Part shown: piece by piece, positions 1 through 64,000 of the stretch
Layout: each line of letters starts with the position of its first letter
How positions within the stretch are numbered: the first letter of the stretch is position 1
Origin: Cristatella mucedo
Lineage: Eukaryota > Bryozoa > Phylactolaemata > Cristatellidae
Length of the DNA stretch: 64,000 nucleotides
Assembly: GCA_009760855.2 (NCBI GenBank)
Contig: WPIO01000109.1
Coordinates: 529,001-593,000, forward strand
Direction: 5' to 3'
Notes under the pieces: generated by a model
Told to the model about the DNA's origin: nothing
The model's database searches: none
Seen by the model: only the letters and a program-made list of their open reading frames with translations
Position numbers and translations under genes: made by a program

Positions 1-64
1 TACCTATCAGAGCTGCTGCCCATCTAGGCTAAGCAACATACCACCCAAGCAATTGCCACTGGCG

Positions 65-165
65 AGAATAATAATAATAATAATAATTCACTTGATAAAG
101 TGCCCTCAGAGAACTTAATCTCTCTCTAGGCGCTTTACATTTGCTGTAAAGTGAAATGCAATTGA
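65..165 (-). repeat. LINE-1 3' tail, inverted
   Basis: An AAT run (67-88) is followed by the reverse complement of a hairpin tail that recurs throughout the window: AAAGCGCC, then a loop containing GATTAAG, then GGCGCTTT, then an ATT run. This is the 3' end of a CR1/L2-like LINE inserted on the minus strand. No coding part is attached. Confidence 0.75.
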
Positions 166-776
166 ATGACCTTAGAGAATGACAGAATGACATTAGACAG
201 AATGACCTTCACCAAAGGCAAAACATCAGTCTTTTGTCGTCGAATGACGTCCCTTTTAGTTCAACGAATGTGCACACCGGTTTGCAGTATCCCTCAATGC
301 ACTAGCAGAAACATTTCAAAATCTTACTAACTGTTCATGACTTAGTGAAAGCTGAAATGTGTAGCTATAACTGCCAAAGCACATACGCAGCAGACCTTGT
401 GCTAGTAGAAACGGCAAAAACGTAGTAAGAAGCCCAACAGACGCAGCCACCAGCAAGCACCCACCAGCTATAAGCAGCTACACCGGAAGCAGTCAGTAAC
501 CAACAGCAGCAGCCAGCTCACGGCAGCTTGCAGACTACAGACTACTTGCAGCGTACAGAAGCCAACAGGCAGCACCTTCAGCAACCATCAACCAAAGGAG
601 ACAGCCACAAATAAGACGACTCTAGCCAGCATTGGCTGCAGAAAGGAACCAGCAGCAGCAACAGTAGTAGCAGCCAGCATTCAGACCAAGACACTCTATT
701 CAACTCAGGCTGATGACTGCTTCAGAGAGTTGGGAATCTTTGACCACTCATAGTGTAGATGACACTCAGCATGTTA
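166..776. other. No gene seen; CAG/AGC-rich stretch
   Basis: No supported gene. About 440-690 is rich in imperfect CAG, AGC and CCA triplets without a long open frame; it may be the internal part of a mobile element or cryptic simple sequence. Confidence 0.4.
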
Positions 777-984
777 AAATAATAATAATAAGAAGAATAC
801 ATGTTAAAAACCACCTTTAGAGAACTTAATGTCCGTCTAGGCACTTTACATTTGCTGCAAATGAAGCACGGTCGAATGGTTAATGGTAGCATGCTCAATG
901 AACAAGAATAGCATGGTTAGTGGTAACATGCACAGGGCCAGCATGCAAGTATGGTTAGTGGCAGCATGTGCAGCATCAGCACGG
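777..984 (-). repeat. LINE-1 3' UTR and tail, inverted
   Basis: The AATAATAATA run at 779 is followed by the reversed hairpin tail. Next come the reversed 3' UTR words seen downstream of the array genes: ATGGTTAG and GTTAGTGGCAGCATG, repeated with variation. Diverged from the copies in the array. Confidence 0.7.
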
Positions 985-3134
985 GAACGTATTATCATTC
1001 TGTTACCCCTACTATCTACAACACGCTCTACTCTAGGCTGTCTTAAGATTCTTAGGGTGTCCTAAGATTAGACTGTTCGATTAATTTATCTTAGCTTTAC
1101 TTTTTCAGGCTATCTCGTATCTCGCTACATCGTATCTAAAATTTGTCAGCTGTTACTCATTTCCAGAAGAAATCTTGAAGTCACTGCAGCAAATGCAGCC
1201 TATGCAATGCATGGCCACACCCTTGGCTTGCCTGTCCTGGAGGTGAGAAGCCCTAGATGTTAGAAGCAGAATCAGCGCCCTCCACAGTAGCCAAGCCATG
1301 CTCCTCTAGGCAGGCATAAATTAATCCAGAGTTTGAACCTGTTACAGCTCGACATTTTCTTTTAACGTTGCTCTGAGAACGCTGTACAAATGTATTCTTA
1401 TAGGCCACAACCCTGCCCTGCTTGCTGCAGCACAACTACTGCAGTCACAGGCCATACTGGTGCACTAGCCAATCAGAATCTAGAGAGTTTCGTGACTTCT
1501 GCAAAGACAAGCGACTGTCGCTGAGCCAAAATGAAGATTTGTTTGCTCTACCAAAGAGAACGAGTGAAGCTTTCCCATCCTGTGCTGTTGAGTAACCCTG
1601 CTTGCTAAAAATGAGACAACAGACGTGCACAGATCTAATGCTCAGCACATTTGAATCGTCCGAAAGCTAGGCTAAACGTTTGGACTTGGCAGAAACAACG
1701 TTCTCTACTTGCTGAACGCAATATTATCTGACAGAAACGAAAATAGTTGACTTACCACGACGGCTGGCTATCCAAATTATGGTTTGCTAACCGAAATCGA
1801 CTTGAACTTCGCAATCAGGATGGCAGGTCCTCTCAGTAGTATAGCTGGGCACTCAAACATGACCTAAGCAGCACTTAAAGAAGAATGACTCATTCAACAG
1901 CTTGTTTCCATAATCATGGCACATTCTGGCATCGACTCAATAGAGTTTTAAGATGAATGTGTCAAATCCCCTTCAGCCCCTGACCCGAAAAGGCTCGTGC
2001 TGTACCTGTGTAACAGTAGGCTTGACAGGTATAAAGTCGGTGCAAGTGGTTACCTCTGGTCGCACCAGCTGTAGCTGATATGAATTTGTAGGTAGACAGC
2101 ATATACAAGAATATTGCATGGCAACTCATACAGACAACAGACAATTGCTTGAAAGCAACTTCATGCAGCAGACTGGGGAAATTTTGTGTTGCCGGATGCG
2201 AACCGTATTACCTGTCCGAGATCCAATTGTAACTTGGGTGGCCCATGACCACGGGCATCTGGCAGCTAATATTCTGCCCTCCTGCCAAACAACCAGCTGT
2301 GCACCCCCACTGTAAACACAGCAGGCTCCGGTTCACAGCCAAAATGCACGCAACAGCTAAGAAATTCTAAAAAATATCATGTAAATAAAATATAACAGCC
2401 ACCCAGCACATATTGAGAAACTGTTTCAACAGAACTGTATATGACTCAACTGACGTCATCAGTCTTTGGCTCACCTTTTCCGGTTGGCGCCCCATGGCAG
2501 CCAGTGGTCCTTCGCAGGCTGGGCAACAAATTTTGAATCATCTGCACATCAGTTGAAGCCGTCCGTCTAAAACGTTGCTTGTACAATCAGGGCTACAGAA
2601 AGGTATGTTTCGCAAGGCGCACCGAGATCATTGCTATTTGAGTGTGATGCCCTGTTAGGACCTCAGCAGCCTACCCAGCATCTCCCCGGCGATCGCTAGG
2701 ACCCGGCTAGGACTTTCTTCCTTGAGATATACACGATGGGCACTGAAAATCTCAGCACGATAACTTTTTTGAAAGGCTGCTTAACGTTCTTATAATTAAG
2801 ACTTTAAAGTAACCTGTTTCTGTTTCATGAGCAGCCGTGTCATCTACCTTGACCCACCCACGGCTCAATCTTGAAACAGGACTGATTCGAGAGACAAGTC
2901 AAAAGTCGACTGTCGACACGAGCTATGCATTAATCCTATGTTAATCCTACATAATGAATGTAGTAGCAGCATGCTGCAAAAAATGTGGCTCACGCCACAG
3001 CTCTAAGCCCGATTGGGCTTAGATCTAACTTGCCATCGAATGGGAGGAATGAGCTTCACAAGGTAAATGTAACATCTAGGTAAATGTAACACGAGGATCT
3101 CGGACCTAGGAGCTCGAATTCTTCGAATTCCTCG
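985..3134. other. Intergenic, nothing recognised
   Basis: Both strands show only short, ill-supported open frames of about 60-77 codons with no recognisable domain. A short direct repeat (GGTAAATGTAACA) occurs near 3062 and 3079. No RNA gene or promoter could be supported. Confidence 0.4.
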
Positions 3135-3837
3135 GTTGTGCCGGTAGAACGCATGCTTCTACAGCCAGATGAGTTACTGGCATACCTGCACGTGCTATCA
3201 GGCGATTGCAGCTGGTGCAAAACTCCTCAGCTAGGCTTGTCTGTCGTGAGCGTCGCAGTTGCCACATTACTCCACTTCTCGCCGACCTGCACTGGCTACC
3301 AGTCAAGCAACGGATTGACTTCAAGGTTTTGTTGCTCACTTTTAGGTCACTTCATTCTTTGGCTCCACCCTATCTGTCAGATATGCTCCTCATCAGGCCA
3401 AGCATAGTGCCACCTGCTTTTCAGAATCCAATAGTCTACAAATACCAGTACAAACCTCAAATTCTTTAGAGACCGTGCATTTAGTTCGTATACTCCTAAA
3501 GTCTGGAAGTCCCTCCCGACCTGCGTCAGACATCTCCTGACCTGACCACATCCAAAAAGAATTTAAAAACCCACCCATTTAGGACAGCATTTAGTGGGTC
3601 CCTATTATTCGTCCTTGATGTGCTTATGCGTGCTGACACTGTGCATGCTGCCCCTAACCACATTTGCATGCTGACCCTGTGCATGTCACCCCTAACTATG
3701 TTACTCATTTTGTTTGTTTATCAAGCATGATATTACCCACCATGCAATTGCATTTCACTTTACAGCAAATGTAAAGTGCCTAGAGAGAGATTGAGTTCTC
3801 TGAGTGTGCTTTATCAAGTGCATTATTATTCTTATAT
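3135..3837 (+). repeat. LINE-1 ORF2 C-terminal remnant with 3' UTR
   Basis: Broken frames give the conserved C-terminal block of CR1/L2-type LINE ORF2 proteins: RLQLVQNSSARLVC, then LHWLPVKQRIDFKVLLLTF, then RSLHSLAPPYLSDM. After a frameshift come a GDRAFSSY-like segment, a SLPTC-like segment and a TAFSGS ending. The 3' UTR and hairpin tail follow, with ATT near 3822-3830. It is 5'-truncated and frameshifted, so not functional. Confidence 0.85.
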
Positions 3838-4615
3838 GCGAAACGGTACGAATTCGAACCTTATCCTCAAAGAGCCGGATTCAGTGGTCGCAGATCAAGG
3901 CCGAAATCCAGGTCAAGCCTGTGATCGAGCTGAGGTACAAGTTGAGTACACATTTCTAGGGTGTAGGTGCTGCTCAGAGCGACGTCTGGTGCCAGCTCTG
4001 AGGGATGGACGACTGAAGAGCAGTGGCCTGCATTTAGCTAGTCTTCTCCTTCCGGTGAGCATCAGGATCTCTGGGTAAGCAGTATGTGTACTCGGTGACT
4101 GAAGTTTCAACTATTGAAGATACGATTTCCAGGATGCTGCACCCTCCCGTGGACGGAGCAGATGAATGGGTCACCACGTCTTGCCCTGCAACTGAATGCA
4201 AGAGGCTACAGCAAAGCTCGGCCACGAAAACCGATTCAATGTATTTGTCATTGTCTCTGCTGCAACTCAGGAAAGCGAAGCGATGCGGCTTATACCACCT
4301 AGTGTAGTCTGTGTGTGTGTGTGTGTGTGCATGCGAGCACGTTCATTGGCAGTCAGGGCGACTGCATTTGTTGTTTCTGTTGGTCTTCGCTAGGCAGATT
4401 TTATTTGACCTGCAGATTTGAAGCCACGACCCCAGTCGTGAAGTATACATGTGCATGCGTGTATATAGTGTGCGTGTATATGCATCATATAAGTATACGT
4501 ATAGTGCTTTATCTACCATAAAACTGCAGTATTTGCCTAAGTCATACTACGAAAACAATCCTACGTGATGGGATATTTATCGTAAAGTAATGTTAAGGTT
4601 AAATGTTTTAGGTCA
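3838..4615. other. Intergenic with a GT microsatellite
   Basis: A (GT)n run lies at about 4309-4329, with further TGTATA/GTGCATG-rich sequence at 4440-4500. No gene is supported. Confidence 0.45.
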
Positions 4616-4790
4616 ATCCTACTAACCATGAATACATGTTGACCCTGTCATGTCATATCTTACAATGTTGTGCTTAGTGACATTTCACATTTTCTGCTTA
4701 TTCTTCAGCGAGCTTCCTTTACGGTTTGTGCAAAGCGCGTAGAAAAAGGTTTAGTTCTCCTAGGGTGCTATAGAAATGTGTTATTATTAT
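4616..4790 (+). repeat. LINE-1-type 3' tail, diverged
   Basis: Diverged 3' UTR words (CTAACCATG, ATGTTGACCCTG) lead to GCAAAGCGCGTAGAAAAAGG, TTAGTTCTCC and GGGTGCTATA, then ATTATTAT. The tail resembles both the LINE-1 tail and that of the chimeric SINE in the array. Confidence 0.6.
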
Positions 4791-5015
4791 CAATTACCTG
4801 TTTTTTAAACAAATCCATTATTAGTTGTGCAAAGCTTATCACGGTCGTTGGTCGGCAAGCAGCAGACTAAAGTCCTTGCTCTACTGGACTGGCCCGTGCA
4901 GGTCTAGAGGCTGGGAATTACAGTTAACTAATCTTTGCTTTCAAAACCCGAAAAGGGCATCGATAGGGTCGGCACGTTCCGCCGGGCTAGAGAGACCTCT
5001 AGCACGGCAGCGATA

Positions 5016-5054
<39 letters not shown>

Positions 5055-5229
5055 GCTAAACTGCCTTCGTTTTCGGCCGCTTTTCTCGGGTATTGGCAGC
5101 AAAGATTACCAAACGAGGCGAAGAGAGTCAGTCGTACATTGAATCGGGAGCCAGGTTCAGGTAGTTCAGAGCTTTTGTATACACAACAGCCCCTGCTAAA
5201 CTGGATTAAAAGTTATCCCTCTCTCTCTA

Positions 5230-5261
<32 letters not shown>

Positions 5262-6482
5262 ACTACCGATATTTCTGAGGAAAGAAACATGTTTTCTCTC
5301 ATTTTCTTCGCATATGTCATGCCAGATGTTGATTCGCTACTAGCTGAAGGAAGGTAATCAGTGCAGGGAGAAGGTAAGAGAGGAGAAATGCCGACTTTAG
5401 CCCCGTCAGTCAGCATCGCGATGTACAAGCGAGAAACCATTCGTCAAGGCTGCAAGAGAGTTTAGCAATGTCGAGACTGTCGTTTGGTTCGTACAGCTGA
5501 GAGCTAGCCAATGAGCAACGCCAATAGTTTATTGTGCGACGCACAAGGAGCCGAAGGACGGACGGCTCGCTTAGCACCCTTCTCCCACTCGACTCCACTC
5601 TCCTCGACTCTGCAGTCCCCTGGTCGACCCCGATGATTCATCAAGGAGGACCACAACTGTGCCGACCCTGTTGGGTTGGTGTATCCACCATCTGTCCACC
5701 AGTGGGTTACTGGCCTATGTCCATGCCACATCACAAGCCGACCACAGCTATGCACTGGAGCCTCTCGGTGATGCTTCTAATAGCTGTTCACCAGAGGCTC
5801 ATCCGAGGAGCCTGCATACGATCGAACTACACACAAGATGGGCAGGCGTGGACTACATTTCCTGCGACATACCCTTACCAAGCCGACAAGGGTGGTGGGG
5901 AGCTGGCCTTGCTGGCTGAACTTGCAAGCCGACTTGAAGCTAGCAAGCCGATCTACCTAGCTGAGCTATCTATCCACTTAACGATGTAGCTGGTAAACTA
6001 GCTCCTTTAGATTTTGCAAAGCTTGCATAGATACACTTCGAAAGCTATAGCCTCGATCAAGGGGCAGGCCTCTAGCATCTGCGATTGAATGCTGCATCAC
6101 TGGCACGTTACAGTTTGCAAAGCGAAAGTGACCAGAAGTCCAGCAGCTGCCTCGCCACCGCCATCGCTGCCGAGCGTCTGCTGCACGACGATCTCTGAAT
6201 GTAGCGTCAGCCTCGTCGTCTCGGATTACTTCTCAGTCTTTGCCACGACTCAGCTGTGCTGCCACGAAAGAGCACGATAGCTGGCTGCTGCTTACCAGCA
6301 GTGCCAGAACGACAACGAGACAGAGGACGAGGTCAGCGACCGCTTCCGGCTCTGTGAAATATCGCTGATGTTATTGGTCGTGCGTCGGCTGTCATTCATC
6401 GGACTTTCGCTGTGATGCCATGCTTGCTGGCTGGGGGCCACGGCCGTGCACTCGTTGTACGTCCACTATTTGAAAGGCAGCC
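4791..6482. other. Intergenic with two CT microsatellites
   Basis: (CT)n runs lie at 5018-5049 and 5219-5261. Open frames of 60-151 codons overlap on both strands around 4935-5990, but none has a recognisable domain and part of the coding potential is simply the CT runs. No gene is supported. Confidence 0.4.
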
Positions 6483-6648
6483 GTGATGGCACACTAGGTA
6501 AGGCGGTTGCTTTCACGACCTTGGTCCCGAGATCGTGGGTTCGATTCCTGCGGTGGGCGATTCTTTATCGCCACTGCAAGCGGTGGTGATAGCCGTAAAG
6601 GCTCTTCTGTCGCTATACAAAAAGAGGCTGTTTAATCAGCTAGGATTT
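6483..6648 (+). repeat. tRNA-derived SINE (SINE-A)
   Basis: The 5' part is tRNA-like. An A-box-like TGGCACACTAGG lies at 6487-6498 and a B box GGTTCGATTCC, a perfect match to the RNA polymerase III consensus, at 6538-6548. A non-tRNA body follows (GCAAGCGGTGGTGATAGCC, then TTCTGTCGCTATACAAA). It lacks a cloverleaf-length tRNA end, so it is a SINE and not a tRNA gene. Copies occur at 10936-11104 (inverted) and, diverged, in every array unit. Confidence 0.8.
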
Positions 6649-6821
6649 AGCAGCAGCAGCAGCAGCTGTCGCCTGTTTCCCTCGTCTGCAGCTTCGTACG
6701 ATGCTAGCTGCCTTTGGATCCCTCCGTTTGCTGTGAGCTGCTGCTACTGCCCGGCCGAGCTAAGCTGCTCGGCAGTAGCAGCAGCAGTGCAGTCAAGCAA
6801 GGGTGCTTGATAAACAACAAA

Positions 6822-6905
6822 ATGAATAACATGGTTAGGGGTGATATAAACAAGGTCAGCATGCAAATGTGGTTAGTGGCAGTATGCACAGTGTCAGCAC
6901 ACATA
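6822..6905 (-). repeat. LINE-1 3' UTR fragment, inverted
   Basis: Reversed LINE-1 3' UTR words are present (ATGGTTAGGGGTGATA, GTCAGCATGCAAATGTGG, GTTAGTGGCAG), without the hairpin or ATT tail. Confidence 0.65.
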
Positions 6906-8394
6906 TGGGACCGGGTCGTTGCAGTCGATTTCAATTCATTGCATGAGAACGCTTAAGCACAATGGAGCAAAATTTTGTGGATGCACTTTGAACTGAGTCT
7001 AGTCCTATAGTCAATGTCAATTAGAGCTTTGCGATGGCGATTTGAGGATGATTTGCAGTGGAATAGAGTGAATTGAGGTTCTTTCCAAGTCATTTCAGGT
7101 GAATGCCCCCCATTGCCACAGTGCGAGGTTGCACAATTTTATTTATTTGATGTGGTTGTGCACACAGCACGATGCACTTTAATATGCAATACAAGCCGGA
7201 GCTCGGCGCAATATATTTCGACTTTTTATGCGGTGGATTCCGTGGATTGAAGTGGATTGCAGTATTGGCCCGTGCTACTGCAGTCAATTGCAGAGCATTG
7301 CACGAGAACGGCCGAGCCAATCCACGTAAAACCTTTTTTAGTGCAATTGTCGTAGAGTGTGCTGTTATATGCAATCAAAAAAGGAGCTTTTTGACCAGGA
7401 TTTCGTTCGTTGCATCGTGGAATGCAGTGGATTGTGGTAGTGACCTGGGCTACTGCAATCTTATTTCAGTGGACTTCGTGAGAATGCACGCGAGAAATTG
7501 TGCAAAATCTTCTGGGTACATTGTACGCGTAGCCCAGTTTGATAGTTCAAACTTGTTTGAGCTGTGTGCAGCTGATTTGTGGCGGATTTGACGGCAACTA
7601 GAATGGATTTCTGTGGATTATGGTGGATTTTGGTATAGGCATCCGGCGTCAAAACTCATTGGCCCAAGTGCACGTGCGCGAAGCGACTTGAAATTTGGTG
7701 GAGAGTTAAATTCGAACGTGTAATAAAATATCAGCGAAAAATTCGAGCTCGGCAACGCTTATGTCTGGTCGTTGTTATATCCGAATTAGAGTGTATTGGG
7801 GTAATTCGTCGAACCCGTAAAAATGCACTTACTTCCAAGGCAAGCCGCATCTCAATCCGCTTGAGTGACGAATCGGTTTGCATTTCCGAAGCATCCGCCG
7901 TACACAAAAGGCTTACATTTGCATGCTTTGTGATCGTAGTGAAGTCTTGGGATGGGAAAGGGCCGGTCTTATCAGGCAATTTGCAGACTGCAAGCGAACA
8001 CGACACATATCACAATGAGCCTCTAACTTGCAGTCTGCACTAGTCTACGGTAGTGGTTAAATTTCAAGATGGCAGAGATTGGTAAAGCCCTGAAGAAATC
8101 TATAAGACCACATAACACTCCTAGTGCTCTAAATTATGATCTGCAACGAGCTCCAATGCTGATCCAATGGCACTTGCTTATGAAAACTGCAAATTGGACC
8201 CAATGTTGGTACAGATTGTGATCTTTCGGTTAATTCCACTGACATTATAGAGCATTATTATACCTTCACTCCTTGCATTTGCTGTACCCATGACCTAAAA
8301 TGAAAAAAAGCTCAATTTAATATCTTGAAACTTGATAGCCTCTTGATAATTGTATAGTCTTCATTAAAGTATGCCAAGATATTTTCTAACCCGT
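6906..8394. other. Intergenic with degenerate internal repeats
   Basis: About 6910-7640 carries several imperfect repetitions of GTGGATTGCAGT-like and GCACGAGAACG-like words. A 13-bp inverted repeat lies at 7982-7994 and 8027-8039. No gene is supported. Confidence 0.4.
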
Positions 8395-9070
8395 ACTTTG
8401 CTCATTTAGCGCCAATGTCATGTATCTCCGTCTGTAACTCCACAAAGTCATAAAGACTATGTGAGTGTTACGCAGGAGAGTTTTGTATAGCCCACTCACA
8501 GCCTAAGCGGCTTTCGGTACGCATTCGGTAGCCAACAGACTTCGTCTCACGCAACAAAGAGAAATTGGGAAGCATAGCAGAGTCAGGAGAGCAGTTGAGG
8601 TAGTGAGTAGCATAGAAGTAGCAGCTCAGGACCGCTCAAAAAGATGTGCCATAGTCGGCAGCATGAGAGTATTTGTCGTTGCGTAAGAATTGTGGAAGCG
8701 AGTTCCACAGTCTAGGACCTGCAGAGCTAAAGCTTTTGTCACCAACGGTCTTTAAGCGGAGGAATGGGACAGCTAATTTATTGTCCACACAGGACCTGAG
8801 GGCGCGAACAGGCTGAAACTGATGTAGGAGTTCAGCTAGGTACGAAGGAGCGAAGCCGTGGCGGGCCTTGTGGGTCAGCGTAAGAACCTTGCTCTGTATC
8901 CTTTGCTCAACCGGCAACCATCCTAGCTCTTTCAGCAAAGGTGACACGTGCTCAAACCGCTGGGACTTGAAGACCAGCCTTGCAGCCATATTCATAGTAC
9001 GCTGTAGTGGCATAATAGCTTTCTTTGGCAGCCCAGCCAAAAGGGAATTACAATAATCACAACTTACCAT
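8395..9070 (-). repeat. LINE-2 ORF2 C-terminus and 3' end, inverted
   Basis: Reading right to left, an open frame of about 144 codons carries the LINE C-terminal block. It includes YCNSLLAGLPKKAI, RLVFKSQRFEHVSPLLKELG, WLPVEQRIQSKVLTLTHKAR and GPRLWNSLPQFLR. The 3' end is near 8400 (GGAGATACATGACATTGG on the minus strand). It is a different family from LINE-1, 5'-truncated, with no endonuclease or catalytic palm here. Confidence 0.85.
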
Positions 9071-9554
9071 TTAGACTACAACAAAAAAACTCCTCTGCTG
9101 ACTTCATTTTGACTGATCTATATAACATACAATCCGATTGCAGTATACGCTAATGATTCCGCACAGCAACCCTGGTGAACAGTTTTAATTAAGTTAAAGT
9201 GATTTTTTTTTATTACACATCAAGCTGTAATACTGTTTTGTTAGTTACTACGTATATGCAAAAGACAATGAATTCAAATTCATTTCTAACCATTGGCTCA
9301 GATTGGTATAGCATTGGCAAGATTATTGGTAAATGGGGCTTTCGCAAGATGATTGTTCGAGAAGGCTTCAACAAATTGATTAGGTTGAGCTCTCAAGTTG
9401 ACAATTGCAGGGCTCGAGAATTGTGATACACATTATTAGTTAAGCCTGACGAGCACCAAATTTTATGAAATAGTGCAGGTGGTAACTCGGAATCTCAGAA
9501 AAAACATGCCAACCATGCCTATTCCGCTACACAGCTCATCCCTCCGATCTTTTA
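9071..9554. other. Intergenic, nothing recognised
   Basis: AT-rich spacer between two minus-strand LINE-2 copies. No supported gene or repeat. Confidence 0.4.
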
Positions 9555-10032
9555 TTTAATGTATCTCCTTCTGTAACTTCACAAAGCCATGAAAATCATG
9601 TGGGTTTTACGCAGGAGAGTTTGGTATAGCCCACTCACAGCCTAAGCGGCTTTTGGTACACATTCGGTAGCCAACAGACATCACACAACAAAGAGAAAGC
9701 GGGTAGCATAGCTGAGTCAGAACAGGAGTTGAGGTAGTAAGTGGCCTGGAAGTAGCAGCTCAGGACGGCTGGAAAGAATGAGCCATCATAGTCGGCAGCA
9801 GGAGAGTAGTTGCCGTTGAGTAAGAGTAGTAGGAGAAAGTTCCACAGTCTAGGACCTGCAGAGCTAAAGCTTCTGTCGCCAAAGGTCTTTAAGCTGAAGA
9901 ATGGAACAGCTAATGTATTGTCCATAAGGACCTGAGGGCAAGGAACGCTGAAACTCGTGAAGCAGTTCAGCTAGGTAAGGAGGAGCCAAGCCGTGGCGGG
10001 CCTTATGGGTCAGCATGAGAACTTTGCTCTGT
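9555..10032 (-). repeat. LINE-2 second copy, 3' part, inverted
   Basis: Closely parallels the LINE-2 copy at 8395-9070, including the 3' end, the DRSFSSAGPRLWN block and the upstream basic region. It stops abruptly at about 10032, where an unrelated LINE-1 3' tail is inserted, and resumes at about 10186. Confidence 0.8.
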
Positions 10033-10185
10033 ACTCTTAACCATGTTGTTCTTGTTATTTATTGTGCATGCTACCACTAACCATTTGATCGTGCTTTCTT
10101 TGAAGCAGTTGTGCAGCGCCTGAAAAAGGATTAAGTTCTCTGCGGATGTTTTATCCAATGTATTATAATTATTATTGTATTCGTT
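10033..10185 (+). mobile_element. Nested LINE-1 3' tail inside LINE-2
   Basis: Plus-strand LINE-1 3' UTR words (AACCATGTTG, GCATGCTACCACTAACCA) lead to GCGCCTGAAAAAGGATTAAG, TTCTCTG and an ATT-rich end. It interrupts the minus-strand LINE-2 copy: the flanks (CTCTGTACTC and TCAACCTGCAGCCATCC) are contiguous in the uninterrupted copy near 8888-8925. Confidence 0.75.
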
Positions 10186-10905
10186 GATCAACCTGCAGCC
10201 ATCCTAGGTCTTTTCGCAAAGCACTTGGTTAAACCTCTCGGATTTTCAAACTAGCCTTTCAGCCATATTCATAGCCAGCTGCAGTTACCTAGTTGCTTTT
10301 TTCGGTGGTCCAGCCAAAGAGAAATCTACAATATTCTAGCTAATCTAGCCGAGACAGAACCGAGGGGCTTGTTAAATTTTCGCCAAGCCACCACCGAAGA
10401 CAGTTTCTAATCTTAGATAGGGATCAGACATGATGGCTAACTGCAGAAACAGTCTTCTGAATAACGTTTCTAAAATTTAGGAAGTTGTCGAATACGACAC
10501 CTAAATTCCAAGCTCTTGATGGCGATCGTACAAAAACATCACCTATTAGAAGAGCAATGCTATGTAATCCAGCCACATGTTCAGGGTCTCATTTAAGCAG
10601 CAGATCAGCTTTATAGTCATTTCGTTTCAAGAAATTCTCCGACATCCAGGATCGAATGTCGGGAAGGCAAGCACTCATTGCATCAGTGACTGCAGCAGAT
10701 TTCAACGGTTTGAGTGAGAAATACAGTCGAATATCGTCAGGATAAGTGTGAAATCCTATTCCGCGGGTCTAAATACCATTTCCTAGCGGTAGAGTATAAA
10801 TTGAAAGCAACAATAGAGCAAGGGCGGACCCTTTAGGCATACCAAATGTGACTAGTTTTGTCTGTGAGATCTGACCCCTACACGACACTAATTAAACACG
10901 ATCGG
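10186..10905 (-). repeat. LINE-2 second copy, reverse-transcriptase part
   Basis: On the minus strand, about 10850 down to 10720 reads as the palm of a LINE reverse transcriptase. FGMPKGSALALLLLSIYTLP stands where the family usually has GVPQGSVLGPLLF, then HTYPDDIRLYFSLKP where it has YADD. The two catalytic aspartates survive but the surrounding residues are eroded and the rest is frameshifted, so this is a relic. Confidence 0.8.
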
Positions 10906-10935
10906 GCAAGACGAATTAATAATAAGTAAATAAAT

Positions 10936-11104
10936 TAATCCTAGCTGCTTAAACAGCCTCTTTTTGTATAGCGACAGAAGAGCCTTGACGGCTATCACCA
11001 CCTACAGTGGCGATAAAGGATCGCCCACCACAGGTATCGAGCCCATGACCTCAGGACCGACGTCATGAAAGCAACCGCCTTACCTAGTGTGCCATCGCGG
11101 CTCA
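10936..11104 (-). repeat. tRNA-derived SINE-A, inverted
   Basis: Reverse complement of the SINE at 6483-6648. It has the reversed TGTATAGCGACAGAAG body, a reversed B-box-like GGGCTCGATACC (11032-11043), and the reversed A-box region CTTACCTAGTGTGCCATC (about 11078-11095). Confidence 0.8.
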
Positions 11105-12029
11105 CCAATTCAAAACATGCGAGTGGCTCGTCTGCCAAAACGTTGTTATCTATTGTTTGAATTGGGCATCGGGATCAAAGTTGCCGGAGGTAGCTGACAG
11201 ACTTATCAGAGCGAGGGCGCTGACATTTCCATCGCTGTTGCTGCAATAGGATGCCATTGGTAACATGGAGGAGAGCAGTTTCAGTGGAGTTCAGAGCTAA
11301 TCATCGGACGTATCGAATGACTTCTCACCCTTATTGCGATCATAGACCCAACTCACTCTCAGCCTTCGACATACATCGACACAAGTGTCCTTTTTTCGTT
11401 TATAAAGACACATGTTAGGTCGGCAATCGTATCTTAGAGTGCTGTTGCATGCACATATGAGGCACAGCAGTGTACAACTTCTCATCAATCATTACGCGCA
11501 CGGATTACTGAGCTAATCAAGATTAATACAAAATCGGTGCCGAGCGTACCTTTGGCTCACCGGTTTTTAATCAAGGACAAGTTAGACACTTCAACATAGG
11601 AACGAGTGGCACGCTTTGGCCGGCATGCCGGGGAAGCATTATATACCCTAGATTTTCCGAGGAAGAAGGGACTGCTGAACCCCTCAACTGACTCGACGAA
11701 ATTCCTATAATCTAGCCTTCATCCCTAAAAAACTACATCTAATTCCTGTCATCTAGCCTCCATAAAATTGACTCGCTACAGCCCGGTTGAGAGGGAGCTT
11801 TTTAATGCCGCCTAACCAAAGACGATAACCTCGCCTCTCGGAGCCGTTATAGTTCAGGCACCGCACTTGATTCCTCGGCAATACAAATCCGGTTGAGGTA
11901 ATGGAACAAATCAATTTTGCACATCTGATAACACCAAATACCATTCAGCCAGCATATCGTGCAACTAATACGATGCCGTTTAAGCATAGAACGAGGTCAG
12001 TTTTTGCCAGGGCACGGTGCCCCTAGTTA
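11105..12029. other. Intergenic, nothing recognised
   Basis: No supported gene. A roughly 26-bp imperfect direct repeat (AATTCCTRTMATCTAGCC core) occurs near 11699 and 11740. Confidence 0.4.
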
Positions 12030-12150
12030 TCTGTTGGCTACTGAATGCGTGCCGAAAGCCGCTTAGGCTGTGAGTGCGCTATATAAAACTCTCCGGCGTA
12101 ACACCCAAATGGTCTTTATGACTTTGTGGAGTTACAGCCGGAGATACATT
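12030..12150 (+). repeat. LINE-2 3' end fragment
   Basis: Matches, in plus orientation, the 3' end of the minus-strand LINE-2 copies: CTGTTGGCTACTGAATGCG, AAAGCCGCTTAGGCTGTGAG, then GACTTTGTGGAGTTACAG, ending GGAGATACATT. Confidence 0.8.
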
Positions 12151-12415
12151 AAATTACATTCAACCTCATTGTCAGAGAATTGTCAGAGACGTATTGTCTT
12201 TTCAAAGATAAATGATGATGATGAGACCAGCCCATGTGCAGTAGGGTCCTTATTAAACTCAAAGTCTTGAACCCCACATCTTAGTCATTAAAGTTTTCAT
12301 TTAAGAAACAAGTCCCCATTTACCTTACTTATGCAATAATAAGGTGAATGGTCTTATAATATATGAATATATTAAACCTAGTATAAAAACCCCACTTAAC
12401 AATTTGCAATTGAAA
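12151..12415. other. AT-rich left flank of the array
   Basis: No feature recognised. It does not resemble the sequence before the later unit junctions, so the array's left edge lies at about 12416. Confidence 0.4.
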
Positions 12416-12436
12416 AAACGTTTTGCTTTTTTCCAG

Positions 12437-12595
12437 ATTCTGTGCCGACCGAACTGTGAATCGTTATTTCATTCAATTAGTCGGAGTCGTTCTAGCTCTC
12501 TTTAGTTTCACATCGCATGCCTTCTTGAACTATTTGAAGCAAGATGATTGCTTATATTTGCGTCATGTTTTCTTGTTACTACGCAGTAAGTCTAA
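12437..12595 (+). other. Candidate exon of an unknown gene
   Basis: A pyrimidine tract ending in CAG (to 12436) precedes 159 nt with one open frame, followed by a strong donor GTAAGT at 12596. Translated in the open frame (phase 1), it contains a hydrophobic stretch, YFIQLVGVVLALFSF. In units 2-5 the donor is kept but the acceptor CAG has become CCG, so if it is an exon it is intact only in unit 1. No homology recognised; it could be chance. Confidence 0.2.
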
Positions 12596-13223
12596 AATCT
12601 CTTGGTTAAACATTTCTTAAATTAATTATTTTTAAAAGCACGAGCTGTATATTTGTTCCTTCGCGATAGAGATATACGAGACTCAGCATCATCATTTAGA
12701 ACGTATTGATCTCACGAAGATTAAATAGTATCAGTCAGATTAATTCCACGAAATCGCTAGTTTCAATCAAGATACTTGCCATTGTTCGTATTTCAACACC
12801 ACTGCGTTTGCTGCTTTTATCATATTGTTTTCCATTATTTGTAAAAAAATTTTGCAGCAGTTTTCATTTTGATAATAACCTGGCGCTTATATTTTTATTT
12901 AAGGTCGCAGAAAACATAATTGTTAGCTTCCTACATACAGTGGGTCAAATTTAGTAATTACAAAATTCAGTCACGGGTAATAATCGTCTCGTATGCTAGA
13001 ATTATATTCCACAAGTAGCTAATGCGAGTTTTGGCTCTAGTTTATAAAAATTGAATTCCATACCAATCGGAAAGCATGTTTATCAATGCGTATATGAGTC
13101 TATTTATAGAGAGAAAGGGGAATCTGCTCACCACGAAAGCCTTAGTATTCGATGGGAACTATAGTATGCAAAGTGCAGCGTCTTAATAAGCTTGCGCTAG
13201 TAAATAATGAAAACAATGTAATA

Positions 13224-13335
13224 GATTTCCATAGCAGCACAACTACTGAGTCTTCATCCAGGCACCCCACATATACAGTAGCGTTCGAGCCCATCACCTG
13301 CATCATATAGGTGGGACCTTGACCACGTTGTTTAA
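13224..13335 (-). repeat. tRNA-like SINE, inverted (unit 1)
   Basis: On the minus strand AACGTGGTCAAGGTCCC (A-box region) is followed by GGGCTCGAACGC (B-box-like). The tail, GAAGACTCAGTAGTTGTGCT, resembles the LINE-derived tail of the chimeric SINE at 18949. Old and diverged. Confidence 0.5.
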
Positions 13336-14324
13336 AGCTGCCCACTCTGATCCCTTCACCAAAGCAGTCTGTAACTCTTTGTGCTAAAAATAATTTGTCC
13401 GAAGTTCTAAGCTTTTATGATTTCAGAGCCACTGTTACCAAGAAAATCCACAGTTAAAAATACGCATAGGGGAATCGAGCAGACATTGACATATATCTGC
13501 TGGCGCCTAGCCATCCGATACAGATAGTAGGCAAAGCTTTCTTTTTCTCGTAACACCGTGGCTTTCGCGGAACTTAGCTAAGCAGTCAGCTAGTCGAAAG
13601 ACGTAATACAAGTTACTACCCGTATAGCCAGTAGTATATTAACAGCAACGCAGTCGTAGATTAGTGCAGTTCCGGCTTGATATCCCAGCAAAGGGTGAGT
13701 AGCTCTATAGGAGAACGTCCTCGTCTAGAGGAAAAGTATCACAGTTGGGCTTTGTTCGGCCTGTCAAACGGTGTGTGTGCGTGGTCTATTAGCTGGCTAC
13801 TAAGTCGTGCTCCAAAATGAGACGTGTCTTTAAAGTCTCCAGCTATCTAGCTAAATACACGCTTTAAGGTGATTGCACCAATTCTGAGTGTACCAACCTA
13901 ATAGGGACTGGCTCTTAATTTAAATTATTTATTGTCATTCTTTCCGGAAAATTCTTTGCCTGTGCATTCTTACGAATGAAATTTGCACAAAAATGAATGT
14001 GCTCCATTCAGGTATCAGGTATTCTTCAGGTGCTTGAATATTATTGCTGAAATCGGCCGTTCTCAGGAATGGAACTTTGAGGTAAATTCATAAGCTATCG
14101 AAATCGTGACGACTTCAAAAAGCTATTAAGATGCTAATTGCAATTTCTCAATAGCAGTCGTCTCCCTAAACTTGTAAATTACCCGTTTAATTGCCATTTA
14201 AACAATTAAACTTTAGAACCGAAATTGCGAAAGTAAACTAGCCTACGTGATTGCATGAAACATTTTGGGTGGCTGCTTTCTTGACAAGGAGGATATCTAA
14301 GTCCTGTGATATAATTTTAGAAAA

Positions 14325-16683
14325 ATGATGACTACAGCTTTCGCCATTGTCGCCGTACTGATGATCAGTCTGGTGTCGTCTGCAGTAAGTTGATATGAGC
14401 CATGTCAAATTAAATTATCGACTATGGACAGTAAGATATGCTGACCGAGGCTCTCAGGTTAGCTTCTTACTTAGCGATCCCTGTTATGATCTAGCTGATT
14501 GCTACTCTTGCTTCTTTGTCAATAACGTAGACAAGATCAGGAAGTCCATCTCTAAATTGCCAGCCGCCCACATGGAATTCCGGCCCTCAATTCTTTACGG
14601 AACCTCAATGTCTACTTTCAGAGGAAGTCACTAGTGACCTAATTCTAAAGTTCATATGCCAATCAAACAAGACAACTGCTTCTCTGAACCCTATTCCCAC
14701 TGTCCTGCTTCCACGGTGCATAGATCTGCTGCTGTCATGCATAAATAATATCATTAATATCTCATTATCCTGAGGTCATGTCCGAGCAAATTTCAAAAAG
14801 GCTGTAGTTAAGCCCCTACTCAAGAATGCCACACTAGACCAAGAGAACAAGAGCACCTTTAGCAGAGTCCCCATTCTACCGTCCTTATCAAAGATACTGG
14901 AACGAGTCGTGGCAAACCAACTGAAGTCGTATATTGAAACTACATTTTAAGTTCAAGTCTGGTTTTAGAGCTAATCACTCCACAGAATCAGATCAGCATT
15001 CATTGAGCTGTATACTGACCTACTCATAAATAGAGACTTAGGTAGAGTGTCTTTGCTTGCTTCACTCGATGTTTTTGCAGCTTTCGATAATCACATCTCC
15101 CATAGGCATAACAGGCACTGCCTTGCAACGGTGAAGGCTCGGGTCCTAGCTACATGTAAGACTCTAGAGTACTGCTGTGAACGGACAAAGATCGGGCGAG
15201 GAACCTCTAAAGTTTGAGCAACGTTAGGAATCTTTGCTTGGTCTCATTTATTTCATGACTAATACTCTCCTTCTTGGCGATTCGACTGCCAAGCACAATC
15301 TAGGCTTTCACTTCTGTGCAGGTGACATTCAGTTGGGAAGGATAACGCTCAAAATCAGTTCTGCCAGCATATTTCCCATTGAATCTATACAAAACAGAAC
15401 CGTCATGCTCCAAAGTGACCTTTTTTAAGCAACCACATCAGCTCCACAGTCAAGCATGCCTACTTTCAGATGCATAAGATCACTAAAATAATTCTGGCTT
15501 GTTCAGATAGGGATTCCACATCTAAGAAGGTCCATGCATTTCTGACGTTCCGTCTTGACTTGTGTACCTCACTGCTTGCTGGTCTACTTGTTTGTGCAAT
15601 CAGGCGCTTACAGCTTGTGCAAAACTCTGCAGCTACGCTTGTCTGTCGTGAGCATCGTCGTTGCCCGACCACACCTCTTCTCGCCAACCTGCACTGGCTC
15701 CCAGTCCAGCAAAGCATCGATTTCAAGGTTTTGTCGCTCACTTTTAGATCCGTAGATTTTTTTTCGGCTTCAGCAAACCTATCAGGTCTACGGCCCCACT
15801 AGGCAAAGCCTCTCTCCACACGCCATTGGGATTCTAACTATTTCACTATACCTCTTAGAAATATAAAATCCTTTGGAGACCATGCCTTTAGTTTGTACGC
15901 TCCAAGAGCACGGAACTCGCTGCCGACTTGCATCACCACATCTCGTAACTTTTATTACACATTTAAAAAGAAACTAAAATTGCATTTAGTTTGGACAGCA
16001 TTTAGTGGGTCCGAGCGATTCGTCCTGTACGTGCTCGTGTTCACTTACACTGGGCATGCTGCCACTAACCGTACTAGCATGCGAAGCCTGTGCATTTCAC
16101 CCTAACCATGCTATTCTATCTTTGATTCAAGTACGATTACCAACTATTTTATCGTGCTTTCCTTAAGAAAAATGAAAATTGCCTAGGGAGAGATTCAGTT
16201 AGCTGAGGGTGCTATATTAAGTGTATTATCATTTTCACTATTGACTATCTTGTGGCGAGCTACGGTAAAGCTGAAAACAATTTTTTGTGAACCCAGGACC
16301 CGAAACATGTTTTTTCATTTTCCATGCAATGTATATTGATTGATCATACCAAACAGTGATTGACTTTCGCAAATTATCTAAATTTCAGAGTTTGCAGGAA
16401 ACTGCCGACCTAAGCCCTGAGCTGGAAGAGGAAATGAAAGAGTTTTTCACTGGTAATCACATCGGACGCAATACTGGTTAAACGAGAGAAGTTGTTCAAT
16501 GATTTTATTTAGTGATTTTTTACAGCTGGATATATTACTTAATAAAGTTCCAATTCTCCTCACGTTTCAGAATACGAAGAAAAACAAGAGATTCTGGGGA
16601 TTTCTATTGAGGGCCGCTACCAAAGTGGTTCCAAAGCTTATCAAAGCAGTGATAAATCATTAGTAGTAGGTGACAATACCTGA
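14325..16683 (+). pseudogene. Secreted peptide gene copy 1, frameshifted
   Basis: Three coding exons: 14325-14384, 16389-16452 and 16571-16683, all with GT-AG introns. The last five bases upstream of intron 1 and the donors and acceptors match the other copies. Exon 1 encodes a 20-residue signal peptide (Lys2 replaced by Met); exon 2 is identical to the other copies and encodes the acidic propeptide. In exon 3 an A run is five long (16580-16584) instead of four. The frame shifts just before the Lys-Arg processing site and the basic amphipathic peptide is not made. Reading continues to TGA at 16681, giving a predicted 78 residues with a polar C-terminus ending GDNT. A poly(A) signal AATAAA follows at 16731. 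It may be a pseudogene, a divergent product, or a homopolymer assembly error. Confidence 0.65.
14470..16235 (+). mobile_element. Dead LINE-1 ORF2 fragment in intron 1 (unit 1)
   Basis: Broken frames give, in order, an FFVNNVDKIRKSI-like segment; the fingers region (FKKAVVKPLLKNATLD, then LSKILERVVANQLKSYIE); LGRVSLLASLDVFAAFD; a palm with HNLGFHFCAGDIQL where YADD is expected; then LHWLPVQQSIDFKVLSLTF and the TAFSGS-like C-terminus. A tail resembling LINE-1 ends at about 16235. Stops, frameshifts and the lost YADD motif show it is inactive. It lies in the same orientation as the host gene. Confidence 0.85.
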
Positions 16684-17188
16684 AATTCAGCTATACAGCA
16701 AAATGTACTAGTTTCAGATCTATTAATTGCAATAAATTATCGTCAAATTACACATTCATATTGCATTTCGGCCGTGTAGAGCTACAATGCTCGATAAAAT
16801 GAGGTAATTGAGGAAAAACTAAAAATAGAGAATAACTTGAACTAGCTGGCTGGTTATAAAAATATGCTCGTCTGCAATACATTCAGCACAGAAACACACC
16901 TTTGATACTTCTTGATGCCAGAGGGCAGAAATCGCTTCCAGCTGATTGCAGTATTCAGTACGATAACAGCAAACTGTACCGAGCATGGTGACCTGTGAAC
17001 GACTCCTAGTCAGATAATATTGTAGAGGCTCGTTGGCCATAGCCGCACGGCTAGGATTTGCATTGCCCCCATAAGCCAGCAGTGGTAATGATGACGACGG
17101 CTGTATTGTATCATATGCCGGCAACGAAAGTGATTGAGCGTAAATACGGATGTGGCGGCAGCCGTCGTGTGAGCAGCTCCGGCACTCC

Positions 17189-17340
<152 letters not shown>

Positions 17341-17347
17341 TAGCGTG

Positions 17348-17847
17348 CCTACTTTTAGGTCTCTTCATTCTATGGCTCCAGCCTATCTTTCAGATATACT
17401 ACCCCATCAGGCAAAGCATCGTACCACTCGCTTTTCGGAATCCAACAGTCTAGAAATACCTCGTACAAACCTTAAATCCTTTGGAGACCGTGCATTTAGC
17501 TCGTATGCTCCCACAGCCTGGAACTCCCTCCCGACCTGCATCAGAACATCCCCTGACCTGACCACATTTAAAAGAAACTTAAAAACATACCTATTTAGGA
17601 CAGCATTTAGTGGGTCCTTGTGATTCGTCCTCGATGTGCTTATGCGTGCTGACACTGTTCATGCTGCCACTAACCACATTTGCATGCTGACCCAGTGCAT
17701 GTAACCCCTAACCATGTTGTTTTTCAAGCATGATTTTACTTACTATTCTATTGCGTATCACTTTGCAGCAAATGTAAAGCGCCTAGAAAGAGATTAAGTT
17801 CTCTGAGGGCGCTTTATCAAGTGCAATATTATTATTATTATTATTAC
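17348..17847 (+). mobile_element. LINE-1 5'-truncated 3' end (unit 1)
   Basis: An uninterrupted frame from the GA tract to about 17623 carries FRSLHSMAPAYLSDILP, FGDRAFSSYAPTAWNSLPTC and FKRNLKTYLFRTAFSGSL, the C-terminus of LINE ORF2. After the 3' UTR comes a hairpin (AAAGCGCC at 17776-17783 with GGCGCTTT at 17808-17815; AGAGA at 17789 with TCTCT at 17800), then (ATT)n to 17847. Better preserved than the intronic LINE, so probably younger. Confidence 0.9.
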
Positions 17848-17900
17848 AGGCCGACTCACAAGTTAAAAGTGATTCGCTGCAGGGCTAGAGGGTCATTCGT

Positions 17901-18071
17901 GATGGCACACTAGTTGAGGTGGCTGCATTTCGTGACTTCGGTCCCGATTTCGCAGTTACGAATTACGGGTTAGACAATCCCTTATTGCAGCTGCAAGTGG
18001 TGGTCAAAGCCTGACGTGATAGCCTAAAGGTTCTTCTGTCGCTATACAAACAAGGCTGTTAAATCGGCTAA
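17901..18071 (+). repeat. SINE-A, diverged (unit 1)
   Basis: GATGGCACACTAGTTGAGG (A-box region), a degraded B box (TTACGGGTTAGACAATCCC), and the body AAGTGGTGGTCAAAGCC and TTCTGTCGCTATACAAA match the SINE at 6483. Confidence 0.75.
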
Positions 18072-18948
18072 TAATACGACCGCAGCTTACCCGTTGCATT
18101 TAAACTGAGCTTAGTTAGCTCATAACGCCCGGATGCAGTGCCTAACGGGCTGGTATGCAAAGCGCTCCAGTTGGCCGGGCGGAGTGGTGTGAGTACGGCT
18201 GGGATTGACCTACATTATGGGCCTGGTCATGCCCAACTTCTCACTATCCTGGACATAGATAAAAGGAGGCACTATTTTCAGACCCACTTCTAGTCAACCT
18301 TTGGCACCGCTGACCCGTCTGCACTCAAGACAGGCCATTTCTAGTTTCCAAATGATTTCAGTGACATCCAGTTCAGCATTACCTGAGAAATTTGGAGCAC
18401 CGTGAATGCCATTGACTCTTTAAATTTCTTTTAACAAAGAGCATACTATTGGACTAATTAGACAGAAAAAACGCAGGGAGGAGTAGCTAAACCTAGTAGA
18501 ATATAGACACCTTATCTGGTGATGAGTGAATTCATTCCATTCTGGATAGCTATTTTAGGGGCGATGATTACATAGCAACCCTGCTCACAAATTTTATTAC
18601 GTTTATTCTGTGGTAATTATTCATTTAAATGGGTATATGAAAGTTAACTTTTTCATCGAAACAACTTCGAGATTGTATAAAACGTGGACCTCATAGCGTT
18701 GACATCAAGATTCTGGCCGACCAAGATTTTAAGGTTTGCACGTTAATAGTCTCTTCTATGAATTACATAAACATACACTTGAAAAGGCTTAAGATTACAG
18801 TTTCGAGAAAGACCCTAATAAACAAGTTTATTTATTGCTTCTATCACTACTTATTTTCTTCTAAATCATCTTTAAGTGAGGCTGCACTATCATAAATATC
18901 CCCCCTCTCGAAAAATAAAAATTAGTGTTATAGATATAGAACTAAATC

Positions 18949-19084
18949 CGGCCTGGTTTGATGAAGCGGTTAAGGTGCTCCCGACTGAGGCCTGGCTGAG
19001 GTCGTGGGCTCAAGCCCCGAGGCATAGGTGAAGCGCCTGAACAGAGATTAAGTTCTCCTGGGGTGCTATACAAACGAATTATAT
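18949..19084 (+). repeat. Chimeric SINE: tRNA head, LINE-like tail (unit 1)
   Basis: The head (GCGGTTAAGGTGCTCCCGAC, then GTCGTGGGCTCAAGCCCC) is tRNA-like. It is joined to GAAGCGCCTGAACAGAGATT, AAGTTCTCCTGGGGTGCTAT, which is clearly related to the LINE-1 3' hairpin tail. The sharing suggests LINE-1 machinery mobilised it. Confidence 0.75.
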
Positions 19085-20593
19085 TAACTTATACATAAGA
19101 ATCTTGAAAAGTATTTCCCTCCTTTCAAATATCGCTTTTCTGACAAGGATGGCACTTCACTTGAAGAAAACACAAGCTTCATGCAGATAATCTTGATAAA
19201 GTAGATTTATCAGCATTTGAGTAGAAGCGTTATTGGCTTAACTGCGGAAGGCACTCGTATGCCTATGGGCACTAGTACAATTCATATAATCAAGCAAAGA
19301 CAGAAGCTAAATCATTTTTGTGTTTTTTTGAAATGACATCAGCGAAAGCAGGAAATGATATAAAATCTTCACGTATGTACTAATACATTACACATGAAAA
19401 ACCTGTCAAAATGGTTGTATGTTTAAATTTGATGGAAAGGGATTCGGATATCAGAGGGTGCTATATAAACGCATTACTTTTATTGATTACTTCATTAGTT
19501 GGGACGGAAGTTGGTGAAACGTTCACGAACTGATTTAATGCTATAATGTTCAATTGCTCGCAATACAGTTTTGATTGTTTTACATATATGGAAAAGAAAA
19601 TGTCAAGCAAGTACCTTTCCACGCGTCTTTCTCAGAAGTCTCATTGCTTAAGCGAGGAGCGATTTTAAAAGTATCTAGATTAACAAAGAATTAAAATATA
19701 ATTTATTTGTATAGCCCCATAAGAGAGTCAATTCTTGATCAATGCACTATTCATGTACGACAGCGCTTAAGCCCATTACACCAGTCACCATTAAATTGAA
19801 ATTGGTTCCGATACTGCATTAATCAACCTCAGCTTGTTTAGTGCATCAAAACTTGAAAAGAGCCTCGGCGCAGTTGCTCACGTGCATTGTAGGAGTTAAA
19901 GAAACAAATTAACTTTGGGTATCCTATTTTTCAGCATGTGTGTCAGTAATATGAATTACCTTTAAAATGTGCTTTAAAAACAAAGTTCTTCACGTGGAAA
20001 CTCTCAGTCCTGACGTTATACGCTGACTGCACTATACCATATATTTGCATGAATCTTTTGAGATGAAAACAAAACATTTCGTATCGGGGAACCATTATTG
20101 GCTGGAAAAACCGAAGGAAAACCATTGACACTCGGTTCAAGGTGCACCTCGTCTATATTGATATTTTATTATTAATCAAGACGTTAGACAGCCAAGATGC
20201 TTTGGAACCAGTAAAGAGTGCTCGTATTAGTCTTGACGTCACACCTAGCTTTGCTTTTTTAATTTTGAATATATTTAGATACAAAATTAATTGGGCCACA
20301 AACAAAAATTGTATTTCAGGAATTAGTTATCGCTTAAATTCTATCGCCGAATTCAATGAATTCAATGAATCCGATTATCACTATCTATGCCACATGCATA
20401 AGGTATTCATTGCAAGTAAAGACTACATTATGAATTTAGGTACAGGAACAACGAAAGAGCCTAATGAAGAATGATGATTTCAGAACTTATCATGCACTAA
20501 AGCAATGATGAATTTAGTCTAAGATTACTTTAATCGGATTCCGGGGTATTTAAAAGCAGGTGATTGCAACCGGCTGTAATAGCTTCTTGGCCC

Positions 20594-20750
20594 CTCGGTC
20601 TCAGCTCATAAGGGAACGTGCTTGCTGTTCCTGACCCGGGTCGTGGGTTCGTCCTGCAGTAGGCGATCCTTTATAGTCCACTGCAAGCAGTGGTGGTAGT
20701 CATTAAGGCTATTCTGCCGTTTATATATCCGATGCTTTTAAACTAGCTAA
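20594..20750 (+). repeat. tRNA-derived SINE-C (unit 1)
   Basis: A head with TCAGCTCATAAGGGAACG and the B-box-like GTGGGTTCGTCCTGC is followed by a body shared with SINE-A: CACTGCAAGCAGTGGTGGTA, then AAGGCTATTCTGCCG. Confidence 0.65.
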
Positions 20751-21674
20751 ACTATATTGTTCTTTGTTTTGTCAGTTTCAAAATAAACAATTACCACTAT
20801 GTAAAGTAAGAATGTGCATATCTTGAATACAAAAGATGTACTTGTCCGACAAGCTTGAAACGTGCCATGCTTTAATGCAAAGCATTTATTTGATTTTTAA
20901 CACAGTCCTAGTGCTCCGTTACTCATTTTGCAAGTACCATGTTTAATTGTATTCATATATATTGCCGATCAAACTTAAATTCAAGCCGTATTGCTTTCGC
21001 CGGTCATCATTTAATGCCAAGGATTTTCGGATCTCGTTTCTGACTATTATACTGGCGTAAATAATGCAAATCATTCGCAATCACTTTTTTTTTATCGACA
21101 TCACGGGTTACTATCATGCAACAAATATGCCAGGCTGTCAACATGAAAGCGAAACAATAGTCCTAATATATTTTGTTTAGGAATCCACAGCCTCGATCAG
21201 TTCGTTAGAGTCGAAATACTTTCGTCTAATTCCTGATAAATCTGAGCTATCATTGTGGATGTTTCTATTAAGAACACAACTCTGAGAAATCGTGTTCCTC
21301 CATGCTGCTAGCGATTGAAATGCTTCGATACCGAAATTCCGTGTCTACAAATAACCATCATGTTGTTCGCCAGCAGTCAGTCTATATAGCTTTTATTGAT
21401 TTGTCTCCGAAATCGAGATTTCTAAGTGACTTATTCCTAGCCAGTATGCAGGCATAAATAAGCAAATATCTCGCCTAATCATTAAACTCTATCACCACCA
21501 GATTAATTAGCTTGTAAGGATTATGGAATGCTATTAATGATAAAGCTTAATGAAATAATCAATACATTTTTCTTCGGACGCTTACAGCCTAGATTTGTTT
21601 GTTAGAGTTAAAGCTAAATATAGGTAATATGTATAGTGTCCTAGCACCCAGGAGAAAATCATCTCTACTCATGT

Positions 21675-21755
21675 GCTTCACATATGCCACAGGGCTCGAG
21701 CCCACGACCTCGGCAAAGCTTTGTCGGGGCGAGCACCTTAAGCACTGTGCCAAAG
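21675..21755 (-). repeat. Inverted chimeric-type SINE head (unit 1)
   Basis: On the minus strand GTGCTTAAGGTGCTCGCC, then GAGGTCGTGGGCTCGAGCCC and GGCATATGTGAAGC parallel the head of the SINE at 18949. Confidence 0.6.
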
Positions 21756-21885
21756 AGTTGAAACATATTCATCCGATTGTGGAGAACTTAATCAACGACT
21801 GTCTTTCCTATGAAGATCGACGCTCAGAGAACTGTCTGTGCTGGCTGCGGCTCGCGATTAAAATATTCCTGGAAGGACTTCACGC

Positions 21886-21887
<2 letters not shown>

Positions 21888-21931
<44 letters not shown>

Positions 21932-21959
21932 ATATATGTGTGTGTGTATATATATATAA
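21888..21959. repeat. TA microsatellite (unit 1)
   Basis: (TA)n interspersed with TATG and (GT)n words. Open frames of Tyr-Ile repeats across it are artefacts. Confidence 0.95.
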
Positions 21960-22494
21960 TTATCTGATCTCTCGCCCATCTTCGGAATAGCTAAGATATT
22001 TTTGAAAAAAGTATCCGCTTATTTTTTACCGTAGTGAATAAGAAATTAAATGGCTGTGGACATCTAAACGCTTACTGCTTCTACCTGAGTTCCAATGCGA
22101 TGGTTTGGTTAGGGCCACCCTCAGCTTTTGAGTTCACTAAGGTTATGAGTCTGCCTGTTAGGTGCGATCGTGTTCGCCTATTATTATGGCGTAATTTTCG
22201 TGAAAATGCATTCCTAGATGTGTTTGCTGTTGCTTCGGGAACTAAATAGAGAATCAACAAAAGATAGCCGACCTGCAGTAGCCACTGCAGTCTAGCGTAG
22301 CTAGGCCGGAACCACCTCCACCATGCTAGTCCCAGCATGTTTTCCTGCTGCCCTGTGTGATTTCCCGAAAGCACTGCAATTCATCACTCTCACTTGGTGT
22401 TTATCAGGCAAGCTCTGTGGCCCCAATGGCATATCTTGACACTTGTCTTTGTAATTCTGCAATGAACCAGCTTCTCCTTCTTTCATATCCATCG

Positions 22495-22860
22495 ATCAAT
22501 CATAGCTGGTGGTGGAATCATCACTATTGAATGTCAATCCTTCAATGTCAAGCCGTTTTCAGAACCCTCGATAGCACTCATTAATATCTCTGCTTTTTTA
22601 CTTCATTCAACAGCAAGCTGCCACTGGTGTCAGTGGTATATAGCTATGCAGTTACAAAGTTCTTCTGTTTCTCCGACTTCATTTCAATTTGTTACTGTCA
22701 AAATCAGTTTCTTCACTATGTGTGATTTCAACGTTTATTTTGATAACTTATCTGATGACATGAGTGTTAAATTTCGTGCACTTGCTGGCTAATTTTTTCC
22801 TGGAGCTTATTGTGCATGACCAAATTTTAATCGTGGGTCTCACAGTTGAAAACCTTTCTC
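22495..22860 (+). mobile_element. LINE endonuclease fragment at unit junction (unit 1)
   Basis: Broken frames give IIAGGGIITIECQSFNVK and then CDFNVYFDNLSDDMSVKFRA. These correspond to the GGGV... and GDFN... blocks of the apurinic-type endonuclease of CR1/L2 LINE ORF2. The glycine of GDFN is replaced and frameshifts follow. Similarity fades where the next unit begins. Confidence 0.7.
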
Positions 22861-23672
22861 CGAAAACGTTCTGCTTTTTCCCGAATTCTTTGCCGACCGA
22901 ACTGTGAATCGTTATTTCATTCAACTAGTCGGAGTCGTTCTCGCTCTCTTTAGTTTCACATCGCATGCCTTCTTGAACTATTTGAAGCGAGATGATTGCT
23001 TATATTTGCGTCATGTTTTCTTGTTACTACGCAGTAAGTCTAAAATCTCTTGGTTATACATATCTTAAATTAATGATTTTTAAAAGCACGAGCTGTATAT
23101 TTGTTCCTTTGCGGCACAGATATACGAGACTCAGCATCATCATTTAGAACGTATTGATCTCACGAAGAATAAATAGTATCAGTCAGATTAATTCCATGAA
23201 ATCGCTAGTTTCAATCAAGATACTTGCCATTGTTCGTATTTCAACACCACTGCGTTTGCTGCTTTTATCATATTGTTTTCCATTATTTGTAAAAAGTTTT
23301 TGCAGCAGTTTTAATTTTGATAATAACCTGGCGCTTATATTTTTATTTAAGGTCGCACAAAACATAATTGTAAGTTTCCTACATACAGTGGGTCAAATTG
23401 AGTAATTACAAAATTCAGTCACGGGTAATAATCGTCTCGTATGCTAGAATTATATTCCATAAGTAGCTAATGCGAGTTTTGGCTTTAGTTTGTAAAAATT
23501 GAATTCGATACCAATCGGAAAGCATGTTTAACAACGCGTATATGAGTCTATTTATGGAGAGAATGGGGAATCTTCTCACCACGAAACCCTAAGTATTCGA
23601 TGGGAACGATAGTATGCAAAGTGCAGCGTCTTAATAAGCTTGCGCTAGTAAATAATGAAAGCAATGTATTTG

Positions 23673-23780
23673 ATTTCCATAGCACCACAACTACTGAGTC
23701 TTCATCCAGGCACCCCACATATACAGCAGCGTTCGAGCCCATCACTTGAATCATATAGGTGGGACCTTGACCACGTTGTT
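23673..23780 (-). repeat. tRNA-like SINE, inverted (unit 2)
   Basis: Equivalent of 13224-13335, with the B-box-like GGGCTCGAACGC kept. Confidence 0.5.
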
Positions 23781-24085
23781 TAAAGCTGCCCACTCTGATC
23801 CCTTCACCAAAGCAGTCTGTAGCTCTTTGTGCTGCTAAAAATAATTTGTCCGAAGTTCTAAGCTTTTATGATTTCAGAGCCACTGTTACCAAGAAAATCC
23901 ACAGTTAAAAGTACGCACAGGGGAATCGAGCAGACATTGACGTACATCTGCTGGCGCCTGGCCATCTGATACAGATAGTAGGCAAAGCTTTCTTTTTCTC
24001 GTAACACCGTGGCTTTCGCGGAACTCAGCTAAGCAGTCAGCTAGTCGAAAGACGTAATACAAGTTACTACCCGTATAGCCAGTAG

Positions 24086-24146
24086 TATATTAACAGCAAC
24101 GCAGTCGTAGATTAGTGCAGTTCTGGCTTGATATCCCAGCAAAAGG
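24086..24146 (+). promoter_or_regulatory. Candidate TATA box and 5' noncoding exon
   Basis: TATATTAA (24086-24093) lies about 60 bp upstream of a strong donor, GTGAGT at 24147. The last base before ATG exon 1 may be an acceptor (GATATAATTTTAG just before AAAAATG). This would make a short noncoding first exon and a roughly 560-bp 5' UTR intron. TATATTAA recurs at 13635, 34307, 44512 and 54892, with donors at 13695, 34367, 44572 and 54952. This is inferred from motifs only; the near-identity of the units means its conservation proves nothing. Confidence 0.25.
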
Positions 24147-24714
24147 GTGAGTAGCTCTAAAGGAGAACGTCCTCGTCTAGAGGAAAAGTATCACAGTTGG
24201 GTGTTGTTCGGCCTGTCAAACGGTGTGTGTGCGTGGTCTATTAGCTGGCTACTAAGTCGTGCTCCAAAACGAGACGTGTCTTTAAAGTTTAGGGACTGGC
24301 TCTTAATTTAAATTATTTAGTGTCATTCCTTCCGGAAAATCCTTTGCCTGTGCATGCTTACGAATGAAATTTGCACAAAATTGAATGTGCTCCATTCAGG
24401 TATCAGGTATTCTTCAGGTGTGCTGATTATTATAGCTGAAATCGGCCGTTCTCAGCAATGGTGCTTAGAGGTAACTTCATAAGCTATTGCAATCGCGACG
24501 ACTTCGAAACACTAGTAAGATGCTAATTGCAATTTCTCAATCGCAGTCGTCTCCCCCAAACTTGTAAATTACCGGTTTCCTTGCCATTTAAACAATTAAA
24601 CTTTACAACCGAAATTGCGAATGTCAACTAGCCTACGCGATTGTATGAAACACTTTGGGTGGCTGCTTTCTTGACAAGGAGGATATCTAAGTCCTGTGAT
24701 ATAATTTTAGAAAA

Positions 24715-27054
24715 ATGAAGACTACAGCTTTCGCCATTGTCGCCGTACTGATGATCAGTCTGGTGTCGTCTGCAGTAAGTTGATATGAGCCATGTCAAAT
24801 TAAATTATATCGACTATGGACAGTAAGATATGCTGACCGAGGCTCTCAGGTTAGCTTCTTACTTAGCGATCCCTGTTATGATCTAGCTGATTGCTACTCT
24901 TGCTTCTTTGTCAATAACATAGACAAGATCAGGAAGCCCATGTCTAAATTGCCAGCCGCCCACATGGAATTCCGGCCCTCAATTCTTTACGGAACCTCAA
25001 TGTCTACTTTCAAAGGAAGTCACTAGTGACCTAATTCTAAAGTTCATATGCCAATCAAACAAGACAACTGCTTCTCTGAACCCTATTCCCACTGTCCTGC
25101 TTCCGCGGTGCATAGATCTGCTGCTGTCATGCATAAATAATATCATTAATATCTCATTATCCTGAGGTCATGTCCGAGCAAATTTCAAAAAGGCTGTAGT
25201 TAAGCCACTACTCAAGAATGCGACACTAGACCAAGAGAACAAGAGCACCTTCAGCAGAGTCCCCATTCTACCGTCCTTATCAAAGATACTGGAACTAGTC
25301 GTGGCAAACCAACTGAAGTCGTATATTGAAACTACATTTTAAGTTCAAGTCTGGTTTTAGAGCTAATCACTCCACAGAATCAGATCAGCATTCATTGAGC
25401 TGTATACTGACCTACTCATAAATAGAGACTTAGGTAGAGTGTCTTTGCTTGCTTCACTCGATGTTTTTGCAGCTTTCGATAATCACATCTCCCATAGGCA
25501 TAACAGGCACTGCCTTGCAACGGTGATGGCTCGGGTCCTAGCTACATGTAAGACTCTAGAGTACTGCTGTGAACGGACAAAGATCGGGCGAGGAACCTCT
25601 AAAGGTTGAGCAACGTTAGGAATCTTTGCTTGGTCTCATTTATTTCATGACTAATACTCTCCTTCTTGGCGATTCGACTGCCAAGCACAATCTAGGCTTT
25701 CACTTCTGTGCAGGTGACATTCAGTTGGGAAGGATAACGCTCAAAATCAGTTCTGCCAGCATATTTCCCATTGAATCTATACAAAACAGAACCGTCATGC
25801 TCCAAAGTGACCTTTTTTTAAGCAACCACATCAGCTCCACAGTCAAGCATGCCTACTTTCAGATGCATAAGATTACTAAAATAATTCTGGCTTGTTCAGA
25901 TAGGGATTCCACATCTAAGAAGGTCCATGCATTTCTGACGTTCCGTCTTGACTTGTGTACCTCACTGCTTGCTGGTCTACTTGTTTGTGCAATCAGGCGC
26001 TTACAGCTTGTGCAAAACTCTGCAGCTACGCTTGTCTGTCGTGAGCATCGTCGTTGCCCGACCACACCTCTTCTCGCCAACCTGCACTGGCTCCCAGTCC
26101 AGCAAAGCATCGATTTCAAGGTTTTGTCGCTCACTTTTAGATCCGTTGATTTTTCGGCTTCAGCAAACCTATCAGGTCTACGGCCCCACTAGGCAAAGCC
26201 TCTCTCCACACGCCATTGGGATTCTAACTATTTCACTATACCTCTTAGAAATATAAAATCCTTTGGAGACCATGCCTTTAGTTTGTACGCTCCAAGAGCA
26301 CGGAACTCGCTGCCGACTTGCATCACCACATCTCGTAACTTTTATTACACATTTAAAAAGAAACTAAAATTGCATTTAGTTTGGACAGCATTTAGTGGGT
26401 CCGAGCGATTCGTCCTGTACGTGCTCGTGTTCACTTACACTGGGCATGCTGCCACTAACCGTACTAGCATGCGAAGCCTGTGCATTTCACCCCTAACCAT
26501 GCTATTCCTATCTTTGATTCAAGTACGATTACCAACTATTTTATCGTGCTTTCCTTAAGAAAAATGAAAATTGCCTAGGGAGAGATTCAGTTAGCTGAGG
26601 GTGCTATATTAAGTGTATTATCATTTTCACTATTGACTATCTTGTGGCGAGCTACGGTAAAGCTGAAAACAAATTTTTTTTTTTCTTAGGACCCGAAACA
26701 TGTTGTTTCATTTTCCATGCAATGTATATTGATTGATCATACCAAACAGTGATTGACTTTCGCAAATTATCTAAATTTCAGAGTTTGCAGGAAACTGCCG
26801 ACCTAAGCCCTGAGCTGGAAGAGGAAATGAAAGAGTTTTTCACTGGTAATCACATCGGACGCAATACTGGTTAAACGAGAGAAGTTGTTCAATGATTTTA
26901 TTTAGTGATTTTTACAGCTGGATATATTACTTAATAAAGTTCCAATTCTCCTCACGTTTCAGAATACGAAGAAAACAAGAGAATCTGGGGATTTCTATTG
27001 AGGGCCGCTACCAAAGTGGTTCCAAAGCTTATCAAAGCAGTGATAAATCATTAG
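24715..27054 (+). CDS. Secreted cationic amphipathic peptide precursor, copy 2
   Basis: Coding exons 24715-24774, 26782-26845 and 26963-27054; introns of 2007 and 117 nt with GT-AG borders (phase 0, then phase 1). The predicted product is 71 residues. Residues 1-20 are a signal peptide (Lys2, a hydrophobic core around AIVAVLMISL, then VSSA at the cleavage site, exactly at the exon 1 border). Residues 21-46 are an acidic propeptide (nine Glu and one Asp). Lys47-Arg48 is a dibasic processing site, also an E-x-K-R quadruplet like those used in spider peptide precursors. Residues 49-71 are the mature segment: it starts Ile-Trp-Gly, has basic residues at mature positions 7, 11, 15 and 18, proline at 14 and no cysteine. 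AATAAA lies at 27122. A secreted membrane-active peptide (defence or venom) is inferred from this architecture; I recognise no specific family. Start choice: the only ATG with a signal peptide, spliced in frame. Confidence 0.8.
24862..26627 (+). mobile_element. Dead LINE-1 ORF2 fragment in intron 1 (unit 2)
   Basis: Same fragment as in unit 1, with one longer open part (about 188 codons, 25626-26192) spanning the palm to the LHWLPVQQ block, because a T-run length differs. It still has CAGD in place of YADD. Confidence 0.85.
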
Positions 27055-27454
27055 TAGTAGGTGACAATACCTGAAATTCAGCTATACAGCAAAATGTACT
27101 AGTTTCAGATCTATTAATTGCAATAAATTATCGTCAAATTACACATTCATATTGCATTTCGGCCGTGTAGAGCTACAATGCTCGATAAAATGAGGTAATT
27201 GAGGAAAACTAAAAATAGAGAATAACTTGAACTAGCTGGCTGGTTATAAAAATATGCTCGTCTGCAATACATTCAGCACAGAAACACACCTTTGATACTT
27301 CTTGATGCCAGAGGGCAGAAATCGCTTCCAGCTGATTGCAGTATTCAGTACGATAACAGCAAACTGTACCGAGCATGGTGACCTGTGAACGACTCCTAGT
27401 CAGATAATATTGTAGAGGCTCGTTGGCCATAGCCGCACGGCTAGGATGCAGAGG

Positions 27455-27456
<2 letters not shown>

Positions 27457-27534
<78 letters not shown>

Positions 27535-27546
27535 GAGAGTGAGAGG
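27457..27546. repeat. GA microsatellite (unit 2)
   Basis: About 90 bp, the shortest of the five. It follows directly after the 140-bp deletion (GGATGCAGAGGGGGAGAG). Confidence 0.95.
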
Positions 27547-27555
27547 TGATAGCGT

Positions 27556-28056
27556 GCCTACTTTTAGGTCTCTTCATTCTATGGCTCCAGCCTATCTTTC
27601 AGATATACTACCCCATCAGGCAAAGCATCGTACCACTCGCTTTTCGGAATCCAACAGTCTAGAAATACCTCGTACAAACCTTAAATCCTTTGGAGACCGT
27701 GCATTTAGCTCGTATGCTCCCACAGCCTGGAACTCCCTCCCGACCTGCATCAGAACATCCCCTGACCTGACCACATTTAAAAGAAACTTAAAAACATACC
27801 TATTTAGGACAGCATTTAGTGGGTCCTTGTGATTCGTCCTCGATGTGCTTATGCGTGCTGACACTGTTCATGCTGCCACTAACCACATTTGCATGCTGAC
27901 CCAGTGCATGTAACCCCTAACCATGTTGTTTTTCAAGCATGATTTTACTTACTATTCTATTGCGTATCACTTTGCAGCAAATGTAAAGCGCCTAGAAAGA
28001 GATTAAGTTCTCTGAGGGCGCTTTATCAAGTGCAATATTATTATTATTATTATTAC
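27556..28056 (+). mobile_element. LINE-1 5'-truncated 3' end (unit 2)
   Basis: ORF2 C-terminal frame through 27832, then 3' UTR, hairpin tail and ATT run, as in unit 1. Confidence 0.9.
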
Positions 28057-28109
28057 AGGCCGACTCACAAGTTAAAAGTGATTCGCTGCAGGGCTAGAGG
28101 GTCATTCGT

Positions 28110-28280
28110 GATGGCACACTAGTTGAGGTGGCTGCATTTCGTGACTTCGGTCCCGATTTCGCAGTTACGAATTACGGGTTAGACAATCCCTTATTGCAGC
28201 TGCAAGTGGTGGTCAAAGCCTGACGTGATAGCCTAAAGGTTCTTCTGTCGCTATACAAACAAGGCTGTTAAATCGGCTAA
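28110..28280 (+). repeat. SINE-A, diverged (unit 2)
   Basis: Same insertion as 17901-18071. Confidence 0.75.
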
Positions 28281-29162
28281 TAATACGACCGCAGCTTACC
28301 CGTTGCATTTAAACTGAGCTTAGTTAGCTCATAACGCCCGGATGCAGTGCCTAACGGGCTGGTATGCAAAGCGCTCCAGTTGGCCGGGCGGAGTGGTGTG
28401 AGTACGGCTGGGATTGACCTACATTATGGGCCTGGTCATGCCCAACTTCTCACTATCCTGGACATAGATAAAAGGAGGCACTATTTTCAGACCCACTTCT
28501 AGTCAACCTTTGGCACCGCTGACCCGTCTGCACTCAAGACAGGCCATTTCTAGTTTCCAAATGATTTCAGTGACATCCAGTTCAGCATTACCTGAGAAAT
28601 TTGGAGCACCGTGAATGCCATTGACTCTTTAAATTTCTTTTAACAAAGAGCATACTATTGGACTAATTAGACAGAAAAAACGCAGGGAGGAGTAGCTAAA
28701 CCTAGTAGAATATAGACACCTTATCTGGTGATGAGTGAATTCATTCCATTCATTCTGGATAGCTATTTTAGGGGCGATGATTACATAGCAACCCTGCTCA
28801 CAAATTTTATTACGTTTATTCTGTGGTAATTATTCATTTAAATGGGTATATGAAAGTTAACTTTTTCATCGAAACAACTTCGAGATCGTATAAAACGTGG
28901 ACCTCATAGCGTTGACATCAAGATTCTGGCCGACCAAGATTTTAAGGTTTGCACGTTAATAGTCTCTTCTATGAATTACATAAACATCCACTTGAAAAGG
29001 CTTAAGATTACAGTTTCGAGAAAGACCCTAATAAACAAGTTTATTTATTGCTTCTATCACTACTTATTTTCTTCTAAATCATCTTTAAGTGAGGCTGCAC
29101 TATCATAAATATCCCCCCCCTCTCGAAAAATAAAAATTAGTGTTATAGATATAGAACTAAAT

Positions 29163-29300
29163 CCGGCCTGGTTTGATGAAGCGGTTAAGGTGCTCCCGAC
29201 TGAGGCCTGGCTGAGGTCGTGGGCTCAAGCCCCGAGGCATAGGTGAAGCGCCTGAACAGAGATTAAGTTCTCCTGGGGTGCTATACAAACGAATTATATT
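29163..29300 (+). repeat. Chimeric SINE (unit 2)
   Basis: Same insertion as 18949-19084; tRNA-like head and LINE-like tail both present. Confidence 0.75.
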
Positions 29301-30803
29301 AACTTATACATAAGAATCTTGAAAAGTATTTCCCTCCTTTCAAATATCGCTTTTCTGACAAGGATGGCACTTCACTTGAAGAAAACACAAGCTTCATGCA
29401 GATAATCTTGATAAAGTAGATTTATCAGCATTTGAGTAGAAGCGTTATTGGCTTAACTGCGGAAGGCACTCGTATGCCTATGGGCACTAGTACAATTCAT
29501 ATAATCAAGCAAAGACAGAAGCTAAATCATTTTTGTGTTTTTGAAATGACATCAGCGAAAGCAGGAAATGATATAAAATCTTCACGTATGTACTAATACA
29601 TTACACATGAAAAACCTGTCAAAATGGTTGTATGTTTAAATTTGATGGAAAGGGATTCGGATATCAGAGGGTGCTATATAAACGCATTACTTTTATTGAT
29701 TACTTCATTAGTTGGGACGGAAGTTGGTGAAACGTTCACGAACTGATTTAATGCTATAATGTTCAATTGCTCGCAATACAGTTTTGATTGTTTTACATAT
29801 ATGGAAAAGAAAATGTCAAGCAAGTACCTTTCCACGCGTCTTTCTCAGAAGTCTCATTGCTTAAGCGAGGAGCGATTTTAAAAGTATCTAGATTAACAAA
29901 GAATTAAAATATAATTTATTTGTATAGCCCCATAAGAGAGTCAATTCTTGATCAATGCACTATTCATGTACGACAGCGCTTAAGCCCATTACACCAGTCA
30001 CCATTAAATTGAAATTGGTTCCGATACTGCATTAATCAACCTCAGCTTGTTTAGTGCATCAAAACTTGAAAAGAGCCTCGGCGCAGTTGCTCACGTGCAT
30101 TGTAGGAGTTAAAGAAACAAATTAACTTTGGGTATCCTATTTTTCAGCATGTGTGTCAGTAATATGAATTACCTTTAAAATGTGCTTTAAAAAAACAAAG
30201 TTCTTCACAACTCTCAGTCCTGACGTTATACGCTGACTGCACTATACCATATATTTGCATGAATCTTTTGAGATGAAAACCAAACATTTCGTATCGGGGA
30301 ACCACTATTGGCTGGAAAAACCGAAGGAAAACCATTGACACTTGGTTCAAGGTGCACCTCGTCTATATTGATATTTTATTATTAATCAAGACGTTAGACA
30401 GCAAAGATGCTTTGGAACGAGTAAAGAGTGCTCGTATTAGTCTTGACGTCACACCTAGCTTTGCTTTTTTAATTTTGAATATATTTAGATACAAAATTAA
30501 TTGGGCCACAAACAAAAATTGTATTTCAGGAATTAGTTATCGCTTAAATTCTATCGCCGAATCCAATGAACTCAATGAATCCGATTATCACTATCTATGC
30601 CACATGCATAAGGTATTCATTGCAAGTAAAGACTACATTATGAATTTAGGTACAGGAACAACGAAAGAGCCTAATGAAGAATGATGATTTCAGAACTTAT
30701 CATGCACTAAAGCAATGATGAATTTAGTCTAAGATTACTTTAATCGGATTCCGGGGTATTTAAAAGCAGGTGATTGCAACCGGCTGTAATAGCTTCTTGG
30801 CCC

Positions 30804-30959
30804 CTCGGTCTCAGCTCATAAGGGAACGTGCTTGCTGTTCCTGACCCGGGTCGTGGGTTCGTCCTGCAGTAGGCGATCCTTTATAGTCCACTGCAAGCAG
30901 TGGTGGTAGTCATTAAGGCTATTCTGCCGTTATATAGCCGATGCTTTTAAACTAGCTAA
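30804..30959 (+). repeat. SINE-C (unit 2)
   Basis: Same insertion as 20594-20750. Confidence 0.65.
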
Positions 30960-31883
30960 ACTATATTGTTCTTTGTTTTGTCAGTTTCAAAATAAACAAT
31001 TACCACTATGTAAAGTAAGAATGTGCATATCTTGAATACAAAAGATGTACTTGTCCGACAAGCTTGAAACGTGCCATGCTTTAATGCAAAGCATTTATTT
31101 GATTTTTAACACAGTCCTAGTGCTCCGTTACTCATTTTGCAAGTACCATGTTTAATTGTATTCATATATTTGCCGATCAAACTTAAATTCAAGCCGTATT
31201 GCTTTCGCCGGTCATCATTTAATGCCAAGGATTTTCGGATCTCGTTTCTGACTATTATACTGGCGTAAATAATGCAAATCATTCGCAATCACTTTTTTTT
31301 TATCGACATCACGGGTTACTATCATGCAACAAATATGCCAGGCTGTCAACATGAAAGCGAAACAATAGTCCTAATATATTTTGTTTAGGAATCCACAGCC
31401 TCGATCAGTTCGTTAGAGTCGAAATACTTTCGTCTAATTCCTGATAAATCTGAGCTATCATTGTGGATGTTTCTATTAAGAACACAACTCTGAGAAATCG
31501 TGTTCCTCCATGCTGCTAGCGATTGAAATGCTTCGATACCGAAATTCCGCATGTCTACAAATAACCATCATGTTGTTCGCCAGCAGTCAGTCTATATAGC
31601 TTTTATTGATTTGTCTCCGAAATCGAGATTTCTAAGTGACTTATTCCTAGCCAGTATGCAGGCATAAATAAGCAAATATCTCGCCTAATCATTAAACTCT
31701 ATCACCACCAGATTAATTAGCTTGTAAGGATTATGGAATGCTATTAATGATAAAGCTTAATGAAATAATCAATACATTTTTTCTTCGGACGCTTACAGCC
31801 TAGATTTGTTTGTTAGAGTTAAAGCTAAATATAGGTAATATGTATAGTGTCCTAGCACCCAGGAGAAAATCATCTCTACTCAT

Positions 31884-31965
31884 GTGCTTCACATATGCCA
31901 CAGGGCTCGAGCCCACGACCTCGGCAAAGCTTTGTCGGGGCGAGCACCTTAAGCACTGTGCCAAA
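31884..31965 (-). repeat. Inverted chimeric-type SINE head (unit 2)
   Basis: Same insertion as 21675-21755. Confidence 0.6.
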
Positions 31966-32096
31966 GAGTTGAAACATATTCATCCGATTGTGGAGAACTT
32001 AATCAACGACTGTCTTTCCTATGAAGATCGACGCTCAGAGAACTGTCTGTGCTGGCTGCGGCTCGCGATTAAAATATTCCTGGAAGGACTTCACGC

Positions 32097-32098
<2 letters not shown>

Positions 32099-32166
<68 letters not shown>

Positions 32167-32178
32167 ATATATATATAA
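32099..32178. repeat. TA microsatellite (unit 2)
   Basis: Nearly pure (TA)n, then (GT)4 and (TA)n. Confidence 0.95.
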
Positions 32179-32713
32179 TTATCTGATCTCTCGCCCATCT
32201 TCGGAATAGCTAAGATATTTTTGAAAAAAGTATCCGCTTATTTTTTACCGTAGTGAATAAGAAATTAAATGGCTGTGGACATCTAAACGCTTACTGCTTC
32301 TACCTGAGTTCCAATGCGATGGTTTGGTTAGGGCCACCCTCAGCTTTTGAGTTCACTAAGGTTATGAGTCTGCCTGTTAGGTGCGATCGTGTTCGCCTAT
32401 TATTATGGCGTAATTTTCGTGAAAATGCATTCCTAGATGTGTTTGCTGTTGCTTCGGGAACTAAATAGAGAAATCAAAAAAAGATAGCCGACCTGCAGTA
32501 GCCACTGCAGTCTAGCGTAGCTAGGCCGGAACCACCTCCACCATGCTAGTCCCAGCATGTTTTCCTGCTGCCCTGTGTGATTTCCCGAAAGCACTGCAAT
32601 TCATCACTCTCACTTGGTGTTTATCAGGCAAGCTCTGTGGCCCCAATGGCATATCTTGACACTTGTCTTTGTAATTCTGCAATGAACCAGCTTCTCCTTC
32701 TTTCATATCCATC

Positions 32714-33078
32714 GATCAATCATAGCTGGTGGTGGAATCATCACTATTGAATGTCAATCCTTCAATGTCAAGCCGTTTTCAGAACCCTCGATAGCACTCA
32801 TTAATATCTCTGCTTTTTTACTTCATTCAACAGCAAGCTGCCACTGGTGTCAGTGGTATATAGCTATGCAGTTACAAAGTTCTTCTGTTTCTCCGACTTC
32901 ATTTCAGTTTTGTTACTGTCAAAATCAGTTTCTTCACTATGTGTGATTTCAACGTTTATTTTGATAACTTATCTGATGACATGAGTGTTAAATTTCGTGC
33001 ACTTGCTGGCTAATTTTTTCCTGGAGCTTATTGTGCATGACCAAATTTTAATCGTGGGTCTCACAGTTGAAAACCTTT
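32714..33078 (+). mobile_element. LINE endonuclease fragment at junction (unit 2)
   Basis: Same CDFN-containing fragment as 22495-22860, ending at the unit 2/3 junction. Confidence 0.7.
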
Positions 33079-33892
33079 CTCCGAAAACGTTCTGCTTTTT
33101 CCCGAATTCTTTGCCGACCGAACTGTGAATCGTTATTTCATTCAACTAGTCGGAGTCGTTCTCGCTCTCTTTAGTTTCACATCGCATGCCTTCTTGAACT
33201 ATTTGAAGCGAGATGATTGCTTATATTTGCGTCATGTTTTCTTGTTACTACGCAGTAAGTCTAAAATCTCTTGGTTATACATATCTTAAATTAAAGATTT
33301 TTAAGAGCACGAGCTGTATATTTGTTCCTTTGCGGCACAGATATACGAGACTCAGCATCATCATTTAGAACGTATTGATCTCACGAAGAATAAATAGTAT
33401 CAGTCAGATTAATTCCATGAAATCGCTAGTTTCAATCAAGATACTTGCCATTGTTCGTATTTCAACACCACTGCGTTTGCTGCTTTTATCATATTGTTTT
33501 CCATTATTTGTAAAATTTTCTTGCAGCAGTTTTCATTTTGATAATAACCTGGCGCTTATATTTTTATTTAAGGTCGCACAAAACATAATTGTAAGTTTCC
33601 TACATACAGTGGGTCAAATTGAGTAATTACAAAATTCAGTCACGGGTAATAATCGTCTCGTATGCTAGAATTATATTCCATAAGTAGCTAATGCGAGTTT
33701 TGGCTTTAGTTTGTAAAAATTGAATTCGATACCAATCGGAAAGCATGTTTAACAACGCGTATATGAGTCTATTTATGGAGAGAATGGGGAATCTTCTCAC
33801 CACGAAACCCTAAGTATTCGATGGGAACGATAGTATGCAAAGTGCAGCGTCTTAATAAGCTTGCGCTAGTAAATAATGAAAGCAATGTATTT

Positions 33893-34001
33893 GATTTCCA
33901 TAGCACCACAACTACTGAGTCTTCATCCAGGCACCCCCACATATACAGCAGCGTTCGAGCCCATCACTTGAATCATATAGGTGGGACCTTGACCACGTTG
34001 T
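33893..34001 (-). repeat. tRNA-like SINE, inverted (unit 3)
   Basis: Equivalent of 13224-13335; one extra C in the AGGCACCCCCAC stretch. Confidence 0.5.
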
Positions 34002-34934
34002 TTAAAGCTGCCCACTCTGATCCCTTCACCAAAGCAGTCTGTAGCTCTTTGTGCTAAAAATAATTTGTCCGAAGTTCTAAGCTTTTATGATTTCAGAGCC
34101 ACTGTTACCAAGAAAATCCACAGTTAAAAGTACGCACAGGGGAATCGAGCAGACATTGACGTACATCTGCTGGCGCCTGGCCATCTGATACAGATAGTAG
34201 GCAAAGCTTTCTTTTTTTCTCGTAACACCGTGGCTTTCGCGGAACTCAGCTAAGCAGTCAGCTAGTCGAAAGACGTAATACAAGTTACTACCCGTATAGC
34301 CAGTAGTATATTAACAGCAACGCAGTCGTAGATTAGTGCAGTTCTGGCTTGATATCCCAGCAAAGGGTGAGTAGCTCTAAAGGAGAACGTCCTCGTCTAG
34401 AGGAAAAGTATCACAGTTGGGTGTTGTTCGGCCTGTCAAACGGTGTGTGTGCCTGGTCTATTAGCTGGCTACTAAGTCGTGCTCCAAAACGAGACGTGTC
34501 TTTAAAGTTTAGGGACTGGCTCTTAATTTAAATTATTTAGTGTCATTCCTTCCGGAAAATCCTTTGCCTGTGCATGCTTACGAATGAAATTTGCACAAAA
34601 TTGAATGTGCTCCATTCAGGTATCAGGTATTCTTCAGGTGTGCTGATTATTATAGCTGAAATCGGCCGTTCTCAGCAATGGTGCTTAGAGGTAACTTCAT
34701 AAGCTATTGCAATCGCGACGACTTCGAAACACTAGTAAGATGCTGATTGCAATTTCTCAATCGCAGTCGTCTCCCCCAAACTTGTAAATTACCGGTTTCC
34801 TTGCCATTTAAACAATTAAACTTTACAACCGAAATTGCGAATGTCAACTAGCCTACGCGATTGTATGAAACACTTTGGGTGGCTGCTTTCTTGACAAGGA
34901 GGATATCTAAGTCCTGTGATATAATTTTAGAAAA

Positions 34935-37274
34935 ATGAAGACTACAGCTTTCGCCATTGTCGCCGTACTGATGATCAGTCTGGTGTCGTCTGCAGTAAGT
35001 TGATATGAGCCATGTCAAATTAAATTATCGACTATGGACAGTAAGATATGCTGACCGAGGCTCTCAGGTTAGCTTCTTACTTAGCGATCCCTGCTATGAT
35101 CTAGCTGATTGCTTCTCTTGCTTCTTTGTCAATAACATAGACAAGATCAGGAAGCCCATGTCTAAATTGCCAGCCGCCCACATGGAATTCCGGCCCTCAA
35201 TTCTTTACGGAACCTCAATGTCTACTTTCAAAGGAAGTCACTAGTGACCTAATTCTAAAGTTCATATGCCAATCAAACAAGACAACTGCTTCTCTGAACC
35301 CTATTCCCACTGTCCTGCTTCCGCGGTGCATAGATCTGCTGCTGTCATGCATAAATAATATCATTAATATCTCATTATCCTGAGGTCATGTCCGAGCAAA
35401 TTTCAAAAAGGCTGTAGTTAAGCCACTACTCAAGAATGCGACACTAGACCAAGAGAACAAGAGCACCTTCAGCAGAGTCCCCATTCTACCGTCCTTATCA
35501 AAGATACTGGAACTAGTCGTGGCAAACCAACTGAAGTCGTATATTGAAACTACATTTTAAGTTCAAGTCTGGTTTTTAGAGCTAATCACTCCACAGAATC
35601 AGATCAGCATTCATTGAGCTGTATACTGACCTACTCATAAATAGAGACTTAGGTAGAGTGTCTTTGCTTGCTTCACTCGATGTTTTTGCAGCTTTCGATA
35701 ATCACATCTCCCATAGGCATAACAGGCACTGCCTTGCAACGGTGATGGCTCGGGTCCTAGCTACATGTAAGACTCTAGAGTACTGCTGTGAACGGACAAA
35801 GATCGGGCGAGGAACCTCTAAAGTTTGAGCAACGTTAGGAATCTTTGCTTGGTCTCATTTATTTCATGACTAATACTCTCCTTCTTGGCGATTCGACTGC
35901 CAAGCACAATCTAGGCTTTCACTTCTGTGCAGGTGACATTCAGTTGGGAAGGATAACGCTCAAAATCAGTTCTGCCAGCATATTTCCCATTGAATCTATA
36001 CAAAACAGAACCGTCATGCTCCAAAGTGACCTTTTTTTTAAGCAACCACATCAGCTCCACAGTCAAGCATGCCTACTTTCAGATGCATAAGATTACTAAA
36101 ATAATTCTGGCTTGTTCAGATAGGGATTCCACATCTAAGAAGGTCCATGCATTTCTGACGTTCCGTCTTGACTTGTGTACCTCACTGCTTGCTGGTCTAC
36201 TTGTTTGTGCAATCAGGCGCTTACAGCTTGTGCAAAACTCTGCAGCTACGCTTGTCTGTCGTGAGCATCGTCGTTGCCCGACCACACCTCTTCTCGCCAA
36301 CCTGCACTGGCTCCCAGTCCAGCAAAGCATCGATTTCAAGGTTTTGTCGCTCACTTTTAGATCCGTAGATTTTTCGGCTTCAGCAAACCTATCAGGTCTA
36401 CGGCCCCACTAGGCAAAGCCTCTCTCCACACGCCATTGGGATTCTAACTATTTCACTATACCTCTTAGAAATATAAAATCCTTTGGAGACCATGCCTTTA
36501 GTTTGTACGCTCCAAGAGCACGGAACTCGCTGCCGACTTGCATCACCACATCTCGTAACTTTTATTACACATTTAAAAAGAAACTAAAATTGCATTTAGT
36601 TTGGACAGCATTTAGTGGGTCCGAGCGATTCGTCCTGTACGTGCTCGTGTTCACTTACACTGGGCATGCTGCCACTAACCGTACTAGCATGCGAAGCCTG
36701 TGCATTTCACCCCTAACCATGCTATTCCTATCTTTGATTCAAGTACGATTACCAACTATTTTATCGTGCTTTCCTTAAGAAAAATGAAAATTGCCTAGGG
36801 AGAGATTCAGTTAGCTGAGGGTGCTATATTAAGTGTATTATCATTTTCACTATTGACTATCTTGTGGCGAGCTACGGTAAAGCTGAAAACAAATTTTGTG
36901 TGAACCCAGGACCCGAAACATGTTGTCTCATTTTCCATGCAATGTATATTGATTGATCATACCAAACAGTGATTGACTTTCGCAAATTATCTAAATTTCA
37001 GAGTTTGCAGGAAACTGCCGACCTAAGCCCTGAGCTGGAAGAGGAAATGAAAGAGTTTTTCACTGGTAATCACATCGGACGCAATACTGGTTAAACGAGA
37101 GAAGTTGTTCAATGATTTTATTTAGTGATTTTTACAGCTGGATATATTACTTAATAAAGTTCCAATTCTCCTCACGTTTCAGAATACGAAGAAAACAAGA
37201 GATTCTGGGGACTTCTATTGAGGGCCGCTACCAAAGTGGTTCCAAAGCTTATCAAAGCAGTGATAAATCATTAG
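34935..37274 (+). CDS. Secreted cationic amphipathic peptide precursor, copy 3
   Basis: Coding exons 34935-34994, 37002-37065 and 37183-37274; introns of 2007 and 117 nt. A 71-residue precursor with signal peptide and propeptide identical to copy 2 and the same Lys47-Arg48 site. The mature segment (coded at 37203-37271) differs at two positions: position 1 Ile to Phe and position 4 Phe to Leu. Both changes stay hydrophobic, and the four basic residues and the proline are unchanged. AATAAA at 37342. This is the only intact copy with a different mature peptide. The function is inferred as for copy 2. Confidence 0.8.
35080..36847 (+). mobile_element. Dead LINE-1 ORF2 fragment in intron 1 (unit 3)
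   Basis: Same fragment; the T run near 36034 is longer, so the open pieces break at different points than in units 2 and 5. Confidence 0.85.
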
Positions 37275-37805
37275 TAGTAGGTGACAATACCTGAAATTCA
37301 GCTATACAGCAAAATGTACTAGTTTCAGATCTATTAATTGCAATAAATTATCGTCAAATTACACATTCATATTGCATTTCGGCCGTGTAGAGCTACAATG
37401 CTCGATAAAATGAGGTAATTGAGGAAAACTAAAAATAGAGAATAACTTGAACTAGCTGGCTGGTTATAAAAATATGCTCGTCTGCAATACATTCAGCACA
37501 GAAACACACCTTTGATACTTCTTGATGCCAGAGGGCAGAAATCGCTTCCAGCTGATTGCAGTATTCAGTACGATAACAGCAAACTGTACCGAGCATGGTG
37601 ACCTGTGAACGACTCCTAGTCAGATAATATTGTAGAGGCTCGTTGGCCATAGCCGCACGGCTAGGATTTGCATTGCCCCCATAAGCCAGCAGTGGTAATG
37701 ATGACGACGGCTGTATTGTATCATATGCCGGCAACGAAAGTGATTGAGCGTAAATACGGATGTGGCGGCAGCCGTCGTGTGAGCAGCTCCGGAACTCCTG
37801 GAGAG

Positions 37806-38411
<606 letters not shown>

Positions 38412-38465
38412 CAGGCCGACTCACAAGTTAAAAGTGATTCGCTGCAGGGCTAGAGGGTCATTCGT

Positions 38466-38635
38466 GATGGCACACTAGTTGAGGTGGCTGCATTTCGTGA
38501 CTTCGGTCCCGATTTCGCAGTTACGAATTACGGGTTAGACAATCCCTTATTGCAGCTGCAAGTGGTGGTCAAAGCCTGACGTGATAGCCTAAAGGTTCTT
38601 CTGTCGCTATACAAACAAGGCTGTTAAATCGGCTA
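38466..38635 (+). repeat. SINE-A, diverged (unit 3)
   Basis: Same insertion as 17901-18071. Confidence 0.75.
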
Positions 38636-39523
38636 ATAATACGACCGCAGCTTACCCGTTGCATTTAAACTGAGCTTAGTTAGCTCATAACGCCCGGATG
38701 CAGTGCCTAACGGGCTGGTATGCAAAGCGCTCCAGTTGGCCGGGCGGAGTGGTGTGAGTACGGCTGGGATTGACCTACATTATGGGCCTGGTCATGCCCA
38801 ACTTCTCACTATCCTGGACATAGATAAAAGGAGGCACTATTTTCAGACCCACTTCTAGTCAACCTTTGGCACCGCTGACCCGTCTGCACTCAAGACAGGC
38901 CATTTCTAGTTTCCAAATGATTTCAGTGACATCCAGTTCAGCATTACCTGAGAAATTTGGAGCACCGTGAATGCCATTGACTCTTTAAATTTCTTTTAAC
39001 AAAGAGCATACTATTGGACTAATTAGACAGAAAAAAACGCAGGGAGGAGTAGCTACACCTAGTAGAATATAGACACCTTATCTGGTGATGATGAGTGAAT
39101 TCATTCCATTCTGGATAGCTATTTTAGGGGCGATGATTACATAGCAACCCTGCTCACAAATTTTATTACGTTTATTCTGTGGTAATTATCATCATTTAAA
39201 TGGGTATATGAAAGTTAACTTTTTCATCGAAACAACTTCGAGATTGTATAAAACGTGGACCTCATAGCGTTGACATCAAGATTCTGGCCGACCAAGATTT
39301 TAAGGTTTGCACGTTAATAGTCTCTTCTATGAATTACATAAACATCCACTTGAAAAGGCTTAAGATTACAGTTTCGAGAAAGACCCTAATAAACAAGTTT
39401 ATTTATTGCTTCTATCACTACTTATTTTCTTCTAAATCATCTTTAAGTGAGGCTGCACTATCATAAATATCCCCCCTCTCGAAAAAAAAAATAAAAATTA
39501 GTGTTATAGATATAGAACTAAAT

Positions 39524-39662
39524 CCGGCCTGGTTTGATGAAGCGGTTAAGGTGCTCCCGACTGAGGCCTGGCTGAGGTCGTGGGCTCAAGCCCCGAGGCA
39601 TAGGTGAAGCGCCTGAACAGAGATTAAGTTCTCCTGGGGTGCTATACAAACGAATTATATTA
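39524..39662 (+). repeat. Chimeric SINE (unit 3)
   Basis: Same insertion as 18949-19084. Confidence 0.75.
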
Positions 39663-41169
39663 ACTTATACATAAGAATCTTGAAAAGTATTTCCCTCCTT
39701 TCAAATATCGCTTTTCTGACAAGGATGGCACTTCACTTGAAGAAAACACAAGCTTCATGCAGATAATCTTGATAAAGTAGATTTATCAGCATTTGAGTAG
39801 AAGCGTTATTGGCTTAACTGCGGAAGGCACTCGTATGCCTATGGGCACTAGTACAATTCATATAATCAAGCAAAGACAGAAGCTAAATCATTTTTTTTGT
39901 GTTTTTGAAATGACATCAGCGAAAGCAGGAAATGATATAAAATCTTCACGTATGTACTAATACATTACACATGAAAAACCTGTCAAAATGGTTGTATGTT
40001 TAAATTTGATGGAAAGGGATTCGGATATCAGAGGGTGCTATATAAACGCATTACTTTTATTGATTACTTCATTAGTTGGGACGGAAGTTGGTGAAACGTT
40101 CACGAACTGATTTAATGCTATAATGTTCAATTGCTCGCAATACAGTTTTGATTGTTTTACATATATGGAAAAGAAAATGTCAAGCAAGTACCTTTCCACG
40201 CGTCTTTCTCAGAAGTCTCATTGCTTAAGCGAGGAGCGATTTTAAAAGTATCTAGATTAACAAAGAATTAAAATATAATTTATTTGTATAGCCCCATAAG
40301 AGAGTCAATTCTTGATCAATGCACTATTCATGTACGACAGCGCTTAAGCCCATTACACCAGTCACCATTAAATTGAAATTGGTTCCGATACTGCATTAAT
40401 CAACCTCAGCTTGTTTAGTGCATCAAAACTTGAAAAGAGCCTCGGCGCAGTTGCTCACGTGCATTGTAGGAGTTAAAGAAACAAATTAACTTTGGGTATC
40501 CTATTTTTCAGCATGTGTGTCAGTAATATGAATTACCTTTAAAATGTGCTTTAAAAAAACAAAGTTCTTCACAACTCTCAGTCCTGACGTTATACGCTGA
40601 CTGCACTATACCATATATTTGCATGAATCTTTTGAGATGAAAACAAAACATTTCGTATCGGGGAACCATTATTGGCTGGAAAAACCGAAGGAAAACCATT
40701 GACACTCGGTTCAAGGTGCACCTCGTCTATATTGATATTTTATTATTAATCAAGACGTTAGACAGCCAAAGATGCTTTTGGAACGAGTAAAGAGTGCTCG
40801 TATTAGTCTTGACGTCACACCTAGCTTTGCTTTTTTAATTTTGAATATATTTAGATACAAAATTAATTGGGCCACAAACAAAAATTGTATTTCAGGAATT
40901 AGTTATCGCTTAAATTCTATCGCCGAATTCAATGAATTCAATGAATCCGATTATCACTATCTATGCCACATGCATAAGGTATTCATTGCAAGTAAAGACT
41001 ACATTATGAATTTAGGTACAGGAACAACGAAAGAGCCTAATGAAGAATGATGATTTCAGAACTTATCATGCACTAAAGCAATGATGAATTTAGTCTAAGA
41101 TTACTTTAATCGGATTCCGGGGTATTTAAAAGCAGGTGATTGCAACCGGCTGTAATAGCTTCTTGGCCC

Positions 41170-41324
41170 CTCGGTCTCAGCTCATAAGGGAACGTGCTTG
41201 CTGTTCCTGACCCGGGTCGTGGGTTCGTCCTGCAGTAGGCGATCCTTTATAGTCCACTGCAAGCAGTGGTGGTAGTCATTAAGGCTATTCTGCCGTTATA
41301 TAGCCGATGCTTTTAAACTAGCTA
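41170..41324 (+). repeat. SINE-C (unit 3)
   Basis: Same insertion as 20594-20750. Confidence 0.65.
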
Positions 41325-42250
41325 AACTATATTGTTCTTTGTTTTGTCAGTTTCAAAATAAACAATTACCACTATGTGTAAAGTAAGAATGTGCATATCT
41401 TGAATACAAAAGATGTACTTGTCCGACAAGCTTGAAACGTGCCATGCTTTAATGCAAAGCATTTATTTGATTTTTAACACAGTCCTAGTGCTCCGTTACT
41501 CATTTTGCAAGTACCATGTTTAATTGTATTCATATATTTGCCGATCAAACTTAAATTCAAGCCGTATTGCTTTCGCCGGTCATCATTTAATGCCAAGGAT
41601 TTTCGGATCTCGTTTCTGACTATTATACTGGCGTAAATAATGCAAATCATTCGCAATCACTTTTTTTTATCGACATCACGGGTTACTATCATGCAACAAA
41701 TATGCCAGGCTGTCAACATGAAAGCGAAACAATAGTCCTAATATATTTTGTTTAGGAATCCACAGCCTCGATCAGTTCGTTAGAGTCGAAATACTTTCGT
41801 CTAATTCCTGATAAATCTGAGCTATCATTGTGGATGTTTCTATTAAGAACACAACTCTGAGAAATCGTGTTCCTCCATGCTGCTAGCGATTGAAATGCTT
41901 CGATACCGAAATTCCGCATGTCTACAAATAACCATCATGTTGTTCGCCAGCAGTCAGTCTATATAGCTTTTATTGATTTGTCTCCGAAATCGAGATTTCT
42001 AAGTGACTTATTCCTAGCCAGTATGCAGGCATAAATAAGCAAATATCTCGCCTAATCATTAAACTCTATCACCACCAGATTAATTAGCTTGTAAGGATTA
42101 TGGAATGCTATTAATGATAAAGCTTAATGAAAGAATCAATACATTTTTCTTCGGACGCTTACAGCCTAGATTTGTTTGTTAGAGTTAAAGCTAAATATAG
42201 GTAATATGTATAGTGTCCTAGCACCCAGGAGAAAATCATCTCTACTCATG

Positions 42251-42331
42251 TGCTTCACATATGCCACAGGGCTCGAGCCCACGACCTCGGCAAAGCTTTG
42301 TCGGGGCGAGCACCTTAAGCACTGTGCCAAA
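42251..42331 (-). repeat. Inverted chimeric-type SINE head (unit 3)
   Basis: Same insertion as 21675-21755; the TA tract normally found downstream is deleted. Confidence 0.6.
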
Positions 42332-42918
42332 GAGTTGAAACATATTCATCCGATTGTGGAGAACTTAATCAACGACTGTCTTTCCTATGAAGATCGACGC
42401 TCAGAGTTTGGAATAGCTAAGATCTTTTGAAAAAAGTATCCGCCTATTTTTTACCGTAGTGAATAAGAAATTAAATGGCTGTGGACATCTAAACGCTTAC
42501 TGCTTCTACCTGAGTTCCAATGCGATATTTTGGTTAGGGCCACCCTCAGCTTTTGAGTTCACTAAGGTTATGAGTCTGCCTGTTAGGTGCGATCGTGTTC
42601 GCCTATTATTATGGCGTAATTTTCGTGAAAATGCATTCCTAGATGTGTTTGCTGTTGCTTCGGGAACTAAATAGAGAATCAACAAAAGATAGCCGACCTG
42701 CAGTAGCCACTGCAGTCTAGCGTAGCTAGGCCGGAACCACCTCCACCATGCTAGTCCCAGCATGTTTTCCTGCTGCCCTGTGTGATTTCCCGAAAGCACT
42801 GCAATTCATCACTCTCACTTGGTGTTTATCAGGCAAGCTCTGTGGCCCCAATGGCATATCTTGACACTTGTCTTTGTAATTCTGCAATGAACCAGCTTCT
42901 CCTTCTTTCATATCCATC

Positions 42919-43283
42919 GATCAATCATAGCTGGTGGTGGAATCATCACTATTGAATGTCAATCCTTCAATGTCAAGCCGTTTTCAGAACCCTCGATAGC
43001 ACTCATTAATATCTCTGCTTTTTTACTTCATTCAACAGCAAGCTGCCACTGGTGTCAGTGGTATATAGCTATGCAGTTACAAAGTTCTTCTGTTTCTCCG
43101 ACTTCATTTCAATTTGTTACTGTCAAAATCAGTTTCTTCACTATGTGTGATTTCAACGTTTATTTTGATAACTTATCTGATGACATGAGTGTTAAATTTC
43201 GTGCACTTGCTGGCTAATTTTTTCCTGGAGCTTATTGTGCATGACCAAATTTTAATCGTGGGTCTCACAGTTGAAAACCTTTC
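42919..43283 (+). mobile_element. LINE endonuclease fragment at junction (unit 3)
   Basis: Same fragment as 22495-22860, ending at the unit 3/4 junction. Confidence 0.7.
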
Positions 43284-44097
43284 TCCGAAAACGTTCTGCT
43301 TTTTCCCGAATTCTTTGCCGACCGAACTGTGAATCGTTATTTCATTCAACTAGTCGGAGTCGTTCTCGCTCTCTTTAGTTTCACATCGCATGCCTTCTTG
43401 AACTATTTGAAGCGAGATGATTGCTTATATTTGCGTCATGTTTTCTTGTTACTACGCAGTAAGTCTAAAATCTCTTGGTTATACATATCTTAAATTAAAG
43501 ATTTTTAAGAGCACGAGCTGTATATTTGTTCCTTTGCGGCACAGATATACGAGACTCAGCATCATCATTTAGAACGTATTGATCTCACGAAGAATAAATA
43601 GTATCAGTCAGATTAATTCCACGAAATCGCTAGTTTCAATCAAGATACTTGCCATTGTTCGTATTTCAACACCACTGCGTTTGCTGCTTTTATCATATTG
43701 TTTTCCATTATTTGTAAAAAAATTTTGCAGCAGTTTTCATTTTGATAATAACCTGGCGCTTATATTTTTATTTAAGGTCGCACAAAACATAATTGTAAGT
43801 TTCCTACATACAGTGGGTCAAATTGAGTAATTACAAAATTCAGTCACGGGTAATAATCGTCTCGTATGCTAGAATTATATTCCATAAGTAGCTAATGCGA
43901 GTTTTGGCTTTAGTTTGTAAAAATTGAATTCGATACCAATCGGAAAGCATGTTTAACAACGCGTATATGAGTCTATTTATGGAGAGAATGGGGAATCTTC
44001 TCACCACGAAACCCTAAGTATTCGATGGGAACGATAGTATGCAAAGTGCAGCGTCTTAATAAGCTTGCGCTAGTAAATAATGAAAGCAATGTATTTG

Positions 44098-44210
44098 ATT
44101 TCCATAGCACCACAACTACTGAGTCTTCATCCAGGCACCCCACATATACAGCAGCGTTCGAGCCCATCACTTGAATCATATAGGTGGGACCTTGACCACG
44201 TTGTGTTTTA
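44098..44210 (-). repeat. tRNA-like SINE, inverted (unit 4)
   Basis: Equivalent of 13224-13335, with a 3-nt length difference near 44205. Confidence 0.5.
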
Positions 44211-45139
44211 AAGCTGCCCACTCTGATCCCTTCACCAAAGCAGTCTGTAGCTCTTTGTGCTAAAAATAATTTGTCCGAAGTTCTAAGCTTTTATGATTTC
44301 AGAGCCACTGTTACCAAGAAAATCCACAGTTTAAAAGTACGCACAGGGGAATCGAGCAGACATTGACGTACATCTGCTGGCGCCTGGCCATCTGATACAG
44401 ATAGTAGGCAAAGCTTTCTTTTTCTCGTAACACCGTGGCTTTCGCGGAACTCAGCTAAGCAGTCAGCTAGTCGAAAGACGTAATACAAGTTACTACCCGT
44501 ATAGCCAGTAGTATATTAACAGCAACGCAGTCGTAGATTAGTGCAGTTCCGGCTTGATATCCCAGCAAAGGGTGAGTAGCTCTAAAGGAGAACGTCCTCG
44601 TCTAGAGGAAAAGTATCACAGTTGGGTGTTGTTCGGCCTGTCAAACGGTGTGTGTGCGTGGTCTATTAGCTGGCTACTAAGTCGTGCTCCAAAACGAGAC
44701 GTGTCTTTAAAGTTTAGGGACTGGCTCTTAATTTAAATTATTTAGTGTCATTCCTTCCGGAAAATCCTTTGCCTGTGCATGCTTACGAATGAAATTTGCA
44801 CAAAATTGAATGTGCTCCATTCAGGTATCAGGTATTCTTCAGGTGTGCTGATTATTATAGCTGAAATCGGCCGTTCTCAGCAATGGTGCTTAGAGGTAAC
44901 TTAATAAGCTATTGCAATCGCGACGACTTCGAAACACTAGTAAGATGCTAATTGCAATTTCTCAATCGCAGTCGTCTCCCCCAAACTTGTAAATTACCGG
45001 TTTCCTTGCCATTTAAACAATTAAACTTTACAACCGAAATTGCGAATGTCAACTAGCCTACGCGATTGTATGAAACACTTTGGGTGGCTGCTTTCTTGAC
45101 AAGGAGGATATCTAAGTCCTGTGATATAATTTTAGAAAA

Positions 45140-47499
45140 ATGAAGACTACAGCTTTCGCCATTGTCGCCGTACTGATGATCAGTCTGGTGTCGTCTGCAG
45201 TAAGTTGATATGAGCCATGTCAAATTAAATTATCGACTATGGACAGTAAGATATGCTGACCGAGGCTCTCAGGTTAGCTTCTTACTTAGCGATCCCTGCT
45301 ATGATCTAGCTGATTGCTTCTCTTGCTTCTTTGTCAATAACATAGACAAGATCAGGAAGCCCATGTCTAAATTGCCAGCCGCCCACATGGAATTCCGGCC
45401 CTCAATTCTTTACGGAACCTCAATGTCTACTTTCAAAGGAAGTCACTAGTGACCTAATTCTAAAGTTCATATGCCAATCAAACAAGACAACTGCTTCTCT
45501 GAACCCTATTCCCACTGTACTGCTTCCACGGTGCATAGATCTGCTGCTGTCATGCATAAATAATATCATTAATATCTCATTATCCTGAGGTCATGTCCGA
45601 GCAAATTTCAAAAAGGCTGTAGTTAAGCCACTACTCAAGAATGCGACACTAGACCAAGAGAACAAGAGCACCTTCAGCAGAGTCCCCATTCTACCGTCCT
45701 TATCAAAGATACTGGAACGAGTCGTGGCAAACCAACTGAAGTCGTATATTGAAACTACATTTTAAGTTCAAGTCTGGTTTTAGAGCTAATCACTCCACAG
45801 AATCAGCATCAGCATTCATTGAGCTGTATACTGACCTACTCATAAATAGAGACTTAGGTAGAGTGTCTTTGCTTGCTTCACTCGATGTTTTTGCAGCTTT
45901 CGATAATCACATCTCCCATAGGCATAACAGGCACTGCCTTGCAACGGTGATGGCTCGGGTCCTAGCTACATGTAAGACTCTAGAGTACTGCTGTGAACGG
46001 ACAAAGATCGGGCGAGGAACCTCTAAAGTTTGAGCAACGTTAGGAATCTTTGCTTGGTCTCATTTATTTCATGACTAATACTCTCCTTCTTGGCGATTCG
46101 ACTGCCAAGCACAATCTAGGCTTTCACTTCTGTGCAGGTGACATTCAGTTGGGAAGGATAACGCTCAAAATCAGTTCTGCCAGCATATTTCCCATTGAAT
46201 CTATACAAAACAGAACCGTCATGCTCCAAAGTGACCTTTTTTAAGCAACCACATCAGCTCCACAGTCAAGCATGCCTACTTTCAGATGCATAAGATTACT
46301 AAAATAATTCTGGCTTGTTCAGATAGGGATTCCACATCTAAGAAGGTCCATGCATTTCTGACGTTCCGTCTTGACTTGTGTACCTCACTGCTTGCTGGTC
46401 TACTTGTTTGTGCAATCAGGCGCTTACAGCTTGTGCAAAACTCTGCAGCTACGCTTGTCTGTCGTGAGCATCGTCGTTGCCCGACCACACCTCTTCTCGC
46501 CAACCTGCACTGGCTCCCAGTCCAGCAAAGCATCGATTTCAAGGTTTTGTCGCTCACTTTTAGATCCGTTGATTTTTCGGCTTCAGCAAACCTATCAGGT
46601 CTACGGCCCCACTAGGCAAAGCCTCTCTCCACACGCCATTGGGATTCTAACTATTTCACTATACCTCTTAGAAATATAAAATCCTTTGGAGACCATGCCT
46701 TTAGTTTGTACGCTCCAAGAGCACGGAACTCGCTGCCGACTTGCATCACCACATCTCGTAACTTTTATTACACATTTAAAAAGAAACTAAAATTGCATTT
46801 AGTTTGGACAGCATTTAGTGGGTCCGAGCGATTCGTCCTGTACGTGCTCGTGTTCACTTACACTGGGCATGCTGCCACTAACCGTACTAGCATGCGAAGC
46901 CTGTGCATTTCACCCTAACCATGCTATTCTATCTTTGATTCAAGTACGATTACCAACTATTTTATCGTGCTTTCCTTAAGAAAAAGGAAAATTGCCTAGG
47001 GAGAGATTCAGTTAGCTGAGGGTGCTATATTAAGTGTATTATCATTTTCACTATTGACTATCTTGTGGCGAGCTACGGTAAAGCTGAAAACAAATTTTTT
47101 GTGAACCCAGGACCCGAAACATGTTGTTTCATTTTCCATGCAATGTATATTGATTGATCATACCAAACAGTGATTGACTTTCGCAAATTATCTAAATTTC
47201 AGAGTTTGCAGGAAACTGCCGACCTAAGCCCTGAGCTGGAAGAGGAAATGAAAGAGTTTTTCACTGGTAATCACATCGGACGCAATACTGGTTAAACGAG
47301 AGAAGTTGTTCAATGATTTTATTTAGTGATTTTTACAGCTGGATATATTACTTAATAAAGTTCCAATTCTCCTCACGTTTCAGAATACGAAGAAAAACAA
47401 GAGAGAATCTGGGGATTTCTATTGAGGGCGGCTACCAAAGTGGTTCCAAAGCTTATCAAAAGCAGTGATAAATCATTAGTAGTAGGTGACAATACCTGA
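45140..47499 (+). CDS. Secreted peptide precursor copy 4, altered C-terminus
   Basis: Coding exons 45140-45199, 47203-47266 and 47384-47499; introns of 2003 and 117 nt. Signal peptide and exon 2 propeptide are identical to copy 2. In exon 3 an extra A (run 47393-47397) and an extra GA (47401-47406) together add one codon. The frame is regained, but Lys-Arg becomes Glu-Arg; the quadruplet Lys-Gln-Glu-Arg still fits the acidic-x-Arg processing pattern. The first 18 residues of the mature segment match copy 2. Then an extra A (run 47458-47461) shifts the frame, replacing the last five residues with twelve polar ones ending GDNT. Predicted total 79 residues, stop at 47497-47499, AATAAA at 47547. 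All three indels are in short repeats, so assembly error must be excluded; otherwise this is a natural variant. Confidence 0.65.
45285..47049 (+). mobile_element. Dead LINE-1 ORF2 fragment in intron 1 (unit 4)
   Basis: Same fragment. Here one frame stays open through 45749-46033 (HFKFKSGFRANHSTESASAF, then LGRVSLLASLDVFAAFD), because the unit 4 sequence has AATCAGCATCAGC where other units have AATCAGATCAGC. Confidence 0.85.
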
Positions 47500-48010
47500 A
47501 ATTCAGCTATACAGCAAAATGTACTAGTTTCAGATCTATTAATTGCAATAAATTATCGTCAAATTACACATTCATATTGCATTTCGGCCGTGTAGAGCTA
47601 CAATGCTCGATAAAATGAGGTAATTGAGGAAAACTAAAAATAGAGAATAACTTGAACTAGCTGGCTGGTTATAAAAATATGCTCGTCTGCAATACATTCA
47701 GCACAGAAACACACCTTTGATACTTCTTGATGCCAGAGGGCAGAAATCGCTTCCAGCTGATTGCAGTATTCAGTACGATAACAGCAAACTGTACCGAGCA
47801 TGGTGACCTGTGAACGACTCCTAGTCAGATAATATTGTAGAGGCTCGTTGGCCATAGCCGCACGGCTAGGATTTGCATTGCCCCCATAAGCCAGCAGTGG
47901 TAATGATGACGACGGCTGTATTGTATCATATGCCGGCAACGAAAGTGATTGAGCGTAAATACGGATGTGGCGGCAGCCGTCATGTGAGCAGCTCCGGAAC
48001 TCCTGGAGAG

Positions 48011-48190
<180 letters not shown>

Positions 48191-48199
48191 TGATAGCGT

Positions 48200-48702
48200 G
48201 CCTACTTTTAGGTCTCTTCATTCTATGGCTCCAGCCTATCTTTCAGATATACTACCCCATCAGGCAAAGCATCGTACCACTCGCTTTTCGGAATCCAACA
48301 GTCTAGAAATACCTCGTACAAACCTTAAATCCTTTGGAGACCGTGCATTTAGCTCGTATGCTCCCACAGCCTGGAACTCCCTCCCGACCTGCATCAGAAC
48401 ATCCCCTGACCTGACCACATTTAAAAGAAACTTAAAAACATACCTATTTAGGACAGCATTTAGTGGGTCCTTGTGATTCGTCCTCGATGTGCTTATGCGT
48501 GCTGACACTGTTCATGCTGCCACTAACCACATTTGCATGCTGACCCAGTGCATGTAACCCCTAACCATGTTGTTTTTCAAGCATGATTTTACTTACTATT
48601 CTATTGCGTATCACTTTGCAGCAAATGTAAAGCGCCTAGAAAGAGATTAAGTTCTCTGAGGGCGCTTTATCAAGTGCAATATTATTATTATTATTATTAT
48701 TA
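48200..48702 (+). mobile_element. LINE-1 5'-truncated 3' end (unit 4)
   Basis: Same insertion as 17348-17847, with an ATT run about one triplet longer. Confidence 0.9.
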
Positions 48703-48756
48703 CAGGCCGACTCACAAGTTAAAAGTGATTCGCTGCAGGGCTAGAGGGTCATTCGT

Positions 48757-48926
48757 GATGGCACACTAGTTGAGGTGGCTGCATTTCGTGACTTCGGTCC
48801 CGATTTCGCAGTTACGAATTACGGGTTAGACAATCCCTTATTGCAGCTGCAAGTGGTGGTCAAAGCCTGACGTGATAGCCTAAAGGTTCTTCTGTCGCTA
48901 TACAAACAAGGCTGTTAAATCGGCTA
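48757..48926 (+). repeat. SINE-A, diverged (unit 4)
   Basis: Same insertion as 17901-18071. Confidence 0.75.
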
Positions 48927-49803
48927 ATAATACGACCGCAGCTTACCCGTTGCATTTAAACTGAGCTTAGTTAGCTCATAACGCCCGGATGCAGTGCCTA
49001 ACGGGCTGGTATGCAAAGCGCTCCAGTTGGCCGGGCGGAGTGGTGTGAGTACGGCTGGGATTGACCTACATTATGGGCCTGGTCATGCCCAACTTCTCAC
49101 TATCCTGGACATAGATAAAAGGAGGCACTATTTTCAGACCCACTTCTAGTCAACCTTTGGCACCGCTGACCCGTCTGCACTCAAGACAGGCCATTTCTAG
49201 TTTCCAAATGATTTCAGTGACATCCAGTTCAGCATTACCTGAGAAATTTGGAGCACCGTGAATGCCATTGACTCTTTAAATTTCTTTTAACAAAGAGCAT
49301 ACTATTGGACTAATTAGACAGAAAAAACGCAGGGAGGAGTAGCTACACCTAGTAGAATATAGACACCTTATCTGGTGATGAGTGAATTCATTCCATTCTG
49401 GATAGCTATTTTAGGGGCGATGATTACATAGCAACCCTGCTCACAAATTTTATTACGTTTATTCTGTGGTAATTATTCATTTAAATGGGTATATGAAAGT
49501 TAACTTTTTCATCGAAACAACTTCGAGATTGTATAAAACGTGGACCTCATAGCGTTGACATCAAGATTCTGGCCGACCAAGATTTTAAGGTTTGCACGTT
49601 AATAGTCTCTTCTATGAATTACATAAACATCCACTTGAAAAGGCTTAAGATTACAGTTTCGCGAAAGACCCTAATAAACAAGTTTATTTATTGCTTCTAT
49701 CACTACTTATTTTCTTCTAAATCATCTTTAAGCGAGGCTGCACTATCATAAATATCCCCCCTCTCGAAAAATAAAAATTAGTGTTATAGATATAGAACTA
49801 AAT

Positions 49804-49942
49804 CCGGCCTTGTTTGATGAAGCGGTTAAGGTGCTCCCGACTGAGGCCTGGCTGAGGTCGTGGGCTCAAGCCCCGAGGCATAGGTGAAGCGCCTGAACAG
49901 AGATTAAGTTCTCCTGGGGTGCTATACAAACGAATTATATTA
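49804..49942 (+). repeat. Chimeric SINE (unit 4)
   Basis: Same insertion as 18949-19084; shares GGCCTTGTTTG with unit 5 against GGCCTGGTTTG in units 1-3. Confidence 0.75.
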
Positions 49943-51307
49943 ACTTATACATAAGAATCTTGAAAAGTATTTCCCTCCTTTCAAATATCGCTTTTCTGAC
50001 AAGGATGGCACTTCACTTGAAGAAAACACAAGCTTCATACAGATAATCTTGATAAAGTAGATTTATCAGCATTTGAGTAGAAGCGTTATTGGCTTAACTG
50101 CGGAAGGCACTCGTATGTCTATGGGCACTAGTACAATTCATATAATCAAGCAAAGACAGAAGCTAAATCATTTTTGGCTATATACACGCATTACTTTTAT
50201 TGATTACTTCATTAGTTGGGACGGAAGTTGGTGAAACGTTCACGAACTGATTTAATGCTATAATGTTCAATTGCTCGCAATACAGTTTTGATTGTTTTAC
50301 ATATATGGAAAAGAAAATGTCAAGCAAGTACCTTTCCACGCGTCTTTCTCAGAAGTCTCATTGCTTAAGCGAGGAGCGATTTTAAAAGTATCTAGATTAA
50401 CAAAGAATTAAAATATAATTTATTTGTATAGCCCCATAAGAGAGTCAATTCTTGATCAATGCACTATTCATGTACGACAGCGCTTAAGCCCATTACACCA
50501 GTCACCATTAAATTGAAATTGGTTCCGATACTGCATTAATCAACCTCAGCTTGTTTAGTGCATCAAAACTTGAAAAGAGCCTCGGCGCAGTTGCTCACGT
50601 GCATTGTAGGAGTTAAAGAAACAAATTAACTTTGGGTATCCTATTTTTCAGCATGTGTGTCAGTAATATGAATTACCTTTAAAATGTGCTTTAAAAAAAC
50701 AAAGTTCTTCACAACTCTCAGTCCTGACGTTATACGCTGACTGCACTATACCATATATTTGCATGAATCTTTTGAGATGAAAACAAAACATTTCGTATCG
50801 GGGAACCATTATTGGCTGGAAAAACCGAAGGAAAACCATTGACACTCGGTTCAAGGTGCACCTCGTCTATATTGATATTTTATTATTAATCAAGACGTTA
50901 GACAGCCAAGATGCTTTGGAACCAGTAAAGAGTGCTCGTATTAGTCTTGACGTCACACCTAGCTTTGCTTTTTTAATTTTGAATATATTTAGATACAAAA
51001 TTAATTGGGCCACAAACAAAAATTGTATTTCAGGAATTAGTTATCGCTTAAATTCTATCGCCGAATTCAATGAATTCAATGAATCTGATTATCACTATCT
51101 ATGCCACATGCATAAGGTATTCGTTGCAAGTAAAGACTACATTATGAATTTAGGTACAGGAACAACGAAAGAGCCTAATGAAGAATGATGATTTCAGAAC
51201 TTATCATGCACTAAAGCAATGATGAATTTAGTCCAAGATTACTTTAATCGGATTCCGGGGTATTTAAAAGCAGGTGATTGCAACCGGCTGTAATAGCTTC
51301 TTGGCCC

Positions 51308-51464
51308 CTCGGTCTCAGCTCATAAGGGAACGTGCTTGCTGTTCCTGACCCGGGTCGTGGGTTCGTCCTGCAGTAGGCGATCCTTTATAGTCCACTGCAA
51401 GCAGTGCTGGTAGTCATTAAGGCTATTCTGCCGTTTATATAGCCGATGCTTTTAAACTAGCTAA
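51308..51464 (+). repeat. SINE-C (unit 4)
   Basis: Same insertion as 20594-20750. Confidence 0.65.
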
Positions 51465-52388
51465 ACTATATTGTTCTTTGTTTTGTCAGTTTCAAAATAA
51501 GCAATTACCACTACGTAAAGTAAGAATGTGCATATCTTGAATACAAAAGATGTACTTGTCCGACAAGCTTGAAACGTGCCATGCTTTAATCCAAAGCATT
51601 TATTTGATTTTTAACACAGTCCTAGTGCTCCGTTAGTCATTTTGCAAGTACCATGTTTAACTGTATTCATATATTTGCCGATCAAACTTAAATTCAAGCC
51701 GTATTGCTTTCGCCGGTCATCATTTAATGCCAAGGATTTTCGGATCTCGTTTCTGACTATTATACTGGCGTAAATAATGCAAATCATTCGCAATCACTTT
51801 TTTTTTATCGACATCACGGGTTACTATCATGCAACAAATATGCCAGGCTGTCAACATGAAAGCGAAACAATAGTCCTAATATATTTTGTTTAGGAATCCA
51901 CAGCCTCGATCAGTTCGTTAGAGTCGAAATACTTTCGTCTAATTCCTGATAAATCTGAGCTATCATTGTGGATGTTTCTATTAAGAACACAACTCTGAGA
52001 AATCGTGTTCCTCCATGCTGCTAGCGATTGAAATGCTTCGATACCGAAATTCCGCATGTCTACAAATAACCATCATGTTGTTCGCCAGCAGTCAGTCTAT
52101 ATAGCTTTTATTGATTTGTCTCCGAAATCGAGATTTCTAAGTGACTTATTCCTAGCCAGTATGCAGGCATAAATAAGCAAATATCTCGCCTAATCATTAA
52201 ACTCTATCACCACCAGATTAATTAGCTTGTAAGGATTATGGAATGCTATTAATGATAAAGCTTAATGAAAGAATCAATACATTTTTCTTCGGACGCTTAC
52301 AGCCTAGATTTGTTTGTTAGAGTTAAAGCTAAATATAGGTAATATGTATAGTGTCCTAGCACCCAGGAGAAAATCATCTCTAATCATG

Positions 52389-52470
52389 TGCTTCACATAT
52401 GCCACAGGGCTCGAGCCCACGACCTCGGCAAAGCTTTGTCGGGGCGAGCACCTTAAGCACTGTGCCAAAG
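52389..52470 (-). repeat. Inverted chimeric-type SINE head (unit 4)
   Basis: Same insertion as 21675-21755. Confidence 0.6.
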
Positions 52471-52600
52471 AGTTGAAACATATTCATCCGATTGTGGAGA
52501 ACTTAATCAACGACTGTCTTTCCTATGAAGATCGACGCTCAGAGAACTGTCTGTGCTGGCTGCGGCTCGCGATTAAAATATTCCTGGAAGGACTTCACGC

Positions 52601-52768
<168 letters not shown>

Positions 52769-53302
52769 TTATCTGATCTCTCGCCCATCTTTGGAATAGC
52801 TAAGATCTTTTTGAAAAAAGTATCCGCCTATTTTTTACCGTAGTGAATAAGAAATTAAATGGCTGTGGACATCTAAACGCTTACTGCTTCTACCTGAGTT
52901 CCAATGCGATATTTTGGTTAGGGCCACCCTCAGCTTTTGAGTTCACTAATGTTATGAGTCTGCCTGTTAGGTGCGATCGTGTTCGCCTATTATTATGGCG
53001 TAATTTTCGTGAAAATGCATTCCTAGATGTGTTTGCTGTTGCTTCGGGAACTAAATAGAGAATCAACAAAAGATAGCCGACCTGCAGTAGCCACTGCAGT
53101 CTAGCGTAGCTAGGCCGGAACCACCTCCACCATGCTAGTCCCAGCATGTTTTCCTGCTGCCCTGTGTGATTTCCCGAAAGCACTGCAATTCATCACTCTC
53201 ACTTGGTGTTTATCAGGCAAGCTCTGTGGCCCCAATGGCATATCTTGACACTTGTCTTTGTAATTCTGCAATGAACCAGCTTCTCCTTCTTTCATATCCA
53301 TC

Positions 53303-53667
53303 GATCAATCATAGCTGGTGGTGGAATCATCACTATTGAATGTCAATCCTTCAATTTCAAGCCGTTTTCAGAACCCTCGATAGCACTCATTAATATCTCT
53401 GCTTTTTTACTTCATTCAACAGCAAGCTGCCACTGGTGTCAGTGGTATATAGCTATGCAGTTACAAAGTTCTTCTGTTTCTCCGACTTCATTTCAATTTG
53501 TTACTGTCAAAATCAGTTTCTTCACTATGTGTGATTTCAACGTTTATTTTGATAACTTATCTGATGACATGAGTGTTAAATTTCGTGCACTTGCTGGCTA
53601 ATTTTTTCCTGGAGCTTATTGTGCATGACCAAATTTTAATCGTGGGTCTCACAGTTGAAAACCTTTC
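53303..53667 (+). mobile_element. LINE endonuclease fragment at junction (unit 4)
   Basis: Same fragment as 22495-22860, ending at the unit 4/5 junction. Confidence 0.7.
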
Positions 53668-54481
53668 TCCGAAAACGTTCTGCTTTTTCCCGAATTCTTT
53701 GCCGACCGAACTGTGAATCGTTATTTCATTCAACTAGTCGGAGTCGTTCTCGCTCTCTTTAGTTTCACATCGCATGCCTTCTTGAACTATTTGAAGCGAG
53801 ATGATTGCTTATATTTGCGTCATGTTTTCTTGTTACTACGCAGTAAGTCTAAAATCTCTTGGTTATACATATCTTAAATTAATGATTTTTAAAAGCACGA
53901 GCTGTATATTTGTTCCTTTGCGGCACAGATATACGAGACTCAGCATCATCATTTAGAACGTATTGATCTCACGAAGAATAAATAGTATCAGTCAGATTAA
54001 TTCCACGAAATCGCTAGTTTCAATCAAGATACTTGCCATTGTTCGTATTTCAACACCACTGCGTTTGCTGCTTTTATCATATTGTTTTCCATTATTTGTA
54101 AAATTTTCTTGCAGCAGTTTTCATTTTGATAATAACCTGGCGCTTATATTTTTATTTAAGGTCGCACAAAACATAATTGTAAGTTTCCTACATACAGTGG
54201 GTCAAATTTAGTAATTACAAAATTCAGTCACGGGTAATAATCGTCTCGTATGCTAGAATTATATTCCATAAGTAGCTAATGCAAGTTTTGGCTTTAGTTT
54301 GTAAAAATTGAATTCGATACCAATCGGAAAGCATGTTTAACAACGCGTATATGAGTCTATTTATGGAGAGAATGGGGAATCTTCTCACCACGAAACCCTA
54401 AGTATTCGATGGGAACGATAGTATGCAAAGTGCAGCGTCTTAATAAGCTTGCGCTAGTAAATAATGAAAGCAATGTATTTG

Positions 54482-54588
54482 ATTTCCATAGCACCACAAC
54501 TACTGAGTCTTCATCCAGGCACCCCACATATACAGCAGCGTTCGAGCCCATCACTTGAATCATATAGGTGGGACCTTGACCACGTTGT
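54482..54588 (-). repeat. tRNA-like SINE, inverted (unit 5)
   Basis: Equivalent of 13224-13335. Confidence 0.5.
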
Positions 54589-55519
54589 TTAAAGCTGCCC
54601 ACTCTGATCCCTTCACCAAAGCAGTCTGTAGCTCTTTGTGCTAAAAATAATTTGTCCGAAGTTCTAAGCTTTTATGATTTCAGAGCCACTGTTACCAAGA
54701 AAATCCACAGTTAAAAGTACGCACAGGGGAATCGAGCAGACATTGACGTACATCTGCTGGCGCCTGGCCATCTGATACAGATAGTAGGCAAAGCTTTCTT
54801 TTTCTCGTAACACCGTGGCTTTCGCGGAACTCAGCTAAGCAGTCAGCTAGTCGAAAGACGTAATACAAGTTACTACCCGTATAGCCAGTAGTATATTAAC
54901 AGCAACGCAGTCGTAGATTAGTGCAGTTCCGGCTTGATATCCCAGCAAAGGGTGAGTAGCTCTAAAGGAGAACGTCCTCGTCTAGAGGAAAAGTATCACA
55001 GTTGGGTGTTGTTCGGCCTGTCAAACGGTGTGTGTGCGTGGTCTATTAGCTGGCTACTAAGTCGTGCTCCAAAACGAGACGTGTCTTTAAAGTTTAGGGA
55101 CTGGCTCTTAATTTAAATTATTTAGTGTCATTCCTTCCGGAAAATCCTTTGCCTGTGCATGCTTACGAATGAAATTTGCACAAAATTGAATGTGCTCCAT
55201 TCAGGTATCAGGTATTCTTCAGGTGTGCTGATTATTATAGCTGAAATCGGCCGTTCTCAGCAATGGTGCTTAGAGGTAACTTAATAAGCTATTGCAATCG
55301 CGACGACTTCGAAACACTAGTAAGATGCTAATTGCAATTTCTCAATCGCAGTCGTCTCCCCCAAACTTGTAAATTACCGGTTTCCTTGCCATTTAAACAA
55401 TTAAACTTTACAACCGAAATTGCGAATGTCAACTAGCCTACGCGATTGTATGAAACACTTTGGGTGGCTGCTTTCTTGACAAGGAGGATATCTAAGTCCT
55501 GTGATATAATTTTAGAAAA

Positions 55520-57852
55520 ATGAAGACTACAGCTTTCGCCATTGTCGCCGTACTGATGATCAGTCTGGTGTCGTCTGCAGTAAGTTGATATGAGCCATGT
55601 CAAATTAAATTATCGACTATGGACAGTAAGATATGCTGACCGAGGCTCTCAGGTTAGCTTCTTACTTAGCGATCCCTGTTATGATCTAGCTGATTGCTAC
55701 TCTTGCTTCTTTGTCAATAACATAGACAAGATCAGGAAGCCCATGTCTAAATTGCCAGCCGCCCACATGGAATTCCGGCCCTCAATTCTTTACAGAACCT
55801 CAATGTCTACTTTCAGAGGAAGTCACTAGTGACCTAATTCTAAAGTTCATATGCCAATCAAACAAGACAACTGCTTCTCTGAACCCTATTCCCACTGTAC
55901 TGCTTCCACGGTGCATAGATCTGCTGCTGTCATGCATAAATAATATCATTAATATCTCATTATCCTGAGGTCATGTCCAAGCAAATTTCAAAAAGGCTGT
56001 AGTTAAGCCCCTACTCAAGAATGCCACACTAGACCAAGAGAACAAGAGCACCTTTAGCAGAGTCCCCATTCTACCGTCCTTATCAAAGATACTGGAACGA
56101 GTCGTGGCAAACCAACTGAAGTCGTATATTGAAACTACATTTTAAGTTCGTCTGGTTTTAGAGCTAATCACTCCACAGAATCAGATCAGCATTCATTGAG
56201 CTGTATACTGACCTACTCATAAATAGAGACTTAGGTAGAGTGTCTTTGCTTGCTTCACTCGATGTTTTTGCAGCTTTCGATAATCACATCTCCCATAGGC
56301 ATAACAGGCACTGCCTTGCAACGGTGAAGGCTCGGGTCCTAGCTACATGTAAGACTCTAGAGTACTGCTGTGAACGGACAAAGATCGGGCGAGGAACCTC
56401 TAAAGTTTGAGCAACGTTAGGAATCTTTGCTTGGTCTCATTTATTTCATGACTAATACTCTCCTTCTTGGCGATTCGACTGCCAAGCACAATCTAGGCTT
56501 TCACTTCTGTGCAGGTGACATTCAGTTGGGAAGGATAACGCTCAAAATCAGTTCTGCCAGCATATTTCCCATTGAATCTATACAAAACAGAACCGTCATG
56601 CTCCAAAGTGACCTTTTTTTAAGCAACCACATCAGCTCCACAGTCAAGCATGCCTACTTTCAGATGCATAAGATTACTAAAATAATTCTGGCTTGTTCAG
56701 ATAGGGATTCCACATCTAAGAAGGTCCATGCATTTCTGACGTTCCGTCTTGACTTGTGTACCTCACTGCTTGCTGGTCTACTTGTTTGTGCAATCAGGCG
56801 CTTACAGCTTGTGCAAAACTCTGCAGCTACGCTTGTCTGTCGTGAGCATCGTCGTTGCCCGACCACACCTCTTCTCGCCAACCTGCACTGGCTCCCAGTC
56901 CAGCAAAGCATCGATTTCAAGGTTTTGTCGCTCACTTTTAGATCCGTTGATTTTTCGGCTTCAGCAAACCTATCAGGTCTACGGCCCCACTAGGCAAAGC
57001 CTCTCTCCACACGCCATTGGGATTCTAACTATTTCACTATACCTCTTAGAAATATAAAATCCTTTGGAGACCATGCCTTTAGTTGTACGCTCCAAGAGCA
57101 CGGAACTCGCTGCCGACTTGCATCACCACATCTCGTAACTTTTATTACACATTTAAAAAGAAACTAAAATTGCATTTAGTTTGGACAGCATTTAGTGGGT
57201 CCGAGCGATTCGTCCTGTACGTGCTCGTGTTCACTTACACTGGGCATGCTGCCACTAACCGTACTAGCATGCGAAGCCTGTGCATTTCACCCTAACCATG
57301 CTATTCTATCTTTGATTCAAGTACGATTACCAACTATTTTATCGTGCTTTCCTTAAGAAAAAGGAAAATTGCCTAGGGAGAGATTCAGTTAGCTGAGGGT
57401 GCTATATTAAGTGTATTATCATTTTCACTATTGACTATCTTGTGGCGAGCTACGGTAAAGCTGAAAACAAATTTTTTGTGAACCCAGGACCCGAAACATG
57501 TTGTTTCATTTTCCATGCAATGTATATTGATTGATCATACCAAACAGTGATTGACTTTCGCAAATTATCTAAATTTCAGAGTTTGCAGGAAACTGCCGAC
57601 CTAAGCCCTGAGCTGGAAGAGGAAATGAAAGAGTTTTTCACTGGTAATCACATCGGACGCAATACTGGTTAAACGAGAGAAGTTGTTCAATGATTTTATT
57701 TAGTGATTTTTACAGCTGGATATATTACTTAATAAAGTTCCAATTCTCCTCACGTTTCAGAATACGAAGAAAACAAGAGAATCTGGGGATTTCTATTGAG
57801 GGCGGCTACCAAAGTGGTTCCAAAGCTTATCAAAGCAGTGATAAATCATTAG
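55520..57852 (+). CDS. Secreted cationic amphipathic peptide precursor, copy 5
   Basis: Coding exons 55520-55579, 57580-57643 and 57761-57852; introns of 2000 and 117 nt. The predicted 71-residue precursor is identical to copy 2; exon 3 differs only by a silent GCC to GCG change, shared with copy 4. Lys47-Arg48 precedes the 23-residue basic amphipathic segment coded at 57781-57849. AATAAA at 57920. Function inferred as for copy 2. Confidence 0.8.
55665..57427 (+). mobile_element. Dead LINE-1 ORF2 fragment in intron 1 (unit 5)
   Basis: Same fragment, with a 188-codon open part at 56427-56993 as in unit 2. GTGAAGGC near 56326 is shared with unit 1; units 2-4 have GTGATGGC. Confidence 0.85.
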
Positions 57853-58377
57853 TAGTAGGTGACAATACCTGAAATTCAGCTATACAGCAAAATGTACTAG
57901 TTTCAGATCTATTAATTGCAATAAATTATCGTCATATTACACATTCATATTGCATTTCGGCCGTGTAGAGCTACAATGCTCGATAAAATGAGGTAATTGA
58001 GGAAAACTAAAAATAGAGAATAACTTGAACTAGCTGGCTGGTTATAAAAATATGCTCGTCTGCAATACATTCAGCACAGAAACACACCTTTGATACTTCT
58101 TGATGCCAGAGGGCAGAAATCGCTTCCAGCTGATTGCAGTATTCAGTACGATAACAGCAAACTGTACCGAGCATGGTGACCTGTGAACGACTCCTAGTCA
58201 GATAATATTGTAGAGGCTCGTTGGCCATAGCCGCACGGCTAGGATTTGCATTGCCCCCATAAGCCAGCAGTGGTAATGATGACGACGGCTGTATTGTATC
58301 ATATGCCGGCAAACGAAAGTGATTGAGCGTAAATACGGATGTGGCCGGCATGTGAGCAGCTCCGTCATGTGAGCAGC

Positions 58378-58588
<211 letters not shown>

Positions 58589-58597
58589 GATAGCGTG

Positions 58598-59097
58598 CCT
58601 ACTTTTAGGTCTCTTCATTCTATGGCTCCAGCCTTTCTTTCAGATATACTACCCCATCAGGCAAAGCATCGTACCACTCGCTTTTCGGAATCCAACAGTC
58701 TAGAAATACCTCGTACAAACCTTAAATCCTTTGGAGACCGTGCATTTAGCTCGTATGCTCCCACAGCCTGGAACTCCCTCCCGACCTGCATCAGAACATC
58801 CCCTGACCTGACCACATTTAAAAGAAACTTAAAAACATACCTATTTAGGACAGCATTTAGTGGGTCCTTGTGATTCGTCCTCGATGTGCTTATGCGTGCT
58901 GACACTGTTCATGCTGCCACTAACCACATTTGCATGCTGACCCAGTGCATGTAACCCCTAACCATGTTGTTTTTCAAGCATGATTTTACTCACTATTCTA
59001 TTGCGTATCACTTTGCAGCAAATGTAAAGCGCCTAGAAAGAGATTAAGTTCTCTGAGGGCGCTTTATCAAGTGCAATATTATTATTATTATTATTAC
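58598..59097 (+). mobile_element. LINE-1 5'-truncated 3' end (unit 5)
   Basis: Same insertion as 17348-17847; one Tyr to Phe change in the SMAPAYLSD segment. Confidence 0.9.
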
Positions 59098-59150
59098 AGG
59101 CCGACTCACAAGTTAAAAGTGATTCGCTGCAGGGCTAGAGGGTCATTCGT

Positions 59151-59322
59151 GATGGCACACTAGTTTGAGGTGGCTGCATTTCGTGACTTCGGTCCCGATT
59201 TCGCAGTTACGAATTACGGGTTAGACAATCCCTTATTGCAGCTGCAAGTGGTGGTCAAAGCCTGACGTGATAGCCTAAAGGTTCTTCTGTCGCTATACAA
59301 ACAAGGCTGTTTAAATCGGCTA
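59151..59322 (+). repeat. SINE-A, diverged (unit 5)
   Basis: Same insertion as 17901-18071. Confidence 0.75.
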
Positions 59323-60210
59323 ATAATACGACCGCAGCTTACCCGTTGCATTTAAACTGAGCTTAGTTAGCTCATAACGCCCGGATGCAGTGCCTAACGG
59401 GCTGGTATGCAAAGCGCTCCAGTTGGCCGGGCGGAGTGGTGTGGTGTGAGTACGGCTGGGATTGACCTACATTATGGGCCTGGTCATGCCCAACTTCTCA
59501 CTATCCTGGACATAGATAAAAGGAGGCACTATTTTCAGACCCACTTCTAGTCAACCTTTGGCACCGCTGACCCGTCTGCACTCAAGACAGGCCATTTCTA
59601 GTTTCCAAATGATTTCAGTGACATCCAGTTCAGCATTACCTGAGAAATTTGGAGCACCGTGAATGCCATTGACTCTTTAAATTTCTTTTAACAAAGAGCA
59701 TACTATTGGACTAATTAGACAGAAAAAACGCAGGGAGGAGTAGCTAAACCTAGTAGAATATAGACACCTTATCTGGTGATGAGTGAATTCATTCCATTCT
59801 GGATAGCTATTTTAGGGGCGATGATTACATAGCAACCCTGCTCACAATTTTTTATTACGTTTATTCTGTGGTAATTATTCAATTTTTTAAATGGGTATAT
59901 GAAAGTTAACTTTTTCATCGAAAAACACTTCGAGATTGTAAAAAACGTGGACCTCATAGCGTTGACATCAAGATTCTGGCCGACCAAGATTTTAAGGTTT
60001 GCACGTTAATAGTCTCTTCTATGAATTACATAAACATCCACTTGAAAAGGCTTAAGATTACAGTTTCGCGAAAGACCCTAATAAACAAGTTTATTTATTG
60101 CTTCTATCACTACTTATTTTCTTCTAAATCATCTTTAAGTGAGGCTGCACTATCATAAATATCCCCCCTCTCGAAAAATAAAAATTAGTGTTATAGATAT
60201 AGAACTAAAT

Positions 60211-60348
60211 CCGGCCTTGTTTGATGAAGCGGTTAAGGTGCTCCCGACTGAGGCCTGGCTGAGGTCGTGGGCTCAAGCCCCGAGGCATAGGTGAAGCGCC
60301 TGAACAGAGATTAAGTTCTCCTGGGGTGCCATACAAACGAATTATATT
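60211..60348 (+). repeat. Chimeric SINE (unit 5)
   Basis: Same insertion as 18949-19084. Confidence 0.75.
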
Positions 60349-61854
60349 AACTTATACATAAGAATCTTGAAAAGTATTTCCCTCCTTTCAAATATCGCTT
60401 TTCTGACAAGGATGGCACTTCACTTGAAGAAAACACAAGCTTCATACAGATAATCTTGATAAAGTAGATTTATCAGCATTTGAGTAGAAGCGTTATTGGC
60501 TTAACTGCGGAAGGCACTCGTATGTCTATGGGCACTAGTACAATTCATATAATCAAGCAAAGACAGAAGCTAAATCATTTTTGTGTTTTTGAAATGACAT
60601 CAGCGAAAGCAGGAAATGATATAAAATCTTCACGTATGTACTAATACATTACACATGAAAAACCTGTCAAAATGGTTGTATGTTTAAATTTGATGGAAAG
60701 GGATTCGGATATCAGAGGGTGCTATATACACGCATTACTTTTATTGATTACTTCATTAGTTGGGACGGAAGTTGGTGAAACGTTCACGAACTGATTTAAT
60801 GCTATAATGTTCAATTGCTCGCAATACAGTTTTGATTGTTTTACATATATGGAAAAGAAAATGTCAAGCAAGTACCTTTCCACGCGTCTTTCTCAGAAGT
60901 CTCATTGCTTAAGCGAGGAGCGATTTTAAAAGTATCTAGATTAACAAAGAATTAAAATATAATTTATTTGTATAGCCCCATAAGAGAGTCAATTCTTGAT
61001 CAATGCACTATTCATGTACGACAGCGCTTAAGCCCATTACACCAGTCACCATTAAATTGAAATTGGTTCCGATACTGCATTAATCAACCTCAGCTTGTTT
61101 AGTGCATCAAAACTTGAAAAGAGCCTCGGCGCAGTTGCTCACGTGCATTGTAGGAGTTAAAGAAACAAATTAACTTTGGGTATCCTATTTTTCAGCATGT
61201 GTGTCAGTAATATGAATTACCTTTAAAATGTGCTTTAAAAACAAAGTTCTTCACGTGGAAACTCTCAGTCCTGACGTTATAAGCTGACTGCACTATACCA
61301 TATATTTGCATGAATCTTTTGAGATGAAAACAAAACATTTCGTATCGGGGAACCGCTATTGGCTGGAAAAACCGAAGGAAAACCATTGACACTCGGTTCA
61401 AGGTGTACCTCGTCTATATTGATATTTTATTATTAATCAAGACGTTAGACAGCCAAGTTGCTTTGGAACGAGTAAAGAGTGCTCGTATTAGTCTTGACGT
61501 CACACCTAGCTTTGCTTTTTTAATTTTGAATATATTTAGATACAAAATTAATTGGGCCACAAACAAAAATTGTATTTCAGGAATTAGTTATCGCTTAAAT
61601 TCTATCGCCGAATTCAATGAATTCAATGAATTTGATTATCACTATCTATGCCACATGCATAAGGTATTCATTGCAAGTAAAGACTACATTATGAATTTAG
61701 GTACAGGAACAACGAAAGAGCCTAATGAAGAATGATGATTTCAGAACTTATCATGCACTAAAGCAATGATGAATTTAGTCCAAGATTATTTTAATCGGAT
61801 TCCGGGGTATTTAAAAGCAGGTGATTGCAACCGGCTGTAATAGCTTCTTGGCCC

Positions 61855-62011
61855 CTCGGTCTCAGCTCATAAGGGAACGTGCTTGCTGTTCCTGACCCGG
61901 GTCGTGGGTTCGTCCTGCAGTAGGCGATCCTTTATAGTCCACTGCAAGCAGTGGTGGTAGTCATTAAGGCTATTCTGCCGTTTATATATCTGATGCTTTT
62001 AAACTAGCTAA
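61855..62011 (+). repeat. SINE-C (unit 5)
   Basis: Same insertion as 20594-20750. Confidence 0.65.
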
Positions 62012-62935
62012 ACTATATTGTTCTTTGTTTTGTCAGTTTCAAAATAAACAATTACCACTATGTAAAGTAAGAATGTGCATATCTTGAATACAAAAGATGT
62101 ACTTGTCCGACAAGCTTGAAACGTGCCATGCTTTAATCCAAAGCATTTACTTGATTTTTAACACAGTCCTAGTGCTCCGTTACTCATTTTGCAAGTACCA
62201 TGTTTAATTGTATTCATATATTTGCCGATCAAACTTAAATTCAAGCCGTATTGCTTTCGCCGGTCATCATTTAATGCCAAGGATTTTCGGATCTCGTTTC
62301 TGACTATTATACTGGCGTAAATAATGCAAATCATTCGCAATCACTTATTTTTATCGACATCACGGGTTACTATCATGCAACAAATATGCCAGGCTGTCAA
62401 CATGAAAGCGAAACAATAGTCCTAATATATTTTGTTTAGGAATCCACAGCCTCGATCAGTTCGTTAGAGTCGAAATACTTTCGTCTAATTCCTGATAAAT
62501 CTGAGCTATCATTGTGGATGTTTCTATTAAGAATACAACTCTGAGAAATCGTGTTCCTCCATGCTGCTAGCGATTGAAATGCTTCGATACCGAAATTCCG
62601 CATGTCTACAAATAACCATCATGTTGTTCGCCAGCAGTCAGTCTATATAGCTTTTATTGATTTGTCTCCGAAATCGAGATATCTAAGTGACTTACTCCTA
62701 GCCAGTATGCAGGCATAAATAAGCAAATATCTCGCCTAATCATTAAACTCTATCACCACCAGATTAATTAGCTTGTAAGGATTATGGAATGCTAATAATG
62801 ATAAAGCTTAATGAAAGAATCAATACATTTTCCTTTGGACGCTTACAGCCTAGATTTGTTTGTTAGAGTTAAAGCTAAATATAGGTAATATGTATAGTGC
62901 CCTAGCACCCAGGAGAAAATCATCTCTACTCATGT

Positions 62936-63017
62936 GCTTCACATATGCCACAGGGCTCGAGCCCACGACCTCGGCAAAGCTTTGTCGGGGTGAGCACCTT
63001 AAGCACTGTGCCAAAGA
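62936..63017 (-). repeat. Inverted chimeric-type SINE head (unit 5)
   Basis: Same insertion as 21675-21755. Confidence 0.6.
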
Positions 63018-63145
63018 GTTGAAACATATTCATCCGATTGTGGAGAACTTAATCAACGACTGTCTTTCCTATGAAGATCGACGCTCAGAGAACTGTCTGT
63101 GCTGGCTGCGGCTCGCGATTAAAATATTCCTGGAAGGACTTCACG

Positions 63146-63298
<153 letters not shown>

Positions 63299-63832
63299 TT
63301 ATCTGATCTCTCGCCCATCTTTGGAATAGCTAAGATCTTTTTGAAAAAAGTATCCGCCTATTTTTTACCGTAGTGAATAAGAAATTAAATGGCTGTGGAC
63401 ATCTAAACGCTTACTGCTTGTACCTGAGTTCCAATGCGATGTTTTGGTTAGGGCCATCCTCAGCTTTTGAGTTCACTAATGTTATGAGTCTGCCTGTTAG
63501 GTGCGATCGTGTTCGCCTATTATTATGGCGTAATTTTCGTGAAAATGCATTCCTAGATGTGTTTGCTGTTGCTTCGGGAACTAAATAGAGAATCAACAAA
63601 AGATAGCCGACCTGCAGTAGCCACTGCAGTCTAGCGTAGCTAGGCCGGAACCACCTCCACCATGCTAGTCCCAGCATGTTTTCCTGCTGCCCTGTGTGAT
63701 TTCCCGAAAGCACTGCAATTCATCACTCTCACTTGGTGTTTATCAGGCAAGCTCTGTGGCCCCAATGGCATATCTTGACACTTGTCTTTGTAATTCTGCA
63801 ATGAACCAGCTTCTCCTTCTTTCATATCCATC

Positions 63833-64000
63833 GATCAATCATAGCTGGTGGTGGAATCATCACTATTGAATGTCAATCCTTCAATGTCAAGCCGTTTTCA
63901 GAACCCTCGATAGCACTCATTAATATCTCTGCTTTTTTACTTCATTCAACAGCAAGCTGCCACTGGTGTCAGTGGTATATAGCTATGCAGTTACAAAGTT
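63833..64000 (+). mobile_element. LINE endonuclease fragment (unit 5, cut by window)
   Basis: The first part of the fragment seen at 22495-22860; the CDFN block would lie just past the window end. Confidence 0.65.

Follow-up and report, generated by a model that had tools for sequence, protein, structure and literature searches.

Can three short exons, set within a repeated stretch of DNA, be taken as the gene for a secreted, membrane-active peptide? The question arises at positions 24715–27054 of the 64-kb window (the whole stretch of DNA analysed here, to which all coordinates refer), where splicing would yield a small precursor with a basic C-terminal peptide. We consider it rather likely, with a probability of about 0.72, that an animal-like genome carries here a genuine gene, amplified in tandem, whose product would be a secreted, Lys-Arg-cleaved helical peptide that permeabilises membranes, either in host defence or as a venom component.

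Exon chain and predicted precursor

The gene at these positions, hereafter copy B, lies on the plus strand. Exon 1 (24715–24774, 60 bases) ends in phase 0 at a GTAAGT donor and encodes a signal-like peptide of 20 residues, in which a lysine close to the N-terminus precedes a hydrophobic core and small residues form the end; judged by the exon border and by its appearance, this stretch fits a signal peptide. After intron 1 (24775–26781, 2007 bases, GT–AG), exon 2 (26782–26845, 64 bases) starts in phase 0 behind a TTTCAG acceptor, ends in phase 1 and encodes most of an acidic spacer. Its donor, GTAATC, is weaker than that of exon 1. Intron 2 is 117 bases long and is again of the GT–AG type. Exon 3 (26963–27054, 92 bases), likewise preceded by TTTCAG, comprises the end of the spacer, Lys-Arg, the codons of a 23-residue basic amphipathic peptide (26983–27051) and a TAG stop, directly followed by two more TAG codons. 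A polyadenylation-type signal, AATAAA (27122–27127, plus strand), follows 68 bases past the stop, and this spacing is equal in all five copies of the gene described below.

Splicing at the predicted junctions 24774/26782 and 26845/26963 would thus join the three exons into a 71-residue precursor with a signal-like N-terminus, an acidic spacer, Lys-Arg and a cysteine-free 23-residue peptide. A sequence-only reading of this DNA had proposed the same gene, and its exon coordinates, phases and GT–AG borders were all reproduced exactly from the sequence; the order that it gave for the precursor was recovered both by splicing and by the peptide calculations.

Some variation of the transcript may be envisaged. 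In all five copies the motif TTTTAG ends four bases 5′ of the ATG, which leaves room for a possible untranslated exon further upstream. A second possible acceptor is present nine bases into exon 2 in copies B, C and E, and its use would remove the residues SLQ. If intron 2 were retained, the frame as read from the sequence (26846–26940) would add a different, short C-terminus, with an AATAAA further on in the intron, and a second isoform is therefore possible.

Properties of the mature peptide and the spacer

The two halves of the precursor are of opposite charge, with a net charge of +4 for the 23-residue peptide and of −9 for the 26-residue spacer. The hydrophobic moment of the mature peptide reaches 0.65 in its best 18-residue segment and is 0.48 for the whole peptide, a value that was equalled or beaten by 0.76% of 20,000 shuffles of the same composition. 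On a helical wheel, Arg7, Lys11, Lys15 and Lys18 fall on one face, and Phe4 is found on that charged face too. AlphaFold2, run without an alignment on the 30-residue exon-3 piece, returned a single helix spanning residues 2–28 with a mean pLDDT of 94.7, a result to be read in the light of the fact that AlphaFold commonly gives helix for short peptides. Position 14 of the mature peptide is a proline. Proline acts as a hinge in several lytic helices, and Pro14 could, by analogy, do the same here.

A tandem array with five copies

The sequence-only reading had described the gene singly. The gene itself stands, but it is one of five copies, two of them frame-broken, in a tandem array of head-to-tail units of about 10.2–10.4 kb. 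The array (12415–64000, plus strand) has its left edge near 12415 and its right edge beyond the window, and its aligned pieces are 95.6–99.3% identical. Five units are in view, each with one gene copy, all on the same strand. Besides copy B (24715–27054), two copies are intact: copy C (34935–37274; exons 34935–34994, 37002–37065 and 37183–37274), in which the mature peptide differs from that of copy B by two conservative replacements (Ile to Phe at position 1 and Phe to Leu at position 4), and copy E (55520–57852; exons 55520–55579, 57580–57643 and 57761–57852), the protein of which is identical to that of copy B. In copy A (14325–16663; exons 14325–14384, 16389–16452 and 16571–16663) the frame of exon 3 is lost, and a single base differs in exon 1, changing one residue. 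In copy D (45140–47479; exons 45140–45199, 47203–47266 and 47384–47479) the frame of exon 3 is disturbed and the C-terminus altered. Both frame losses come from small length differences within exon 3, and copies A and D may be either pseudogenes or assembly errors. The donor and acceptor bases are unchanged in all five copies, and exon 2 is 100% identical throughout. A loose tblastn search with the mature segment gave no convincing extra copy among the matches listed.

A few hundred bases past each gene copy lies a GA microsatellite (17191–17335, 27457–27531, 37810–37912, 48015–48175 and 58381–58572). Its length differs in every unit, which tells against a single stretch merely duplicated by the assembler; other assembly faults are possible. 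In the upstream flank (23999–24653 in the coordinates of copy B), copy A is much more divergent from its four counterparts than it is in other parts, and this divergence stops about 60 bases before the ATG, which suggests a putative conversion or crossover border upstream of that gene copy.

Variation among the copies

Exons 1 and 2 together carry no event of change among copies B–E, as against about two expected by hand from the mean of the 92-base window counts (Poisson chance about 0.14). In exon 3 of the same four copies, seven events were counted as placed by MAFFT, and six on a recount in which two substitutions were better taken as length changes. Outside simple repeats, 169 of 8825 overlapping 92-base windows, a set that includes those over exon 3 itself, hold at least seven events, and 290 of 8825 hold at least six. 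Counted per base, the variation in exon 3 exceeds that in either intron and in the 200 bases that follow the exon. Such an excess is not expected of a coding exon under simple purifying selection, and no coding constraint is apparent among the copies. Positive selection was considered as the cause of the excess and was not retained: windows of equal or greater change occur in the proportion given above, and of the three clean substitutions in exon 3 only two change a residue. It is suggested rather than demonstrated. The copies of the array are so nearly identical that selection is not measurable from them.

Search for relatives

The protein search that the sequence-only reading had proposed was run on the 71-residue product. 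In a collection of 5.8 billion proteins, with UniRef and EukProt among its sources, no homologue was retrieved at E up to 10, in a search that needed exact 5-residue words and in which one candidate shared such words. Against the PDB, the precursor gave one insignificant match (E 0.55) and the mature peptide none. Nothing scored above cut-off in Pfam for the precursor, the exon-3 pieces or the mature peptide, nor in NCBIfam, which is built for bacteria and archaea; in viral contigs, none of 16 pattern matches was confirmed. Fragments of the peptide, searched as text, yielded no mention in open-licence PubMed Central papers. The earlier view that the peptide belongs to no named family is consistent with the protein, Pfam, NCBIfam and PDB searches, each of which has a limited reach.

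The only Pfam family to appear at E up to 10 for the 23-residue peptide was PF08018, a frog antimicrobial family (E 0.084). Its scores, 13.5 bits for the 23-residue peptide of copy B and 13.7 bits for the 30-residue piece of copy C, compare with a cut-off of 21.2. When the query was copy B's exon-3 piece of 30 residues, no Pfam family was returned and the PF08018 match was gone.

Discussion

Our best reading of the locus is a lineage-specific, tandemly amplified gene for a linear cationic peptide of antimicrobial or cytolytic function. Linear cationic amphipathic peptides of this kind evolved many times, and it is probably the family itself that is new, the type (a cationic linear defence or venom peptide) being already well known. 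If the gene is transcribed and spliced as predicted, the signal peptide of exon 1 would direct the precursor into the secretory pathway, where the acidic spacer would mask the basic segment and probably hold the peptide inactive. A protease of the furin or prohormone-convertase type would then cleave behind Lys-Arg, releasing the 23-residue peptide, which might form an amphipathic helix on the membrane and permeabilise it. The sequence shows the exon chain and its repetition, the charge pattern and a predicted helix, whereas animal origin and each step from transcription and splicing to secretion, cleavage and membrane activity are inferred. Against this reading stand the two broken copies among five, the lack of apparent coding constraint among the copies with an exon 3 more variable than its surroundings, the weak GTAATC donor, the position of Phe4 on the charged face, the loss of the PF08018 match with the longer copy B query and the lack of a homologue in the searches.

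It might be asked whether the gene is anything other than splice-like sites lined up by chance, which the array then multiplied five-fold. The repetition would then give no independent support, and indeed the units are too alike for the five-fold recurrence of the splice sites to count as independent evidence: the gene regions of the other units are 98.5–99.3% identical to copy B. The pattern was, moreover, picked post hoc. Chains of the same layout were sought on both strands of 3151 third-order Markov simulations modelled on positions 1–27447 of the window (27.4 kb), with thresholds chosen after the gene had been seen and in simulated DNA without real repeats. A looser chain occurred in 184 of the 3151, whereas seven reached the middle threshold and none the observed stringency. 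On both strands of the real 64-kb window, the chain search returned only copies B, C and E at all three thresholds, and no other gene of this layout outside the array copies. The signal-like stretch also ends at an exon border, and a chance origin appears to us very unlikely. The array could, on the other hand, descend from a gene that was once real and has by now become, through segmental duplication, mostly a set of pseudogenes with little or no product. Such decay would agree with the loss of the exon 3 frame in two of the five copies, with the reverse-transcriptase fragment inside intron 1, and with an exon 3 that changes no less than its surroundings, and rather more; three copies are nevertheless intact and all splice sites are kept, and we regard a largely dead array as quite improbable.

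A live gene might also encode a secreted signalling peptide, a neuropeptide or hormone, which would be cut at Lys-Arg in the same way and act on a receptor instead of membranes. The grammar of the precursor (signal, spacer and dibasic site) is shared by both kinds of peptide. A single peptide per precursor, the absence of a C-terminal glycine for amidation, the long basic amphipathic helix and the tandem amplification into near-identical copies all point away from signalling, albeit none of them decisively, and we consider a signalling role unlikely. A membrane-active peptide remains our preferred reading.

Several known systems resemble a locus that would make such a peptide. The active peptides of frog skin are made in the order signal, acidic spacer, Lys-Arg and amphipathic peptide, and share a conserved signal/propeptide domain that is itself a Pfam family. 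The order of the modules is the same here and the mature part weakly matches PF08018, below threshold, but the precursors of copies B and C gave no Pfam match to the signal/propeptide family at E up to 10.

In spider venoms, according to PMC8290080, the simple precursors of linear peptides consist of a signal of 18–24 residues, a propeptide, a processing motif, a single peptide and a stop; the processing quadruplet has Arg at −1 and Glu at −2, −3 or −4, and 88.6% of the 812 peptides covered there derive from complex multi-peptide precursors. In copies B, C and E, the residues E-N-K-R (Arg at −1, Glu at −4) agree with the quadruplet rule, and a signal of 20 residues, as judged from the exon border and the appearance of the stretch, would fall within the spider range. 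No sequence relative was found, and the quadruplet match may well be a convergent grammar and is no proof of kinship. According to PMC10945409, the arminins are restricted to the genus Hydra, with paralogues clustered through tandem duplication, and most Hydra antimicrobial peptides have a bipartite charge distribution and a complex cysteine pattern. Bipartite charge and tandem clustering are alike here, whereas the complex cysteine pattern of most of those peptides is absent; no sequence match surfaced in the protein search, restricted as it was to shared 5-residue words. The mussel myticalins, as described in PMC12294457, have in common with the present gene a cysteine-free cationic peptide, a dibasic site, three exons, a multigene family and, in their case, many pseudogenes. 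In myticalins, however, the cationic part is central with an anionic extension at the C-terminus, and exon 1 is untranslated, so that the order is the reverse of that seen here, where exon 1 is translated and the anionic part precedes the dibasic site.

It is tempting to speculate that the three exons correspond roughly to modules (signal, inhibitor and warhead) of an undescribed, lineage-restricted family, in which recombination would homogenise the first two while the peptide exon gathers variants. We consider this doubtful; if true, it would make the locus a small engine for peptide diversification. Gene finders easily overlook tiny multi-exon genes that sit in arrays rich in repeats. Provided that it is transcribed, the locus would yield a natural family of membrane-active peptides that is probably unrecorded, and its near-identical copies would allow the homogenisation and decay of such genes to be followed.

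Other content of the window

No tRNA was detected in the window by ARAGORN with the bacterial code, and no Rfam match was obtained at gathering scores. Ten long ORFs in or beside the units gave no Pfam match except four below cut-off, all from one GA-repeat ORF, and in another scan six ORFs gave nothing above the Pfam cut-off. Intron 1 harbours a decayed, LINE-like reverse-transcriptase fragment (25620–26555, with an ORF at 25620–26189) that recurs in each unit. Related DNA occurs at 3174–3830, at 17351–17842 and in copies of the latter. The intron fragment has 67 reverse-transcriptase relatives, of which the three with an organism name are all coelacanth proteins (UniRef) and most others unnamed metagenome proteins.
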